Source: Neotamlana laminarinivorans
GTDB lineage: Bacteria; Bacteroidota; Bacteroidia; Flavobacteriales; Flavobacteriaceae
Direction: 5' to 3'
Length of the DNA: 64,000 bases
NCBI RefSeq assembly: GCF_020523925.1
Contig: NZ_JAJAPW010000007.1
Coordinates: 1 to 64,000, forward strand
Notes under the pieces: generated by a model
What the model saw: the letters and a program-made list of their open reading frames with translations, nothing else
What the model was told of the DNA's origin: nothing
The model's database searches: none
Part shown: positions 1 to 64,000 of the stretch, piece after piece
How positions within the stretch are numbered: position 1 is the first letter of the stretch
Layout: every line of letters begins with the position of its first letter
Position numbers and translations under genes: made by a program

Positions 1-2675
1 ATGTACCAAGCACGACGGACGATACGGCAAGTGTAGATGAAGACGATACAGTAAACATTGTAGTATTAGACGACGATAGTTTTGGCGGCGATGGTCCAAG
101 CACCGGCACGATAACTATCACCAGTGGCGCGAGCAATGGAACCGCCACGGTAAACGATGGGGGCACACCAAATGACCCAACGGACGATACGATAGATTAC
201 ACGCCAACAGGCGATTACAATGGTCCAGATCAAATCACGTATCAGATCTGCGATGCGGATGGCGATTGTGAAACAGCAGTGGTAGATATTACGGTTAACT
301 CGGTAAATGATGATCCTGTAGCAAATGATGATAGCAGTACTACTACAGAAGATGTTAATGTTATAATAGATATTACAGATAATGATACAGATACAGACGG
401 TACTATTGATGATTTATCTATTGATTTAGACCCGAATACTCCAGGTCAACAAAATACTTTTACTGTGCCAGGAGAAGGAACATTTACAGACAATGGAGAT
501 GGCACTGTAACGTTTGATCCAGTTCCAGGTTATAATAATGCAACAACAACCATAACATATACTGTTCAAGATGATGGTGGTAATGTTTCAAATGTAGCTG
601 AAATTTCAGTTTCAATTCCAGGTTGTCCAAGTGCTTTAGATACTGATGGAGATGGATTAACCGATTGCGAAGAAACCACAGGAATTGATGACCCTAATAC
701 ACCTTTAGATCCAACTAATATTCCTGGAGGTCCGCTAAGTGATCCGAATGATCCTTGTGATCCATTGGTAACTACAGGAGATTTAAATAATGCTACATGG
801 TCGGATGCAGATTGTGATGGTGATGGAGTAACAAATGGAGATGAAATTGATCCCGATGGTAATGGAATAGATGATGGTAATGGTACAAATCCTACCGACG
901 CATGTGATTACAACGTATCAGATATCACAGTAACAATAACAGTGACAACCGATTGTGATGGTGATGGAGTAACCGATGCCGATGAGATAGCCAACGGAAC
1001 CGATCCAAAAGATGAGTGTGATTATAACGTATCAGATATCACAGTATCAATAACAGCTACAACCGATTGTGATGGTGATGGAGTAACAGATGCTGATGAG
1101 ATAGCCAACGGAACCGATCCGAAAGATGAGTGTGATTATAACGTATCAGATATCACAGTATCAATAACAGCTACAACCGATTGTGATGGTGATGGAGTAA
1201 CCGATGCCGATGAGATAGCCAACGGAACCGATCCGAAAGATGAGTGTGATTACAACGTATCAGATATCACAGTAGTAATAACAGCGACAACCGATTGTGA
1301 TGGTGATGGTGTAACAGATGCCGATGAGATAGCTAATGGAACCGATCCGAAAGATGAGTGTGATTACAACGTATCAGATATCACAGTAGCAATAACAGCG
1401 ACAACCGATTGTGATGGAGATGGTGTAACAGATGCCGATGAGATAGCTAATGGAACCGATCCAAAAGATGAGTGTGATTACAACGTATCAGATATCACAG
1501 TAGCAATAACAGCAACAACCGATTGTGATGGAGATGGTGTAACCGATGCCGATGAGATAGCTAATGGAACCGATCCAAAAGATGAGTGTGATTACAACGT
1601 ATCAGATATCACAGTAGCAATAACAGCGACAACCGATTGTGATGGTGATGGAGTAACCGATGCCGATGAGATAGCCAACGGAACCGATCCGAAAGATGAG
1701 TGTGATTACAACGTATCAGATATTACAGAAACAATAACAGCGACAACCGATTGTGATGGAGATGGTGTAACCGATGCCGATGAGATAGCTAATGGAACTG
1801 ATCCAAAAGATGAGTGTGATTATAACGTATCAGATATCACAGTAGCAATAACAGCGACAACTGATTGTGATGGTGATGGTGTAACCGATGCCGATGAGAT
1901 TAACGATGGTACAGATCCAAAAAATGCATGTTCTTATATGTCAGATTCTAGAACAGTGTCAGTAACCTCTAGTGTTGAATGTTTGGGAGCTATAGAAGTA
2001 GTTAAAATAGCTCATACATCAGGAACAGATGTAAACGATAGAATTACTTATTCAGTTTACGTTGAGAATACTGGAAATATGATAATAACAGATTTAATAC
2101 TGGAAGATGTTTTCACAGATGTAAATGGAGTTGAAATGAGTTTGACTGAAGATTTAGAATTTGATAGTTCAGATTTAGGTAGTGAAGAAGGAACGTTGTT
2201 AGTAGGAGAAATAGCAACTTATACAGCTAGTTTTGTAATAACAGAAGAAGCCTTAAATGCAGGAGGTGTATCAAATACAGTACTTGCTAATGGCGTAGCA
2301 TCAAATGGGGATTTAGTAGATGATATTAGTGACGATGATGACGATTTTGATGGAAACACAGAAGACGATCCTACAGTAACAGAATTAGGATGTTTAATAA
2401 CTTTTAATGAATTTTCTCCTAACGGAGATGGAATTAATGATACATTTATTATAAATTGTATTAATAGTTATCCAAATAATATATTAAGAGTTTATAACCG
2501 TTGGGGTAACATAGTTTACGAGAGTTCTAATTATCAAAATGATTGGGATGGTATTTCCAATGGACGCGCAACTTATAATAAAAAAGAACAATTACCAGTA
2601 GGAACCTATTATTATATCTTAGATTTAAAAGACGGATCAAAACCAAAAGTAGGTTGGATATATATAAACAGGTAA
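1..2675 (+). CDS. Large T9SS type B surface adhesin, 3' part (5' end outside window)
   Basis: The reading frame is already open at base 3, so this is the C-terminal part of a longer protein; a GTG at 279 is only an internal valine. In order it shows cadherin/Ig-like tandem domains (linker VNDDPVANDDS near 300-340), a calcium-type thrombospondin-3 segment (DTDGDGLTDCEE), a nine-fold 38-residue repeat (951-1934), a DUF11-like beta domain (about 1980-2390), and a gliding-motility/T9SS type B sorting domain (about 2390-2672, with FSPNGDGINDTF, YNRWGNIVYE and a GTYYYIL segment). Such proteins are exported by type IX secretion and held on the outer surface. The PorP/SprF-like gene 30 bases downstream is the expected partner. 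The first 300 bases are clearly richer in G+C than the rest. Function as an adhesin is inferred from architecture. Confidence 0.9.
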   Translation, partial: VPSTTDDTASVDEDDTVNIVVLDDDSFGGDGPSTGTITITSGASNGTATVNDGGTPNDPTDDTIDYTPTGDYNGPDQITYQICDADGDCETAVVDITVNSVNDDPVANDDSSTTTEDVNVIIDITDNDTDTDGTIDDLSIDLDPNTPGQQNTFTVPGEGTFTDNGDGTVTFDPVPGYNNATTTITYTVQDDGGNVSNVAEISVSIPGCPSALDTDGDGLTDCEETTGIDDPNTPLDPTNIPGGPLSDPNDPCDPLVTTGDLNNATWSDADCDGDGVTNGDEIDPDGNGIDDGNGTNPTDACDYNVSDITVTITVTTDCDGDGVTDADEIANGTDPKDECDYNVSDITVSITATTDCDGDGVTDADEIANGTDPKDECDYNVSDITVSITATTDCDGDGVTDADEIANGTDPKDECDYNVSDITVVITATTDCDGDGVTDADEIANGTDPKDECDYNVSDITVAITATTDCDGDGVTDADEIANGTDPKDECDYNVSDITVAITATTDCDGDGVTDADEIANGTDPKDECDYNVSDITVAITATTDCDGDGVTDADEIANGTDPKDECDYNVSDITETITATTDCDGDGVTDADEIANGTDPKDECDYNVSDITVAITATTDCDGDGVTDADEINDGTDPKNACSYMSDSRTVSVTSSVECLGAIEVVKIAHTSGTDVNDRITYSVYVENTGNMIITDLILEDVFTDVNGVEMSLTEDLEFDSSDLGSEEGTLLVGEIATYTASFVITEEALNAGGVSNTVLANGVASNGDLVDDISDDDDDFDGNTEDDPTVTELGCLITFNEFSPNGDGINDTFIINCINSYPNNILRVYNRWGNIVYESSNYQNDWDGISNGRATYNKKEQLPVGTYYYILDLKDGSKPKVGWIYINR
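951..1934 (+). repeat. 114-bp tandem repeat coding for TSP3-like calcium-binding units
   Basis: Eight full 114-base units begin at 951, 1065, 1179, 1293, 1407, 1521, 1635 and 1749; a ninth, degenerate unit begins at 1863. Each full unit encodes 38 residues: a calcium-type loop DCDGDGVTDADE, a turn containing NGTDPKDEC, and a strand-like DYNVSDITVxITATT. Protein differences are almost confined to the residue after DIT-V (S, S, V, A, A, A, E/T, A). At DNA level units differ by shared synonymous variants (GGT/GGA, CCG/CCA, GCCAAC/GCTAAT), which recur in blocks and suggest unit exchange or duplication. Confidence 0.95.
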
Positions 2676-2705
2676 ACTAAAAAAATCCCTTAAGATAGAA
2701 AAACC

Positions 2706-3638
2706 ATGATAAAAAAATCATTATTTCGAAAGAGTTTAGCGCTAATTACTTTTATAGCGTTGATTAGTACAAAAGATTCGTTTGGGCAGCAAGATGCTCA
2801 ATACACACAGTATATGTACAATACTATGAGTGTTAATGCTGCTTATGCTGGCCAACGAGATGTTTTAAGTATGACTGGCTTATACAGAACACAGTGGGTA
2901 GGTGTAGATGGGGCTCCCAAAACTATGACGTTTGGTATACATTCACCTTTAAGGAATGAAAGGCTAGGGTTAGGCCTAAATATAGTTAGTGATCAACTAG
3001 GACCTTCAGTAGAGACTAATTTAGATGTCAACTTTTCATATACCATTCCTGTAAATAGCGATGGGTTAGAATTTTCATTTGGAGTAAAAGGAGGTGTTCA
3101 TTTTTTAGATTTAGATTGGAGTAAAGGAAGATATCAAAATTCAGATAATTTGTTTAATCAAAATGTAAATTTAATATCTCCAACATTTGGAGCGGCAAGT
3201 TATTTGCATTCAGACAAATGGTATGTAGGACTGTCAGTTCCCAATGTAGTTAAAACGGAACATTATGATGATTTTCAGGAATCTGTAGCTATTGAGCGTT
3301 TGCATTTCTTTTTAATTGGAGGTTATGTTTTTGATATAAACAGAAACACTAAATTAAAACCAGCATTTTTAGTAAAAGCAGTGGAAGGCGCACCAATAAT
3401 AGCAGATTTATCGGTAAATGCACTTTTTAATGAAAAGTTTACTTTGGGGCTAGCATATCGTTGGGATGATTCGTTTAGTGGTTTAGTAGGGTTTCAAGTA
3501 ACCGATGGTTTATTAATAGGTTATGCGTACGATTTAACAAGTACCGAATTGAATAACTATAATAGTGGAACCCATGAAATCATGTTAAGATATGAGTTGC
3601 AAAAAGTAGGGCGTTTAATTTCACCAAGATTCTTTTAA
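2706..3638 (+). CDS. PorP/SprF family type IX secretion membrane protein
   Basis: 310 residues with a signal peptide (cleavage likely after FGQ near residue 28) and the family hallmark just after it: QDAQYTQYMYNTMSVNAAYAG. The remainder alternates short beta strands, as in the predicted outer-membrane barrel, and ends in a strand finishing RFF. Members encoded next to type B sorting-domain proteins are known (SprF with SprB) to be needed for secretion or surface attachment of that particular partner. Here the gene lies 30 bases after the adhesin and 12 bases before the OmpA-family gene, so the three are most likely one transcript. Start ATG at 2706 gives a complete signal peptide. Confidence 0.93.
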   Translation: MIKKSLFRKSLALITFIALISTKDSFGQQDAQYTQYMYNTMSVNAAYAGQRDVLSMTGLYRTQWVGVDGAPKTMTFGIHSPLRNERLGLGLNIVSDQLGPSVETNLDVNFSYTIPVNSDGLEFSFGVKGGVHFLDLDWSKGRYQNSDNLFNQNVNLISPTFGAASYLHSDKWYVGLSVPNVVKTEHYDDFQESVAIERLHFFLIGGYVFDINRNTKLKPAFLVKAVEGAPIIADLSVNALFNEKFTLGLAYRWDDSFSGLVGFQVTDGLLIGYAYDLTSTELNNYNSGTHEIMLRYELQKVGRLISPRFF

Positions 3639-3650
3639 AAAATATTAATT

Positions 3651-5594
3651 ATGAGAAAAATATACTTATATATACTATTATTAATTCCAGCATTATCTGT
3701 AAATGCTCAGGAGAAATTAATAAAAAAGATATCGAAAAAGAATTACGACAATTTAGCATATGTAAAGACTAGTGAGGTGTTTTTAGAAGTAGCTGAAAAA
3801 GGACATGAATCTGAAGAGATGTTTAAAAAATTAGGTAATTCCTTCTATTTTAATAATGAAATGGAATCAGCATCAAAATGGTATGGAAAATTAATGGAAA
3901 TAGAAACCGGAAATTTAGATCCAGAATATTATTTCAGATATGCACAAGCTTTAAAAGGTATTGGTAATTATGAATTATCAGATCAATGGATGCGTAAGTT
4001 TGAAGCACAAAAACCACAAGATTTAAGAGCGAAGGCATTCGCCTCTACAGAAGATTACTTAAGTAAAATAGAAAAGATAAGCTATAAAGACGCCGAGGTT
4101 AAAAATTTAGAGATAAATTCAGAATTATCCGATTTTGGATCAACTTTATACAACGGTAATTTAATATTCTCTTCATCTCGTGGTACTGGCGAATTATATA
4201 GTTGGAACGAGCAACCATATTTAGATCTTTATTCTGCAGAAATAGACGCCGAAGGAAATTTTTCCAAAGTAAATAAATTTGGTTTAGACATAAATACAAA
4301 GTATCACGAATCATCGGCTGCTTATACGCCAGACGGTAAATATTTATTCTTTACGCGTAATAACTATTTTAAAAGTCGATATTCAGAGGATGATAAAAAG
4401 TTTAATCGTCTTCAAATTTATAGAGCAGAAATCGATGAAAATGGAGGTTATAATAACCTAACAAGTGTTCACTTTAACAATGATGAGTATAGCGTTGCAC
4501 ATCCAACTATTAATAAAGAAGGGACAAAAATGTATTTTGCTTCAGATATGCCAGGAAGTACTGGACAGTCTGATATATATGTGGTAAATATTAACCAAGA
4601 TGGCACATTAGGCGAACCAGAGAATTTAGGTATAACTATAAATACAGAAGGCGCAGAAAGTTTTCCATTTATAAGTGATAACGGCGATTTATATTTTTCA
4701 TCGACAGGATATCCTGGTTTAGGAGGTTTAGATGTTTATGTGGTAAAAAGTTTTGAATCACAATACTCAAGTTCTGAATCAAGAACATTTAAAGTACAAA
4801 ATATAGGAAAGCCATTTAACAGTAAGCAAGACGATTTTGCCTATTATATTAACGATGAGAAAGGTCAAGGTTATTTCACATCTAATAGAAAGGGAGGAAA
4901 AGGCGATGACGATATTTATGCTTTTAATTTACCAGAATGTAAGCAAGAGTTGCAAGGTGTTTTAAAAGACGCAGAAACACAAGAGGTTTTAGCTAAGGCT
5001 AAAGTAATTTTACAAGATGCTTTAGGTAATATAATTGCAGAAAGCATTACAGATAAAAAAGGAGCTTATAGTTTAGAAGTAAGTTGTGATACAGAATATT
5101 TGATTAGAGGAGAAAAAGTAGATTATGAGTCAAGTGAAAATCGTTTTGTTAGTACCAATCGCTTTGAAAAGCTAACGCAAGATTTAAACTTAGTTCGAGA
5201 TGTTAAGCCAATACAAGTTGGAGACGATTTGGCTAAAACGCTAAACATACCAATAATTTATTTTGATTTTGATAAACATAATATACGTCCAGATGCAGCG
5301 GTAGAACTAGAAAAGGTAATAGCTGTGTTAAAGCAGTATCCAACTATGGAGATTGAAGTACGATCTCATACAGATAGTAGAGCGACTAAGGTGTATAATG
5401 AAGCTTTATCAACACGAAGAAATAAATCAACTAAAGTGTATATTATTGAAGAAGGGCAAATAAACCCAGATAGAATAACAGGAGCAGGTTACGGAGAGAG
5501 CCAATTAGTAAATGGTTGTAGTGATGGTGTAAAATGTTCAGAAGAAGACCATCAATTAAACCGAAGATCAGAATTTATAATTATCAAAATGTAA
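3651..5594 (+). CDS. OmpA family protein with TPR and PD40 propeller repeats
   Basis: 647 residues. A signal peptide ends near NAQ (residue 20). It is followed by a TPR-like helical part (about 25-130), PD40/WD40-like propeller repeats (about 150-430, with several FxSxRxGG-like and YFASDMPG segments), a carboxypeptidase-regulatory-like beta domain (about 435-510) and a C-terminal OmpA peptidoglycan-binding domain (about 530-647, IYFDFDKHNIRPDA, HTDSR, NRRSEF). This architecture regularly accompanies PorP/SprF genes; it probably ties the outer-membrane complex to peptidoglycan. It is the last gene of the adhesin operon and is followed by a clear terminator. Confidence 0.92.
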   Translation: MRKIYLYILLLIPALSVNAQEKLIKKISKKNYDNLAYVKTSEVFLEVAEKGHESEEMFKKLGNSFYFNNEMESASKWYGKLMEIETGNLDPEYYFRYAQALKGIGNYELSDQWMRKFEAQKPQDLRAKAFASTEDYLSKIEKISYKDAEVKNLEINSELSDFGSTLYNGNLIFSSSRGTGELYSWNEQPYLDLYSAEIDAEGNFSKVNKFGLDINTKYHESSAAYTPDGKYLFFTRNNYFKSRYSEDDKKFNRLQIYRAEIDENGGYNNLTSVHFNNDEYSVAHPTINKEGTKMYFASDMPGSTGQSDIYVVNINQDGTLGEPENLGITINTEGAESFPFISDNGDLYFSSTGYPGLGGLDVYVVKSFESQYSSSESRTFKVQNIGKPFNSKQDDFAYYINDEKGQGYFTSNRKGGKGDDDIYAFNLPECKQELQGVLKDAETQEVLAKAKVILQDALGNIIAESITDKKGAYSLEVSCDTEYLIRGEKVDYESSENRFVSTNRFEKLTQDLNLVRDVKPIQVGDDLAKTLNIPIIYFDFDKHNIRPDAAVELEKVIAVLKQYPTMEIEVRSHTDSRATKVYNEALSTRRNKSTKVYIIEEGQINPDRITGAGYGESQLVNGCSDGVKCSEEDHQLNRRSEFIIIKM

Positions 5595-5618
5595 GTTATA
5601 AAAATAGATTAAATTGTA

Positions 5619-5654
5619 TAAAAGCACCTAATTAAAAAATAGGTGCTTTTTTTA
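5619..5654 (+). terminator. Rho-independent terminator of the adhesin operon
   Basis: AAAGCACCTA (5621-5630) pairs perfectly with TAGGTGCTTT (5640-5649), with a 9-base A-rich loop and a following T run. It starts about 25 bases after the OmpA-family stop codon. Confidence 0.9.
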
Positions 5655-5732
5655 TAAAAAAATTAAATTAGGTGTAGGGTAAATAACTATTTGGTTGTCT
5701 TTATAATAGATAAATAATAAATACTCCCTAAA

Positions 5733-6041
5733 ATGTCATATTATTTTGTAGCTTTAACTGTAGCTTTAATTGCTTTAAACACCTATTTATATCTTAAATC
5801 TTTTATGAAATCGAATTTGGTATCATCAATTGATGTACATGAAGAATATTCTTCATATTTAATGTCTAATAACGAAAAACTTTACAATCAATTAAAAATG
5901 TTAGATTGTTTATCGCATTTGGAAATATATCTTTCAGACAATAAATTAAGAACAAATCAGCCTTTTGAACTAGATTCATTTAAAACAATAAAATACGAAA
6001 CTCAGAAAAGCATTTTAGAAACTGTAGTTAAACTAAAATGA
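5733..6041 (+). CDS. Hypothetical small membrane-anchored protein
   Basis: 102 residues, not recognised. Residues 1-23 form one hydrophobic segment (YYFVALTVALIALNTYLYL) that would anchor the protein in the inner membrane; the remaining 80 residues are polar and mostly helical, with several Leu heptads in the middle (NNEKLYNQLKMLDCLSHLEIYL). It stands alone between the adhesin-operon terminator and a canonical promoter at 6080. No enzymatic motif is visible. Codon use matches the neighbours, so it looks like a resident gene of unknown function. Confidence 0.6.
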   Translation: MSYYFVALTVALIALNTYLYLKSFMKSNLVSSIDVHEEYSSYLMSNNEKLYNQLKMLDCLSHLEIYLSDNKLRTNQPFELDSFKTIKYETQKSILETVVKLK

Positions 6042-6353
6042 GTATTCAATAAGTTTTGTGTTTATCTTAACAAAGCTAATTTGACTTTAGTGCAGTTGTT
6101 TTGTAAATTTGTAATATGGGAATAAAATTGCACGAAAAGCAAAATAATAGAATCTTCAACTTTAACTTTCTGGTTTTTAGAACACAATCAGATAAATTTA
6201 TTCCTCCTACCTTATAATCAGTATTTATTTTACGTAGCTGTTTAAAATCGCTTCAACCTTTATGGTTTAATGCGTTAAATTTCCTTGTTTCATTATTATA
6301 AATTGTCTCACTTTCAGCATTTTTATAAATACTGTAGGTGAATCGTTTTTTAT
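6042..6353. other. 312-base non-coding stretch holding a promoter and a long leader
   Basis: No convincing gene. It holds a canonical promoter (6080-6111) directed rightwards. Past the predicted start site there is a 33-codon frame beginning with ATG at 6116 and, on the minus strand, a 30-codon frame without a start (about 6262-6353). Neither resembles a known protein. The remaining sequence may be an unusually long leader for the acetyltransferase gene or a small RNA. Confidence 0.5.
6080..6111 (+). promoter_or_regulatory. Canonical Bacteroidota promoter
   Basis: TTTG at 6080-6083, a 20-base spacer, and TAAATTTG at 6104-6111 match the primary sigma consensus of this phylum (TTTG, 19-21 bases, TAnnTTTG). 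The predicted start of transcription is near 6117, about 235 bases before the acetyltransferase start codon. Confidence 0.6.
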
Positions 6354-6791
6354 ATGACTATAAAAACTTTTGATGCTTTTTCTAGGCTATCATTTAATGA
6401 TATAAATAGAATAGCCCATTTCTTGTATACATACTCTGGCGAGTTTAGAGATACTAAGCGCGCTATTAAAAAATCAATTCTTTATGCCACTAAAGAAATT
6501 TCTGGTTTAGGTGGTTATGTGTTTGTAATAGAAGGAAATAATGAAATTCTAGGAGCTATCGTGATTAATAGAACCGGAATGAACGAATATATTCCCGAGA
6601 ACATTCTGGTTTATATAGCTGTAAAAGAAGATAAAAGAGGTAAAGGTTTAGGTGAGACTTTGTTAAAACATGCAAAGTTTTATTGCAAAGGTGATATAGC
6701 CATACATATAAATGTAAATAATCAGGCAATTTCGCTTTTTGAAAAACACGGGTTTAAAAAAAATAACTTAGAAATGCGATTAACCAGATAA
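6354..6791 (+). CDS. GNAT family N-acetyltransferase
   Basis: 145 residues. The acetyl-CoA-binding core is visible: a beta-4 strand NILVYIAVKED followed by the loop KRGKGLGETLLKHA (about residues 84-103), which fits the R/Q-x-x-G-x-G/A motif A, then IAIHINVNNQAISLFEKHGF, the typical end of the fold. The substrate cannot be told from sequence. The gene is 28 bases before a 63-codon gene and upstream of proC, so the three may share a transcript from the promoter at 6080. ATG 6354 gives the usual family length. Confidence 0.85.
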   Translation: MTIKTFDAFSRLSFNDINRIAHFLYTYSGEFRDTKRAIKKSILYATKEISGLGGYVFVIEGNNEILGAIVINRTGMNEYIPENILVYIAVKEDKRGKGLGETLLKHAKFYCKGDIAIHINVNNQAISLFEKHGFKKNNLEMRLTR

Positions 6792-6819
6792 GTATTTCAA
6801 AATAAAACATAAAATATAA

Positions 6820-7011
6820 ATGAAAATTATTCAAGTAAAAAGAAAAACAACTTACGAAAAACTACATACCATCCAAATGGGCGAATTAACCACACAAGTA
6901 ACTAGTATAAAAAGATGCTTGTTTGGTCTGCCTATAAAAACCTTGTATAAATACCGTCAAACTTATTATGGCGAGGTAAAGGAAACAAAAGATTGTATGC
7001 TGTTTATATAG
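6820..7011 (+). CDS. Hypothetical protein, 63 residues
   Basis: A short basic protein (MKIIQVKRKTTYEKLHTIQM...), not recognised. It has no signal peptide or membrane segment. It contains two cysteines (KRCLFGLP and KDCMLFI). It lies 28 bases after the acetyltransferase and 33 bases before proC on the same strand, and its ATG is preceded by an A-rich stretch like those of its neighbours. The context supports co-transcription, but it gives no functional clue. Confidence 0.5.
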   Translation: MKIIQVKRKTTYEKLHTIQMGELTTQVTSIKRCLFGLPIKTLYKYRQTYYGEVKETKDCMLFI

Positions 7012-7044
7012 AATTGTAATTTAAAAACAACAAATACATACACA

Positions 7045-7851
7045 ATGAAAGTATTAGTAATTGGAGCAGGAAACATGGGGCTTACTTATGCCGAAGGCAT
7101 GTCTAAATCAAAACTTCTTAAGCGCAAGAATATTATGGTTTTAGATAAATCTGAAGAAAAGTTAGAAGCACTAAATCAAATGGAACATTTTGATGCTTTT
7201 AGTGATTTAAAAGATTGCGTTCCCGAAGCAGACATTATTTTTGTAGCCGTAAAGCCCTATCACGCCGAAGCTTTATTTAAAACTATAAAGCCTATGGTAA
7301 ATAGCCAACAAATAGTAATATCTATTATGGCAGGAGTTACCATTGCTTCAATAAAAGAGCACACTGGTTTACAAAAAATAGTAAGAGCAATGCCAAATTT
7401 ACCTGCAAAAATAGGTAAAGGTTTAACTTCTTACGTTATATCTCCAGAAGTTTCACGAATAGAAATGTTAACTGTAGAAAGTTTATTAGATACCACAGGA
7501 AAATCTTTACAAGTAAGCAACGAAATGCGAATTGATGCTTCCACAGGAATTAGTGGTAGTGGGCCTGCATACGTGTTTTACTTTATGCAAAGTATGATGG
7601 AAGCCGCTATGCAAATGGGTTTTTCTAAAAACGAATCAACAGTTTTGGTGAGTCAGACCTTTTCTGGTGCCGTCGAGCTTTTTAAGCAATCGAACTTATC
7701 GCCAAATTCTTGGATGGAGCGTGTAGCCTCAAAAGGAGGAACAACACGAGCAGCTCTAGACTCTATGGAAGATAACAATGTAAACGAATTAATTAAAGAA
7801 GCCGCTTTTGCTGCATTTAACAGAGCAGTAGAACTTGGTAAAGAACATTAA
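7045..7851 (+). CDS. proC: Pyrroline-5-carboxylate reductase
   Basis: 268 residues, the normal family length. It reduces pyrroline-5-carboxylate to proline with NAD(P)H in the cytoplasm. The N-terminus holds the Rossmann motif VIGAGNMG (residues 4-11). The C-terminal half has the family signatures SGSGPAYVF and GGTTRAALDSME, where substrate binding and dimerisation occur. It is followed after one base by proB, so glutamate kinase and the last step of proline synthesis are coupled. proA, which supplies the middle step, is not in this window. Confidence 0.96.
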   Translation: MKVLVIGAGNMGLTYAEGMSKSKLLKRKNIMVLDKSEEKLEALNQMEHFDAFSDLKDCVPEADIIFVAVKPYHAEALFKTIKPMVNSQQIVISIMAGVTIASIKEHTGLQKIVRAMPNLPAKIGKGLTSYVISPEVSRIEMLTVESLLDTTGKSLQVSNEMRIDASTGISGSGPAYVFYFMQSMMEAAMQMGFSKNESTVLVSQTFSGAVELFKQSNLSPNSWMERVASKGGTTRAALDSMEDNNVNELIKEAAFAAFNRAVELGKEH

Positions 7852-7852
7852 A

Positions 7853-8623
7853 ATGTACAAAGAAAAAATAGTAATAAAAGTTGGTACTAATGTAATGACC
7901 AACAAAGATAACCGTATTATAAAACCTGTTTTAGAAGGTCTTGTAAAGCAAATAGCAGAACTTTACGAGCGCGATATTATTTGTGTATTAGTATCGTCTG
8001 GATCTGTAATAGCAGGAAAAGAAGTTTTAGGCAGATCTAACATAGAAGATAGAACCCAACGGCGTCAAGTTTATTCTGCAATTGGGCAACCAAGAATGAT
8101 GCGACTTTACTATGGTATTTTTCATGATTATGGCATGAAGTGTGCTCAAGTTTTACCAACAAAAAACGATTTTAAAGCAGGTGTACATCGCGAAAATATG
8201 AGAAGCTGTTACGAAGGTTTACTATCTGAAGGTGTAATTCCTGTAGCTAATGAAGATGATGCTGTTTCTGTTACAAACTCTATGTTTAGCGATAATGATG
8301 AACTTGCGAGTTTAATTGCTGAATTAATTAATGCTGATAAATTAATTATTTTAACAGATATTGATGGACTTTACGATGGACATCCAGAAGAAGCTGATAG
8401 CGATGTGATTAGAACAGTAAACCCCAACGAAAATCTTGCAAAATACATTAAGGACAGCGGAAAAACCGAAGGTGAAGGTCGCGGAGGTATGGGATCAAAA
8501 TTAGGTTTTGCTCAAAAAACTGCAGCTAAAAATATTCCAACATTTATAGCAAATGGTAAAAACCCAAATACAATTATCGATATTATCGAAGGAAAATCTA
8601 TTGGTACAAAAGTAGCTTTATAG
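7853..8623 (+). CDS. proB: Glutamate 5-kinase, short form without PUA domain
   Basis: 256 residues starting at ATG 7853; a TTG 18 bases upstream lies inside proC and is rejected. It phosphorylates glutamate in the first step of proline synthesis. The amino-acid-kinase fold is clear: KVGTNVMT near residue 8, SSGSVIAG, the DNDELASLIAELINAD segment and LTDIDGLYDGHPEEA. The protein stops after the kinase domain and lacks the C-terminal PUA domain of the roughly 370-residue E. coli enzyme, as in many short bacterial forms. It overlaps nothing and ends five bases from the convergent gene. Confidence 0.94.
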   Translation: MYKEKIVIKVGTNVMTNKDNRIIKPVLEGLVKQIAELYERDIICVLVSSGSVIAGKEVLGRSNIEDRTQRRQVYSAIGQPRMMRLYYGIFHDYGMKCAQVLPTKNDFKAGVHRENMRSCYEGLLSEGVIPVANEDDAVSVTNSMFSDNDELASLIAELINADKLIILTDIDGLYDGHPEEADSDVIRTVNPNENLAKYIKDSGKTEGEGRGGMGSKLGFAQKTAAKNIPTFIANGKNPNTIIDIIEGKSIGTKVAL

Positions 8624-8628
8624 CTGCT

Positions 8629-9228
8629 TTAGCAATTTTTGTATTTATCATGTAAACCTATGTTATTTAATATCATAGGTTTTATTTTTTCTAATCGGGT
8701 TTGCTTGGTAGCTTCACGTTTGGCGCTTTCAATATATTCGCAGTATTCTCGCTGTTTACCAGGAGTTAAGTTTTTAAATGCAGCGTTTAGCTTGTCGTTA
8801 TTGGTTAATTCGGTTTTTAATTCATTAGGAATAGTTACAGTTTTACCTTTGCGCTCAGGTTTAATTTCTTTACCTAATTTTTGGTTTTCAATAGCTTCTT
8901 TCACATAAGCCAGAACAAGTTTTTTGTTAATGTCTTCAAAGGTTTCAAAACGCATTTGTCGTAATGCTTTTGTTTTGTTTTCTTGCGCATTAACCAAAAG
9001 TTTAGATTCGTCTTTTAAAAACACACCATTAAAAAACCAAATACCAAAATGGTTTTTAAAGGCACCTAAACCAATAACATTCTTGCCATTTACCGTGTAA
9101 ACAGGAGCATTCCATTTAATGGTTTCTTCAACTTCTGTAGATAAAATAAGGGTTCTTAAAAGCGTTAAGGCTTCAGAGAAGTTAGCATGACTTTCTATGT
9201 ATTCTTCTACAGATGTTGGTTTTTTCAT
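8629..9228 (-). CDS. YdeI/OmpD-associated family protein (DUF1801-like domain)
   Basis: 199 residues. The N-terminal 110 residues match the DUF1801/YdgG-like fold (EETIKWNAPVYTVNGKNVIG, GIWFFNGVFLKD). The C-terminal part matches the YdeI/OmpD-associated tail (LKTELTNNDKLNAAFKNLTP, KREYCEYIESAKR-like REYCEYIESAKREATKQTR). The biochemical role is unknown. No signal peptide is present, so it is cytoplasmic. It lies 13 bases after the glycine-rich protein gene and is the last gene of a minus-strand group that begins with pepT. Confidence 0.88.
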   Translation of the reverse strand: MKKPTSVEEYIESHANFSEALTLLRTLILSTEVEETIKWNAPVYTVNGKNVIGLGAFKNHFGIWFFNGVFLKDESKLLVNAQENKTKALRQMRFETFEDINKKLVLAYVKEAIENQKLGKEIKPERKGKTVTIPNELKTELTNNDKLNAAFKNLTPGKQREYCEYIESAKREATKQTRLEKIKPMILNNIGLHDKYKNC

Positions 9229-9241
9229 GTTCTAATAAATT

Positions 9242-9958
9242 TTAATCTCCGCAGCCGCTACAACCACCACAACCACTACTGCATCCAGAGTCATCAGAGT
9301 AATCACAACCTGTATCACAGCCATCGTTATTATTGTTTTTACCTTTCTTAAAAATTTGTATTAGAATAAAAATAATAATAATTAATATTATAATGGTAGA
9401 GGAATTATTATTGGCTTGAATAAATAGCGTAGAACAAATTAACCCTAAAACTAATATTGAAATATTTGTTCTAATATTAGAAGAAGGTTTTTTAATTAAC
9501 CAATAGTTATCTAAGTTTATGCGTTTGTAATTTACGTTTAGAAATCTTTTTTTAGTATTTAACCAAATTTTTTCTGGTGGCGACATTCCAAATTCAGTTT
9601 TATAGACATCAAAAGTTAAATTATAACAATTTGAAAATTTATCCTTTTCTTGATTACCTCCTTTAGTTGGGTTGTGATGAATTTCTTTGCCTATTGTTTT
9701 TAAGCAAAAGTCTTTCCAATATGATTTTGTGTATGTAAGATGTAAATGCCATGCTTGATCAACTGCATCGGAAGGTGTGATTTGAGCATTAGAAGCAGCA
9801 CACAAATAAATAAATTTTTTGTATTCTAGAATTACGTTTTGGGCGAAACTTAATGTCCAATTATTATCTCTTGCAAGTCTATGCGTAAAATTAAATGCAG
9901 CATTTTCATCATCTAATTTAAAATCGTTTATTTTTTGCCATAAAACAGTATTTGTCAT
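9242..9958 (-). CDS. Glycine-rich domain protein with membrane segment and Cys/Gly tail
   Basis: 238 residues. The N-terminal half carries the GRDP-like motif DAVDQAWHLHLTYTKSYWKDF (about residues 63-83), a histidine-containing signature of the glycine-rich-domain protein family. A hydrophobic stretch spans about residues 163-205. The last 27 residues are a Gly/Cys/Asp tail with eight cysteines (for example GCSSGCGGCSGCGD). Function is not known; the tail could bind metal or form disulfides. Only one base separates its ATG from the pepT stop codon, so translation is probably coupled to pepT. Confidence 0.75.
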   Translation of the reverse strand: MTNTVLWQKINDFKLDDENAAFNFTHRLARDNNWTLSFAQNVILEYKKFIYLCAASNAQITPSDAVDQAWHLHLTYTKSYWKDFCLKTIGKEIHHNPTKGGNQEKDKFSNCYNLTFDVYKTEFGMSPPEKIWLNTKKRFLNVNYKRINLDNYWLIKKPSSNIRTNISILVLGLICSTLFIQANNNSSTIIILIIIIFILIQIFKKGKNNNNDGCDTGCDYSDDSGCSSGCGGCSGCGD

Positions 9959-9959
9959 T

Positions 9960-11201
9960 TCATGAGTTTTTCAAAGCAGTCAACTCCGCAATTTTACAAA
10001 TAACTTCGGTGGCTTTAATCATACTTTCTACCGGAACATATTCGTAACGTCCATGAAAATTATGTCCGCCAGCAAAAATATTAGGGCATGGTAAACCCAT
10101 ATAGCTTAGTTGAGAACCATCGGTGCCGCCTCGAATAGGTTTAATAATAGGTTCTATATCTATTTGCTTCATGGCTTCTTCGGCAATATTAACAATATGC
10201 ATAACAGGCTCAATTTTTTCCTTCATATTAAAATATTGATCTGTAATAACGGTTTCAATAACTTCTTTACCGTATTGAGAGTTTAGTTCGTTGGTAAGTT
10301 TTACCATAACTTCTTTTCTAGCCTCGAAATGCATTTTATCGTGGTCGCGAATTATGTATTGCAATTTAGTTTCTTCAACATTACCGTTAATATTATGTAG
10401 ATGGAAAAAACCTTGATAATCTTCAGTGTGTTCTGGAGTTTCAATTCTAGGTAATGAGTTTATAAATTCTTGAGCAATGTACATGGAGTTTACCAATTTA
10501 TCTTTGGCATAACCAGGGTGTACAATTTTGCCTTTTACATTTACCACAGCGCTTGCAGCATTAAAATTTTCGTATTCTAATTCGCCAATTTGGCTGCCGT
10601 CCATGGTGTATGCCCAATCGGCTCCAAATTTTTTAACATCAAATTTATGAGCGCCACGACCAATTTCTTCATCTGGAGTAAAGCCAACTCTAATTTTTCC
10701 GTGTTTTATTTCAGGGTGATTAATTAAGTATTCCATAGCCGAAATTATTTCACAAATTCCAGCTTTATCATCGGCACCTAAAAGGGTTGTACCATCTGTT
10801 GTAATTATAGTTTGACCTTTGTATTGTAATAAATCTTCAAAATAATCTGGCGATAATACAATATTTTCAGCTTCATTTAAAACAATGTCTTTGCCATCGT
10901 ATTTTTCAATAATTTGAGGATTTACGTTGGCTCCGGTAAAATCTGGAGACGTATCAAAATGAGAAATAAAACCAATGGTTGGTACCTCGTGTTCCACGTT
11001 ACTTGGTAAGGTTGCCATGATGTAGGCGTTCTCATCAATCTCGACATCTTGCATGCCAATAGTTTTAAGTTCTTCAACAAGTTTATTTGCTAAATCCCAT
11101 TGTTTTTCGGTGCTTGGTGTAGTGTTCGATGTTGGGTCAGATTCGGTATCAACAGTAACGTAACTTATAAAACGTTTTATAATATGGTCTTTTGAAATCA
11201 T
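9960..11201 (-). CDS. pepT: Peptidase T (tripeptide aminopeptidase)
   Basis: 413 residues, full length for the M20B family. It removes the N-terminal residue of tripeptides in the cytoplasm using two zinc ions. Metal and catalytic motifs are all present: HFDTSPD (His81, Asp83), GADDKAG (metal Asp near 143), PDEEIGRGA (catalytic Glu pair near 177) and the C-terminal [10 protein letters not shown] (metal His near 382). It is the first gene of a tight minus-strand set with the glycine-rich and YdeI-like proteins. pyrD is divergent upstream. Confidence 0.96.
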
Positions 11202-11286
11202 GCTGTTTTTAGATTGGGTTCTGAGTAGAAATTATCAGTTATTTTCGAACTACTAAAATACAATTATTAATTTTTTGTGTTTAGTA

Positions 11287-11318
11287 ATTGGTTGATTTTT
11301 TATTTACACTTACTTTTG
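11287..11318 (+). promoter_or_regulatory. Likely pyrD promoter
   Basis: ATTG at 11287-11290 (near-consensus -33), a 20-base spacer and TACTTTTG at 11311-11318 (-7 consensus TAnnTTTG). The predicted transcript starts about ten bases before the pyrD ATG at 11333, giving a very short leader. Confidence 0.55.
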
Positions 11319-11332
11319 CACAAACCATACAG

Positions 11333-12367
11333 ATGTACAAACAATTACTTCGTCCGTTATTTTTTCAATTCGATCCAGAAAAAATTCATCATTTTACCTT
11401 TTCGTTAATAAAATCGACCTCTAAAATACCGGGTATTCCTTCACTTTTTAAAAGTTTATATGTTATAGAAGATGAGCGATTAGAACGCGAATTGTTTGGA
11501 TTGAAATTTAAAAACCCTGTTGGGTTGGCAGCGGGTTTCGATAAAAACGCAGTGTTGTACAACGAATTAGCGAATTTTGGTTTTGGTTTTATTGAAATTG
11601 GTACGGTAACCCCAAAAGGACAAGCTGGAAATCCTAAAAAACGATTATTTAGGCTAAAGGATGATAAAGGTATTATTAACCGAATGGGGTTTAATAACGA
11701 AGGATTAGAAGCCGCTATTTCTCAACTAAAAAAGAATAAGGGTAAATTAATTATTGGTGGAAATATTGGTAAAAATACCCAAACAAAACCCGAAGATTAT
11801 ACCAAAGATTATTTAGAGTGTTTTAATGCATTACATCCTTACGTTGATTATTTTGTACTTAATGTAAGCTGCCCAAATGTTGGTAGTCATGCTAAATTAA
11901 ACGATAAAGATTATTTAGAAGAATTAATTGCAGCTGTACAAAAAGCAAACAATACGTTTAATGTGCAAAAACCTATTTTATTAAAAATTGCACCCGATTT
12001 AAACAATAATCAATTAGATGAAATTGTTGATTTAGTTAAAGAAACTAATCTTGATGGTGTGATTGCTAGTAATACATCTACAGATAGAAGTCATTTAAAA
12101 GCTTCAAAGGAGCGATTAGAAGAAATTGGTAATGGCGGTTTAAGCGGACAACCTATTAAGGATAAAAGTACGAGTGTAATTAAATACCTTTCAGAAAAAA
12201 GTAATAAGTCTTTTCCAATAATTGGAGTTGGCGGTATTCATTCTGCTAACGATGCTCTAGAAAAAATTGAAGCTGGTGCCGATTTAGTTCAAATTTATAC
12301 CGGCTTTATTTACGAAGGACCAAGTTTAATAAAGCAAATAAATAAGGCAATATTAAAATCTATTTAA
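11333..12367 (+). CDS. pyrD: Quinone-dependent (class 2) dihydroorotate dehydrogenase
   Basis: 344 residues from ATG 11333; an upstream TTG at 11288 overlaps the promoter and is rejected. It oxidises dihydroorotate to orotate in pyrimidine synthesis and feeds electrons to quinone at the membrane. The class 2 N-terminal extension ([19 protein letters not shown]) and FMN-binding AAGFDKNA and [12 protein letters not shown] segments are present. The active-site loop reads NVSCPNV: Cys180 stands where class 2 enzymes usually have the catalytic Ser, as in class 1 enzymes. It overlaps the convergent protease gene by eight bases. Confidence 0.94.
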
Positions 12368-13529
12368 TGAATTTTTTAACCACGCTGTTATTTTCATCTT
12401 TTAATGAAATTAAATAGCTGCCTTTAGGTAAGTTGTTTACATCAATTTCGGTTGTAGTTGTTTCTCCTTGGCGTAATATTTGTCCTTGTAAATTTGATAT
12501 TCTGTATGTCACAGCATTCTCAAAAGTAGATAAATTAAAGCTAATTTTACCTCCAGTTACCGGGTTTGGGTAAATTTTAATTTCAGATAAAATATTAGTG
12601 TTGTTTAAATCGGAATAATCTGTAGAAAAATTTTCTTTAACCAATTTATAGTATGCGTATATTCTTGAAAATTGTTGGCTTGTGAATGATGCTCTACATG
12701 ATTTAGGAGAATAAGACATAATATTTTCCACATCTGGAGAGTAAAAATCTCCATTAGCATCAGTTATGCTAGCTATGTATTTACAATTATCATCAACATT
12801 ATCATAAGATAAGCCTGGATCAGCAGGCGTATCACATATGCCATCACCATCGGTATCACAGTTGCTTCCATCTACTAATTCAGTTGTACTTCCATTGTCA
12901 CTCCAGCCATGAGTGTGAACTAGAGAAAAAACATGACCAATTTCATGAGCCAAAGAGGTTGTATTTATTGCACAACTCGTTTTCATAGCTATAATGTTTA
13001 AGCGCTCTTCGGTATATCCACAAATACTTTCACCTGAAACATTTTCTAAATTATCAATAAAATAAATGTTTATTGCATTATTTGTATAATTGTTAGAAAG
13101 GAGCTTATATTCATCACCTTTTTTATAATGGTATAAGTCATCATTATTTATGTAATTAATACCGCCATACAAATAAAAACTCATAGCAGCTTCTTTATAA
13201 ATATCGTTTAAATTTTCTATGGCTTCATTTAAATCTTTTACAGTAAATTCAGAAGATCCATTGGACATTCTAATAATGTGTGCCTTAATAGGTATGTAAT
13301 TTAAATCAGAAGTTTTATCTAAGTTACCTTTGGCTGTTTTGATATTGTATTCAGTTTCAAAGCTTTTTAACTGAGGTTTTAAACTATTATAGTAATTTAC
13401 ACGTTCTTTGGAAGTAGTTGTTCCGCAAAACAAATCATTTTGTGCTTTTACAATAAAAAAACTCAGAGCTAAAATAAGCGAACAAAATATGTTTCGTGTA
13501 TTAATGTATGATGTTTTGGGACGTTGCAT
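12360..13529 (-). CDS. Secreted M43-like zinc metalloprotease with T9SS type A sorting domain
   Basis: 389 residues. A signal peptide ends near VKAQ (residue 30). The zinc site is [16 protein letters not shown] (HExxHxxxxxH, about residues 191-206) with a Met-turn NIMSYSP near residue 275, as in pappalysin-type M43/metzincin proteases. Between them lies an Asp-rich [10 protein letters not shown] loop that may bind calcium. The C-terminal 80 residues are a type A T9SS sorting domain ([13 protein letters not shown] ... [15 protein letters not shown] ... VVKKFIK). It should be secreted across the outer membrane. Substrate unknown. Tail-to-tail overlap with pyrD. Confidence 0.9.
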
Positions 13530-13789
13530 ATAACAAATGTAGAAGCAACTAGAAGTGAGCCCAAAAAAAGACGATAAAACAATAAATTATTCGTTTAAAG
13601 TGTTAAGGGTTAACTTTTTAAGTTAAAATACATTAACATATTAGTGTAATTTTTGTTAAAAAAATATTAATATAACATATATATGAGGTTATAATAATAA
13701 ATATGTAAATTTTATGAAAACCACATATTTATGAAATTTATGTTTTATGAACTTTATGCTGTATATTTAAAAACTTTTTTTAGGATTTA

Positions 13790-14653
13790 ATGACTGATAA
13801 TATCAAAATAATTGAATGTCCTCGCGATGCTATGCAAGGTATAAAAGCCTTTATTCCAACCGAGAAGAAAGTGCAATACATACAGTCGTTGTTGCGGGTA
13901 GGTTTCGATACTATAGATTTTGGAAGTTTTGTATCGCCTAAAGCCATTCCTCAAATGGTTGATACGGCCGAAGTTTTATCTCAATTAAACTTAGAAAATA
14001 CAACAAGTAAGTTGCTAGCCATTGTTGCCAATGTTAGGGGAGCTCAAGATGCTTCAAAGCACAAAGCTATTAATTATTTAGGATATCCGTTTTCAATATC
14101 AGAAAACTTTCAAATGCGCAATACGCATAAAACAATATCACAATCGGTCGATACACTAAAGGAAATTTTAAATATTGCAGTAAAAACCAACAAAGAAGTT
14201 GTAGTTTATATATCTATGGGGTTTGGTAACCCTTACGGCGATCCTTGGAATGTTGATATTGTTGGCGAGTGGACTGAAAAATTAGCCAAAATGGGTGTAA
14301 ATACTATTTCATTAAGCGATACCATTGGTAATTCTACACCAGAAACTATTAGTTATTTGTTTTCAAACTTAATTCCCAAATATAAAAATATTGAGTTTGG
14401 TGCACATTTGCATACCTCGCCGAATTCATGGCACGAAAAAGTTGATGCAGCTTATAGCGCCGGCTGTTTGCGTTTTGATGGCGCTATTAAGGGCTACGGT
14501 GGCTGCCCAATGGCCAAAGATGAACTTACCGGAAATATGCCTACCGAAAAACTATTATCTTACTTCACAGCAAAACATGTGAATAATTTAGATGCTATGA
14601 GTTTTGAAAGCGCTTACAACGAGGCGCTGAAAATTTTTAATAATTATCATTAA
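13790..14653 (+). CDS. Hydroxymethylglutaryl-CoA lyase family protein
   Basis: 287 residues. HMG-CoA lyase splits HMG-CoA into acetoacetate and acetyl-CoA in leucine breakdown. Seen here: ECPRDAMQ near residue 9 (catalytic Arg-Asp), the metal-binding AHLHTSPNSW motif near residue 205, and GYGGCPMAKDELTGN near 238, which matches the family signature with its catalytic Cys. The start ATG 13790 follows an AT-rich 260-base gap that includes an inverted repeat (TTAACT...AGTTAA at 13611-13627). It is a single gene, with no other leucine-pathway gene beside it. Confidence 0.9.
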   Translation: MTDNIKIIECPRDAMQGIKAFIPTEKKVQYIQSLLRVGFDTIDFGSFVSPKAIPQMVDTAEVLSQLNLENTTSKLLAIVANVRGAQDASKHKAINYLGYPFSISENFQMRNTHKTISQSVDTLKEILNIAVKTNKEVVVYISMGFGNPYGDPWNVDIVGEWTEKLAKMGVNTISLSDTIGNSTPETISYLFSNLIPKYKNIEFGAHLHTSPNSWHEKVDAAYSAGCLRFDGAIKGYGGCPMAKDELTGNMPTEKLLSYFTAKHVNNLDAMSFESAYNEALKIFNNYH

Positions 14654-14700
14654 ATTAACATTTTTTTAAGATTATTCTTTTTTAATCAAGAGTTGGATAT

Positions 14701-14708
14701 TATATTTG
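14701..14708 (+). promoter_or_regulatory. -7 element of the DUF4856/imelysin group
   Basis: TATATTTG at 14701-14708 matches the -7 consensus, 38 bases before the DUF4856 start codon. At the -33 position lies AAGATTATTCTT (14668-14679), a short AAGA...TCTT inverted repeat resembling the larger palindrome at 24824-24848. Confidence 0.5.
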
Positions 14709-14745
14709 CGCCAAACTATTTTAAATTAATCTAAATAAACAAAAA

Positions 14746-15945
14746 ATGAAAAAGATTGTTTTAAGTGCTCTTGTTATGGGGAGTTTTTTTGTATCCTGTT
14801 CTAGCGACGATAATGGAGGAGATTCTGGAGTAGTAGCTCCTGCATCTTATTCTTTTACTAGAGACGGTGAACCTACAGTAGATTTTAATGGGCAAACCAC
14901 TAGAATTTTAATGGGAGAAGAGTTTTTATCGGCTCTAACCGAAACTAGTAATTCCGAAGCGGTTTTAGATGCTATGTTTGCACATGCCGAAGGAGAAAGC
15001 GATTTTAGTGATGCCGATTTAAATGCATCAGATAAAAGTATTAGAAGTAAAACAGCTGCATCAACCGATTATTTTTCTGCAAATACAACAGATGCAAGCG
15101 CTATTAAAGCAGAGTTCGACTCTTGGATTGCAGCACAAGTTGATGAAGTTTTCCCTAACTGGGATACAGATGCTGTTTCAGGAACTGCGGGTAAAATTCA
15201 AGAAGCTGGTGGTGGTTCTACAAGATATGTAAACGCAAAAGGTTTAGAGTATAATCAGGCAATTAATAAAGGTTTAATAGGAGCTTTAATGGTCGATCAA
15301 GCTTTAAACAACTATTTAAGTCCTGCGGTTTTAGATGCAGGATCAAATGTAGCAGATAATGATGCCGATGTTGTTGCCGATGGAAAATCGTATACAAACA
15401 TGGAGCATAAATGGGACGAAGCTTACGGTTATGTTTATGGATTAAATGCTGATGCTACAAACCCAAATGCAGATTTAGGTGCAGATAGTTTCTTAAATAA
15501 ATATATTGGTAGAGTAGAAGATGATGACGATTTTGCAGGTATTGCAGACGAAATTTACGAAGCTTTTAAATTAGGAAGAGCAGCAATTGTAGCTAAAAAT
15601 TACGATGTAAGAGATGCTCAAGCCGAAGTTATTAAAGAAAAGTTATCTGAAGTAATTGGTGTAAGAGCTGTTTATTACTTATTACAAGGAAAATTAAATT
15701 TAGGTGTAGATTATGCTTCTGCATTTCACGATTTATCTGAAGGTTTTGGTTTTGTTTATAGCTTACAGTTTACAAGACAACCAAATTCAGACGAGCCATA
15801 TTTTACTAAAGCCGAAGTAGATGCTTTTATTGCAACCTTAACAGATGGTAATGGTTTCTGGGACATTTCTACAGACGATTTAGATGCTATGGCTACAGAA
15901 ATAGCCTCTCGTTTTAACTTCACAACAGAGCAAGCTGGAAGTTAA
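14746..15945 (+). CDS. DUF4856 domain lipoprotein
   Basis: 399 residues with a lipoprotein signal peptide (lipobox SFFVSC, Cys19) followed by SSDDNGG, typical of surface or periplasmic lipoproteins in this group. The body matches DUF4856 (YSFTRDGEPTVDFNGQT near the N-terminus, KGLEYNQAINKGLIGALMVDQ in the middle, EHKWDEAYGYVYG). The helical EHKWDEAYGY region is reminiscent of iron-binding imelysin-like helices, but the function is not known. It is regularly found next to imelysins, as here, which suggests a role in iron or heme handling. It has its own promoter and terminator. Confidence 0.9.
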   Translation: MKKIVLSALVMGSFFVSCSSDDNGGDSGVVAPASYSFTRDGEPTVDFNGQTTRILMGEEFLSALTETSNSEAVLDAMFAHAEGESDFSDADLNASDKSIRSKTAASTDYFSANTTDASAIKAEFDSWIAAQVDEVFPNWDTDAVSGTAGKIQEAGGGSTRYVNAKGLEYNQAINKGLIGALMVDQALNNYLSPAVLDAGSNVADNDADVVADGKSYTNMEHKWDEAYGYVYGLNADATNPNADLGADSFLNKYIGRVEDDDDFAGIADEIYEAFKLGRAAIVAKNYDVRDAQAEVIKEKLSEVIGVRAVYYLLQGKLNLGVDYASAFHDLSEGFGFVYSLQFTRQPNSDEPYFTKAEVDAFIATLTDGNGFWDISTDDLDAMATEIASRFNFTTEQAGS

Positions 15946-15973
15946 TTCACACATACATTATTAATTTAGTTTT

Positions 15974-16012
15974 TTAAGTTGCTGTTGTATTAATTTACAA
16001 TGGCAACTTTTA
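15974..16012 (+). terminator. Terminator after the DUF4856 gene
   Basis: AAGTTGCTGTTGTA (15976-15989) pairs with TACAATGGCAACTT (15996-16009) with two G-T pairs and a 6-base loop, followed by TTTTAG. It overlaps the upstream side of the next promoter. Confidence 0.75.
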
Positions 16013-16013
16013 G

Positions 16014-16021
16014 TATTTTTG
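16014..16021 (+). promoter_or_regulatory. -7 element for the first imelysin gene
   Basis: TATTTTTG at 16014-16021 matches TAnnTTTG and lies 15 bases before the imelysin ATG, so the leader would be about ten bases. No good -33 motif is visible because that position lies in the preceding terminator. Confidence 0.45.
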
Positions 16022-16036
16022 TAAAAAAAAATAAAA

Positions 16037-17128
16037 ATGAAAAAAATTATTCTAGGAACTATAATTATTGGCTTTATTATAGCTTGTAGTTCTTCTTCAT
16101 CTGGTGGCAGTGGTGGAACTACCGATAATTACGACAGAAGCGCACTTCTTGTAAATTTAGCCGATAATATCATTATTCCGGCTTTTCAAGATTTAGAAAC
16201 CGAGCTTTCGGCACTAACAGAAGCTAAAAACAATTTTGTAGCTACACCAAATCAAGCCAATTTAGAGGCTTTAAGAGCATCTTGGTTAACTGCTTACACA
16301 GCATGGCAGTATGTTGAAATGTTTAATATTGGTGAAGCAGAAACGGTACTTTATGGTTTCCAAATGAATATTTACCCAACAAATATTGACGATATATCTG
16401 CAAATATAAATTCTGGTTCTTACGATTTAACACATACAAATAACAACGATGCCGTTGGTTTTCCTGCTGTAGATTATATGATATATGGTTTAGCCGATAA
16501 CGACACCGATATATTAACGTTTTACCAAAGTGAAAACTATACAAGTTATCTTTCAGATTTAATAGATCAAATGGAAAGCTTAACATCAAGTGTTTTAACA
16601 AACTGGAATAGTTCTTACCGAAATACTTTTGTAAGCCAAACAGGAAATACGGCAACAAGCTCTTTAAATAAATTTACAAACGATTTTATTTATTATTTCG
16701 AAAAAGGATTAAGATTGAATAAATTTGGGACTCCAGCAGGTGTTTTTTCTACAGATCCTTTACCAGAAACAGTTGAAGCATTATATGCCAAAGCATTTTC
16801 AAAAGATTTGGCTTTAGAAGCTTTAAGTGCTGTTGAAGCTGTTTTTTATGGCGATGCCTTTTCAGGAAGTGGTTCTGGTGAAAGTTTTGAAAGCTATTTA
16901 ATTAGCTTAGATAGAGCAGATTTAGTAACCGAAATTGCAACGAAGTTTGAAGATGCCAGAGAAAAAATTGAAGCTTTAGATGATAGTTTTTACGATCAAA
17001 TAAATACAGATAATACAAAAATGACTGAAGCTTATGATGCATTACAGTTATTGGTAGTATCTTTTAAAGTTGATATGTTACAAGCCTTCAATATTAGCGT
17101 TGATTATCGTGATAACGATGGCGATTAA
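16037..17128 (+). CDS. Imelysin family lipoprotein (motif altered)
   Basis: 363 residues with lipobox GFIIACSSS (Cys17). The two-domain helical imelysin fold is indicated by ASWLTAYTAWQYVEMFNIG near residue 80 and the paired C-terminal half ending FNISVDYRDNDGD. Imelysins are periplasmic or surface proteins linked to iron or heme uptake. The family's GxHxxE motif is here GFPAVDYMIYG (near residue 140): His is replaced by Pro and Glu by Asp, so metal binding at that site is doubtful. It lies between a DUF4856 lipoprotein and an HTTM gene and has a terminator right after it. Confidence 0.9.
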   Translation: MKKIILGTIIIGFIIACSSSSSGGSGGTTDNYDRSALLVNLADNIIIPAFQDLETELSALTEAKNNFVATPNQANLEALRASWLTAYTAWQYVEMFNIGEAETVLYGFQMNIYPTNIDDISANINSGSYDLTHTNNNDAVGFPAVDYMIYGLADNDTDILTFYQSENYTSYLSDLIDQMESLTSSVLTNWNSSYRNTFVSQTGNTATSSLNKFTNDFIYYFEKGLRLNKFGTPAGVFSTDPLPETVEALYAKAFSKDLALEALSAVEAVFYGDAFSGSGSGESFESYLISLDRADLVTEIATKFEDAREKIEALDDSFYDQINTDNTKMTEAYDALQLLVVSFKVDMLQAFNISVDYRDNDGD

Positions 17129-17147
17129 TTTTTAAAATATTTTAATT

Positions 17148-17177
17148 AAAGGTTGCTTAAAAGCAACCTTTTTTTTG
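17148..17177 (+). terminator. Terminator after the first imelysin gene
   Basis: AAAGGTTGCTT (17148-17158) pairs with AAGCAACCTTT (17161-17171), leaving a very tight loop, followed by a T run. It ends within ten bases of the HTTM start codon, so it can also act as an attenuator. Confidence 0.88.
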
Positions 17178-17182
17178 TTAAA

Positions 17183-18559
17183 ATGAACATGAGTTTAAGC
17201 TCGTATTTAAATAAAAAAACAAATGCAGCACCATTAGCAGTTTTTAGAATTGCTTTTGGCATCATGATGTGTTTAAGTATGGTTCGTTTTTCGTATCATG
17301 GTTGGATAGAAACCCTTTATTTGCAGCCTAAATTTCATTTCTCTTATTATGGTTTTTCTTGGGTTAAACCAATTGGTAATTACACCTATTTACTTTTTGT
17401 AATTTGTGGTTTATCAGCGTTATGTGTTGCCGTTGGGTTAAAATATAGGTTGGCCATTATTACCTTTTTCTTAAGTTTTACTTATATCGAGTTAATGGAT
17501 AAAACCAGCTACTTAAACCATTATTACTTTATAAGTTTATTAAGTTTTTTAATGATTTTTTTACCGGCAAGTACATACTTTTCGGTGGATAATTTAATTC
17601 GAAAAAAGACTTTTAAAAACGTTCCTAAATGGAGTATAGATAGTATAAAATTACTACTCGGAATCGTTTATTTTTATGCTGGTTTAGCAAAATTAAATTC
17701 CGATTGGTTATTTAGAGCTCAACCTCTAAAAATATGGTTGCCTTCAAAATACGATTTACCCATTATAGGCGATACATTAATGCACCAAACTTGGTTTCAT
17801 TATGTTATGAGTTGGAGTGGTATGTTGTACGATTTATGTATTCCTTTTTTATTGCTTTATCGTAAAACCAGAATATACGCTTTTATTTTAGTGGTGTTTT
17901 TTCATGTGTTTACACGAGTTTTATTTCCCATTGGTATGTTTCCGTTTATCATGATTGTAAGTTCATTAATATTTTTTGAGTCGGACTTTCATCAGAAAAT
18001 AATAAATTTTTTAAAACGTGTTTTAAATAAGCTCTCATTTAGTTCTAAACAAGTACCTCATTTAAAAATCTACGATTATTGTGCTATAAAAATTAAAAAA
18101 GCAACGCTAACTATTGTTGGGCTGTTTTTTATACTGCAATTAGCAATACCATTTCGTTATTTGCTTTATCCTGGAGAATTATTCTGGACCGAAGAAGGTT
18201 ACCGTTTTTCGTGGCGCGTTATGCTTATGGAAAAAATGGGAATTGCTACTTTTAAAATAGTTAACGCAGAAACAGGCGACTTTTTTTATGTTGATAATAG
18301 CGATTTTTTAACACCATTCCAAGAAAAGCAAATGAGCTTTCAACCCGATTTTATTTTAGAGTACGCACATTATTTAGGCGATCATTTTACATCTCAAGGT
18401 CATAAAAATGTACAAGTATTTGTAGATAGTTATGTGGCACTTAATGGACGTTTAAGTAAGCCGTTTATTGATAAAACCGTAAATTTGTACGCCCAAAAAG
18501 AATCGTTTAAATCAAAATTTTGGATATTACCTTTTAAAGATGACATTAAAGGACTTTAA
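17183..18559 (+). CDS. HTTM domain membrane protein (vitamin K carboxylase-like)
   Basis: 458 residues from ATG 17183 (ATG 17189 also possible); a TTG at 17153 is inside the terminator and is rejected. The first 290 residues hold about eight hydrophobic helices and match the HTTM/vitamin K-dependent gamma-carboxylase membrane domain: PLAVFRIAFGIMMCLSM at the N-terminus, MDKTSYLNHYYFISLLSF and YFYAGLAKLNSDWLF with the conserved KxN. The C-terminal 150 residues are soluble. The substrate in these gene clusters is unknown. Its last 20 bases overlap the following TonB receptor gene, so translation is probably coupled. Confidence 0.88.
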   Translation: MNMSLSSYLNKKTNAAPLAVFRIAFGIMMCLSMVRFSYHGWIETLYLQPKFHFSYYGFSWVKPIGNYTYLLFVICGLSALCVAVGLKYRLAIITFFLSFTYIELMDKTSYLNHYYFISLLSFLMIFLPASTYFSVDNLIRKKTFKNVPKWSIDSIKLLLGIVYFYAGLAKLNSDWLFRAQPLKIWLPSKYDLPIIGDTLMHQTWFHYVMSWSGMLYDLCIPFLLLYRKTRIYAFILVVFFHVFTRVLFPIGMFPFIMIVSSLIFFESDFHQKIINFLKRVLNKLSFSSKQVPHLKIYDYCAIKIKKATLTIVGLFFILQLAIPFRYLLYPGELFWTEEGYRFSWRVMLMEKMGIATFKIVNAETGDFFYVDNSDFLTPFQEKQMSFQPDFILEYAHYLGDHFTSQGHKNVQVFVDSYVALNGRLSKPFIDKTVNLYAQKESFKSKFWILPFKDDIKGL

Positions 18560-20957
18560 ATTTATTATCGCACTAATTTTTAGTGTGTCTGCTTTCTCTC
18601 AACAAAACGTTACCGGTGTGGTAACATTTCAAGAAAAACCTGTAAACGCCGTTAATGTTTACGATAAAGACTCCGGTTTATTAGCCATTACAGATGCCTC
18701 TGGAACTTTTAAATTTTCAACACATAAAATAAATTTAACTTTAGTGTTCTATGCTTCAGAATACGAAATAAAAGAAGTTATAATTAACTCCAAACAATCC
18801 AATAATTTAAAAATTGAACTATATAGTTTAGCCACCGAACTTTCCGAAGTTGTTGTAAATGCTAACAAACGTAAAGCGTTCGAACTAAAACGTTTAAACG
18901 ATGTTGAAGAAACCGCTATTTACGCTGGTAAGAAAACCGAAGTGGTTTTAATAGATCAATCTATGGCGAATTTAGCAAGCAATAATGCACGCCAAATTTA
19001 CAGTCAAGTAGCGGGCTTAAATATTTACCAAAACGACGATGCTGGTTTGCAATTAAATATTGGTGGTCGTGGCTTAGATCCAAACCGAACGGCTAATTTT
19101 AATACCAGACAAAACGGTTACGATATTAGTGCCGATGTTTTAGGTTACCCAGAAAGTTATTACTCGCCACCTGCAGAGGCTTTAAGCGAAATTCAAATTG
19201 TTCGTGGTGCGGCTTCGTTGCAATACGGAACACAATTTGGTGGTTTGGTTAATTTTAAATTTAAAGAACCGAACTCTTCAAAACCATTAGAGTTTATTAC
19301 TAGAAATACTTTAGGAAGTTTTGGCTTGTTTACAAATTTTACAAGTGTTAGCGGAACACAGAATAAATTAAGTTATTATACTTATGCAAATTATAAAAAA
19401 GGTGATGGGTTTAGACCAAATTCAGAGTTTGAATCTATAAACACTTTTACTCATTTAGGTTATCAACTTTCCGAAAAAACTAAAATTGAAGGCGAACTTA
19501 CTTATTTAAATTATTTGGCAAAACAAGCGGGCGGTTTAACCGATGATATGTTTTACAACAATCCTTATCAAAGTAATCGCGCTAGAAATTGGTTTAAAGT
19601 AGATTGGTTACTCTATAATTTAAAATTAGCCCACGAGTTTAATGCCAATACCAATTTTACGTTTAATTTTTTTGGATTGAATGCGTCGCGAAAAGCTTTG
19701 GGTTTTAGAACAAACCGTGTAAGTCAAGTAGACTCTGGTGAAGCGCGTGATTTAATTGTAGGCGATTTTAATAATTTCGGATTCGAGTCTAGATTACTAA
19801 GCAAGTACACAATTTTAAATAAAAATGCCACCTTTTTAATTGGAACTAAATTTTATAAAGCCAATAATTACCAAAGACAAGGTCCTGGGAGTGATGGTGC
19901 TGATGCTGATTTTAATTTTTATAATGATGATTTTCCTAATTACTCAGATCAATCGGAATTTGATTTGCCAAACTTTAATGTTTCTGTGTTTGGAGAAAAT
20001 ATTTTTTATGTAACCGATAAGTTTTCGGTAACACCAGGATTTAGATTTGAATATATTAAAACCGAAAGTGAAGGTTTTTACAAACAAATAAATACAGATG
20101 CTGCTGGAAATGTAATTTTTGAAGAAGATGTTGCAGATAATAGAAATTTTGAGCGCTCGTTTGTGTTATTGGGCATTGGGTTAAGTTATAAACCTAATAG
20201 TAGTTTAGAATTTTACGGAAACGTTTCGCAAAACTACCGTTCGGTTACATTTTCCGATATAAATATTGCGAATCCTGCTTTTTCAATAGATCCAGATATT
20301 ACAGATGAAGAAGGCTTTACAGCCGATTTAGGTATTCGTGGAAATTATAAAGGTTACGTATCTTACGATGCTGGTTTATTTTGTTTGTTTTACAACGGAA
20401 GAATTGGTTTTGTGCAAAAAGAAGCTGCCGATGGAAGTATAACAAGCCAACGTGGTAATGTTGGAGATGCTGTTATGTATGGCGTAGAGTCTTTATTCGA
20501 TTTTAATTTGAAAAAGATTTTAGGTTTGAATAATAATATTCAGCTTAATTATTTTATAAATACTTCAATAATTAATTCGGAGTACACCAGTTCGGAAGAA
20601 CCGGGAGTAGAAGGTAATAAAGTAGAATTTGTTCCCGATTTAAATTTAAAAACAGGTTTAAACGGTGGTTACAAAAACCTACTGGCAAGTATTCAATATA
20701 CCTATTTGGGGCAACAGTTTACAGATGCTACAAATGCAACGGCAGGAAGTATTAGTGGTGTTATTGGAGAAATACCAGCTTACGATATTTTAGACCTGTC
20801 GTTATCGTATAAATACAAAAAATTTAAGCTTGAAACAGGCGTAAATAATGTTTTAGATAATGCCTACTTTACAAGACGTGCAACCGGTTATCCGGGGCCG
20901 GGAATTATTCCTTCGGCGCCCAGAAATTGGTATGTTACTTTGCAAATTAAGCTTTAA
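18540..20957 (+). CDS. TonB-dependent receptor, FecA-like
   Basis: 805 residues. A signal peptide (ends near SAFSQ) is followed by a CarboxypepD-regulatory-like beta domain (about 22-95), a plug domain (about 110-225, with NIGGRGLDPNR and VRGAASLQYGTQFGGLVNF) and a 22-strand barrel ending NWYVTLQIKL. The plug and barrel resemble Fe(III)-dicitrate-type receptors. Such receptors import iron complexes or cofactors across the outer membrane using TonB energy. The ATG lies inside the end of the HTTM gene (20-base overlap). It overlaps the convergent imelysin by four bases. Confidence 0.92.
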   Translation: MTLKDFKFIIALIFSVSAFSQQNVTGVVTFQEKPVNAVNVYDKDSGLLAITDASGTFKFSTHKINLTLVFYASEYEIKEVIINSKQSNNLKIELYSLATELSEVVVNANKRKAFELKRLNDVEETAIYAGKKTEVVLIDQSMANLASNNARQIYSQVAGLNIYQNDDAGLQLNIGGRGLDPNRTANFNTRQNGYDISADVLGYPESYYSPPAEALSEIQIVRGAASLQYGTQFGGLVNFKFKEPNSSKPLEFITRNTLGSFGLFTNFTSVSGTQNKLSYYTYANYKKGDGFRPNSEFESINTFTHLGYQLSEKTKIEGELTYLNYLAKQAGGLTDDMFYNNPYQSNRARNWFKVDWLLYNLKLAHEFNANTNFTFNFFGLNASRKALGFRTNRVSQVDSGEARDLIVGDFNNFGFESRLLSKYTILNKNATFLIGTKFYKANNYQRQGPGSDGADADFNFYNDDFPNYSDQSEFDLPNFNVSVFGENIFYVTDKFSVTPGFRFEYIKTESEGFYKQINTDAAGNVIFEEDVADNRNFERSFVLLGIGLSYKPNSSLEFYGNVSQNYRSVTFSDINIANPAFSIDPDITDEEGFTADLGIRGNYKGYVSYDAGLFCLFYNGRIGFVQKEAADGSITSQRGNVGDAVMYGVESLFDFNLKKILGLNNNIQLNYFINTSIINSEYTSSEEPGVEGNKVEFVPDLNLKTGLNGGYKNLLASIQYTYLGQQFTDATNATAGSISGVIGEIPAYDILDLSLSYKYKKFKLETGVNNVLDNAYFTRRATGYPGPGIIPSAPRNWYVTLQIKL

Positions 20958-22021
20958 TCGCCATCATTATCGGTGGCAAGTACAGAAATAGATAAAGTAC
21001 TAGCACCATCAACCGAAAAATATACGACTAAAGTATAAAGTTCGTTGTATAGAAGTTCTACGTTTTCATCATTATTTAAAATAGCATCGTATAAACTAGA
21101 ATCTATATTATTTATATAAGTGAAAATGTTTGTGAAACTAGCATCAATATTATCCGATAGTTCTGTGTTACCTGCAATGTCGTCCACAATATTCGCGAAA
21201 TTAGCGCTACTTAAAGCATAGGCGTTTTGCACTTCTTCTAATTCGCTTTTAATTAAGTTTAGCGATTGTCCGCTGCGGTAAGCTTCTAAATCAGTTACAG
21301 TTGCACTGCTTGAGCTTTCCAAACCGCTTGGTTTTCCTAATTTGGTTACGCGAATAACATCAATAACATTAATAAGTTGGTTAAAGGCCAAACAACGTGC
21401 GTTTTCGGTACAGGATACATCGGTTAAATTAATAAATGTGTTTTTGTAATTAAGTTCCCAAAAATCAACTAAATTATTGGTTTGGTTTAAAACTTCTGTA
21501 GTAACGCCAAGCAAATAATCTACTCTAAAGGTGTCATTTTGTAAAAGGCTTAAAGCAGTTGCTTCATCTTGTTCGTTGTAAAGTAAATATTCCAAAGCAC
21601 CTAAACCTTTTGATACTGTACTTTTTGTACTAAAGTAAGTAGCATCGTAAGTTGTTTGTTCTTCAATGTTGGTTTCAATAACCGATGGTGTTACAGGAAA
21701 ATTGTAAATTATAATATCGTAAAACAAAGATTTTACTGCAAGCACGTTATATGGTCTTACTTTCGCAAAAGCTTCAGTGGTTGCTAGCCATTGGTTTTGT
21801 AGGCTAATAAAATTTTCTTTTGTTGGTGTTGTTTGAAACGTTTCAGATAAACTGACTTGTAATTCTACTTGAGCTTTAAATGTAGTAAGCGCAGGATAAA
21901 TATTTTCGTTGTAATAGTTGTTGTGAAATGTTGTAATTGCAGATTCTGAATTGTCATCATCTTTCTTACAGGCAATTACTAAAATAGCCAAGGCTAAAAT
22001 GCTGAAAATTAGTTTTTTCAT
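20954..22021 (-). CDS. Imelysin family lipoprotein (second, motif partly altered)
   Basis: 355 residues with lipobox ILVIACKK (Cys18). The helical two-repeat pattern of imelysins is clear (NQWLATTEAFAKVRPYNV in the first half, FSVDGASTLSISVLATDNDGD at the end). The GxHxxE motif becomes KGLGALEYLLYN near residue 143: Gly replaces His while Glu is kept. Only three bases separate it from the upstream di-heme oxidoreductase gene, so both are on one transcript. It probably works with that enzyme on iron or heme at the cell surface; this is inferred from the gene pairing. Confidence 0.9.
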   Translation of the reverse strand: MKKLIFSILALAILVIACKKDDDNSESAITTFHNNYYNENIYPALTTFKAQVELQVSLSETFQTTPTKENFISLQNQWLATTEAFAKVRPYNVLAVKSLFYDIIIYNFPVTPSVIETNIEEQTTYDATYFSTKSTVSKGLGALEYLLYNEQDEATALSLLQNDTFRVDYLLGVTTEVLNQTNNLVDFWELNYKNTFINLTDVSCTENARCLAFNQLINVIDVIRVTKLGKPSGLESSSSATVTDLEAYRSGQSLNLIKSELEEVQNAYALSSANFANIVDDIAGNTELSDNIDASFTNIFTYINNIDSSLYDAILNNDENVELLYNELYTLVVYFSVDGASTLSISVLATDNDGD

Positions 22022-22024
22022 TTT

Positions 22025-23434
22025 TTATAAAGAGTTTAGGAAGCTTAAAAGTTGTTCCCGTTCGGTTGCTGTTAAATTCATAAAATTGTTTTTTGATGTT
22101 TCGGCTTCACCACCGTGCCATAAAATAGCTTCTTCAATATTACGAGCTCTTCCATCGTGAAGTAAAAAGGTATGATCGTTTACAAGTTCAATCATGCCTA
22201 ATCCCCAAAGTGGTTGCGTACGCCACTCGTTACCTGTTGCTAAAAAATCGGCTCTATCATCGGCTAAATCGTCTCCCATATCGTGTAATAAAAAATCGGA
22301 ATATGGCCTAATTGTTACATTGTCTATAATTGGAACAATTTCAGATTGTCCGGTAACGTAATAATCGACATGGCAGTTTACACAAGCTAAATTTTTAAAA
22401 AGTTCTTTTCCTTTTAGCACATCGTAAGTATCGTAATCTCGTCTTACAGGTACAGAAATGCTACTCATATAAACCATCATTCGGCTAAGTTGGGTATCTG
22501 GAACTTCTACATCTTCACCTTCATTATTTCCATTTGGAATAGTAGAACAATCTACACCAGAAGGACAGTTTTCTTCAGGAAAAAGGGTAGTGGTTAATCC
22601 CATGTCTCCATTAAAAGCCCCAGAAACTTGCTGTGTTAATGTAGGTTGATTAGCCTTCCAGCCAAATTTCCCTAAAGTAGTTTTGTTTTCGGCAATATTC
22701 CAAACATAATTGGCTTTACCAGAAATGCCATCGCCATCGGTATCAAACTCGTCTTCATATTCTAAAATACTGGCATCGCTTAAAGCTTCAATAAAACCTA
22801 AACCAATAAGTTGTTGCCCAATTCTAGGTGATTGTTCTGCAGAAAGTGCTCCATAATTTGTGTTAATTACTGTGTATGTAGGTTTGCGTAATTCGTAAGT
22901 TGTGCCATCTGGATATGCTCCAGAAATATACTCGAAATTAACGGCTATATCGCCTTCGGCTTCAATGTTTAGGTTAGAAGCATCTTGTAGTTGATCGCCA
23001 TATGTAGCATGTGGTATTGGACCAGTTATAGGGTTGTTCCCCGAACTTAATCGCAGTAAAAAACCACTACTTGCAGCGCCAGTTTCTAGTATAGGTTCTC
23101 CACGACCATCGTTTAAGTGACACGTAGCACAAGCTCTAGCATTAAAAATAGGACCTAAACCGTCACGAGAAGTTGTTGAAGCTGGAGCTGAAACCCATGT
23201 TTGATTAAACATAGCGTTGCCAACTCCAAAGAATGCAGTTTCTAAGTCTGTTAAGTTGGGTATATTTGTGCCAAAAGCTTTATCTGCAGTAAAGCCTGTT
23301 ATTGAAAAATCTGAAACTAAATTTTCTTCATCAATTTCATAAGTTAAGTTTATATAATCTTGCTCGGTAAACTCATCATCTTGACAGGAGAAAACCAAAA
23401 TAGATACGCATAGCAACCAACTAATCTTTTTCAT
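22025..23434 (-). CDS. Di-heme oxidoreductase family protein (DUF1111)
   Basis: 469 residues. The signal peptide ends in a lipobox-like LVFSCQDD (Cys17). Two c-type heme sites are visible: ACATCHLNDGRGEP near residue 100 and ACVNCHVDYY near 355. The family hallmark YSDFLLHDMGDDLADDRADF and EWRTQPLWGLGMI (residues 385-425) follows. The family is also named thiol oxidoreductase with CxxC motifs. It is repeatedly found between imelysin genes and is thought to be tied to iron or heme uptake; the redox substrate is not known. Confidence 0.93.
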   Translation of the reverse strand: MKKISWLLCVSILVFSCQDDEFTEQDYINLTYEIDEENLVSDFSITGFTADKAFGTNIPNLTDLETAFFGVGNAMFNQTWVSAPASTTSRDGLGPIFNARACATCHLNDGRGEPILETGAASSGFLLRLSSGNNPITGPIPHATYGDQLQDASNLNIEAEGDIAVNFEYISGAYPDGTTYELRKPTYTVINTNYGALSAEQSPRIGQQLIGLGFIEALSDASILEYEDEFDTDGDGISGKANYVWNIAENKTTLGKFGWKANQPTLTQQVSGAFNGDMGLTTTLFPEENCPSGVDCSTIPNGNNEGEDVEVPDTQLSRMMVYMSSISVPVRRDYDTYDVLKGKELFKNLACVNCHVDYYVTGQSEIVPIIDNVTIRPYSDFLLHDMGDDLADDRADFLATGNEWRTQPLWGLGMIELVNDHTFLLHDGRARNIEEAILWHGGEAETSKNNFMNLTATEREQLLSFLNSL

Positions 23435-23449
23435 CTACATTTTTTTTGG

Positions 23450-23499
23450 CAAATTTATAAAATAACTAAAGTCTCAATAAAAATATTGAGACTTTAGTT
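23450..23499 (-). promoter_or_regulatory. -7 element and 15-bp inverted repeat upstream of the di-heme gene
   Basis: On the minus strand TAAATTTG (plus-strand 23450-23457) fits the -7 consensus, 16 bases before the di-heme start codon. Just upstream is a perfect 15-bp inverted repeat, AACTAAAGTCTCAAT / ATTGAGACTTTAGTT (23464-23478 and 23485-23499), loop six bases. It may terminate transcripts of the upstream imelysin or serve as an operator. Confidence 0.5.
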
Positions 23500-23541
23500 T
23501 ATAATAATATGTTGTTTTAATATAGTGCAGTAATGCTTATA

Positions 23542-24753
23542 TTATTGAATTGTAATACTAACACCTAAAGCGGTAGCAGCTTCAGAAATAGCTGTACTTT
23601 GTGTAATTAAAGCAGAAGCTAAATCGCCAGCAGGCCCTCCAGATTCTAAAGTTTCTTCGCTAATTATTTCGTCGAAGTTTTTACCTAAACCTAATAAGGT
23701 ATCTAACTTATCTAAAGTATCGTTTGCATCGGCTTCTAAATTTGAAGCTGTGTCACCAGATACTAAATCAATTAAAGAAGTACCCGAAACAGTAGTTCCG
23801 CTTTCTGTTGTGTAACTACCAACAATTACGTTGTTAATTCCGTTTACGTTTGCCCACATATCTTGGTTAGTGTTATCAGAGAAACAAGAATGTTCGTTTT
23901 CTTGACCTTCATCAATAGCAGGGTAAATACGCTCTTGAGCAACCTCACCGTTAGAAATAAAACCAATACCATTTAATATGTTTGTTAACGCTGTATCTTC
24001 ATCTAAAGCTAAAAATGTTGTACGGTAAGAACCTCCAGATGCCCAAGTTGTGTTTAAATCGCTTAAATCGTTTACTAATAAATCGGTAACAATTTTTAAG
24101 TAAGTCGCTCTACGATCTGCAAAATCAGCAGTTGTATAATCTGTATATGCTCTTTCTCCAGAAACAGAATAATCGGTTTGAAAATTAGTTGTGTTAATAT
24201 TATAATCTTGCCCCCAAAGTAAGAACTCGATGGCGTGCCATCCTGTTGAAATGTTTTCAGGAATATCGTCACCCTCATTTGCTCCAATAATATTTGCTTC
24301 TGTTAACTCGAAAGAGTCATCACCAATTAAACCGTTATTTACTAAGGTGTGTGTCGTGCTATCGTAAACGTAATCAATATAACCTTCATCTAAAGGCCAT
24401 GCGTTAATGCGTCCTTCTGTTCCTAATAAATCTTCGTTATCAATTGGTCCGTTAGCTTCCCTAAAAGCTTCTGTTTGTCCGTAAAAATCACGAGCATATA
24501 ACCAAGCATCTTGTGCTGCTACAAAAGTAGTTTCATTAGGGTCTGCAAGAAAAGCATCAATGGCAGTTTGCATATCTACAGCAGTGTTGTATGAATCTGA
24601 ATAGTTTGCAGAAACAATTTCTGCATAAGTTTCTATAAAGTCGGCAACGTCTGCAGTTTCTTCTGTTCCACCTCCATTGTCATCACTAGAACATGATGCA
24701 AAAACTAATGTAATAACCAATAAAAAAATTTGGTAAGTTGATTTCAATTTCAT
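23542..24753 (-). CDS. Imelysin family lipoprotein (canonical GxHxxE)
   Basis: 403 residues with lipobox VFASCSSDD (Cys20). It keeps the full imelysin metal motif: TGWHAIEFLLWGQDY near residue 172 (GxHxxE). Other family signatures are AAQDAWLYARDFYGQTEAF near residue 82 and RIYPAIDEGQENEHSCFSDN near 265, which match insulin-cleaving/iron-regulated IrpA-type members. It is therefore the most likely true iron or heme binder of the three imelysins here. It has its own promoter with a strong upstream palindrome. The hairpin between it and the di-heme gene may uncouple the two. Confidence 0.93.
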   Translation of the reverse strand: MKLKSTYQIFLLVITLVFASCSSDDNGGGTEETADVADFIETYAEIVSANYSDSYNTAVDMQTAIDAFLADPNETTFVAAQDAWLYARDFYGQTEAFREANGPIDNEDLLGTEGRINAWPLDEGYIDYVYDSTTHTLVNNGLIGDDSFELTEANIIGANEGDDIPENISTGWHAIEFLLWGQDYNINTTNFQTDYSVSGERAYTDYTTADFADRRATYLKIVTDLLVNDLSDLNTTWASGGSYRTTFLALDEDTALTNILNGIGFISNGEVAQERIYPAIDEGQENEHSCFSDNTNQDMWANVNGINNVIVGSYTTESGTTVSGTSLIDLVSGDTASNLEADANDTLDKLDTLLGLGKNFDEIISEETLESGGPAGDLASALITQSTAISEAATALGVSITIQ

Positions 24754-24792
24754 TTTATCAATTTGTATTTAGACTTATTTTAAATAATAGTG

Positions 24793-24848
24793 CAAATATA
24801 TTTGCTTTTTGCTTAAAACAAAATTTATTTAGAATAAATCTTAATAAA
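24793..24848 (-). promoter_or_regulatory. Imelysin promoter with upstream 25-base imperfect palindrome
   Basis: Read on the minus strand: TTTG (plus-strand 24819-24822), 18-base spacer, TATATTTG (24793-24800). Immediately upstream of the -33 element lies an imperfect palindrome, TTTATTTAGA...TCTTAATAAA (24824-24848, about 20 of 25 positions symmetric). Position and symmetry fit an operator; an iron-dependent regulator is a guess from the regulated genes. Confidence 0.55.
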
Positions 24849-24859
24849 AAGTTAATGGG

Positions 24860-24890
24860 TTTGTGTAATAAAATTCTTTAAGTATTTTTT
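24860..24890 (+). promoter_or_regulatory. Likely promoter of the second beta-barrel receptor
   Basis: TTTG at 24860-24863, a 19-base spacer and TATTTTTT at 24883-24890 (one mismatch to TAnnTTTG). It lies about 66 bases before the TTG start codon of the receptor and 12 bases from the palindrome of the divergent imelysin promoter. Confidence 0.45.
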
Positions 24891-24955
24891 AACAGATTGA
24901 AATTAAACCATGTAAAATAATTACAGTCTTAAAATAAACCAACCAAACAACTACA

Positions 24956-27697
24956 TTGAAAAAAATATTCATTTTGCTTGCATTGAGCTTTTCTGCTACC
25001 ATGTTTGCACAAAAATTTATGCTCGAAGGTATTGTAAAAGATAAAGATTCTCTTACCCTAGAAGCCGCTACCGTTTATTTACAAAGTATTTCTGATAGCA
25101 TTCCTATTGCCTATGGCATTACAAATAGAGAAGGTAAATTTTCGTTACAAGTAAATACTTATGAGGATACTAAGGCAATTTTTAATATAGCTTATATGGG
25201 ATATAAGCCTTACAGTAAGACAATTGCTGTGCCTAAAAGTGATTATTTAAATTTAGGAACGCTTGTTTTAGAAGATCAAGCTGAGGCTTTAACCGCTATA
25301 TCCATAATAGCTAAAGCACCACCTGTGGTTATTAAAAAAGATACGATTGAATATAATGCTGACAGTTTTAAAAGCTTGCCAAACGACAAAGCCGAAGATT
25401 TACTAAAAAAACTTCCAGGTGTAGAAATTGATGCCGATGGTTTAATAACAGTAAATGGTGTTGAAGTTGAAGCTATAAATGTTGATGGTATGCCATTTTT
25501 TGGTGAAAAAAACGGAGAAATAGCTTTAAAAAACCTGCCAAGTGGTGTAATAAGTAAAGTACAGGTTACCGATTTTAAAACCAACATGCAAAAATTTACA
25601 GGAGAAGAATCTGATTCTGGTACAAAAGAAATTAACTTTAAAATTAAAAAAGGAAAAAATCGAGCCATGTTTGGCGATATTAAAGTAGGCGCAGGAACAG
25701 ATAATAAGTACCAAGGCAACGCTAATATTTTTCAAGTTGTAGATGGTAAACAACTAGGTGTTATTGCTGGTACTAATAATATTAACATGTCTAGAGGTTT
25801 TAGTGCTTTACCTAATACCAGTGCGAGTACCGGATATTTAGAATCCGATTTTGTTGGCGCCAATTATAGTAAAGGTAAATGGAACGAAAATAGAATAAAC
25901 TCCAATTACAACTACACAGCTCAAGACCGCGAAACAGCTCAAAAAAGTTATAGAGAAAATTTTTTACCAGATTTAAATTACATAACCGAATCTGAAAGTA
26001 CAGGTTATAACGAATCCGATAGCCATAAAGCTAAAGCCGATTTGCAAAAAATTATAAACCCAAAATATAAATCATCTAAGCAAAGGTTAAAAATATCTAA
26101 CGAAACAAATTTTAATTTAGCAAATACCATTTCGGGCAGTCAAAGTGCGAGTACATCGTCGTATAGCGATGGTGAGTTAGTTAGCGATTATACATCCAGA
26201 AACCAAACAGAAGCTTCAAATTATAATATTCAAAATAATTTTGATGTAACAGCATCGCAAGGTCATGGTAATTATTTTAATATAGGTGTAAATACTAATT
26301 TTAGTAAATCTAATAGCGATGTAAATAGTTATTCTGAAAACATTTTGTACAACACCGATGAAACCATTATTCAAGATCAAGAAAAGAATAACGAAAATAA
26401 AAGCAGTAACATAAATGTAAATACAATTTTAGTAAAAGAAATTTTTGAAGATTTTAAAATTATACCAAGATATTCAGCAACTGTAAACACATCAAAAACA
26501 GAAAATTTTATTTATGATTTTAATGAAGATTTACAAACTTACAGCGATTTTAATGAAAACATAAGTACTAATAGTAAATACATTACAACAACTTTAAAAC
26601 CTTCGCTAAAATTACGATATGATGTTAGTGATTTTAGATTTGAAATAGAAGGCGCTCACACAACAACCTACAGAGATTATAAAGATGAACTTATTGAAGC
26701 TAGAAATTTTAAAAGAGGCTTTAAATATTTAACTTATAGCGGCAGAATTCGTTATCGCGACGAAAAAGGTTATAAACGCATAACTTTAGACTATAACCAA
26801 GGTGTAAATTTACCTTCGGTTAGCCAATTACAACCCGTAGAAGATGTTAGTAATATTACCCACATTCGCGTTGGTAATCCCGATTTAGAGCCACAAATAA
26901 ATCATAATATTAGGTTTCGTTATCAAAACGATATTGCATTTCATAACATAAATGTATCAGGCGATGCACGAGCCGAATTTACACAAGACAAAATTTTAAA
27001 CTCAACCATTACCAATTCCGATTTAAATAAATATACCACGTATACCAATTTAAACGGCGATTACTATTTACGCGGTAATGCATCAGTTTCAAAATCATAT
27101 TTCAATAAAAAAACAAATTTTAATCTTAACGGAAGCTTAATGGCGAGTTTCGATAATAGTTTGTCTTTGCAAAACGGATTAAAGTTTACTGCACAAACAA
27201 TAACCATTCGCCCTAGAATATCACTTAATTGTTTGTATAACGACATTATAGATGTAAACACAAGTTACAGCTATTCAACAATTAAAAGTGTTTACGATAC
27301 CGATAGTTTTAGCGATAACAATTACTTTATTCAAAATTTACAGTTTAATTCTTCCATATTTTTTATTAAAAATGTGTTATTCGTTACCAATAAAGTGTCC
27401 TACAGATATAATAGTCAAGTAGGAAACGAATACGATGCCGATGCTATTTTTTGGAATGCTGGTGTAGGAGCCGAACTTATTGAAAATAAAGCCACAGTAA
27501 CCTTGGTTGGTTACGATGTTTTAGGGAAAAATAATGGTTATAGGCGTTCGGTAACAGATACTTACATTCAAGATGTTGAAAATCGTATTTTAGAGCAATA
27601 TTTTATGCTGAATTTTACCTATAAATTTGGAAGTTTCGCCGGTCAAAAAATGAGCGGATTTAATTCTAACAAAGGAAGACGTGGTGGTAGAGGTTAA
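24956..27697 (+). CDS. Outer-membrane beta-barrel protein, TonB-receptor-like
   Basis: 913 residues, starting at TTG 24956 (the only start giving a proper signal peptide, KKIFILLALSFSATMFAQ). A CarboxypepD-regulatory-like domain (about 22-105) is followed by a plug-like region (IEYNADSFKSLPNDKAEDLLKKLPG, INVDGMPFFGEKNG) and an OMP_b-brl_3-type barrel. The C-terminus is a Gly/Arg-rich RRGGRG. This class of TonB-linked barrel is common in the phylum; the ligand is unknown. It is divergent from the imelysin gene with only 202 bases between them, so it may belong to the same response. Confidence 0.88.
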   Translation: MKKIFILLALSFSATMFAQKFMLEGIVKDKDSLTLEAATVYLQSISDSIPIAYGITNREGKFSLQVNTYEDTKAIFNIAYMGYKPYSKTIAVPKSDYLNLGTLVLEDQAEALTAISIIAKAPPVVIKKDTIEYNADSFKSLPNDKAEDLLKKLPGVEIDADGLITVNGVEVEAINVDGMPFFGEKNGEIALKNLPSGVISKVQVTDFKTNMQKFTGEESDSGTKEINFKIKKGKNRAMFGDIKVGAGTDNKYQGNANIFQVVDGKQLGVIAGTNNINMSRGFSALPNTSASTGYLESDFVGANYSKGKWNENRINSNYNYTAQDRETAQKSYRENFLPDLNYITESESTGYNESDSHKAKADLQKIINPKYKSSKQRLKISNETNFNLANTISGSQSASTSSYSDGELVSDYTSRNQTEASNYNIQNNFDVTASQGHGNYFNIGVNTNFSKSNSDVNSYSENILYNTDETIIQDQEKNNENKSSNINVNTILVKEIFEDFKIIPRYSATVNTSKTENFIYDFNEDLQTYSDFNENISTNSKYITTTLKPSLKLRYDVSDFRFEIEGAHTTTYRDYKDELIEARNFKRGFKYLTYSGRIRYRDEKGYKRITLDYNQGVNLPSVSQLQPVEDVSNITHIRVGNPDLEPQINHNIRFRYQNDIAFHNINVSGDARAEFTQDKILNSTITNSDLNKYTTYTNLNGDYYLRGNASVSKSYFNKKTNFNLNGSLMASFDNSLSLQNGLKFTAQTITIRPRISLNCLYNDIIDVNTSYSYSTIKSVYDTDSFSDNNYFIQNLQFNSSIFFIKNVLFVTNKVSYRYNSQVGNEYDADAIFWNAGVGAELIENKATVTLVGYDVLGKNNGYRRSVTDTYIQDVENRILEQYFMLNFTYKFGSFAGQKMSGFNSNKGRRGGRG

Positions 27698-27778
27698 CCA
27701 TCATTAACATATGGTATTTAAATTAAAGTCTTAACATTAAATTTAGAATCAAATTAAAAAATGAAGCTATAAATTATG

Positions 27779-27808
27779 TATATTTGCACGCAATTATAAC
27801 GTAATTGC
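27779..27808 (+). promoter_or_regulatory. guaB -7 element followed by an inverted repeat
   Basis: TATATTTG at 27779-27786 fits the -7 consensus. Three bases further is a perfect 7-bp inverted repeat, GCAATTA (27790-27796) and TAATTGC (27802-27808) around TAACG, ending three bases before the guaB ATG. It would form a hairpin at the very start of the transcript or be an operator. Confidence 0.55.
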
Positions 27809-27811
27809 AAC

Positions 27812-29284
27812 ATGAACGCACATCTTAACAAAATAGTAGGAGAGGGACTAACCTACGACGACGTTTTATTAGTTCCAGCTTTCTCCGAAGTTTTACCTCG
27901 CGAAGTAAACATTCAAACAAAATTTACAAGAAACATTACCATTAATGTGCCTATTATTTCGGCGGCTATGGATACTGTAACCGAAAGTAAAATGGCTATT
28001 GCTATGGCGCAAGAAGGTGGTATTGGTGTGCTTCATAAAAACATGACTATAGAGCAACAAGCACTAAAAGTACGTCGTGTTAAACGTGCCGAAAGCGGTA
28101 TGATTCTAGATCCCGTTACTTTACCGTTAACAGCTAAAGTTAGAGATGCTAAGCAAAATATGGCAGAACATGGTATTGGCGGTATTCCTATTACAGACGA
28201 TAACGGTATTTTAAAAGGGATTGTTACAAACCGTGATTTACGTTTTGAGCATGATGACGAAAGATTGATTACCGATGTTATGACCAGTGAAAACTTAGTA
28301 ACTGCAGGTGTTGGTACATCGTTGGTTGATGCTGAAGCAATTCTTCAAAAACATAAAATTGAAAAACTACTTATTGTAGACGATAATTATAAACTTACAG
28401 GTTTAATTACGTTTAGAGATATTACTAAATTAACACTTAAACCTATTGCTAATAAAGATGAATTTGGGCGTTTACGTGTAGCCGCTGCCATTGGTGTAAC
28501 TGGCGATGCTGTAGAGCGTGCTGAAGCTTTAGTAAATGCAGGTGTTGATGCTGTAGTTATCGATACGGCTCATGGGCATACAAAAGGTGTTGTTGGTGTT
28601 TTAAAAGCTATAAAAGAAAAATTTCCAACACTTGAAGTTATTGTAGGAAACATTGCAACGGGTGCTGCTGCTAAATATTTAGTTGAAGCTGGAGCCGATG
28701 CTGTAAAAGTAGGTATTGGTCCAGGGTCTATTTGTACAACGCGTGTGGTTGCTGGTGTTGGTTTTCCTCAGTTTTCTGCGGTGTTAGAAGTAGCTGCGGC
28801 TATAAAAGGTAGCGGTGTTCCAGTAATTGCCGATGGAGGAATTCGTTATACAGGCGATATACCTAAAGCTATTGCAGCTGGAGCCGATTGTGTGATGTTA
28901 GGTTCGCTTTTAGCAGGTACAAAAGAATCTCCAGGTGAAACTATTATTTATGAAGGACGTAAGTTTAAGTCTTACCGCGGCATGGGATCGGTTGAAGCGA
29001 TGAAAGAAGGTAGTAAAGACCGTTATTTCCAAGATGTTGAAGACGATATAAAAAAATTAGTTCCAGAAGGAATTGTAGGTCGTGTACCATATAAAGGTGA
29101 ATTGTTTGAAAGTATTCACCAATTTATTGGCGGTTTACGTGCAGGTATGGGATATTGCGGTGCTAAAGATATTGAAACCTTAAAAGAAACAGGTCAGTTT
29201 GTAAAAATTACAGCTAGTGGTATTAACGAAAGTCATCCGCACGATGTAACCATTACTAAAGAATCTCCTAATTATTCTAGATAA
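27812..29284 (+). CDS. guaB: Inosine-5'-monophosphate dehydrogenase
   Basis: 490 residues, full length. It converts IMP to XMP with NAD+, the committed step of guanine nucleotide synthesis. Visible: [17 protein letters not shown] at the N-terminus, two CBS domains (about 95-205), the catalytic loop [13 protein letters not shown] with Cys near residue 304, [20 protein letters not shown], and the flap segment [11 protein letters not shown] hairpin sits between the promoter and the ATG. It is monocistronic, closed by a terminator shared with the convergent hydrolase gene. Confidence 0.97.
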
Positions 29285-29307
29285 TACTAGATGATATGAT
29301 TATATAA

Positions 29308-29341
29308 AAAAAGGCTTGAGTTTTACTCAAGCCTTTTTTTA
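29308..29341. terminator. Bidirectional terminator between guaB and the PqqB-like gene
   Basis: AAAGGCTTGAG (29310-29320) pairs with CTCAAGCCTTT (29326-29336), flanked by an A run on the left and a T run on the right, so it can work on both strands. The minus-strand gene's stop codon lies at its edge. Confidence 0.9.
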
Positions 29342-30316
29342 TAGCTTATAAATATCATGAATTTGGGCAATATTAAAGCCTGCTTTTATAACAGTTTGCG
29401 CTTCTTCACTATTTAAATTAATTACAGGATTGGTGTGATTAAAATGAATAAATATAATTTTGTTTTTTTCAGAAAGTGGTAAGTTCTTAAATAAATCTAA
29501 GCTTTCTTGAATAAACGGATGCGGAATTGTAGACATATCGCGGTTATTTAACTCTTTACCACTAAAAAATGTGGCATCAACAAAGGCGTAGTCTACAGTT
29601 TTAATTTCTTCAATAATACTTTTTTTCCATTTACTCCATTTATCAATGTCTGGGATAAATAAAGCGGATTTGTTTTTACCTTTTATTTTGTAGCCAACCG
29701 TTTCGGAATACTCGTCTCTGTGTGGTACTAAAAAAGGCGTAACGTTTAAGTTATTGGTTAAAGTTATAGTTTGCTCATCTTGAATATCTTTTAAAATAAT
29801 ATCTTCAGTTTTAACTAACTGACTCCAAGGTCCGTTGCTTTCTAAAAATGTTTTCATTTTAGGCATGGCAAAAACAGGAACTTTACTGGCATTCATAGCT
29901 TCTTTACCCAAATACATTAAGCCCGTATAATGCCCAATGTGTGCATGTGTTAAAAATATGCCATCAGGAATTTCGTTGGTGTTTTTTATGTTTGGATTAA
30001 CAAGCGCCTTAGTTTGGGTTACAAAATCGGGTGAAGCTTCAAACATATATTTCTTTTTAAATTCATTATCAATTAAACCTAAAGAAACTACCTGTCTGTT
30101 TTTATCTGGATTATTAAAAAGTGTTTTGCAGCAATCTTTTTGGCAACCAATTTGTGGCGAACCGGCATCTTGGATGGTTCCAAGAATTATTATAGCTGTT
30201 TCATTTGAGTTTATTTGGGGTGTTGAGGTTTTTGTATTGGATTTCGCGATGTTTTTTTCTTTACATGAAAAAGATATTAGTATTACTAAAAGGAGTGCTA
30301 TACGAGTTCGGTTCAT
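29339..30316 (-). CDS. PqqB-like MBL fold metallo-hydrolase lipoprotein
   Basis: 325 residues with a lipoprotein signal (lipobox LISFSCKE, Cys18). The metallo-beta-lactamase fold shows FLTHAHIGHYTGLMYLG near residue 122, PHRDEYSETVGY near 200, and IFIHFNHTNP near 290. The GTIQDAGSPQIGCQKDCC segment near residue 47 matches PqqB-type proteins. Known PqqB acts in PQQ synthesis, but no other pqq gene is present and this one is secreted as a lipoprotein, so another hydrolase or oxidase role is likely. The substrate is unknown. Confidence 0.87.
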   Translation of the reverse strand: MNRTRIALLLVILISFSCKEKNIAKSNTKTSTPQINSNETAIIILGTIQDAGSPQIGCQKDCCKTLFNNPDKNRQVVSLGLIDNEFKKKYMFEASPDFVTQTKALVNPNIKNTNEIPDGIFLTHAHIGHYTGLMYLGKEAMNASKVPVFAMPKMKTFLESNGPWSQLVKTEDIILKDIQDEQTITLTNNLNVTPFLVPHRDEYSETVGYKIKGKNKSALFIPDIDKWSKWKKSIIEEIKTVDYAFVDATFFSGKELNNRDMSTIPHPFIQESLDLFKNLPLSEKNKIIFIHFNHTNPVINLNSEEAQTVIKAGFNIAQIHDIYKL

Positions 30317-30383
30317 TTTATAAACGTTTTATGATTTGCCAAGTTATTAAAATTGAAAACAAGTATGCAATGGGTGTAAATAA

Positions 30384-30415
30384 AAAAAGCAACTAAATTA
30401 ATAGTTGCTTTTTTT
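30384..30415 (-). terminator. Terminator of the metal-uptake operon
   Basis: AAAAGCAACTA (30385-30395) pairs with TAGTTGCTTTT (30402-30412), loop AATTAA, with A and T runs on either side. It lies 23 bases downstream of the lipoprotein stop codon on the minus strand. Confidence 0.82.
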
Positions 30416-30437
30416 AACTGTATTACAAAAAAATTTT

Positions 30438-31016
30438 TTAAGTGAAAACTACCTCAATAGCGAAAGTTACTTCTACGTCTGTGCTACCACCTGCATCTTC
30501 AGAAGTTCCATCGTTTGGTTTTGTAGGTTCGTGCTTTAAAACAATAGTTAAAGAACCTGTACCTGCTTCACCTGTTGTTAAAGATGTGTCAATTCCAATT
30601 GGGTTACCGTCTTCATCAACATCGTTTTTTGTGATTACGATATCTGAAATGGTAGAAGTATAGAAAAATTCGTGCTCGTCACCTTCTTCTTCAACTTCTT
30701 CAGTAATGTCTTCAGCAGGATCTTCTGTTTCGTTTAATAATTGAATAGAACCAGAATACTGAGTATTAGCTACAAAACTTCCAGAAACTTCAGTAGTTCC
30801 GTCTGCACCACCATCACCGTCTAAATCTTCAAAAGTAAGGGTTACCGTGTTTCCATTTGCATCTTCTAGGGTATAAATAACTGTTGTTATAAGTTCTTCT
30901 TCGTGTTCGTGATCATCATCGTGATCGTCGTCACTAGAACAGCTAACTAAGGCTAAACTAGAGATAAAAAATAAGGCTAATAATTTTATTGTTTTTAATG
31001 AATTTATTTTTTTCAT
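30438..31016 (-). CDS. His/Asp-rich lipoprotein of a metal-receptor operon
   Basis: 192 residues. The lipobox LALVSCSS (Cys26) is followed at once by DDDHDDDHEHEEE, a cluster of His and acidic residues suited to binding zinc or copper. The rest is beta-rich and Asp-rich (EDLDGDGGADG, KNDVDEDGNPIGID). Related proteins in this family of bacteria are annotated only by fold. It is encoded ten bases after a TonB receptor, which it probably serves as a surface metal-capturing partner. The metal assignment is inference from composition and context. Confidence 0.78.
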   Translation of the reverse strand: MKKINSLKTIKLLALFFISSLALVSCSSDDDHDDDHEHEEELITTVIYTLEDANGNTVTLTFEDLDGDGGADGTTEVSGSFVANTQYSGSIQLLNETEDPAEDITEEVEEEGDEHEFFYTSTISDIVITKNDVDEDGNPIGIDTSLTTGEAGTGSLTIVLKHEPTKPNDGTSEDAGGSTDVEVTFAIEVVFT

Positions 31017-31026
31017 GATTTTTGTT

Positions 31027-33426
31027 TTAATAATTTATTTTGATTTTTAAGTTAAAGTTTCTTCCTAATTCATCGCCAAAATACCTCAGTCTATTAAGGT
31101 ATTCTCTGTACGATGTGTTGAAAATATTTTCAACGTTAAATTCAACTTTTAAAGTTCCGGTTTTAAATGCTTTAAAATTAGCAGAACTGTTAAAACCGAA
31201 TAGAGAGTAGGCCGAAGGCGGTGTACTAATATCTACATAAACATAATCGTCTACAGTAGCATTGTAAGTGTAAAAATTGTAATCTGGATATCTTTTTTGT
31301 TGTAATACAGTTTTGTGGTTTAAACTAATAGATAACTGATTTAAATTTTTGTTATAATAAGTAATACTATTAGAAAAATTTGTGGATGGCATTTGTATAA
31401 GCGGAATATCATCGGTTAAATTATCGCCTTGAAGTAAGCTTATACTGCCACTATAATTAAATTTTGAGTTTAGTTTTACATCTAAATCTACATCAATACC
31501 AAAAATTCTGGCATCAACTTGTTCGTATTCCCAAACCGGAAATGCACCACGAACAGTGGTAGTTATGCCAGCAGGTATTAATTGAATGTAGTTGTTTATA
31601 GCATTGTAATATGGGCTAATGGTAAAACCAAATTTTTGACTGTTACGCTGTAAGGAGAACATAAATTTATTGGCTACTTCTTTACCAATGGTTAATTTTC
31701 CTGTTTCAATTCTAGCGGCACTATGGTGTAAACCATCACTAAATAATTCTGATGGATTTGGCATTCTAGAGGCTAATCCGTAGTTAAAAAATAGTTCGAA
31801 ATCATTACTAAAATGCCTAGTGTAACCTAAGTTTGCAGAAAAATTATGAAACGTAAATTCTGGATAGGTTAATGTTTCTGAATTATCAGTTGTTCCAGAT
31901 TCAAATTCTGGGAATAACTCATCATAATTGTAAGTTTCTTCCCAATCTGTGGTATTATACCATTTTACGGCTTCAATTCTAGAAAAGTCATATCGGACAC
32001 CTGCACTAATATCATTAAACAAGTCCATTTTATAGTTTGCTGTAGCATAAACGCCGGCATCATATTTTTCGTAATCTGGAATAAGCGGGCTAACACCGGT
32101 TCCTGAAATTGCGTCGTTTTGCTGAAAGCGTAATAAAAAGCCTGTGTTTATCTCAAAATCATCAATAGCATCAATTAATAAGTTGGGCTGAAATGAAGTT
32201 GTAAATAACCTTAAATCTATTACAGGTGTATCGCTATAATCGCCTCTTCTTAAATCGTATTCTTTTCTACGGTTTATTTGAAAGTCGTATTGCGCAGTTA
32301 GTTTTCCTATGCCTTTAAATCGCTTGTAAGCTTCTACTTTTGCTAAATGATGTAAAATACTTTGCTTTGGATAATCTATGGTATATGAAAAATCGTCCGC
32401 TATACTTGGTTCTTCATTATTAATAGCTGTAACCAAATCGTTTACATTACCAATGTGCGACGACTTTAGTATGGCAAACTCGTTACTTACAATACTATAA
32501 TAGGCATTAAAACCTTTTTCAAAGCTATTGTAACCCATAGTTAATGAGGTGTTTATGCTTTGAACACCTGTGTTGGTTAAATAATAATTTGGCGCTTTAA
32601 AATCTCCAAACCGTTTAAAACTTGCTTGTAATTTTGCATAATAACCAGATTTGTAGGTTTTTATTATTTCAGAATTAATAATACCTCCATTACCGTTAGA
32701 GTTTAACGAAATTAATGAGCTACCAAATAAACTATCAATAGCAGCATACTTTTTTGGTTTAATTAAAATTAAACCACCAATGGCATCACTACCATATTTT
32801 AAAGTATTGGCTCCTTTTACAACTTCAATACTATTACTAGCATTTATATCTATATTAGGAGCATGCTCGTCGCCCCATTCTTGGTCAAACAAACGCACAT
32901 TATTATTAATAATTAAAAGACGGCTACTGTGTAAACCATGAATTATAGGTTTTACAATAGTGTTGCCTGTGTTTAACGACGAGACGCCACTAATGGTGTT
33001 TAGAGCGTCCCCTAAAGACTTATCTGCAAAATTATCAATGGTTTGTTGTTTTATAGATTGTTCTATACTTGTTGTTTCTGTTCTTGTGTTTGCACTTACA
33101 ACAACTTCGTCAAGTTCATCTAAATGGTGCTCTAAAAAAATAGTTTGAAAAGGCATTTCCTCAATATTAACCGTTATTGTTTTGGTTTCACAGCTTAAAT
33201 GAGAGATTTCAATTTTTATACTTTTATCGCAAATATTTGTTAGGGTAAATTTTCCGTTAATATCGGTAACAGCGTAAGTGTTTGTGTTTATAATCTTAAT
33301 TACAGCTTTTTCAATAGGTGTTGCGTTATGAAAATCTATGACTTCACCTTTTAAAATGTATTTGCAATTTTGACTTATAACAACCGTACTAACTAGAAAA
33401 CATATTGCTATTAATATATTTTTCAT
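31027..33426 (-). CDS. TonB-dependent receptor, probably for zinc or copper
   Basis: 799 residues. Signal peptide ends near VVISQ (19); a CarboxypepD-regulatory-like domain spans about 25-100, then a plug (ALNTISGVSSLNTGNTIV, HGLHSSRLLIINNNVRLFD) and a barrel ending NFNLKIKINY. In the plug, QEWGDEHAPNID resembles the acidic/His loop of zinc receptors of the ZnuD type. Its neighbours are a His-rich lipoprotein downstream (10 bases) and a small His/Cys protein upstream (40 bases), all on one strand. Zinc or copper as ligand is inferred. Confidence 0.88.
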   Translation of the reverse strand: MKNILIAICFLVSTVVISQNCKYILKGEVIDFHNATPIEKAVIKIINTNTYAVTDINGKFTLTNICDKSIKIEISHLSCETKTITVNIEEMPFQTIFLEHHLDELDEVVVSANTRTETTSIEQSIKQQTIDNFADKSLGDALNTISGVSSLNTGNTIVKPIIHGLHSSRLLIINNNVRLFDQEWGDEHAPNIDINASNSIEVVKGANTLKYGSDAIGGLILIKPKKYAAIDSLFGSSLISLNSNGNGGIINSEIIKTYKSGYYAKLQASFKRFGDFKAPNYYLTNTGVQSINTSLTMGYNSFEKGFNAYYSIVSNEFAILKSSHIGNVNDLVTAINNEEPSIADDFSYTIDYPKQSILHHLAKVEAYKRFKGIGKLTAQYDFQINRRKEYDLRRGDYSDTPVIDLRLFTTSFQPNLLIDAIDDFEINTGFLLRFQQNDAISGTGVSPLIPDYEKYDAGVYATANYKMDLFNDISAGVRYDFSRIEAVKWYNTTDWEETYNYDELFPEFESGTTDNSETLTYPEFTFHNFSANLGYTRHFSNDFELFFNYGLASRMPNPSELFSDGLHHSAARIETGKLTIGKEVANKFMFSLQRNSQKFGFTISPYYNAINNYIQLIPAGITTTVRGAFPVWEYEQVDARIFGIDVDLDVKLNSKFNYSGSISLLQGDNLTDDIPLIQMPSTNFSNSITYYNKNLNQLSISLNHKTVLQQKRYPDYNFYTYNATVDDYVYVDISTPPSAYSLFGFNSSANFKAFKTGTLKVEFNVENIFNTSYREYLNRLRYFGDELGRNFNLKIKINY

Positions 33427-33466
33427 TAATTAATATGAATGATTACTAAATCAGTTTTAATTATAA

Positions 33467-33808
33467 TTATGAAATAATAGTAGGAGGGGCTCTTAAAGAA
33501 AAAGATAAATGTTGATGATTTACTAAGAAGTTGTATGTTTTAGCTGGTATTTTATTTGAAGCTAAAACATTTAAATAAGTAAAAGTTTGTGTAGGAAGCG
33601 TGAAAAAATGATTAAGTGGGAATTTTTGAAAATCGCAATCAAAATCTGTTTTGTGAATATGTGTTGAAGCACTTTTAGTGCAACAAACATTTATGTGCTC
33701 ATGATGCTCAAAAATATGATTTAACTTAACTGCCGTAGGGGCAAACAAGGCACCTATAACTACAAGAGTTAAAATTTTAAAAGCAATATGTTTAGCTATT
33801 TTATTCAC
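33467..33808 (-). CDS. Small His/Cys membrane protein of the metal-receptor operon
   Basis: 113 residues with an N-terminal hydrophobic segment (ILTLVVIGALFAPTAVKL, about 12-29) followed by a metal-binding-looking motif HIFEHHEHINVCC (about 31-43) and THIHKTDFDCDF. A tail ends LRAPPTIIS. Such small proteins often precede TonB receptors for transition metals in this phylum. It overlaps the DUF6787 gene by eight bases at its 5' end, which indicates coupled translation. The biochemical role is not established; metal sensing or transfer is a reasonable guess. Confidence 0.72.
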   Translation of the reverse strand: MNKIAKHIAFKILTLVVIGALFAPTAVKLNHIFEHHEHINVCCTKSASTHIHKTDFDCDFQKFPLNHFFTLPTQTFTYLNVLASNKIPAKTYNFLVNHQHLSFSLRAPPTIIS

Positions 33809-34127
33809 TATCCTTTAAAAACTTGAATCCTAATCTTCGAAGCATTTTTTTTTCGAAATTCCAGAAAAATTTGTGCTGTCCAAAAATCCAGCCAAAAAAC
33901 ACTAGTAAAAATTGGTAAACAACGAAAAGCAAAAGTATACGAATTACCCAGTAAAAAAAAGGATTTAACGTTTCTGTAGTAATATTTAAGAAATTTAAAA
34001 TGGGTTTACCTATATAAGAAGCTGTAGAACCTGTTATGGCAAATACAATAAAGATAATGGCTATTTGCCAATTACTTGTAATGCCCCAACGCTCTTTTAA
34101 CTTTTTCAATTTTGAAATTTTTACCAA
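33801..34127 (-). CDS. DUF6787 family membrane protein
   Basis: 108 residues with two predicted membrane helices (IAIIFIVFAITGSTASYIG and WVIRILLLFVVYQFLLVFFGW). The N-terminal LKERWGITSNWQ and C-terminal GQHKFFWNFEKKMLRRLGF segments are conserved features of this flavobacterial family as I recall it. Function unknown. It lies 16 bases after the DUF6146 gene and overlaps the next gene by eight bases, so it is inside the same minus-strand transcript as the metal receptor, although the link may be only positional. Confidence 0.75.
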   Translation of the reverse strand: MVKISKLKKLKERWGITSNWQIAIIFIVFAITGSTASYIGKPILNFLNITTETLNPFFYWVIRILLLFVVYQFLLVFFGWIFGQHKFFWNFEKKMLRRLGFKFLKDSE

Positions 34128-34143
34128 AAATAAGTAAAAGCAT

Positions 34144-34584
34144 TTAAATTCTGGGGGTAAAGCTCCCCAACCTTTGGTTATATTTTAATTGAAAATAAAT
34201 AAAGTAGTTATATAGTTTGTAATTTACTTCGTATCCATAATCTATATTAGGCTGATAATCTATTTGTAATTCGTAAAGATTCGTATTGTAACGAAAGGGT
34301 TGGTTAACGCGTTGGTTCCATTCAACTACGTATTGGTAGTTTCTGGTCTCCATGTATTGTTGTGAATAAAAACCTTCAGGTCTGGCTGTACTGACTAGCC
34401 AGGTATTAAAACCTGGTTCTATTATTATAATTTCGTATTCTACTTTATCACTAGAAATTTTAACGGTATCGTTTTCTTTTATGTTTTGTAAGCGTTCGTT
34501 TTTTTGTGCAATAGATGTTTTTGATGTGTTACAATTAAATATAAAAGCACTACATATTATAATTATTAAACTTAGATTTTTCAT
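34144..34584 (-). CDS. DUF6146 family lipoprotein
   Basis: 146 residues from ATG 34584; a longer frame back to 34665 begins in the preceding terminator and lacks a signal peptide, so it is rejected. The lipobox AFIFNCNT (Cys18) marks a lipoprotein. The body carries the family's strongly conserved stretch: YEIIIIEPGFNTWLVS, FYSQQYMETRN, EWNQRVNQPFRY and the very aromatic DYGYEVNYKLYNYFIYFQ. Function is unknown. It is the first gene of the minus-strand operon that runs through DUF6787 to the metal receptor. Confidence 0.85.
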   Translation of the reverse strand: MKNLSLIIIICSAFIFNCNTSKTSIAQKNERLQNIKENDTVKISSDKVEYEIIIIEPGFNTWLVSTARPEGFYSQQYMETRNYQYVVEWNQRVNQPFRYNTNLYELQIDYQPNIDYGYEVNYKLYNYFIYFQLKYNQRLGSFTPRI

Positions 34585-34649
34585 AATAATTTTTATCTTA
34601 AAATTACAAGAATTATGCTTTAAGTTAACTGTTTTATAGGTGTTTAACA

Positions 34650-34684
34650 AAAAAGAGTTAAGCAAAATGCTTAACTCTTTTATA
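34650..34684 (-). terminator. Terminator after the DUF937 gene
   Basis: AAAAGAGTTAAGCA (34651-34664) pairs with TGCTTAACTCTTTT (34668-34681), a 14-bp stem with a 3-base loop, with A/T runs on both sides. It lies 23 bases past the stop codon of the DUF937 gene on the minus strand. Confidence 0.9.
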
Positions 34685-34706
34685 TTCTATATTATTAAAT
34701 GGGAAA

Positions 34707-35342
34707 TTATTTACCAAAAAGCCCGCCTAATAAACCGCCAAGACCGCCTTTCTTTTTACTACCTCCAAGTACCATTCCAGCTACATCATCAACTACACTA
34801 CCGTCTCCATCGGCATCAAGAATAGACTCTAAAAAGCTTTGTTCTTGTCCAGCAGAGCTACCACCAATTAAGCCTCCCAATAAATCGGTTATTCCACTGG
34901 CGTTACTTACATTGTTTTGTTGTGTTTGCTTACCTAAAACACCCATTAAAATAGGGGCAGCAACTTTTAATATTTGAGAAACAGAACCAGCATCCATTCC
35001 AGATTTAGCACCTAAAGTACTTGCAACAGCTTGTTCTTTGCTTCCTAATACATGTCCTAGAATTTTACTACCGTCGTTTAAAACGTTATCATCAACACCA
35101 CCGTTAAATAAACCACCTAAGTTATCTAAAATACTACCATCATGTTTACTGCTTAAAGCACTCATTAAACCAGCAGCGCCTTCTGGAGTAGAGGCATTAC
35201 GTTTCATAGCTTGCATTAAAACTGGTAAAGCCATTGTTAATACGCTTTGAGTTTTTTCTTGAGGTTGGTTGGTTTGGCCAGCAACGCCACTTATTAAAGT
35301 TTTTCCTAGGTCGCTGTTTAATAAATCTAAAATTCCAGACAT
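34707..35342 (-). CDS. DUF937 domain protein
   Basis: 211 residues without a signal peptide. The N-terminal 150 residues match DUF937/YidB-like proteins: MSGILDLLNSDLGKTLISGVA, GILMGVLGK-like PILMGVLGKQTQQ and repeated GGL turns. A DADGDGSVVDD loop (about 176-186) looks like a calcium site, and the tail is Gly/Lys-rich (SKKKGGLGGLLGGLFGK). Function is unknown. It has its own terminator and sits after serA in the same direction; a terminator separates the two. Confidence 0.88.
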   Translation of the reverse strand: MSGILDLLNSDLGKTLISGVAGQTNQPQEKTQSVLTMALPVLMQAMKRNASTPEGAAGLMSALSSKHDGSILDNLGGLFNGGVDDNVLNDGSKILGHVLGSKEQAVASTLGAKSGMDAGSVSQILKVAAPILMGVLGKQTQQNNVSNASGITDLLGGLIGGSSAGQEQSFLESILDADGDGSVVDDVAGMVLGGSKKKGGLGGLLGGLFGK

Positions 35343-35391
35343 GTTATTTTTATGTTTTTAATTGTTAAACAAAATGGGTTATCCAATTTAC

Positions 35392-35424
35392 AAAAAAAGT
35401 CCTAACCATTTATAGTTAGGACTC
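35392..35424 (-). terminator. Terminator after serA
   Basis: AGTCCTAAC (35399-35407) pairs with GTTAGGACT (35415-35423). On the minus strand the hairpin is followed by the T run complementary to the A run at 35392-35398. It lies 34 bases after the serA stop codon. Confidence 0.85.
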
Positions 35425-35457
35425 AAATATACCATATAGGTCACATTTTATTTTTTG

Positions 35458-36408
35458 TTATCCAAGAATACTAATAATTTGTGTAGCTAATTCTGCACCA
35501 ATTCTGTCCTGAGCTTCGTTTGTTGCAGCACCAGTGTGTGGTGTTAACGACAACGCAGGATTCATTAATAATTGCATTTCTGGTTTAGGCTCTTTTTCAA
35601 AAACGTCTAAAGCAGCTCTTGCTACTTTACCGCTTTCAATAGCTTTTACTAAAGCTACCTCGTTTAATACACCACCACGAGCGGCATTTGCAATAATAAC
35701 ACCATCTTTCATCATGTTAAATTCAGCTTCATCAATTACATAATCTTTTTGTGCTGGTACGTGTAATGTTAAAAAGTCTGCTTGTTTTAAAACATCTTCT
35801 TTAGATATTGTTTTGATTTCGAAGTTAACTTTTTGTCCGTCGAAAAACTCTAACTCTAAATTAGCTTCTTCCATAAACGGATCAAAAGCAACAACTTTCA
35901 TGCCGGCACCAAGAGCTACTTTTGCTGTAGCTTGACCAATACGACCAAATCCTAGAACACCTAGTGTTTTTCCTTTTAATTCTGTTCCTTTAGCATAAGC
36001 TTTTTTAAGGCCTTTAAAGTTACTATCGCCTTCTAAAGGCATTTCGCGATTAGCGTTATGTAAAAAACGGGCTAAACCGTAAAGGTGACCAAAAACTAGT
36101 TCGGCAACCGAATGCGATGAAGCAGCAGGTGTATTAATTACACTTAAGCCTTTTTCACGGGCATACTCTACATCAATATTATCCATACCAACGCCACCAC
36201 GACCAATAATTTTAAGGTTTGGGCAAGCATCAATTAAATCTTTTCTAACTTTTGTGGCACTACGAACTAATAATACCGAAATATTATTTTCATTAATATA
36301 ATTAATTAGTTGTTCTTGTGCTACTGTAGTTGTAGATACTTCGTATCCTGCTTTTTCTAATGCATCAATTCCACTTTGTGAAACACCATCGTTTGCTAAT
36401 ACTTTCAT
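35458..36408 (-). CDS. serA: D-3-phosphoglycerate dehydrogenase (short D-2-hydroxyacid dehydrogenase)
   Basis: 316 residues. It oxidises 3-phosphoglycerate at the start of serine synthesis. The NAD Rossmann motif GVLGFGRIGQATAKVALGAG lies near residue 151. Catalytic positions are in RGGVLNEVAL (Arg near 245), FEKEPKP (Glu) and LTPHTGAATNEAQ (His near 293). It lacks the C-terminal ACT domain of longer SerA proteins, so serine feedback through that domain is absent. serC lies 156 bases upstream on the same strand, which supports the serine role over other 2-hydroxyacid substrates. Confidence 0.9.
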   Translation of the reverse strand: MKVLANDGVSQSGIDALEKAGYEVSTTTVAQEQLINYINENNISVLLVRSATKVRKDLIDACPNLKIIGRGGVGMDNIDVEYAREKGLSVINTPAASSHSVAELVFGHLYGLARFLHNANREMPLEGDSNFKGLKKAYAKGTELKGKTLGVLGFGRIGQATAKVALGAGMKVVAFDPFMEEANLELEFFDGQKVNFEIKTISKEDVLKQADFLTLHVPAQKDYVIDEAEFNMMKDGVIIANAARGGVLNEVALVKAIESGKVARAALDVFEKEPKPEMQLLMNPALSLTPHTGAATNEAQDRIGAELATQIISILG

Positions 36409-36564
36409 TATTTAGGTTTAATGTTTAAAGTTTAAATTTTTAAGCTTAATAAGCTTAAAGTTTATAACTTAAATTTTATATTTATTTATTGTTATTATTA
36501 AGAACAATTTTGTGGAGACTTATCTCTTAGTTCGAAATAACTAGTTAGCTTTAATTAAAAATGT

Positions 36565-37629
36565 TTAAGCTTTGCTTTCTAACTCACTCATAACTTCAAC
36601 AACTACTTTTACACTATCTAAAGGTAAGGCGTTGTACATTGAAGCTCTATAACCACCAACACTTCTGTGTCCGTTTAAACCATTAACACCAGCTTCTTTA
36701 AGCATAGTATCGAAAGTTTCTTTTAGATTTTCGTTTTCAAGTGTAAAAGTAGCATTCATTAATGAGCGATCTTCTTTTGCGGCAAACCCTTTAAATAATG
36801 GATTTAAATCAATTTCAGAATACATTAAACGAGCTTTCTTTTCGTTTTCTTTTTCAATGGCAGCAATACCGCCTTGACCTTTTAGCCATTCTAGAGTAAG
36901 CATAGATGTATAAACTGCAAAAACAGGAGGTGTATTAAACATACTACCTTTATCTATGTGCGTTTTATAATCCATCATTGAAGGTATTTTACGAGATACT
37001 TTACCTAAAATATCTTCTTTAACAACAACTAGTGTTGTTCCTGCTGGCCCCATGTTTTTTTGTGCACCTGCATAAATTAAATCGAATTTAGAAAAGTCTA
37101 AAGATCGAGAAAAAATATCGCTACTCATATCACATACCATAGGTATTGGTGAGTTAGGGAACTCTTTCATTTGCGTACCAAAAATAGTATTGTTTGATGT
37201 GCAGTGAAAATAATCGTAATCTTCTGGTATGTCGTAGCCTTTAGGTATGTAGTTGTAGTTTGCATCTTTAGATGAAGCTACTTCGTAAATATCGTCATAT
37301 ATTTTGGCTTCTTTTATGGCTTTTGCTGCCCAAGTACCAGAGTTTAAATAACCAGCTCTTTTTTCTAAAAGGTTTAAAGCCACCATTAAAAACTGGGTGC
37401 TTGCTCCGCCTTGTAAGAATAAAGCTTTATAGCCTTTGCCTTCTAGTCCTAAAAGTTCAAGAGCTAGGGCCCTAGCGTTTTCCATAATATCTACAAATGC
37501 TTTGCTTCTGTGTGATATTTCAATTAAAGATAATCCGCTATTATCTAAATCTAATACAGCTTGTGATGCTTTTTGTAAAACTTCTTGAGGTAAAATACAT
37601 GGTCCCGCGCTAAAATTGTGTTTTTTCAT
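36565..37629 (-). CDS. serC: 3-phosphoserine/phosphohydroxythreonine transaminase
   Basis: 354 residues from ATG 37629; an in-frame upstream ATG at 37668 would add 13 residues before the family's usual start MKKHNFSAGP and is not preferred. It makes phosphoserine from phosphohydroxypyruvate with PLP. Seen: NFSAGPCILPQEVL, EISHRSKAF, LFLQGGASTQF, and the PLP lysine in YAGAQKNMGPAGTTLVVV. The C-terminal GHRSVGGYRASMYNALP is the family signature. The order serC then serA fits one serine unit, although the 156-base gap leaves room for a second promoter. Confidence 0.95.
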   Translation of the reverse strand: MKKHNFSAGPCILPQEVLQKASQAVLDLDNSGLSLIEISHRSKAFVDIMENARALALELLGLEGKGYKALFLQGGASTQFLMVALNLLEKRAGYLNSGTWAAKAIKEAKIYDDIYEVASSKDANYNYIPKGYDIPEDYDYFHCTSNNTIFGTQMKEFPNSPIPMVCDMSSDIFSRSLDFSKFDLIYAGAQKNMGPAGTTLVVVKEDILGKVSRKIPSMMDYKTHIDKGSMFNTPPVFAVYTSMLTLEWLKGQGGIAAIEKENEKKARLMYSEIDLNPLFKGFAAKEDRSLMNATFTLENENLKETFDTMLKEAGVNGLNGHRSVGGYRASMYNALPLDSVKVVVEVMSELESKA

Positions 37630-37811
37630 CTGTTTGGTTTTTGTCTTATTTCTTATTTCAGATGCCATCTTAAATAAAGAAATTACTGCTTTAAAACTTG
37701 ATTTAAAGTAAGTAATTTTAGCTATAATAAGATTTCATTTTTTCGATAGAAAATTAAGCTGTAAAGTTGGTGATAAATTGAGTATTTTATGTTAAAAATT
37801 CAATAATTTTT

Positions 37812-38873
37812 TCACGGAATCGCTAATAAAAATTCAACAGAATCGATACTATCCGCATAATCGTTTAGATTAGGCATTTGAGTATGCCCGAAGGCAATTT
37901 CAGCATCACTAAAATTATGAGCAACAATGCACTGAATTTGATCTTTTTCTGCATTTAACTTTTCTTTTAGAACTCCAACGTTTTCGTAATATTCATAGAA
38001 CAGAGTAGCAATTGGTGATGCATAACTTTCGTCTTCTTTTATCATAAAAAATCCGTTTTCAAGCATGTCAAATTCGCTCATTAAATACACTGCTTTATTA
38101 TAGTCGTAATTATTAGCGTATTTAGCGTGTTCAATAATGTTGTGCCAATGGTAAATGCCCTCAAAAAAAGCGTTAAAATTATAACCTTTAGGTACATACA
38201 TTTTAGAAACATTACGGCATCCTAAACCATAATATCTAAAAATATCTTCAGCCAAATTTTTTAAATCATCAATAGTTTCATTGCCAGTTAAAACAGCAAC
38301 CGAGTTTCTGTTTTTTCTAATTATAGATGGTTTATTTTTAAAATAATATTCAAAATAACGAGCCGTATTATTACTTCCTGTAGCAATTACAGCATCAAAA
38401 TTTTCTAATTTTTCTTCTGTAAATTGTATTTTGCCTTTAAAATTAGGTTCGGCATATTCTAAATATTTAGCTAAATAGGGTAGTAGTTGTTTATCGTTGC
38501 TCGATTGTTTTACTAAAACATTATGTCCAGTAATTAAAACACTTAAAAAGTCGTGAAACCCAACTAAAGGAATATTTCCTGCCATAATTATGGCAACAGT
38601 TTTAGGTGGAATATCGCCTATTTTATACGGTTTTAACCAAGTTTTTAAATTTTCTATAGTTAATGCATTTGCCCAATTATTAATAGAAAACCTTAAGTTT
38701 TCTGCTGTAAACCAACCATTATGTTCTTGGGCAAGTTTTAATTGGTGTTTAAAGCCATCAAAAAATAAGTCGTTATTTTTAACATTATTTTCCTTTTTTA
38801 TTGTTTCGTTTGAAAATTGTTTTAAAAACAACCCTAAATTCACAAAAGCATTAATTCTCTGTTCTAATTGCAT
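37812..38873 (-). CDS. LuxC-type acyl-CoA reductase
   Basis: 353 residues. It matches the acyl-CoA reductase (LuxC) family of the aldehyde dehydrogenase fold: AIIMAGNIPLVGFHDFLSV near residue 92, VLVKQSSNDKQLLPYL, AVIATGSNNTARYFEYYF and the catalytic-type YGLGCRNVSKMYVPKGY with Cys near residue 218. Family members reduce acyl-CoA to aldehyde. Its substrate here is unknown. Flavobacteria often keep this gene divergent from a dicluster ferredoxin and next to serCA, exactly as here, which suggests a shared redox task that has not been worked out. Confidence 0.9.
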   Translation of the reverse strand: MQLEQRINAFVNLGLFLKQFSNETIKKENNVKNNDLFFDGFKHQLKLAQEHNGWFTAENLRFSINNWANALTIENLKTWLKPYKIGDIPPKTVAIIMAGNIPLVGFHDFLSVLITGHNVLVKQSSNDKQLLPYLAKYLEYAEPNFKGKIQFTEEKLENFDAVIATGSNNTARYFEYYFKNKPSIIRKNRNSVAVLTGNETIDDLKNLAEDIFRYYGLGCRNVSKMYVPKGYNFNAFFEGIYHWHNIIEHAKYANNYDYNKAVYLMSEFDMLENGFFMIKEDESYASPIATLFYEYYENVGVLKEKLNAEKDQIQCIVAHNFSDAEIAFGHTQMPNLNDYADSIDSVEFLLAIP

Positions 38874-38878
38874 TCTAA

Positions 38879-38924
38879 TTTGGTTATGAATGGTTTTGGC
38901 TTTATTTTTGCAACTGCAAATTTA
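38879..38924. promoter_or_regulatory. Interlocked promoters for the ferredoxin (+) and acyl-CoA reductase (-)
   Basis: Plus strand: TTTG 38879-38882, exactly 20 bases, TATTTTTG 38903-38910, a canonical promoter for the ferredoxin gene. Minus strand: TAAATTTG (plus-strand 38917-38924) is a -7 element for the acyl-CoA reductase gene. The two -7 boxes face each other within a perfect palindrome TTTGCA-AC-TGCAAA (38907-38920), so polymerase can probably use only one at a time. Confidence 0.6.
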
Positions 38925-38968
38925 AGGAAACTATAACGAGTTCTTGAATTTTAAAAACAAAAATTACT

Positions 38969-39322
38969 ATGGCAATTATAATAACAGACGAATGTATAAA
39001 CTGCGGTGCTTGCGAACCAGAGTGCCCAAATACAGCAATATACGAAGGTGCCGACGATTGGCGCTATAAAGATGGTACAAGCCTTGAAGGATCTATTGTT
39101 TTACCTAACGGAAAAGAAGTTGATGCAGACGAGCCGCAAGAACCGGTAAGCGACGATTTATATTACATTGTTCCAGATAAATGTACAGAATGTAAAGGAT
39201 TTCACGACGAGCCACAATGTGCTGCAGTTTGTCCTGTAGATTGTTGTGTGCCAGATGAAGACGTTGAAGAAACTGAGGAAGAATTATTAGCAAAACAACG
39301 CTTTATGCATCCAGAAGGATAA
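38969..39322 (+). CDS. 4Fe-4S dicluster ferredoxin
   Basis: 117 residues, cytoplasmic, acidic. Two cluster-binding motifs are visible: [16 protein letters not shown] (residues 9-24) and [21 protein letters not shown] (about 72-92), a longer spaced set typical of the YfhL-type 2[4Fe-4S] ferredoxins. Between them is an insertion of about 45 residues. The tail is rich in Glu. It transfers electrons; the partner is likely the divergent acyl-CoA reductase because both share the promoter region. It ends with a clear terminator. Confidence 0.93.
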
Positions 39323-39349
39323 TTTTTTAAATATCATTATACAATTATA

Positions 39350-39384
39350 AAAAATCCTGAGTTTTTAAGCTCAGGATTTTTTTT
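39350..39384 (+). terminator. Terminator after the ferredoxin gene
   Basis: AAAATCCTGAG (39351-39361) pairs with CTCAGGATTTT (39370-39380), loop TTTTTAAG, with a long following T run. Confidence 0.88.
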
Positions 39385-39420
39385 GTTCTTAAATTGCTGC
39401 TTTAAAAAATTAAAATACAA

Positions 39421-40023
39421 TTGAAAAAGGCATTTTTATTAATTAACGGAGAACCACCAGTAACGTTTCCAGACCTAACAAAATACAATTTAGTTTGTGC
39501 AACAGATGGTGGTTATAAACACTTGTTGAAGCATCAAGTTAAACCAGATTTTATTAGCGGTGATTTTGATTCGTTGCATGATTTGCCTAAAGATGTTGAG
39601 GTAATACATACTCCAGATCAAAACTTCACAGATTTTGATAAAGTTTTAAAAATTTTAAAAGAAAAAGGCTTTACACATATTGATGTTTATGGTGCTAGCG
39701 GGCAAGAACAAGATCATTTTCTGGGAAATTTAAGCACTGCAATACAATGGAATAATGATATAAATTTGATGTTTTATGATAATTATGGCTATTATTTTTT
39801 AGCTGATAAGTATACAGAAATAAAAAAATGTAAAAACAAAATAGTATCGCTAGTTCCGTTTTTTAATGTTGAAGGCGTTACAACAAAAGGCTTAATGTAT
39901 CCTTTAAATAATGAAGCTTTAATTTTTGCAAAACGTATAGGAACACGTAATATAGCAATTAAAGATTCGGTTGAAATTACATATGAAAATGGATATTTAT
40001 TTGTTTTTGTAAATGATAAATGA
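39421..40023 (+). CDS. Thiamine diphosphokinase
   Basis: 200 residues starting at TTG 39421; no ATG upstream gives a longer family-like N-terminus. It transfers pyrophosphate from ATP to thiamine. The signatures are CATDGGYKHL near residue 27, FISGDFDSL near 44, and TPDQNFTDFDKVLKIL near 61. The catalytic-type loop reads YGASGQEQDHFLGN, where the usual GGRxDH is relaxed to GQEQDH, still ending in Asp-His. Its last four bases overlap the following ACT protein gene. Confidence 0.92.
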   Translation: MKKAFLLINGEPPVTFPDLTKYNLVCATDGGYKHLLKHQVKPDFISGDFDSLHDLPKDVEVIHTPDQNFTDFDKVLKILKEKGFTHIDVYGASGQEQDHFLGNLSTAIQWNNDINLMFYDNYGYYFLADKYTEIKKCKNKIVSLVPFFNVEGVTTKGLMYPLNNEALIFAKRIGTRNIAIKDSVEITYENGYLFVFVNDK

Positions 40024-40427
40024 ATAAGGAAGGTAAAAAAAACTTAGCAGAGCTAATAAAACATATGAAACCAAAATTAAATGATGGCGAGTATGTTTTT
40101 GTAAGCTTACCTAATATTGATAATATTAAAAGAGAAGATACACTTTTCGAATTTAAAGAAGCTGAAGGTATTACCGTTGTGCTTGAAAAAAGTAAAGCAG
40201 ATAATTTAAAGTTAAAATACCATTTTGTAGCTTCTTGGATTACTTTGCAGATTCATTCTGCGCTTGAAGCTGTTGGGTTAACTGCCAAATTTTCGGTAGA
40301 ATTAGCAAAGTATAATATAAGTTGTAATGTGGTTGCTGGTTATTTTCATGACCATATTTTTGTAGATAAAACAGATGGTTTACGTGCAATTAAAGTTTTA
40401 GAACAATTGGCAGATAGCTACAAATAA
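40020..40427 (+). CDS. ACT domain-containing protein (DUF2241-like)
   Basis: 135 residues. The protein matches the short ACT_7/DUF2241-type family: HMKPKLNDGEYVFVSLP at the N-terminus, then FVASWITLQIHSALEAVGLTAKFS and ISCNVVAGYFHDHIFV, which is the conserved core including His-Asp-His. These small proteins are thought to bind an amino acid. The ATG overlaps the thiamine pyrophosphokinase stop (ATGA), so translation is coupled. No catalytic domain is attached. Confidence 0.88.
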   Translation: MNKEGKKNLAELIKHMKPKLNDGEYVFVSLPNIDNIKREDTLFEFKEAEGITVVLEKSKADNLKLKYHFVASWITLQIHSALEAVGLTAKFSVELAKYNISCNVVAGYFHDHIFVDKTDGLRAIKVLEQLADSYK

Positions 40428-40456
40428 AAAAAAAGACCCAATTGGGTCTTTTTTTT
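40425..40456. terminator. Bidirectional terminator
   Basis: AAAAGACCCAA (40430-40440) pairs with TTGGGTCTTTT (40441-40451) with essentially no loop beyond the centre, flanked by A and T runs. It separates the plus-strand ACT gene from the convergent TonB receptor. Confidence 0.85.
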
Positions 40457-40475
40457 ATTTATAAAATGAGTTCTC

Positions 40476-43163
40476 TTAAAATGTAAAATTAAGTTTAGCA
40501 TAGTAATACGCACCACCAAATCCCATTTGTACAGAATCCCAATATCCACCAGCTTCAGTCCAATCGTCTTGTTGGTCTGGATAAATATTAAATAAGTTGT
40601 TTGCACCAACATTTATTTTTGTGCTCTCACATACATCGAACCCTAAATTTAAATCGGTTACTATTTTAGAAGAGTATGTGTCTGTAGCTGCAGCAACTTG
40701 GTCTGCAAGTGTGCCGTAATCTGCTGTGTCTTCATACATTTGCCAATCAAGTAATTCAACTTCGCTAAAACGTGTAAACGAAAGCGCAGCATCAAACCAA
40801 TCTTTATCGTAGTTTAAGTTTAAGCTTATTTTGCTATCTGGAGCAGAAGCTAATAAAAAGGCTTTGTCACGCTCTCCAAAAAACGTTTGTTCGTCTAGAT
40901 CTCCATTTAAAACATCATCAATTTCCATATTGTTGAAATTGGCAAGTAATGTTGCGCCTAATCGGCTACCATTACCTAAAGTTTCTTTGTAAGATAAAAT
41001 AACATCTAAACCAGTTGTACTTGTATTAACACCGTTTGTAAAAAATTGTGCAGACCCAACATTGTCAATATCTGTAGCTTCAAAATAACCTGTTAATACA
41101 ATACGATCTTTTACTTTAATATAATAACCATCTAAAGTAGCTGTAAATTTCCCAAAAGAAGCAGTGAAACCTAAAGCGACGTTTAGGGCTTTTTCTTCAT
41201 ATAAATCTTCAATTCCAAACGATTTTGTTACAGGGCTATCGTTTGCAGCTAATAAAACTTCTTCTGTACCACTACTTGATACGTTAGTAAATTTTAAGTT
41301 GTAATAAATTTGAGCTAAAGATGGTGCTCTAAAACCAGAACTAACAGAACCTCTAATATTTATGTTGTCTGAAGCTTTTAAACGCATCGCTAATTTTCCG
41401 TTTAAAGTACTACCAAAATCACTGTAGTTTTCAAAACGTGCGGCACCACTTAAAAGGAAGCTATCAGTAATATCTAATTCCGCATCAGCGTAAAGCGATA
41501 AGTTACTTCTGTTTTCGTTAACTTCATTATCTGGACTATAACCAGGGAAGCCCTGTGAGCCCCCAGGTCTTAACTCTCCAGATGTAGCATCGTAATACAC
41601 GTAATTAGCAGGATCAGTGTTTGCAGTAACAGGTTCTCCGTTAACGTCGTATGTGGCGTAAGATCCTTCTTCGCCTGCAAAAATGGCAAAGTTTTCAGTT
41701 CTAAACTCTGCTCCAAAGGCTAAGTTCATACCGGCTAAAACATCGTCGTAGTATTTAGATAAATCTAAGTTTATAGTATTTTGACTTAGGCTATGCCCGC
41801 CAGCATCAAAACTAGTTGGCGAGTTGTCTTCTAAAGAGGCGTTTAAAGTCCCTTCAATATAATAGTGAAAATTGTTTTTTCCGTAGGTGTTACTAAAATC
41901 TAAATTCCAGCCACTTGGCATTTCTGTTCTAATACCTGCAGAAACAGAGTTGTCTAAAATAACAGATGTAATTCTAGGTGTAAATCCATCAGGGTAAATA
42001 GATTCTACAACACGAGCACCGTCGTTTCTTGTAAATGCATAAGCATCAGTGTCTCTGTAATTACGTCCTCCAAAGGCATAAAATTCTGTGTTTTCAGATA
42101 AAGGAATGGCAACGTTTCCAAAGAAATTAAAACCATCAATAGCGGCTTCACCAAACCCTTTTCTAAATTCAAAAGATGGACGTAAAGTTTTATTCTTGCT
42201 TAAATATTCTGTTGTAAAATTGGCATAACCTTCTTCGCCAATTTTAAACCCATAATTGGCTGCAATTTTTACAGAGCCACCATCAAAATTTTTATCGTCT
42301 CCAATAGCATTTCCATCTTTTTCAGTGTCTAATCTATAACCATCTGTGTTCCAAGAACCGTATTCCCCAAAGTCGCTAGTATCAACATCAGGGTTGTTGT
42401 TGTATGCACCATACGAAATGCTACCTGTAAACTCTTCAACATTATCTTTTAAAACAATGTTAATTACACCAGCAATGGCATCAGATCCATATTGTGCGGC
42501 GGCACCATCTCTTAAAATTTCAATTCTTTTAATAGATGCAGAAGGAATGGCATTTAAATCGGTTCCTGTATTACCACGACCACGCGTACCAAAAAGGTTA
42601 ATTAAAGACGATTGATGTCTTCTTTTACCATTAATTAAAACTAAAGTTTGATCTGGCCCTAAACCTCTAAGCGATGCCGGATCTACATGGTCAGCACCAT
42701 CAGATCCAGATTGTTTATTGGCGTTAAAAGAAGGTGCAGCGTATTGTAATAATTCGTTAATTTCTACTTTTCCAATTTGTGTGTTAACTTCAGTTACATC
42801 AATAACATCAATAGCTACAGCAGTATCTACAGCTGTTCGTTTCGGGCTTCTAGAACCTACAAGTACAACAGCATCTAAGCTAACCCCTTCTTCTAAGGTT
42901 ACGTTAATTGTAGATTGGCCATTAACTGCAATTGTAGCAGTATTGTAGCCTACGAAACTAAATACAAGGGAGGCATTATCGCTAACGGAAATAGAATAAT
43001 TTCCATCAAAATCGGTTGTGGTACCATTGGTTGTACCGGCTTCACTAATGTTTACACCAGGGAGAGGGATTCCTGAGGCATCTTTTACAGTTCCGCTAAC
43101 AGTTTGTTGTGCAAAAGTTAGACATACTGAAAAAAATAATAAATAAAAATGGATTGTTTTCAT
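40476..43163 (-). CDS. TonB-dependent receptor
   Basis: 895 residues. Signal peptide ends at LTFAQ; a CarboxypepD-regulatory-like domain (about 20-98, GTVKDASGIPLPGVNI, VGYNTATI) precedes a plug (about 105-240, SLRGLGPDQTLVLINGKRRH and LRDGAAAQYGSDAIAGVINI) and a large barrel ending YYYAKLNFTF. The plug resembles iron-complex and cobalamin-type receptors rather than SusC, and no SusD gene follows. Ligand unknown. It stands alone between two plus-strand genes. Confidence 0.92.
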   Translation of the reverse strand: MKTIHFYLLFFSVCLTFAQQTVSGTVKDASGIPLPGVNISEAGTTNGTTTDFDGNYSISVSDNASLVFSFVGYNTATIAVNGQSTINVTLEEGVSLDAVVLVGSRSPKRTAVDTAVAIDVIDVTEVNTQIGKVEINELLQYAAPSFNANKQSGSDGADHVDPASLRGLGPDQTLVLINGKRRHQSSLINLFGTRGRGNTGTDLNAIPSASIKRIEILRDGAAAQYGSDAIAGVINIVLKDNVEEFTGSISYGAYNNNPDVDTSDFGEYGSWNTDGYRLDTEKDGNAIGDDKNFDGGSVKIAANYGFKIGEEGYANFTTEYLSKNKTLRPSFEFRKGFGEAAIDGFNFFGNVAIPLSENTEFYAFGGRNYRDTDAYAFTRNDGARVVESIYPDGFTPRITSVILDNSVSAGIRTEMPSGWNLDFSNTYGKNNFHYYIEGTLNASLEDNSPTSFDAGGHSLSQNTINLDLSKYYDDVLAGMNLAFGAEFRTENFAIFAGEEGSYATYDVNGEPVTANTDPANYVYYDATSGELRPGGSQGFPGYSPDNEVNENRSNLSLYADAELDITDSFLLSGAARFENYSDFGSTLNGKLAMRLKASDNINIRGSVSSGFRAPSLAQIYYNLKFTNVSSSGTEEVLLAANDSPVTKSFGIEDLYEEKALNVALGFTASFGKFTATLDGYYIKVKDRIVLTGYFEATDIDNVGSAQFFTNGVNTSTTGLDVILSYKETLGNGSRLGATLLANFNNMEIDDVLNGDLDEQTFFGERDKAFLLASAPDSKISLNLNYDKDWFDAALSFTRFSEVELLDWQMYEDTADYGTLADQVAAATDTYSSKIVTDLNLGFDVCESTKINVGANNLFNIYPDQQDDWTEAGGYWDSVQMGFGGAYYYAKLNFTF

Positions 43164-43327
43164 ATGAGTATATTATAGTTAGGTAAGCTAATTTATAGTA
43201 AAACACCTAAAAAAACTAAGAAAAACATTAAAAAGGTTGTTGATAATTCTGTAAATACGAGTTTTTGTTGAAAAATTGTTAGCGTCTTCAATTTTAAAAA
43301 AAATGTAAAAAAACAAACAAGATAGTC

Positions 43328-43335
43328 TATATTTG
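43328..43335 (+). promoter_or_regulatory. ychF -7 element
   Basis: TATATTTG at 43328-43335 matches the -7 consensus; the bases after it (CAC) are the same as those after the guaB and imelysin -7 boxes. No clear TTTG at -33. Confidence 0.5.
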
Positions 43336-43356
43336 CACTCGCAAAATACAGTTATT

Positions 43357-44451
43357 ATGAAAGCAGGAATTGTAGGATTACCAAATGTTGGAAAATCAAC
43401 GTTATTTAATTGTTTGTCTAACGCGAAAGCGCAAAGTGCAAACTTTCCTTTTTGTACTATTGAGCCTAATATAGGTGTTGTTAATGTACCAGATCCTAGA
43501 TTAGAGAAATTAGAAGAATTGGTAAGTCCAGAACGAGTAATACCTGCTACTGTAGAAATTGTAGATATTGCTGGTTTAGTAAAAGGGGCAAGTAAAGGTG
43601 AAGGTTTAGGAAATCAATTTTTAGCAAATATTCGTGAAACAGATGCTATTTTACATGTTTTACGTTGTTTCGACAATGATAATATTGTACATGTTGATGG
43701 AAGTGTAGACCCAATTCGAGATAAAGAAACCATTGATATGGAACTTCAATTAAAAGATCTTGAAACTGTAGATAAAAAACTAGATAAAGTAAAGCGTGCC
43801 GCAAAAACAGGTAATAAAGAAGCTCAAAAAGAAGAAGCTATTTTATTAAGTATTAAAGCTGGTTTAGAAGCAGGAAAATCTGTTAGAGCTTTAGAGTTTA
43901 GTGAAGAAGATTATATAGATTTTGTAAAGCCAGCGCAATTAATTACCGATAAACCAGTGTTATATGTTTGTAATGTAGATGAAGGTGCTGCTGTTTCAGG
44001 AAACGATTATGTAGAAAAAGTAAAAGAGACAGTTAAAAACGAAAATGCAGAAGTTTTAGTGCTTGCAGTTGGTACAGAAGCCGACATTAACGAGCTTGAA
44101 GATTACGAAGAGCGTCAAATGTTTTTACAAGATATAGGCTTAGAAGAACCAGGATCGGCAAAATTAATTAGAGGAGCTTATAAACTTTTAAATCAGCAAA
44201 CCTATTTTACAGCCGGAGTTAAAGAGGTACGTGCGTGGACTGTAAATGTTGGTGCAACTGCACCCCAAGCAGCGGGAGTAATTCATACCGATTTTGAAAA
44301 AGGTTTTATTCGAGCTGAAGTTATTGCATATAATGATTATGTAGAGCATGGTAGCGAAACAAAGGTAAAAGAAGCTGGTAAAATGCGCGTTGAAGGTAAA
44401 AACTACATAGTTAAAGATGGTGATGTAATGCATTTCTTATTTAATGTTTAG
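43357..44451 (+). CDS. ychF: Redox-regulated ATPase YchF
   Basis: 364 residues from ATG 43357 (a TTG at 43333 overlaps the -7 box and is rejected). This Obg-family protein prefers ATP over GTP and associates with ribosomes. G1 is [11 protein letters not shown] (residues 7-17), followed by switch region [14 protein letters not shown]3 [10 protein letters not shown], a coiled-coil insertion (about 125-165) and a C-terminal TGS domain with [20 protein letters not shown]. Length and order are normal. A perfect 17-bp inverted repeat lies about 100 bases downstream. Confidence 0.96.
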
Positions 44452-44553
44452 TCTTAATCTTATGATTCCCTATGAGAACATCTTAAACTTAAAAAAGATT
44501 TTTTTAGTTTATCATAATGATTGCCTTGAGAAATTTTTAAACACATAATTTTT

Positions 44554-44597
44554 AAAAAACGTTTTTAACATTTTTAAGTTTGTTAAAAACGTTTTTT
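44554..44597. repeat. Perfect 17-bp inverted repeat with nested palindromes
   Basis: AAAAAACGTTTTTAACA (44554-44570) and TGTTAAAAACGTTTTTT (44581-44597) are exact reverse complements separated by ten bases. Each arm contains AAAAACGTTTTT, itself a palindrome. It lies between ychF and the SRPBCC gene and could terminate ychF transcription or bind a regulator. Confidence 0.85.
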
Positions 44598-44644
44598 TAT
44601 ATTGTGCTTTTAAAATAAATTACAAGCTATTACAATCGATTCTT

Positions 44645-45097
44645 ATGCCTCTAATTGAAGTAGAAACAGAAATAAACGCTGACATAAAAAAATGTTTTGA
44701 TTTAGCAAGAGATATCGATTTTTATCGCGAGTCTGTAAAAAATAGTACAGAAATTCCCATAAACGGAAAAATTTCTGGACTTGTGGAAAAAGGAGATATA
44801 ACTACCTGGGAAATTAGTCATTTATTCTTTTCGCAACACATAACTTTAAGAGTTTCAGAGTTTAATAATCCCTTTTTGTTTACAGATGTACTTGTTAGTG
44901 GTAATTTTAAAGCCTATAAACACGAGCATATTTTTAAACCTATAAAGGCCAATACCTTGATGGTAGATAGGTTTTTCTTTCAATCTAAAAACGGAATTAT
45001 AGGAAAAATATACGATTCATGTATTCTTAAATATCACGTTAAAAAACTTATAATTCATAGAAATACATTGCTTAAAACAAAGGCAGAGAGTATTTAG
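44645..45097 (+). CDS. SRPBCC family protein
   Basis: 150 residues, no signal peptide. It has the START/SRPBCC-like pattern: an N-terminal strand and helix (VETEINADIKKCFDLARDIDFY), then TWEISHLFFSQHITLRVSEFNNPFLFTDVLV and a C-terminal helix. Related proteins in this phylum are often annotated as cell-division or polyketide-cyclase-like, but the ligand is unknown. It starts 48 bases after the inverted repeat and has no close neighbour in operon distance. Confidence 0.8.
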   Translation: MPLIEVETEINADIKKCFDLARDIDFYRESVKNSTEIPINGKISGLVEKGDITTWEISHLFFSQHITLRVSEFNNPFLFTDVLVSGNFKAYKHEHIFKPIKANTLMVDRFFFQSKNGIIGKIYDSCILKYHVKKLIIHRNTLLKTKAESI

Positions 45098-45273
45098 GTT
45101 TTAATTAACGCTGATTGCATTTTATAGATTACTTTTATTAAGTGAAAACTATTTAAAGTTAGCTTCTTAACATTTTATTGTAAGTTTTGTTAATTATTTT
45201 ATGAGTTGGTTATTTTATTTTTTAATGCGTTATGCTATATTAGCAAGCAATCTCACTAAATCAACCTTTTTTT

Positions 45274-47139
45274 ATGGCAGAACAAACCAAATATACCGAA
45301 GATAATATTCGTTCGTTAGATTGGAAAGAGCATATTCGTATGCGACCGGGAATGTATATTGGTAAATTGGGTGATGGTAGTTCGCCAGACGATGGTATTT
45401 ATATTCTTTTAAAAGAAGTTTTAGATAACTCTATTGATGAGTTTGTAATGGGCGCAGGGAAAACCATCGAAATTTCAATACAAACTAACAAAGTTACAGT
45501 TAGAGATTATGGTAGAGGTATTCCTTTAGGAAAAGTGGTTGATGTAGTTTCAAAAATGAACACAGGTGGTAAGTACGATTCTAAAGCCTTTAAAAAATCT
45601 GTTGGTTTAAATGGTGTTGGTACAAAAGCTGTAAATGCATTATCTACCTATTTTAGAGTAGAGTCCAACCGAGATGGTAAATCCGCTTCTGCAGAGTTTG
45701 AAAAAGGAGAGCTTACAAATAAAGAAGATTTAATTGAAACATCGCGCCGTAAAGGAACAAAAGTATCTTTTATTCCTGATGAAAATATCTTTAAAAACTA
45801 TAAATTTAGAAATGAGTACATAGTAAAAATGTTAAAAAACTATGTCTATCTTAATCCAGGTTTAACCATAGTTTTTAATGGTGAAAAGTATTTCAGTGAA
45901 AACGGACTTAAAGATTTATTAGCTGAAAAAATTAACGAATCAGATTTACTTTATCCTATAATTCATTTAAGAGGCGATGATATTGAAATTGCACTTACAC
46001 ACAGTAAAACTCAGTATAGCGAAGAGTATAATAGTTTTGTAAACGGCCAAAACACAACACAAGGAGGAACTCATTTAAATGCTTTTCGAGAAGCTATTGT
46101 TAAAACGGTAAGAGAATTTTACGGCAAAAATTATGATGCATCCGATGTTCGTAAATCTATTGTAAGTGCCATAGCCATTAAAGTTATGGAGCCTGTTTTT
46201 GAAAGTCAAACAAAAACTAAGTTAGGCTCTACAGATATGGGAGGAAATTATCCAACAGTGAGAACCTATGTAAACGACTTTGTTAAAACAAAACTAGATA
46301 ATTACCTTCACAAAAATCAAGAAACAGCCGAAAAGCTTCAGCGAAAAATTTTACAAGCCGAGCGTGAACGAAAAGAGCTTTCGGGAATTAGAAAATTAGC
46401 AAAAGATCGTGCTAAAAAAGCAAGTCTACATAACAAAAAATTACGCGATTGTCGAGTACATTTTGGCGATACAAAAAACGAACGCAATCTAGAAACAACC
46501 TTATTTATAACCGAGGGAGATTCTGCTTCTGGTAGTATAACCAAATCACGCGATGTAAATACGCAGGCGGTATTTAGTTTAAAGGGAAAGCCTTTAAATT
46601 GTTATGGTCTTACCAAAAAAATAGTATATGAAAATGAAGAGTTTAATTTATTACAAGCCGCATTAAACATAGAGGAATCTTTAGAAGATTTGCGTTATAA
46701 CAATGTTGTAATTGCTACCGATGCCGATGTAGATGGTATGCATATTAGGTTACTTCTAATTACATTTTTTCTTCAGTTTTTTCCAGAAGTTATAAAAGAA
46801 GGCCACCTGTATATATTACAAACACCTTTATTTAGGGTAAGAAATAAAAAGGAGACTATTTATTGTTATTCAGATGAGGAGCGAGTAGCCGCAATAAATA
46901 AGTTAAAGCCAAAACCGGAAATAACACGATTTAAAGGATTAGGTGAAATTTCGCCCGATGAATTTAAACATTTTATAGGCGACGATATTCGATTAGACCC
47001 TGTAATGCTAGACGATGGCATGTCTATTGAAGATTTATTATCATTCTACATGGGTAAAAATACCCCAACCCGCCAAGAGTTTATTATAGAAAATCTAAAA
47101 GTAGAGTTAGATTTAATAGAAGAAGAGAAAGCCTCATAA
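45274..47139 (+). CDS. parE: DNA topoisomerase IV subunit B
   Basis: 621 residues. With ParC it relaxes and decatenates DNA using ATP. The GHKL ATPase domain is at the N-terminus ([22 protein letters not shown] with Asn that binds Mg, [14 protein letters not shown]). A transducer follows, then TOPRIM with [12 protein letters not shown] (about residue 413) and [15 protein letters not shown]. The end is [20 protein letters not shown], where the family usually has R-x-x-F-I-x-x-N-A. The following parC starts three bases after the stop. The sequence between TOPRIM and GHKL has no insertions. Confidence 0.96.
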
Positions 47140-47142
47140 TAT

Positions 47143-49740
47143 ATGATAGACGAACAAAACGACGAACTAGCCAACCAAGAAAACCAAGAACCAAACGAAA
47201 CCATAACCCGAGTTACGGGTATGTATAAAGATTGGTTTTTAGATTATGCATCCTATGTAATTCTAGAACGCGCAGTACCTGCTATTGAGGATGGGTTTAA
47301 ACCTGTACAGCGCCGTATTATGCACAGTATGAGGGATTTAGATGATGGGCGCTATAACAAAGTAGCAAATATTGTTGGGCATACCATGCAATATCACCCG
47401 CATGGAGATGCAAGTATTGCAGATGCCATGGTGCAAATTGGGCAAAAAGATTTGTTAATAGATACCCAAGGAAACTGGGGAAACATTTTAACAGGAGATA
47501 GTGCAGCAGCATCACGTTATATTGAAGCACGACTATCAAAATTTGCGCTCGATGTAGTTTACAATCCCAAAATTACAGAGTGGCAAGCCAGTTATGATGG
47601 CCGTAGAAAAGAACCCGTAAACCTTCCAGTAATGTTCCCATTGTTATTAGCACAAGGAGGAGAAGGTATTGCGGTAGGGCTTTCAACTAAAATATTACCA
47701 CATAATTTTATCGAACTTATTGATGCTTCAATTAAGCATTTAAATGGGAAACGATTTACGTTAGTTCCCGATTTTCCAACAGCAGGAATTGCCGATTTTT
47801 CAAATTATAACGATGGTTTAAGAGGCGGAAAAGTACGTGTGCGTGCTAAAATTTCTCAGCGCGATAAAAATACTTTAGTAATTACCGAAATTCCTTTTGG
47901 TACAACAACGTCATCGTTAATCGATTCAATATTAAAGGCCAACGATAAGGGGAAAATAAAAATCAAAAAAATTGAAGATAATACGGCAGCAGATGTTGAA
48001 ATTTTAGTGCATTTACCTTCAGGGTTGTCCCCAGATAAAACAATAGATGCACTTTACGCCTTTACTAGCTGCGAAAGTTCAATTTCACCATTAGGTTGCG
48101 TAATTGAAGACAATAAACCTCTGTTTATAGGGGTTTCTGAAATGCTGCGTAGAAGTACTGATAATACAGTGCAACTTTTAAAACAGGAGTTAGAAATTAA
48201 GCTTGGTGAGTTTGAAGAGCAATGGCATTTTGCATCGCTTGAGCGTATTTTTATTGAAAATAGAATTTATCGCGATATAGAGGAAGAGGAAACCTGGGAA
48301 GGTGTAATTAAAGCCATCGATAAAGGGTTACAACCACATATAAAGCATTTAAAACGTGCAGTTACCGAAGAAGATATTGTCCGTTTAACCGAAATTAGAA
48401 TTAAGCGAATATCTAAATTCGATATTGATAAAGCACAACAAAAAATTGATGCTCTTGAAGAACAGATTGCCGAGGTAAAACATCATTTAGATAACTTAAT
48501 AGATTACGCAATAGCTTATTTTACAAGGCTTAAAAAAGATTATGGAGAAGGGCGAGAGCGTAAAACAGAAATTCGCACATTTGCAGATGTTGATGCTACA
48601 AAAGTAGTTATAAGAAATACAAAGCTTTATGTAAACAGAGTAGAAGGTTTTATTGGAACCTCATTACGACGAGATGAATATGTTTGCGATTGTAGTGATA
48701 TAGATGATATCATTGTATTTACCAAAGCAGGAAAAATGATGGTAACAAAGGTTGATACAAAAACCTTTATTGGTAAAGATATTATACATGTAGCGGTATT
48801 TAAAAAGAAAGACAAACGTACTATTTATAATATGGTTTACCGCGACGGAAAAAGTGGTCCATCTTATATTAAACGTTTTGCAGTTACTGCTGTAACTAGA
48901 GATAGAGAATACGATTTAACAAATGGTAACAAAGCATCAACCATGTTGTATTTTTCGGCAAATCCTAATGGAGAAGCCGAGGTAATTACAGTTATGCTAA
49001 GGCAAGCAGGAAGTATTAAAAAATTAAAATGGGATATTGATTTTGCTGATATTTTAATAAAAGCAAGAACATCAAAAGGTAATTTAGTTACCAAATATTC
49101 TGTTAAACGCATAGAGCTTAAAGAAAAAGGCGTATCCACTTTAAAACCCCGAAAAATTTGGTTTGATGAAACCGTTCGTCGCATTAACGTTGATGGCAGA
49201 GGTGAGTTAATAGGTGAATTTAAAGGTGAAGATAAATTACTTATAATTAACAAAAAAGGAGTTGTTAAAACGGTAACACCAGAGGTTACTATGCATTTTG
49301 ATGATAATATGGTTGTGCTTGAAAAGTGGATACCGAATAAACCAATTTCGGCTATTTATTACCATGGCGAAAAAGAAATATATTACGTAAAACGTTTTGT
49401 AATTGAACAAGAAGATAAAGAAGAAACATTTATAGCAGATCACCCAAAATCACAACTAGAAATTATTTCAACCGATTGGAAACCTATGGCAGAAGTAGTT
49501 TTTGCAAAGGAACGTGGTAAAGAACGCAAAGAAAACCTAGAGGTAAATCTAGAAGAATTTATTGCTATTAAAGGTATTTCGGCGCTTGGTAATCAATTAA
49601 CTAAAGATAAGGTAAATCAAATTAATTTATTAGAGCCTTTATCCCACGAGATAGAAGAAGTTGAAGAAAATATGATCGAAACTGAAGAAACTGAAGAGGG
49701 TAAAGAAGATAATGATGAAGATCAACCAACGTTGTTTTAA
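47143..49740 (+). CDS. parC: DNA topoisomerase IV subunit A
   Basis: 865 residues, cytoplasmic. The breakage-reunion domain shows ERAVPAIEDGFKPVQRRIMH (residues 41-60), the winged-helix HPHGDASIADAMV and the catalytic Tyr126 in AAASRYIEARLS. The C-terminal half is a beta-pinwheel domain, and the last 35 residues form a strongly acidic tail (EEVEENMIETEETEEGKEDN). It lies three bases after parE, so the two are co-expressed. The next 755 bases hold no intact standard gene. Confidence 0.96.
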   Translation: MIDEQNDELANQENQEPNETITRVTGMYKDWFLDYASYVILERAVPAIEDGFKPVQRRIMHSMRDLDDGRYNKVANIVGHTMQYHPHGDASIADAMVQIGQKDLLIDTQGNWGNILTGDSAAASRYIEARLSKFALDVVYNPKITEWQASYDGRRKEPVNLPVMFPLLLAQGGEGIAVGLSTKILPHNFIELIDASIKHLNGKRFTLVPDFPTAGIADFSNYNDGLRGGKVRVRAKISQRDKNTLVITEIPFGTTTSSLIDSILKANDKGKIKIKKIEDNTAADVEILVHLPSGLSPDKTIDALYAFTSCESSISPLGCVIEDNKPLFIGVSEMLRRSTDNTVQLLKQELEIKLGEFEEQWHFASLERIFIENRIYRDIEEEETWEGVIKAIDKGLQPHIKHLKRAVTEEDIVRLTEIRIKRISKFDIDKAQQKIDALEEQIAEVKHHLDNLIDYAIAYFTRLKKDYGEGRERKTEIRTFADVDATKVVIRNTKLYVNRVEGFIGTSLRRDEYVCDCSDIDDIIVFTKAGKMMVTKVDTKTFIGKDIIHVAVFKKKDKRTIYNMVYRDGKSGPSYIKRFAVTAVTRDREYDLTNGNKASTMLYFSANPNGEAEVITVMLRQAGSIKKLKWDIDFADILIKARTSKGNLVTKYSVKRIELKEKGVSTLKPRKIWFDETVRRINVDGRGELIGEFKGEDKLLIINKKGVVKTVTPEVTMHFDDNMVVLEKWIPNKPISAIYYHGEKEIYYVKRFVIEQEDKEETFIADHPKSQLEIISTDWKPMAEVVFAKERGKERKENLEVNLEEFIAIKGISALGNQLTKDKVNQINLLEPLSHEIEEVEENMIETEETEEGKEDNDEDQPTLF

Positions 49741-50077
49741 ATTGATTAAAGGCTATTAGTTATGAGTAATGAAAATAAATATTATTTAATAATTAACTAA
49801 AACATTAATCATTACACAATAGAGGTAAGCTTATTTTAAGCTAAGAAATACTCCGTTAAAGGTTTTAGTGGAGGAAAAATTGCTTTTTTGATAGATTTTT
49901 TAATTGGGAATCTATAATTTCTTATGATAATATATATTCAATTATTTTTCAAGAGTATTGTTTAGTATTACTTGAATTTTAATGAGTGATTTAAAGTTAA
50001 TACCGTTAATAATCTGTATACTAATGATTCAATATGTGTTTTTGTTTATGGCTTATTCTCAAGAGAAGTAAGGATTA
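49741..50077. other. Mostly non-coding stretch after parC
   Basis: No recognised gene in the first 240 bases; only short frames, some with stop codons inside hydrophobic stretches (for example GGKIAFLIDFLIGNL before a stop at about 49913). The sequence is very AT-rich and looks like decayed coding DNA. A 29-codon frame at 49982-50071 is listed separately. Confidence 0.5.
49982..50071 (+). CDS. Possible 29-residue membrane peptide
   Basis: ATG 49982 opens a 29-codon frame encoding a single hydrophobic segment (LKLIPLIICILMIQYVFLFM) and ending SQEK. It lies six bases before the start of the frame-shifted membrane gene at 50078, so both may form a small unit. It is not recognised, and frames of this length arise easily by chance in AT-rich DNA. 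Confidence 0.25.
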   Translation: MSDLKLIPLIICILMIQYVFLFMAYSQEK

Positions 50078-50310
50078 ATGAAGAAATTTACATACTATAT
50101 TTTGATTTTTTTCGTTTTAATCCATTTCACTTTTATATTGTATTTTCCAGATAAAAAAAATTATTTAATAGATTTATTTTTTGTGATCACATTTTATCAA
50201 CTTTGCCTTTTTTATTAGGAGGTATTCTATTTTTTTTACACTGCTTGATTGTTATAATTACTCACTTATTTGAATTTGCTTTAACTCTTTTAAAAATGTG
50301 TTTTAATTAG
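50078..50310 (+). pseudogene. Small two-helix membrane gene broken by one base in a T run
   Basis: ATG 50078 (KKFTYYILIFFVLIHFTFILY...) runs 46 codons to a TAG at 50216-50218. Adding a single T to the six-T run at 50208-50213 would carry the frame on as LCLFLLGGILFFLHCLIVIITH to a TAG at 50308-50310, for 77 residues with two membrane helices. The downstream part is as hydrophobic and continuous as the upstream part. It may be a true pseudogene, a sequencing slip, or a gene read by slippage on the T run. Not recognised. Confidence 0.45.
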
Positions 50311-50461
50311 TTTATTAATAGGTGTGTATGTGTTGTTATGATGTGATTTTTTTTAATTCTTCCCGATATTTGTTTACGAGTACTACAGATAAAAATCCTT
50401 TAGATATTAAATGTCTATAAATACTAATTTTATCTATATTTTTTGTTAAAAACATTTAATT

Positions 50462-50498
50462 TTACCGATCGTTAGGTAATTTATATATTTGCAATATG
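50462..50498 (+). promoter_or_regulatory. TetR operator, promoter and start codon of the regulator gene
   Basis: TTACC-GATCGTTA-GGTAA (50462-50479) is an 18-base inverted repeat typical of TetR-family operators. It covers the -33 zone of a promoter with -7 box TATATTTG (50484-50491). Only four bases separate that box from the ATG at 50496, so the transcript is probably leaderless. Autorepression by the TetR protein is the natural reading. Confidence 0.65.
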
Positions 50499-51065
50499 AG
50501 ACCCAAAAAAGTAGTAGATAAAGACATGTTAATTGGTTTAAGTAAAGTTTTTAGAGATAAAGGTTATGAAGGCGCGAGTTTAAAAGAATTAGCAGAAATT
50601 ACAGGTTTAAAAAAAGCTAGCCTTTACCATAGATTCCCTAAAGGCAAGCAACAAATGGCTGAAGCCGTTTTTACTCACATTGATGAATGGGTACGCGCAA
50701 ATATTTTCTCAGTTTTAAATGATAAATCTAAAACGCCACAAATAAGGCTTAAAAACGGTTTAATGAATATTAAAAAGCTTTATGCAGGAGGAAAAGAATC
50801 ATGCATATTTAATGCCTTTTCGAAAGAAACAGGCATGTCTTTGTTTGAAGAATCTATAAAAAATAGTATGGTAGAATGGGTTAAAGCTTTTACCGAAATA
50901 GGACTTGAATTAATGTTGCCTATTAAAAAATCAAAAGCATATGCCATACAAACATTGATAGAAATCCAAGGAAGCCTTATAGTAACCAAAGGACTTAACG
51001 ATATAAATTTATTTGAAACAACATTAAATCACATAGAAAAAAGGTATTTAAATAAACAGTTTTAA
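50496..51065 (+). CDS. TetR/AcrR family transcriptional regulator
   Basis: 189 residues. The DNA-binding domain is at residues 5-55 with a clear helix-turn-helix: GYEGASLKELAEITGLKKAS followed by LYHRFPKGKQQM. The C-terminal ligand domain (ESCIFNAFSKETGMSLFEESI) resembles the LmrA/YxaF-like group, whose ligands are small hydrophobic compounds. A palindromic operator overlaps its own promoter. The likely target besides itself is not visible; the next gene on the strand is 41 bases away and could be co-transcribed. Confidence 0.9.
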   Translation: MRPKKVVDKDMLIGLSKVFRDKGYEGASLKELAEITGLKKASLYHRFPKGKQQMAEAVFTHIDEWVRANIFSVLNDKSKTPQIRLKNGLMNIKKLYAGGKESCIFNAFSKETGMSLFEESIKNSMVEWVKAFTEIGLELMLPIKKSKAYAIQTLIEIQGSLIVTKGLNDINLFETTLNHIEKRYLNKQF

Positions 51066-51106
51066 AATACACTCCATACCCCAAAAATTTTAAAGAAAAA
51101 GAAAAA

Positions 51107-52933
51107 ATGAAAAAACACCTACTTATTTTAATTACTACTTTTAGTATAAATGTATTTGCACAAGAGCTAAGTTTTACTGAAGAAAGAAATATTAACTTTA
51201 ATAAAGATTACGATAGTTATATAAGCGAGCATATAAGATCTGGATTTACAATAGATAATGAAGACAATAAAATTATTGTTGGTCAATTTGATGGTGTCGA
51301 TGTAGATTTTGGAGGTCCAAATTTAATAGATTCAGAAGAAGACTTTAATATATTTATTGCAAAATATAATAAAAACAATGATTTATTATGGTTCAAAAAT
51401 CTTGGAAGCACATATTTTCAGCTTCCACACTATTCTGGTAAATATTATACTAACGATTTTGCCAGCGATGTAAAAGTAGACAGCGAAAACAATATTTATG
51501 TGCTTGCGACTCTTGATGTAGGTACTCCTGAAACTGTTGACCTAGATGCAGAACATCCTACAACAAATTCTATAATTACAACTAGTAATTCTCCAGCTTT
51601 AGGTAGTAATAATAATCTAAACCTATTCTTAATTAAATATTCCTCTAATGGTATGCTTTTATGGTACAAAGAAATACAAGACGATTTTTCAGAAATTTCT
51701 TTAAAATTACATGTAGATGCGAATGATAATGTTTTGTTTACAGGATACAATTTGGGTTATACATCACATATTATCGATTTTGATCCTTATAATACGTATC
51801 CAGATGATATAGATTTAATTCCAGGAGAATTTTTTATGCTTGGTTTTATTGTTAAATATGATAGTGAAGGGAATTTTATAAACGTTTATGGTACAGGTAA
51901 CGGACGAATTTCTGATTTACACGCTAGAGGCTTACCATCTGGTAATATTTATGCTTCTGGTTCGTTTAGTGCGAGCATAAGTTCAGATACATCAAATCCA
52001 TTTGGTTTAGGTTTATCTTTATTTAAAAATAAAGAAAACCCAACCTATATAGAAAGTTTAGGATACTTTGAATTTGCTCCACAAAATGAAGATATTTTTA
52101 TTACAAAATATGATAATACAGGTCAAGTTTTATGGGTAAACACAATAAGTTCTACATTAGAAAACCGTATTTCTGAGATGGTATTTGATGAGAATGAAAA
52201 CATATATGTATCTGGGCGTATAAATGGTGCTTCAGTAGATTTTGATACTAATAATTCATCATCAACAGATATGTTAAGCGCCGTATCTGGAGGTTCTGCT
52301 TTTATAGCAAAATATAGCGGCGTAGACGGAAGTTTAATTTGGGCAAAAACAATATTGGGCGGAAACTTTTCTATAGTAAGAGGTTTAGCAATTAAAAATA
52401 ATAAATTAGTTTTAGCAGGTGAATTTAATGGGGCTATTACTATAGGTACTTCATCTCTTAATACCAGTATTACTAATCCATTTATGGCTATAATGGATAC
52501 CGATGGAAATTGGGAGAAGGCAGGGAAAATAGAAAAACTTACTTTTGCTTCTATTTCAGATATAAGGATAGATAATGATGGAGCTATACATTATTTTGGT
52601 TTTGATGCAGTAAGTGTATCTAATAATATACACAATGTTAAAAATATGTTTTTAGGAAAAGTTAATGATGTTACACTTTCCATTGATAACCCTAACTTAG
52701 GTATCTTTACAATATTTCCAAACCCCACAAATGGTAAAATATATATTAAGAATAATTCTAATATAAAAATAAAGGAAATAAACATATATGATATGTTAGG
52801 TAAATTAGTTTTAACTGAAAAGAATCTTATAAACTCTTTTATAGATATAAGCTTGTTACCTTTAGGGGCTTACATTTGTAATATAAAAACAGCAGAAAAT
52901 AGTTTTTATAATTCAAAAATAATTAAAAAATAA
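51107..52933 (+). CDS. Secreted beta-propeller protein with T9SS type A sorting domain
   Basis: 608 residues. A signal peptide ends at VFAQ (near residue 19). The body is built of about six SBBP-like repeats, each with a strand of the form KYNKNNDLLWFKNL, KYSSNGMLLWYKEI, KYDNTGQVLWVNTI or KYSGVDGSLIWAKT. The last 75 residues are a type A sorting domain (IFPNPTNGKIYIKN, GAYICNIKTAENSFYNSKIIKK). Function is unknown, presumably at or beyond the cell surface. It starts 41 bases after the TetR gene. Confidence 0.88.
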   Translation: MKKHLLILITTFSINVFAQELSFTEERNINFNKDYDSYISEHIRSGFTIDNEDNKIIVGQFDGVDVDFGGPNLIDSEEDFNIFIAKYNKNNDLLWFKNLGSTYFQLPHYSGKYYTNDFASDVKVDSENNIYVLATLDVGTPETVDLDAEHPTTNSIITTSNSPALGSNNNLNLFLIKYSSNGMLLWYKEIQDDFSEISLKLHVDANDNVLFTGYNLGYTSHIIDFDPYNTYPDDIDLIPGEFFMLGFIVKYDSEGNFINVYGTGNGRISDLHARGLPSGNIYASGSFSASISSDTSNPFGLGLSLFKNKENPTYIESLGYFEFAPQNEDIFITKYDNTGQVLWVNTISSTLENRISEMVFDENENIYVSGRINGASVDFDTNNSSSTDMLSAVSGGSAFIAKYSGVDGSLIWAKTILGGNFSIVRGLAIKNNKLVLAGEFNGAITIGTSSLNTSITNPFMAIMDTDGNWEKAGKIEKLTFASISDIRIDNDGAIHYFGFDAVSVSNNIHNVKNMFLGKVNDVTLSIDNPNLGIFTIFPNPTNGKIYIKNNSNIKIKEINIYDMLGKLVLTEKNLINSFIDISLLPLGAYICNIKTAENSFYNSKIIKK

Positions 52934-53239
52934 CTAAATTATAAAATATATTCATTTAAAAGAAGTATTGCTTTTTTTAATAATATCGTTTAGAGCAGAA
53001 CCTTGGTTACCAATATTAAAGATAAACTAAAATAGATTCTGTTTTACTTCATCACGAAGATTTTGTGGAATATATATTTACTTTAGAGTCTGAATTTAAT
53101 TTGAATACATTCGAAATGATTAAAACTGAAGTAGAATATTCTATTGACTGAAGAACCTCATAAAAAAGTTTTTAAAACAATAAAATTTTAAAAAGTACAT
53201 TTGAAATAATGAATAAAAATAAATATATTTAATAGTTAT
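52934..53239. other. 306-base gap with a gene relic
   Basis: No intact gene. Apart from the fragment at 53026-53151 (listed separately) it is AT-rich with runs of A and T. No terminator of convincing strength or promoter of consensus form was found. Confidence 0.5.
53026..53151 (+). pseudogene. Relic of a small protein gene without a start codon
   Basis: A frame open from 53026 to the TGA at 53149-53151 encodes about 41 residues, including DSVLLHHEDFVEYIFTL and SEFNLNTFEMIKTEVEY. It has no ATG, and an in-frame TAA lies just before it. The DFVEYIFTLESEFNLN segment looks like the helix-2 part of an acyl carrier protein (DSLDxVELIxxLExEF), but the match is partial and cannot be confirmed by eye. 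Confidence 0.3.
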
Positions 53240-53893
53240 ATGAAAAAAATATACTTACTATTAATAGTTTTATTTTTTTTGGGTTGTATAGGTAAAGAGA
53301 AAAAGAATATTGCCCTGAACCGGGAAGCCTATATATTTTGGATTGATACAATCTCTAATGGTAAATTTTTAAAGATATATTCAAACCCTGAAAAGGATGA
53401 GCAAAATTTAACAGCAGTATATGGAAACGAAAAAATAAAAAATAAAATTAACTTATTGATTGAGGATTACCAAATAACTAGAATTCCATTTTCAAACAAA
53501 GTTAATTGGATTACTGAAAAAAGCTTTGCAATAGTATATGCATGTGGAACAGGTTGTATTAATGTTATAATTTTTAATATAGAAAAAGAAAAACCTCTAA
53601 TTCAAACAATTTTATACTACCCTAGTGATGAGTATTTAGATTTTGAAACTGATAATCCTAATTTATATATTGCTTCTATTGGAAATATTGAAGATAATCC
53701 AAGCTTTGTAATTATCGATACAGATACTCAAAAAAAGGACACTATTAACTTACCCAAAAAATGGATTAGAGGACTAGGCACAATTTATAATATTGTTGAT
53801 AAATTAAAAATTGAAAACTCTATAATTGAAATAATACAAAATCAAGAAAAAGGAGAAATTAAAAAAATACAGGAAACAATACATTTAAAATAA
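53240..53893 (+). CDS. Hypothetical lipoprotein
   Basis: 217 residues with lipobox VLFFLGCIGK (Cys16). The rest is beta-rich with a YACGTGCINVIIFNIEK segment near residue 100 (two cysteines four residues apart) and an IDTDTQKKDTI near 165. Not recognised. Its codon use is more AT-rich and the protein is rich in Ile, Lys and Asn compared with neighbours. It stands alone in the loosely packed region between 49.7 and 54.2 kb and may have been acquired by transfer. Confidence 0.6.
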   Translation: MKKIYLLLIVLFFLGCIGKEKKNIALNREAYIFWIDTISNGKFLKIYSNPEKDEQNLTAVYGNEKIKNKINLLIEDYQITRIPFSNKVNWITEKSFAIVYACGTGCINVIIFNIEKEKPLIQTILYYPSDEYLDFETDNPNLYIASIGNIEDNPSFVIIDTDTQKKDTINLPKKWIRGLGTIYNIVDKLKIENSIIEIIQNQEKGEIKKIQETIHLK

Positions 53894-54190
53894 ACCGACA
53901 AGAGTTAATACCTCTTTTTTTAATTATATATTAAACTAGATTAGTTGTTTTTTTATTAAAAAAATTAAGATAATAAATAAAATAGAGAACTATTAACTTT
54001 AATGAACATTAATACAAGTCAATTCCCAAAATATATACTAACAGCTGTAACAGCTGTAGGACGTACAATTATTGATTTTTTTTAAAAAAGAGGAGTTTTA
54101 TTTAATTACAGTTTATGCTTTTTTAATCCAATAAATCATCAGCTAAATTTTAATAAAATTTATTACTGATTTAAAAAACTTCACAAAATT
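53894..54190. other. 297-base non-coding stretch
   Basis: Very AT-rich. A 27-codon frame (54002-54085, QFPKYILTAVTAVGRTIIDFF) is visible but has no support; it contains a tandem 9-base repeat ACAGCTGTA. No strong promoter or terminator was seen for the flanking genes. Confidence 0.4.
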
Positions 54191-55216
54191 ATGAAAAAAA
54201 AAGAAGTAGCATATTCTGTTTTAGAGCTTGCCATAGTATCAGAAAAACAGACGTTTAAAGACACATTTAATAATACAATAGCTTTAGCAAAAGCTGCTGA
54301 AAACTTTGGTTATAAAAGGTTTTGGTTAGCAGAGCATCACAACTCTGCAGCTATTGGTAGTAATGCCACATCAGTTTTAATTGGTCATGTTGCCGAAAAA
54401 ACCGAAACAATAAAAGTTGGTTCAGGAGGTATTATGTTGCCCAATCATTCTCCATTAATTATTGCAGAACAATTTGGAACTCTAGGTACTTTGTATCCCA
54501 ATAGAATTGACTTAGGTTTAGGAAGAGCTCCGGGAACAGACCAAATTACAGCAGCAGCTATTCGGTCTGATTTTTTTAATGCGGCACAATCATTTCCTTC
54601 CGAAGTTGAAAAAATTCAAGACTATTTTTCTGTAGATAATCAAAATGAAAAAGTAAGAGCAGTAATAGCCGAAGGTGTTAATGTACCAATGTATATTTTG
54701 GGTTCTAGTACAGATAGTGCTTATTTAGCTGCAAAAAAAGGATTGCCTTATGCTTTTGCTAGTCATTTTGCACCAACACATTTAGCTAATGCGTTTAAGA
54801 TTTATCATGAAAATTTTCAGCCTTCAGAAAGTTTAAGTCAACCTTATACACTTGCGGGTGTTAATATAATAGTTGCAGATACTGATGCTGAGGCAGAACA
54901 AATTTCTACTTCATTATATCGCATGATTGTTAATTTTTTAAGCGGAAAAAGAAGTTATTTACAACCGCCAACAGAAATGACATCAGATTTAAAAGCATTA
55001 ACAAATCACCCATCGGTGCAGCAAATGCTTAAATATACCTTTATAGGCAGTAAGGAAACAGTTAAGGCTAAAATTTTAGACTTTATTAATACAACTCAGG
55101 TTAATGAAATTATTGCGGTTACCAATATTTATGGTATAGAAAACCGAATAAAATCTTATCAATTATTTGCACAAGTAATGCAAGAGATAAATGCTAATAA
55201 ATCTGCTTTAGTATAG
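54191..55216 (+). CDS. LLM class flavin-dependent oxidoreductase
   Basis: 341 residues, cytoplasmic. It belongs to the luciferase-like monooxygenase superfamily, which uses reduced flavin. Typical segments are YSVLELAIVSEKQTF at the N-terminus, RFWLAEHHNSAAIGSNATSV near residue 50, VGSGGIMLPNHSPLIIAEQFG near 78 and GRAPGTDQIT near 117. The order matches MsnO8/YhbW-like members, whose substrates are unknown. It is a single gene; its stop is 30 bases from the convergent PorP-SPOR gene. Confidence 0.93.
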   Translation: MKKKEVAYSVLELAIVSEKQTFKDTFNNTIALAKAAENFGYKRFWLAEHHNSAAIGSNATSVLIGHVAEKTETIKVGSGGIMLPNHSPLIIAEQFGTLGTLYPNRIDLGLGRAPGTDQITAAAIRSDFFNAAQSFPSEVEKIQDYFSVDNQNEKVRAVIAEGVNVPMYILGSSTDSAYLAAKKGLPYAFASHFAPTHLANAFKIYHENFQPSESLSQPYTLAGVNIIVADTDAEAEQISTSLYRMIVNFLSGKRSYLQPPTEMTSDLKALTNHPSVQQMLKYTFIGSKETVKAKILDFINTTQVNEIIAVTNIYGIENRIKSYQLFAQVMQEINANKSALV

Positions 55217-55246
55217 TAATATTATGGTTGTTATGTGTAAGCTTTT

Positions 55247-56539
55247 TTATTTTATGCGTAACAACCAAACTTTATTAAATCCATCTTCTTTTTGTTTGCT
55301 AAAGGTACGTTCAACGGCTAATTCTTTATCATCATAACGATCTACATAAATATAATAGAATTTATCGCCAGTTTTACGTCCTGCTCTAGCATAAATACCT
55401 TGAGATTTTAAACGTTCTACTTCTTTGTTGGCATTGTTTTCGTTAACAAAACTTCCTAAAATTATATAATAACCAGATTTTAAGACACCGTTTTCAATAT
55501 CGGAAGGAGAATCTTCACTCATTACAGGTGTATCGCTAGCGTTAGTTTTTTCTGTGTTTGTTTCAGTAATAAAATCTTCAGCTATATCTTCTGTTTCTGA
55601 GGTTTGTTCAACAGTTTCGGTAATTATAGGTTCTGGTTTTTTTTCTTTCTTTCTTCTACCTAATTTCTCTCTACTTCGTTTAACGTTAGCTAACCATTCT
55701 GGTATTTCTTGTTCTTTTGGTGTTAAATCTACGGAAACCCCTACAGAATGCACACGATTAAAGTTTTGAGAACCTAGGGCACTTTCAATAGAGTAGCTTA
55801 CTCTAAAATATTTAAAAAAGCGTCCGCTAATGGTAGCATTAAAAGAATAATCGTCCTTATAGCTTAAAGCCAATTCGTAATTGCCTTTGTAATTAATATT
55901 GGCAGCACCTTCAACAATGTTTAAGTCGCTGTAAGAGTTGTATTTTGCCATAGGCGTAATCCTTAAATTATCAGAAACTCTTATTCTGTAGGCTGCATAT
56001 GCTGTATAACCATCACTACTGGTTAAGGGTTCGATTGGAGCTAAAGACAAATCATTTTGAATTGGGTATGTTGTTAAAAAACCACCAATGGTTAAGTTAA
56101 AATTAGTGTAATGTGCCCCCAATTTATAAACAGAACTAAAGCTATTATCGTTCGATGATCTATTTTCGTTAACTCTATCTATACCAATTGAAGCTCCTAG
56201 GTTAATGTAATTAAATTCGTTACCTAAATTAAATTTAAACCGTGTATTTAAGAATAGTTGTGTATAGTGATAAATTTGATAGCTATGATTTGAATAATCT
56301 AAACCAAAAGCAAAATTATCAAAAGGAGCTAATTGTGCATTTACATATTGTGATGTGTTAGATATGTTTGTGTCTGAAGCCTGAATAATTCCTGTCATGT
56401 TATAACGACCATTTAAAGCTAAAAATGAAGGATCGTCTAAATATGGATTTATAGGATTTTGATTAGGAAAAACTACACGTTGGCCAAATATTGAAATAGA
56501 GACGAATAGAAATAATACAATGCAGTTGGCCTTTTTCAT
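55247..56539 (-). CDS. PorP/SprF-like barrel fused to a SPOR domain
   Basis: 430 residues. A signal peptide ends near SIFGQ (19). The first 280 residues match the PorP/SprF family (FPNQNPINPYLDDPSFLALNGRYN at the N-terminus, repeated short strands, HSVGVSVDL). A polar linker of about 80 residues rich in Lys, Glu and Thr follows, and the last 75 residues are a SPOR domain (GYYIILGSFVNENNANKEVERL ... KVWLLRIK), which binds denuded peptidoglycan strands. The fusion would link an outer-membrane T9SS-type barrel to the cell wall. No type B substrate gene is next to it. Confidence 0.87.
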   Translation of the reverse strand: MKKANCIVLFLFVSISIFGQRVVFPNQNPINPYLDDPSFLALNGRYNMTGIIQASDTNISNTSQYVNAQLAPFDNFAFGLDYSNHSYQIYHYTQLFLNTRFKFNLGNEFNYINLGASIGIDRVNENRSSNDNSFSSVYKLGAHYTNFNLTIGGFLTTYPIQNDLSLAPIEPLTSSDGYTAYAAYRIRVSDNLRITPMAKYNSYSDLNIVEGAANINYKGNYELALSYKDDYSFNATISGRFFKYFRVSYSIESALGSQNFNRVHSVGVSVDLTPKEQEIPEWLANVKRSREKLGRRKKEKKPEPIITETVEQTSETEDIAEDFITETNTEKTNASDTPVMSEDSPSDIENGVLKSGYYIILGSFVNENNANKEVERLKSQGIYARAGRKTGDKFYYIYVDRYDDKELAVERTFSKQKEDGFNKVWLLRIK

Positions 56540-56636
56540 GATTTGAAGCTTTTATATGAAGTAAAGTTAAAAAAAATACAACAGTTACTAATATAATCCT
56601 TTTACAAAACTATATGTAACTTAAAATAAAACCGAA

Positions 56637-57422
56637 TTATTGTTTTTTAGTTGTTTTAAAGTTTAAAAACTCTACAAAAAGTGAAAAGGCAATAGCAAAA
56701 TACAAATAACCCTTTGGTATGGCACCAACCTCGTTGCCAAATAATTTGGTGTGCGATAGGTGAGCGGCTTCGGTAATTAGCATAAACCCAATTAGAATTA
56801 AAAAGGCTAAGCCAAGTAGCTGTATACTAGGGTGGTTATTAATAAATTTACGAATTGGATTTGCAAACCCAATCATTATGGCTATTGAAATTACAACAGC
56901 AATTATCATGAGTACTAAAGTGTAATTATGGTTTGGGTGTAAACCGTTTGTCATACCAACCGCAGTAAGTATAGAATCGATTGAAAATATAAAGTCTATA
57001 ATTAAAATTTGTGTTATGGCTTGCTTTAGGCTTTGCATTTTTTTGCCTTTAAGATTTTGTTCACTGTGGTTGGGGTGTTCAACTTTTTCATGAATTTCGC
57101 TAGTACTTTTATATATTAAAAAAATACCACCAACAAAAAGTATTACGGCTTGCCAACTTATCTCGGCATGAAACCACGACAGGTTAACAGTATAAAAAGG
57201 TTCTTTTAAACCTACTAAAAAACTAACAAAAAACAATAAAATAATACGCTGCGCCATGGCTAAAAGTAAACCAATATTTGTGGCTTTACTTCGTTGGTTT
57301 TCTGGTAATTTGTTGGCTGCAATAGATATGAATACAATATTGTCAATGCCTAAAATAATTTCTAAAAAAGTTAAGGTTAGTAACGCCATTATAGCGTCTG
57401 TTGTAAGTAAAAAATCTATCAC
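56637..57422 (-). CDS. TerC family integral membrane protein
   Basis: 261 residues with about seven hydrophobic segments. The family motif EIILGIDNIVFISIAANKLP lies at residues 21-40, and the second conserved Asp-containing segment IIDFIFSIDSILTAVGM near 140. TerC-like proteins are linked to tellurite resistance and, in other bacteria, to export of metal ions such as manganese. No ter cluster is present, so a metal-homeostasis role is more likely. It is preceded by the terminator of the peroxidase gene. Confidence 0.93.
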   Translation of the reverse strand: MIDFLLTTDAIMALLTLTFLEIILGIDNIVFISIAANKLPENQRSKATNIGLLLAMAQRIILLFFVSFLVGLKEPFYTVNLSWFHAEISWQAVILFVGGIFLIYKSTSEIHEKVEHPNHSEQNLKGKKMQSLKQAITQILIIDFIFSIDSILTAVGMTNGLHPNHNYTLVLMIIAVVISIAIMIGFANPIRKFINNHPSIQLLGLAFLILIGFMLITEAAHLSHTKLFGNEVGAIPKGYLYFAIAFSLFVEFLNFKTTKKQ

Positions 57423-57472
57423 AATAAAAAAGGTGTTTATATCAAATCTAATGAAAAATTAGACACAAAAAT

Positions 57473-57512
57473 AAAGCTTCAAAACATTTGTGAATTTGTT
57501 TTGAAGCTTTTC
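57473..57512 (-). terminator. Terminator after the cytochrome c peroxidase gene
   Basis: AAAGCTTCAAAACA (57473-57486) is a perfect reverse complement of TGTTTTGAAGCTTT (57497-57510), loop ten bases. On the minus strand it is followed by a T-rich stretch. It lies 24 bases past the stop codon at 57537. Confidence 0.85.
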
Positions 57513-57536
57513 TAAATATGAATCTAATATTGGTGT

Positions 57537-59363
57537 TTAATAGTTTTCGTAATCTTTATCGGTTAAAGTATTCATAAAGGCTATTATAGCATCAATTTCG
57601 TTTTCATTTAAATCTAAAGGAGTTGGAGGCAAGGTTTGATACGGCACATCTAGACCTAAACCTTGTCCGCCACCTAGGTTGTAAAACTCAAGAACCTGTT
57701 CTAACGTTTCAAAAGCACCGTTGTGCATGTAAGGAGCTGTAAGTGCAATGTTTCTAACGGTTGAGGTTTTAAAATAACCGCGACGTTCTTCAACTTCATA
57801 GGGGTAATATAATCCTGGGTCGTTATCTAAAACAGGATTTTCAAAATCTGATGTTTTAGTTAGACCTAAGTGTTCAAATTCGGTTTCTGCAAATTTTGGT
57901 GGTACAGTACCATAAAAAGTAGGCGGGAAATGGCAGGTTGCACAAGCGGCTTTTCCCATAAACAAATTAAAACCTAATACCTCTTTTTTAGTTAAAGTGT
58001 TTTCTAAATCTTGCATATTTCTATCGAATTTAGAATTAAATGGTGTTAAGCTTCTAATGTAGGAGGCAATGGCATTTCTAATGTTTCTATTAGTAATTTT
58101 ACCTTTGTAAATAGAATCGAATTGTTGTTTGTATTCTGGTTTAGCTTTAATGTTTTCTTCTAAGGTTTTTAAATCTATATGAAATTCATTTTTATTATTT
58201 GTAACGCCTACAATTTGGCCTTCTAAACCATCACCACGACCATCATAAAAAAAGCTTCTTTGGTATACCGCATAAGGAAGTGTTGGTGTGTTTCGCAGTA
58301 GTGGTTGGCCGTTAGTTCCTAAGGCAATTTTATTACCATCGGTAAATGCTTTTTCTTTTATATGGCATGTAGCACAGCTAATGGTGCCAGATCCAGAAAG
58401 TGAAGTATCGTTGAATAACGCTTTACCGAGAGCTATACTTTTTTCTGTGATTTTTGGAGTGTGAGGAGGCGAAAACATCTTTTTATTGAAGAAGGTTTCG
58501 GAAAACACATTAGTACTTTTGGGGTTTAACGCCCGAGAGGTACTTAGTTCTATATTCCAAGCATTAGCAGTTTGGTTTATTAGTTTTAATTGCTTGTTTG
58601 TGTGTTTTTTTATGAAACTATACCGATCAAAACTATCAAAATTACCTTGGTTAAGTGTTTTTATAGTAAGTTCTATTTCATTTAACCAAGCCTTATAAAT
58701 TGATTCGTTTAAAGTGTTTTTGTAAATGGAAAGCACATGTTTTATAGACTCGTAATTATAAATGGCTTCTGTAAGTGAATTTGCAAGTACTGGCGAATCG
58801 AAACCTGTAATACCTTTTAAGGCTACGTTTACAATGGCATCTCGCATCATTTTTAAATGATGTCTGTCGCGTTGTTTTAAAATACCATGGTTTTTAACAA
58901 TGTAAGGTATGCGCAGTTGTAAGTAGTTATAAACACGAAAAAGTTCTTTATTTTCAATAGTATCTTCGCCAAATAAGTATTCTTCAAGAACTTGATAGCT
59001 TTTAGGTTTAATTTTTTTAATGTCGGTATGATCGTCTATTTCAATTTTAAGCAAATTAGGAGCATTCATCGATTGGTAATTCTCATAATCATATGCAATT
59101 AACAGCGGTTCAGCTCTCTTATACCATTTTCTGCTTAGTAAAAGATTGTTTTGGTTTTCTTTTAAAGATTTTAGTGTATCTATTTTTTTTATGTAAAACG
59201 CAGCGCTATCTAAAGTTTGAAAATAATATTGCTTAATGTCGTCATTAAACATAGAATCACTTGTTGTAGATATTGTTTTTTCTGGAAGTGTTTCCGTTTT
59301 TTTACAAGAATAATTAATTAAAATTAACGGAAGTATTAGCCATAAAGCTTTAAAAATTTTCAT
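57537..59363 (-). CDS. Cytochrome c peroxidase with imelysin-like N-terminal domain
   Basis: 608 residues with lipobox LINYSCKK (Cys20). The C-terminal 310 residues are a di-heme (MauG/CcpA-type) peroxidase: ISCATCHIKEKAFTDG near residue 328, then AACATCHFPPTF near 480 and the distal RGYFKTSTVRNIALTAPYMHNG. The N-terminal 280 residues are helical. Within them YQVLEEYLFG aligns position by position with the imelysin motif WHAIEFLLWG found elsewhere in the window, with Gln in place of His. This suggests that an imelysin-like domain was fused to the heme enzyme. PhoX-like gene upstream. Confidence 0.9.
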   Translation of the reverse strand: MKIFKALWLILPLILINYSCKKTETLPEKTISTTSDSMFNDDIKQYYFQTLDSAAFYIKKIDTLKSLKENQNNLLLSRKWYKRAEPLLIAYDYENYQSMNAPNLLKIEIDDHTDIKKIKPKSYQVLEEYLFGEDTIENKELFRVYNYLQLRIPYIVKNHGILKQRDRHHLKMMRDAIVNVALKGITGFDSPVLANSLTEAIYNYESIKHVLSIYKNTLNESIYKAWLNEIELTIKTLNQGNFDSFDRYSFIKKHTNKQLKLINQTANAWNIELSTSRALNPKSTNVFSETFFNKKMFSPPHTPKITEKSIALGKALFNDTSLSGSGTISCATCHIKEKAFTDGNKIALGTNGQPLLRNTPTLPYAVYQRSFFYDGRGDGLEGQIVGVTNNKNEFHIDLKTLEENIKAKPEYKQQFDSIYKGKITNRNIRNAIASYIRSLTPFNSKFDRNMQDLENTLTKKEVLGFNLFMGKAACATCHFPPTFYGTVPPKFAETEFEHLGLTKTSDFENPVLDNDPGLYYPYEVEERRGYFKTSTVRNIALTAPYMHNGAFETLEQVLEFYNLGGGQGLGLDVPYQTLPPTPLDLNENEIDAIIAFMNTLTDKDYENY

Positions 59364-59386
59364 TTTTAAGATAGTTAAATTTTATG

Positions 59387-59420
59387 CAAAAAGGCTCCTA
59401 GTAAATAGGAACCTTTTTTT
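59387..59420 (-). terminator. Terminator after the PhoX-like gene
   Basis: AAAAGG-C-TCCTA pairs with TAGGA-A-CCTTTT (59389-59417) with one mismatch and a 5-base loop; on the minus strand it is followed by a T run. It lies 22 bases past the stop of the PhoX-like gene and ends that transcript before the peroxidase. Confidence 0.75.
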
Positions 59421-59441
59421 GATTGTTTGAAATTGTTTGTA

Positions 59442-61034
59442 TTATCTAGGAAGTCCTGTAATTTTGAATAAAGCAGAACCTTCTTTAGCAGCATAAGCCT
59501 CGTCTATTGCAGTTGGATCGTAAAAAGCATGTCCGTCTGCTCTTGTTGAGTTATCTGGGTTATTATCAGCGTTCCAACCATGTACTTGAGCGCCTCCAAT
59601 AAAAGTAGATTCTGTAGCTCCAATAATATCGGTAACATCAATTAAACCTGTAATTTCCCACATGCTAGTTGTGTTTCCAACATTTAATCCAGCGGCTGTA
59701 GTTTGGTCACACTCCATAACTTCTGTAAAAGCACCAGTAGCAATATCATATTGCCATAATTTTGCATATCCAACAATGTCTGCATTTAAAGAAGCATAAC
59801 CATTAGGGTCTTCTTGAATGTAAGCATAATTTTCTGTAACTAAAATGTTGTCAGGAGAGTGCATACCATCTCCAATACCACCTTCTTTATCACCATCTAC
59901 AATTACAGTTAATTTAGCATCGCCTGTTGGGTCGTTTTCATTTAACTCTAATTTGTAAACTCTACCAAAAGAAGTTCCTCTGTTTGCTAAATCTGGGTTA
60001 TCGCTACGAATTCTTCCTGTAGCATTAAAAAATACATTTCTGTTGTTTGCAGCCGATCCTTTTTGCCAATCGATATCTTCAATTCTTTGGAAACCAATAG
60101 CTGAAGCATCAATAGCCTCTTGGTTTAATTCTGCTAAAGTACGCTCGGTTACTTCAACCCATTCTACGTCGTATTCTGTACCTTCTGCCATACCCATTTC
60201 GAATAATTGACCACCTTCACCAATACCAGTTTCAACAGGATTTTTTCCTCTTAAAACATAAAGGCTACCAGTTTGTAAATCTCCAAGTCCGCCAACGTAC
60301 ATTGCAAAATGTGCTTGAGGGTACGTATTGTTACTATCGTCATCGCCCATAAAAACAACAGTTTGTCCTGGGTAAGCGTTTTTACCAATAGCAACGGCGT
60401 TTTCTGTTGCCCATTCACCTAAAGCAGGTAATCTTTCGGCTTCAACGCGATCTTCAGCAGAACGGAAAGGATTAATTTTATAAACACCTTTAGCGTTACC
60501 ACCCCATTCTCCACCAGAAAGGAATAATGGACCAAAACCGTGCTCTTCCATAGTAATAGAAGAACCAGAACACATAGCTGTAAAAGCAGTTGCAGTGGCA
60601 TTAACAATGTAATCGCCTTCTAAAGGTTGTAAATCTGAGTTTAAACGAATTCTAGCAATAGAGTAATCCACTTCTAGGTTGTTAATTAATGCGTAAGTTC
60701 CATCTTCGTAAGGGTAAAGTGCAGCACCATCCATGTAAGCTCCATAAACAAATGTAGAATCTGATGGTAAAATATCAGCAGATGTCATTATCATATTTAA
60801 TTCTGCAGTTGAAGCAAAAGCACCTTTTAAGGCAAATAATGAGTTAGGTGTAACAGAGCTTGTAAGAGGTTCTAATTCTGTAGCTGTAAGGTCTTCACCA
60901 TCTTCACCATCTTCGCCATCTTCACCGTCAACGCCATCAATTCCGTTTTTTCCATCTTCAACATCACAGCTAACTAATGTAGCAGTAGATGTAAGTACAA
61001 ATAATAATAAAAAGATTTGTAATAGTTTTTTCAT
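59442..61034 (-). CDS. PhoX/DUF839-like lipoprotein with a collagen-like stretch
   Basis: 530 residues with lipobox LVSCDVED (Cys23). Directly after it come seven Gly-x-Asp/Asn triplets (residues 28-48, for example GEDGEDGEDGED), a short collagen-like or highly acidic spacer. The remainder looks like the DUF839/PhoX propeller: HGFGPLFLSGGEWGGNAKGV, SPDNILVTENYAYIQEDPNG and an aspartate-rich C-terminal part. PhoX proteins are calcium-dependent alkaline phosphatases, but the active-site residues cannot be confirmed by eye. It is upstream of the peroxidase gene and is separated from it by a terminator. Confidence 0.75.
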   Translation of the reverse strand: MKKLLQIFLLLFVLTSTATLVSCDVEDGKNGIDGVDGEDGEDGEDGEDLTATELEPLTSSVTPNSLFALKGAFASTAELNMIMTSADILPSDSTFVYGAYMDGAALYPYEDGTYALINNLEVDYSIARIRLNSDLQPLEGDYIVNATATAFTAMCSGSSITMEEHGFGPLFLSGGEWGGNAKGVYKINPFRSAEDRVEAERLPALGEWATENAVAIGKNAYPGQTVVFMGDDDSNNTYPQAHFAMYVGGLGDLQTGSLYVLRGKNPVETGIGEGGQLFEMGMAEGTEYDVEWVEVTERTLAELNQEAIDASAIGFQRIEDIDWQKGSAANNRNVFFNATGRIRSDNPDLANRGTSFGRVYKLELNENDPTGDAKLTVIVDGDKEGGIGDGMHSPDNILVTENYAYIQEDPNGYASLNADIVGYAKLWQYDIATGAFTEVMECDQTTAAGLNVGNTTSMWEITGLIDVTDIIGATESTFIGGAQVHGWNADNNPDNSTRADGHAFYDPTAIDEAYAAKEGSALFKITGLPR

Positions 61035-61147
61035 GAGTTTTTGATCTATTTTTTGTTGTTAATTTGATGTGGTAAAGCTATAATTTAAAGAAGCTGTAAT
61101 TGTTAATTTATTAAGGTGCTTGTTTTAAAATATTGTTAGACTAACTT

Positions 61148-61166
61148 TACCAAGGTTACCTCGGTA
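61148..61166. promoter_or_regulatory. Operator-like inverted repeat upstream of the PhoX-like gene
   Basis: TACC-A-AGG TTA CCT-C-GGTA (61148-61166) is symmetric at 8 of 9 arm positions. It lies in the 276-base gap between the divergent PhoX-like and bshC genes. No regulator is known for it. Confidence 0.35.
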
Positions 61167-61280
61167 TTAATATTTAAAATGAGTTTAAATAGTGTAGGAG
61201 AAAATGTTTAAAGTTCCCATGAGATATCAAATCGGGAGTTTTTTCTTAACTTAATTTTTAGAAATTAACAATTGCAATAG

Positions 61281-61294
61281 CCGTATATTTACGG
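61281..61294 (+). promoter_or_regulatory. Palindrome around a -7 element upstream of bshC
   Basis: CCGTA-TATT-TACGG (61281-61294) encloses TATATTTA (61284-61291), one base from the -7 consensus. It lies 17 bases before the bshC ATG, so it could be promoter plus operator. Confidence 0.4.
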
Positions 61295-61310
61295 TTTCTT
61301 ATAATCAACC

Positions 61311-62912
61311 ATGCAAAAACAAAGTCTTCCGTTTAAACAAACAGGTTACTTTTCGCAGTTAATTTGCGATTATTTAGACCAAAAAACAGAGTTAAATACG
61401 TTTTACAATAATTACCCGAATTTAAGTAGCTTTAAAAAGCAAATAGAAGAAAAACAAAAGGGGTTTAATAAAAATACGCGACTCGTTTTAGTAGAAAGTT
61501 TAAAACGTCAATATGCTCAATTAAATACTTCAGATAAAACCTTAAATAATATTGATCTTTTAAAAGAAGATAACACATTTACAGTTACAACAGGACATCA
61601 GTTAAATTTATTCACTGGGCCATTATATTTTTTGTATAAAATTGTAGCTACTATAAATTTAACAGAACAATTAAAAAAGGAATATAAAGAACAACATTTT
61701 GTACCTGTTTATTGGATGGCTACAGAAGATCATGATTTTGATGAAATAAACTATTTTAATTTTAAAGGAAAAAAAGTAGTTTGGAATAAAGCTGCAAATG
61801 GAGCTGTTGGAGAACTGTTAACCAATGGACTAGATGCTGTTTTTAATGTATTTTCAACAGAATTAGGTAGTAGTAAAAATGCAGAAGCCCTAAAACAACT
61901 TTTTAAAAGAGCTTATTTAGAGCATAGTAATTTAGCTGAAGCAACCCATTTTTTAGTAAACGAATTGTTTAAAGATTTCGGTTTGGTAATTATTGATGCA
62001 AACCAAAGTGAATTGAAGCGTCTTTTTATTCCTTATATAAAAGAGGAATTAATAAAACAGACCGCTTTTAATGAAGTAAACCAAACAAATGAAGCTTTAG
62101 TTCAAGTTTCGGATGTGTATAAAATTCAAGTAAATCCGCGTGAAATAAATCTGTTTTATCTAAATAAAAATTTACGAGAACGTATTGTTCTTCAAGATGA
62201 AGTTTACAAAGTTTTAAATACAGATATTACTTGGAGTAAGAGTGAAATACTTAAACACCTCGAAGAGGCACCAGAACGTTTTTCGCCAAACGTTATTATG
62301 CGTCCGCTTTATCAAGAAGTTATTTTACCTAATTTATGTTACATTGGTGGTGGCGGAGAGTTGGCATACTGGTTTCAGTTAAAAGATTTTTTTACAGCTG
62401 TAAATGTGCCGTTTCCTATATTGTTGTTACGCAATTCTGTGTTGTTACAGTCCAATAATCAGCAAAAAAAGCTTGAAAAACTTAATATAAGTACCGAGCA
62501 TTTATTCTTGAAAAAGCATGCCTTTATAAATAAGCGTGTGCGAGATATATCGAATGTAGACATCGATTTATCACCTCAAAAAGAACATTTAGTAAATCAG
62601 TTTAAAGATTTATATACATTAGCCGAAAAAACAGATAAATCTTTTATAGGTGCAGTAAAAGCACAAGAAATAAAGCAAATAAAAGGCTTAGAAGCTTTAG
62701 AAAAGCGTTTGCTACAAGCTCAAAAACGCAAGTTAAAAGATGAGGTTGAGCGTGCTACCACAATAAAAAACGAATTATTTCCTAATGAAAGTTTACAGGA
62801 ACGTTATACCAACTTTTCTGAAATATATCTGGAATATGGCGATAATTTAATTAAAGCCTTAGTTTCTAATCTAGAACCGTTAAAATCAGAATTTTTAATA
62901 ATCACGCTATAA
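61311..62912 (+). CDS. bshC: Bacillithiol biosynthesis cysteine-adding enzyme BshC
   Basis: 533 residues, normal length. It adds cysteine to glucosaminyl-malate in the last step of bacillithiol synthesis, in the cytoplasm. Signatures are TGHQLNLFTGPLYFLYKI near residue 94, YWMATEDHDFDEINYFNF near 132, and LRPLYQEVILPNLCYIGGGGELAYW-type segments (PLYQEVILPNLCYIGGGGE near 335). The last 110 residues form a helical coiled-coil (KRLLQAQKRKLKDEVERA). The following PLP-dependent decarboxylase gene starts six bases after its stop and is likely co-transcribed. Confidence 0.94.
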   Translation: MQKQSLPFKQTGYFSQLICDYLDQKTELNTFYNNYPNLSSFKKQIEEKQKGFNKNTRLVLVESLKRQYAQLNTSDKTLNNIDLLKEDNTFTVTTGHQLNLFTGPLYFLYKIVATINLTEQLKKEYKEQHFVPVYWMATEDHDFDEINYFNFKGKKVVWNKAANGAVGELLTNGLDAVFNVFSTELGSSKNAEALKQLFKRAYLEHSNLAEATHFLVNELFKDFGLVIIDANQSELKRLFIPYIKEELIKQTAFNEVNQTNEALVQVSDVYKIQVNPREINLFYLNKNLRERIVLQDEVYKVLNTDITWSKSEILKHLEEAPERFSPNVIMRPLYQEVILPNLCYIGGGGELAYWFQLKDFFTAVNVPFPILLLRNSVLLQSNNQQKKLEKLNISTEHLFLKKHAFINKRVRDISNVDIDLSPQKEHLVNQFKDLYTLAEKTDKSFIGAVKAQEIKQIKGLEALEKRLLQAQKRKLKDEVERATTIKNELFPNESLQERYTNFSEIYLEYGDNLIKALVSNLEPLKSEFLIITL

Positions 62913-62918
62913 TATTAA

Positions 62919-64000
62919 ATGCATAAAATAGATATAGATTTAGTTGAAATGACATTAGATGTCATGAAGTATACCATAGACCGTGTATCTAACACAAAGT
63001 TCGATATTGGTATTCCCAAAAAGGCTGAAGAGTTAAAAGCTTTGGTAGGCGAAACCATTACACCAAAAGGTGTGGGAGGCGAATATGCTTTCGATATGTG
63101 GAAAAAACACCTATCAAAAGCTGTTGTGCCAATAGACCATCCTAGGCATTTAGCATTTGTACCGGCATCTCCAACTCGTGCGGCAATAATGTTCGATTTG
63201 GTAACATCTGCATCAAGTATACATGGCGCCTATTGGATGGAAGGCGCAGGTGGTATTTTTTGTGAGAACGAAGCCATGTCCTGGATTGTGTCTTTAACAG
63301 GTCTACCAGAAGGTGCATTTGGTGTGTTTACCAGTGGTGGTACTGCAGCAAATTTATCGGCTATTGTTACAGCCCGAGAACATTGGCGCGAAAATGCCGT
63401 TCATAAAACACAACGCGGCTTAATTATAACATCTTCAGGAGCACATTCTTCCATTAAAGCTATGGCAAAAGTAGCAGATGTAGATATTTTGCTTGTTGAA
63501 ACCGAAGATGTAATGAGTGAAGAAGGTTTACAAGATTGTATAAACAGTTTAAGTAAAGATCAGCGTGAACGTTTATTTGCCATTGTAGCAACTGGAGGAA
63601 CAACAAATGCCGGAATTATAGACGATTTAACAGGAATTGCAAATATTTGTGAACAAGAAAATTTATGGTTTCATATTGATGCTGCTTATGGTGGTGGTGC
63701 TTTGGTAGCAGATTCGGTAAGGCACTTATTTAATGGCATTGAGCGTGCAGATAGCATAACTATAGATCCGCATAAATGGATGTTTTCACCATACGATTGT
63801 GGCGCCGTAATATACAAACAACCAGAATTAGCTAAAAAAGCGCATTCGCAACAAGGTTCGTATCTAGATATTTTTAAAGATGAAGGCGCTCATGGGTTTA
63901 ACCCAACCGACTACCAAATACAATTAACGCGTCGCGTTCGTGGCTTGCCTTTGTGGTTTTCTTTAGCAACTCACGGCACAAACCGTTATAAAGAAGCCGT
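62919..64000 (+). CDS. PLP-dependent decarboxylase (group II), 3' end outside window
   Basis: ATG 62919, six bases after bshC; at least 360 codons are open to the end of the window. It matches the pyridoxal-dependent (glutamate/aromatic/diaminobutyrate-type) decarboxylase family: VPASPTRAAIMFDLVTSASS near residue 83, GVFTSGGTAANLSAI near 135, FHIDAAYGGGALVAD with the PLP-binding Asp, and DPHKWMFSPYDCG with the PLP Lys near 286. Substrate not determined. The gene is incomplete here. The pairing with bshC is suggestive but may be only positional. Confidence 0.9.
   Translation, partial: MHKIDIDLVEMTLDVMKYTIDRVSNTKFDIGIPKKAEELKALVGETITPKGVGGEYAFDMWKKHLSKAVVPIDHPRHLAFVPASPTRAAIMFDLVTSASSIHGAYWMEGAGGIFCENEAMSWIVSLTGLPEGAFGVFTSGGTAANLSAIVTAREHWRENAVHKTQRGLIITSSGAHSSIKAMAKVADVDILLVETEDVMSEEGLQDCINSLSKDQRERLFAIVATGGTTNAGIIDDLTGIANICEQENLWFHIDAAYGGGALVADSVRHLFNGIERADSITIDPHKWMFSPYDCGAVIYKQPELAKKAHSQQGSYLDIFKDEGAHGFNPTDYQIQLTRRVRGLPLWFSLATHGTNRYKEA

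Follow-up and report, generated by a model that had tools for sequence, protein, structure and literature searches.

A vitamin K carboxylase-like membrane protein in a candidate iron-uptake gene cluster of Neotamlana laminarinivorans

The human vitamin K enzyme modifies blood-clotting proteins, and we know of no established job for the bacterial homologues of vitamin K-dependent carboxylase. Such a homologue, an HTTM-domain membrane protein, is encoded among imelysin lipoproteins and a TonB-dependent receptor in the window, the stretch of 64,000 nucleotides analysed here from the marine bacterium Neotamlana laminarinivorans, and this raises the question of what it does there. An earlier note had read eight neighbouring genes as one cluster acting jointly in the uptake of iron or haem.

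Two convergent operons and a neighbouring barrel gene

All eight open reading frames were confirmed as genuine genes at the coordinates given earlier, with Pfam families that agree with those previously assigned (Table 1). They do not form a single block, however: seven genes lie in two convergent operons, and the eighth is probably a bystander. Operon A (14746-20957, + strand) has the order DUF4856 lipoprotein, ImA, HTTM/VKGC homologue and TonB-dependent receptor, and operon B (24753-20954, - strand) the order ImC, di-haem DHOR and ImB; their 3′ ends share four bases (20954-20957). The 20-base overlap of the HTTM and receptor genes (18540-18559) and the 3-base spacing between DHOR and ImB (22022-22024) are both as the earlier note had described them.

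Table 1. Coordinates of genes and predicted promoter elements in the window
Feature	Position	Strand	Basis or remark
TATATTTG, presumably -7-element-like	14701..14708	+	read in sequence; Fur-box-like site 9 nt downstream
Fur-box-like site, operon A	14718..14736	+	3 mismatches to Riemerella consensus
DUF4856 lipoprotein, gene 1 of operon A	14746..15945	+	PF16148 512 bits; AlphaFold2 model pLDDT 91.9
ImA, imelysin lipoprotein	16037..17128	+	PF09375 (Peptidase_M75); GFPAVD replaces GxHxxE; C-terminal DNDGD (alignment)
HTTM/VKGC-like membrane enzyme (putative)	17153..18559	+	PF05090 268 bits; PF22777 (VKGC lumenal domain) 199 bits
TonB-dependent receptor	18540..20957	+	plug and barrel; siderophore/FecA-like, under family cut-offs
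ImB, IPPA-type imelysin lipoprotein, final gene of operon B	20954..22021	-	PF09375; GLGALE; C-terminal DNDGD (alignment)
DHOR di-haem lipoprotein	22025..23434	-	PF06537 312 bits; two CxxCH (residues 102, 351)
ImC, ICMP/LruB-type imelysin lipoprotein, gene 1 of operon B	23542..24753	-	PF09375 204 bits; GxHxxE as GWHAIE
Fur-box-like site, operon B	24767..24785	-	13 nt ahead of ImC start
TATATTTG, operon B copy	24793..24800	-	read in sequence; 7 nt ahead of Fur-box-like site
Second intergenic Fur-box-like site	24827..24845		2 mismatches; strand not assigned
OMP_b-brl_3 outer-membrane barrel, judged outside the system	24956..27697	+	Pfam: plug not matched; neighbourhood, promoter

Two outer-membrane receptors had been proposed. 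The protein encoded at 18540-20957 has both plug and barrel, whereas that encoded at 24956-27697 is a barrel for which Pfam gave no plug match at E 0.001. Homologues of the latter occur in 4 of the best 80 of 585 loci; a Fur-box match was found at one of eight homologues and may stem from the intergenic stretch between the barrel gene and ImC, and the paired promoter architecture of TAnnTTTG and box was found at none of the eight. On these promoter and neighbourhood counts the barrel was rejected as a part of the system and is probably a bystander. DHOR was likewise rejected as a core part, and operon B regarded as optional, because DHOR was found in only 11 of 60 genomes of the family (the window's genome counted) and lies beside operon A in only 5 of the best 80 of 585 loci. 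Two CxxCH motifs are present in all 19 of 19 DHOR homologues.

The three imelysins match Peptidase_M75 with 120, 85 and 204 bits, and ImC scores 173 bits against NF047655 (LruB), under its cut-off of 850. The GxxxxE pattern is satisfied by GLGALE of ImB, whereas GFPAVD of ImA has Asp in place of Glu; ImA is also without the GxHxxE histidine, which counts against the explanation that we prefer below. A joint imelysin profile aligns with the IPPA structure 3pf0 through its last residue (E 1e-28). The C-terminal DGD is present in 118 of 124 ImA-type matches, the other six being four other imelysins that adjoin DHOR and two proteins (L176 and L206) that end in DGD variants. As an HTTM-specific tag DGD was rejected, since it is common to ImB (8 of 9, the ninth being a cut-off reading frame) and to the Psychrobacter protein 3pf0. 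A relationship between DUF4856 and the imelysins is possible but was not clearly supported: the profile match is confined to 25 columns of lipoprotein signal, the top PDB match of the DUF4856 model in Foldseek has an E of 0.25, and on re-alignment (VIA) the imelysin-superfamily structures 3n8u, 5y4c, 3pf0 and 3at7 (Z 4.6, 3.9, 3.6 and 3.0) are outscored by unrelated catenins (up to 7.6). The receptor scores 117 bits against TIGR01783 (cut-off 223.5) and, at 91 bits, stays under the cut-off of 1100 of the NCBIfam FecA equivalog for ferric dicitrate.

Conservation and predicted iron regulation

Type I HTTM proteins were defined by a score above 500 with an HMM built for this analysis (122 proteins), and 29 proteins scoring 200-500 served as the set of other HTTM proteins, weaker matches being excluded. 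ImA, HTTM and receptor genes are contiguous in 114 of the 122 type I loci, and this flanking of HTTM by ImA and receptor genes exceeds chance; related species are each counted separately here and locus sets may overlap in species. The strict quartet with DUF4856 is found in 73 of the best-scoring 80 of 585 loci, a set biased to close relatives. The earlier note had asked whether the gene set extends outside close relatives, and operon A extends well beyond them, through several families of Bacteroidota; of 20 loci beyond the class, 19 retain ImA-HTTM-receptor. Of 14 genomes that have type I HTTM, 13 encode an imelysin, compared with 4 of 26 genomes that lack it. Three loci count against the preferred explanation: in L059 and L090, HTTM follows ImC-DHOR-ImA without adjoining DUF4856 or receptor, and in L103 it has no adjoining partner.

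Both operon promoters in the window have the form TAnnTTTG-N7/9-box, in which we take TATATTTG to resemble the Bacteroidota -7 element, of motif TAnnTTTG. Using the Fur-box consensus predicted for Riemerella (PMC5609570), with its central base set to N, six Fur-box-like matches were observed in the window against 0.43 expected. With predicted gene starts and matches scoring at least 90, a Fur box precedes DUF4856 at 96 of 105 loci (1 of 106 genes was left out, its upstream stretch being short) and ImC at 10 of 14; the control genes gave 0/69 (HMGL), 1/67 (IMPDH) and 0/29 (other HTTM genes). Fur-family genes are present in the window's genome.

We regard the iron role of the system as well supported, and joint action in iron uptake, as originally proposed, is supported by the Fur-box-like promoters on both operons, the conservation of operon A, the genes that neighbour it at a minority of loci (ferric-binding protein in 8 and ferritin in 10 of the best 80 of 585) and the iron response in Riemerella anatipestifer. 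In that species RAYM_09794-RAYM_09779 are annotated as a hypothetical protein, an imelysin, a vitamin K-dependent gamma-carboxylase and a TonB receptor, with -Fe/+Fe ratios of 2.1-3.1 as printed in Table 4 of PMC5609570; from the locus tags we infer that the four genes are adjacent and that the hypothetical protein is DUF4856. Given this published response and the wide conservation, neither an absence of iron response nor confinement of the gene set to close relatives was found, as far as tested. Several observations count against this reading. The iron ratio of the Riemerella run persists in a fur mutant (2.70-3.07), the ratio of fur mutant to wild type with iron is only 1.36-1.93, and the authors' Fur-box table (PMC5609570) has no entry for the run; in thermofluor assays, neither ferric ion nor haem was bound by two imelysin-like proteins of known structure (PMC3143127). 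No ferric-binding-protein gene was found in the stretch examined at 72 of the best 80 of 585 loci, nor was one matched in the genome of the window. Bizionia argentinensis has the operon A quartet (L158), and an imelysin-like transcript, not traceable to this operon, drops in a Bizionia MliR mutant (PMC9478572).

Haem as the cargo, which the earlier note had also entertained, is in our judgement highly improbable. DHOR itself carries haem, as its CxxCH motifs indicate, and a role as haem ligand has been considered for the histidine of GxHxxE (PMC3143127), but no haem-uptake family was matched among the ten proteins scanned (cluster and flanking), and the nearby genes in relatives are those for ferric-binding protein and ferritin counted above. 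Moreover, with hemin and with hematin the melting temperature of two imelysin-like proteins fell, which the authors took as a sign of no specific binding (PMC3143127), and in Riemerella, HmuY and its receptor are encoded by separate genes whose iron response is stronger (PMC5609570). The best reading is that the cargo would be ferric rather than haem.

The carboxylase-like core and its possible reactions

The HTTM protein carries an HTTM domain and a VKGC lumenal domain in one chain and matches the human GGCX sequence at E 6e-47. Nearly all of its 468 residues align with GGCX residues 41-511, and since the alignment ends there, the protein is without the C-terminal part of the human enzyme that holds the propeptide site. 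The AlphaFold2 model aligns with 9wfc, which has the human GGCX fold, at Z 30.0 and rmsd 3.3 over 444 residues (TMq 0.81), and the structure matches include GGCX K217A/K218A mutants. His160 and Lys218 of GGCX have catalytic roles; their equivalents are kept in 121 of 122 (H123) and 122 of 122 (K180) type I proteins. The same His and Lys also occur in 29 of 29 other HTTM proteins, which have no iron context, so these residues are uninformative on iron. Among the most conserved parts is W345-M359, mapped by hand from the GGCX alignment to the Glu-binding region as labelled in PMC5343777. An intact GGCX-like core can be read from the sequence, together with the gene order, the Fur-box-like promoters and the conservation. 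The earlier note overlooked both this core and the imelysin/di-haem operons already described.

Overlap of the HTTM and receptor genes in 100 of 115 loci (gene starts taken mechanically) and tight linkage to ImA would fit a non-catalytic membrane factor that localises, folds or inserts ImA, DUF4856 or the receptor, although a scaffold would not be expected to keep the catalytic residues of GGCX almost without exception, and we consider this role improbable.

The explanation that we prefer, to which we give an even chance, is that two operons with Fur-box-like promoters jointly acquire ferric iron and that the VKGC-family enzyme modifies a secreted partner. The receptor would carry a ferric chelate through the outer membrane, and the DUF4856 and ImA lipoproteins would handle iron, presumably at the outer membrane or in the periplasm. 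The VKGC-family enzyme, presumably in the inner membrane, would use menaquinol, O2 and CO2 to modify its secreted partner. The most likely reaction would be carboxylation of Glu residues in ImA and/or DUF4856, by which an iron-binding site would be created or strengthened, and operon B, as an optional addition, would probably perform redox handling of the iron. The narrower proposal of a menaquinol-dependent gamma-carboxylase that places Gla or a related carboxyl on iron-uptake lipoproteins, where Gla serves ferric binding, is advanced tentatively; candidate Gla positions are the invariant Glu residues E222 and E247 of ImA and E168, E225 and E332 of DUF4856. VKOR (PF07884) gave no match in the window's genome and was found in only 2 of 23 genomes searched, which leaves epoxide recycling unexplained and counts against the preferred explanation.

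A missing VKOR fits the rather unlikely alternative that the HTTM protein is a menaquinol epoxidase or a menaquinol-driven ferric reductase, in which menaquinol would be oxidised at the periplasmic face and electrons passed to Fe(III) from ImA or DUF4856, with no carboxylation. The protein retains the quinone-handling core, menA is present in the window's genome, and a partner-less HTTM (L070, an orphan gene in a single genome where a search for imelysin gave no match) has lost H123 together with 21 further near-invariant residues; the last two observations also count for the preferred explanation. The VKGC homologue of Leptospira, moreover, reportedly epoxidises without carboxylating. However, that enzyme is said to be without the Lys218 equivalent that all 122 type I proteins keep, the equivalent of the Glu-binding region is among the most conserved stretches, and we know of no haem or flavin site in the GGCX-like fold.

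Comparison with known systems

In the open-licence literature, searches linking imelysin with HTTM or DUF4856, or the HTTM domain with iron, and searches on DUF4856 itself, yielded nothing. Imelysin and vitamin K-dependent gamma-carboxylase occurred together only in PMC5609570, as did, judged by listing, carboxylase, Fur and iron in bacteria. HTTM with gamma-carboxylation and bacteria yielded human GGCX only. Operon structure, promoter, phylogenetic profile and retained catalytic residues all link a bacterial VKGC to a specific set of iron-uptake genes, and operon A gives a direct handle on what such an enzyme does. If the narrower Gla proposal is true, bacterial vitamin K carboxylases would have both a function and their origin in metal acquisition; should carboxylation be shown, the known uses of Gla would extend from calcium binding to iron uptake, and it would become easier to trace where the clotting-factor enzyme came from in evolution.

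The middle gene of the imelysin operons PA4370-PA4372 and VC1264-VC1266 encodes a DUF1111 di-haem protein. These operons are Fur-regulated; their first imelysin has GxHxxE and their last GxxxxE (PMC3143127). Operon B has the same order of imelysin, di-haem protein and imelysin, with a predicted Fur-box-like promoter, and to judge by these features probably belongs to this known type; it differs in being optional and in lying convergent to operon A, an arrangement seen both in the window and at 5 of the best 80 of 585 loci, with no additional gene between ImB and the receptor in the window. An M75/imelysin-domain protein also takes part in iron uptake in EfeUOB/EfeM (PMC9174327), and the cluster likewise has M75/imelysin-domain proteins; the scan of ten proteins from the cluster and its flanks showed neither an Ftr1-type permease nor a DyP peroxidase. 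Operon A presents the same series of annotated genes as Riemerella RAYM_09794-RAYM_09779, where the carboxylase is a table entry with no role proposed in the part of PMC5609570 available to us. A VKGC homologue (PMC4555120) and the LruB imelysin (PMC3143127) have both been reported in Leptospira, and both families are present in the window's cluster. Compared with human GGCX, the bacterial HTTM protein is without the C-terminal third and retains the equivalents of His160 and Lys218.

Gene layout and conservation of operon A

All eight genes lie where the earlier note had placed them, as judged by reading frames, and Pfam matches uphold the families that it had named, these being DUF4856, three imelysins, HTTM, a TonB receptor and the di-haem enzyme DHOR. 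The HTTM protein also contains a VKGC lumenal domain, the TonB receptor has a plug and the eighth gene encodes an OMP_b-brl_3 barrel. The genes fall into operon A (DUF4856 lipoprotein, imelysin ImA, HTTM enzyme, TonB receptor) and operon B (imelysin ImC, DHOR, imelysin ImB), with gene spacing suggesting co-transcription within each; the barrel gene is transcribed away from operon B. The genome carrying the window is 3.6 Mb in size.

Features in the window and in compared loci
Feature	Position	Strand	Remark
Operon A	window:14746-20957	+	reading frames, spacing
Operon B	window:24753-20954	-	converges on operon A; reading frames, spacing
IPPA-type imelysin ImB and putative IPPA-type imelysin ImA	window:20954-22021 and 16037-17128		end in near-invariant DGD
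PqqB-like metallo-beta-lactamase lipoprotein	window:29339-30316		109 bits, under PqqB cut-off of 245
Lipoprotein rich in His/Asp/Glu	window:30438-33426		DDHDDDHEHEEE; adjoins another TonB-receptor-like gene
Oceanihabitans ferritin gene	L177:6916-7494		immediately precedes ImA, in usual DUF4856 position
Orphan type I HTTM, locus L070	G017:C1:2086500-2105500		flanked by OMP_b-brl_3 gene and IMPDH
Second HTTM/VKGC paralogue of the window's genome, locus L034	G000:C48:128682-129455		His and Lys kept

Type I HTTM proteins (score >500 with a model built from the operon A protein) were compared across 122 loci, comprising the window, 13 relatives, 2 loci reached via the DHOR search, 26 from an even phylum sample of 118 genomes and 80 named loci, the best-scoring 80 of 585, where Algibacter, Hyunsoonleella and Flavivirga are among the nearest species-named, which makes the window's genome a probable member of the Flavobacteriaceae. 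ImA is directly upstream and the TonB receptor directly downstream of HTTM in 114 of the 122, the exceptions being L059, L070, L090, L103, L178, L184, L196 and L200, and the strict four-gene order is found in 73 of these best 80 of 585. One carrier of the quartet is Bizionia argentinensis JUB59 (L158), a non-pathogenic flavobacterium amenable to genetics, for which PMC9478572 describes a gene deletion. The ImA-HTTM-receptor arrangement is kept in 25/26 type I loci of the phylum sample, including 19/20 outside the class; at several phylum-sample loci the DUF4856 model gives a weak match or none to the gene preceding ImA. The Tenacibaculum loci L184, L196 and L200 have the changed order ImA, membrane protein, receptor, HTTM, ferric-binding protein, and the membrane protein of L184 belongs to the fatty-acid hydroxylase family.

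Of the 14 genomes among G000-G039 that have a type I HTTM, 13 also carry an imelysin, versus 4 of the 26 that lack this HTTM type. The single exception is G017, in which the imelysin search found no match; the HTTM of this genome (L070) no longer has the His discussed below, nor 21 further near-invariant residues. This would look like a natural loss experiment, the pattern being that expected from loss of a shared function in n=1 genome. The NHYY motif of this protein is replaced by SSSY.

Fur-box-like promoters and the published iron response

A search with the 19-base Fur box that PMC5609570 predicts for Riemerella anatipestifer, with the central base open and at most 3 mismatches, gave 6 matches in the 64 kb window versus 0.43 expected, 3 of which lie at the starts of operons A and B. 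Across all loci fetched, boxes with at least 15/18 matches no more than 150 bp upstream of a gene were concentrated at DUF4856 and ImC, against a shuffled-sequence background of 0 to 0.6 per cent.

Fur boxes upstream of each gene class
Gene class	With box/total
DUF4856	96/105
ImC	10/14
ImA	11/124
Type I HTTM	1/122
Other HTTM	0/29
TonB receptor	0/120
DHOR	0/19
ImB	0/9
OMP_b-brl_3	1/8
HMGL	0/69
IMPDH	1/67

In the window, the promoters of both operons consist of TATATTTG, a spacer of 9 or 7 nt and then the Fur-box-like site. With a looser box (14/18), this pairing was detected upstream of 32/105 DUF4856, 6/14 ImC and 19/124 ImA genes and is therefore not universal; it was absent from shuffles of these upstream regions and from upstream regions of the remaining gene classes at the same loci. 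Fur-family genes are present in the window's genome.

In the open-licence literature searched, PMC5609570 alone names an imelysin and a vitamin K-dependent gamma-carboxylase together. For wild-type Riemerella, its Table 4 reports -Fe/+Fe ratios of 2.41 for RAYM_09794 (hypothetical), 3.07 for RAYM_09789 (imelysin), 2.64 for RAYM_09784 (vitamin K-dependent gamma-carboxylase) and 2.11 for RAYM_09779 (TonB receptor). The data of that paper speak against simple Fur control, since the fur mutant still shows iron ratios of 3.07, 2.92, 2.77 and 2.70, respectively, the mutant/wild type ratios with iron are low (1.36, 1.93, 1.39 and 1.90) and none of the 11 Fur boxes tabulated belongs to these four genes. 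We consider the gene set and its promoters to be well supported.

The HTTM enzyme and human GGCX

Residues 15-465 of the window HTTM align with human vitamin K-dependent gamma-carboxylase (GGCX; E 6e-47), and its AlphaFold2 model (pLDDT 86.4) matches GGCX entries with Z of 20 to 30 across 369-450 residues, the best non-GGCX structure reaching Z 5.4. A manual count along the alignment puts H123 opposite human His160 and K180 opposite Lys218; H123 is kept in 121/122 and K180 in 122/122 type I proteins, and both in 29/29 other HTTM proteins (scores 200-500). By the same count W345-M359, among the most conserved HTTM segments, lies opposite GGCX residues 390-404, where PMC5343777 labels variants as Glu-binding site. 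Unlike GGCX, the window protein is without the C-terminal third. The window's genome contains menA and gave no match to VKOR, the quinone-recycling partner of GGCX, which is present in 2 of the 23 genomes searched.

Other HTTM genes lie between seryl-tRNA synthetase and RibF-type genes in several relatives; these neighbours were identified in L034, and a shared length pattern points to them elsewhere. The L034 paralogue has neither imelysin nor Fur box.

Cargo, proposed mechanism and operon B

Genes for close ferric-iron binding protein homologues occur near operon A in 8 of the named loci (best 80 of 585), on the operon A strand in L162, L181, L184, L185, L196, L200 and L206 and on the opposite strand in L194. 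They match the structure 2pt1, 'Iron transport protein' (phmmer E 2e-103), with further matches to FbpA and to substrate-binding proteins of Fe(3+) ABC transporters. Permease, ATPase and ferritin genes are in line with the binding protein gene in L162, and 10 of the same best 80 of 585 have a ferritin gene close to operon A. A search of the window's genome gave no match to the ferric-binding protein. These neighbours, seen in a minority of loci, favour non-haem ferric iron, the probable cargo.

The DUF4856 model is confident (AlphaFold2, pLDDT 91.9); E168, E225 and E332 are kept in 106/106 proteins and each of H221, D224, H328 and R278 in 95 per cent or more, a conservation that makes these residues plausible metal ligands. 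ImA keeps E222 and E247 in 119/119. These two Glu and the three of DUF4856, at none of which Asp occurs, are the foremost candidate sites for carboxylation. The His/Asp/Glu-rich lipoprotein and its receptor-like neighbour are perhaps a separate metal uptake pair.

We propose that iron shortage would raise expression of both operons, the TonB receptor would take in a ferric chelate, and DUF4856 and ImA would bind iron or hand it on. One of these two lipoproteins may be modified by the inner-membrane HTTM enzyme on leaving the Sec pore, most likely through carboxylation of Glu. Operon B, where present, could contribute redox handling.

ImC-DHOR-ImB is convergent to operon A in the window and in 5 named loci (L150, L155, L156, L166 and L177; best 80 of 585). 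It is also near operon A in L094, as is ImC-DHOR in L110; L059 and L090 have the order ImC-DHOR-ImA-HTTM, and L087, L088, L089, L091, L092 and L093 contain DHOR without operon A within the stretch examined. DHOR is present in 11/60 family genomes, counting that of the window, and two CxxCH motifs occur in 19/19 homologues.

The C-terminal DGD is found in 118/124 ImA-type matches and 8/9 ImB proteins; the string 'DGD' is absent from the main text of PMC3143127, and the solved Psychrobacter imelysin-like protein 3pf0 likewise ends in DGD. The imelysin pair of operon B fits the operon type described in PMC3143127 for PA4370/PA4372 and VC1264/VC1266.
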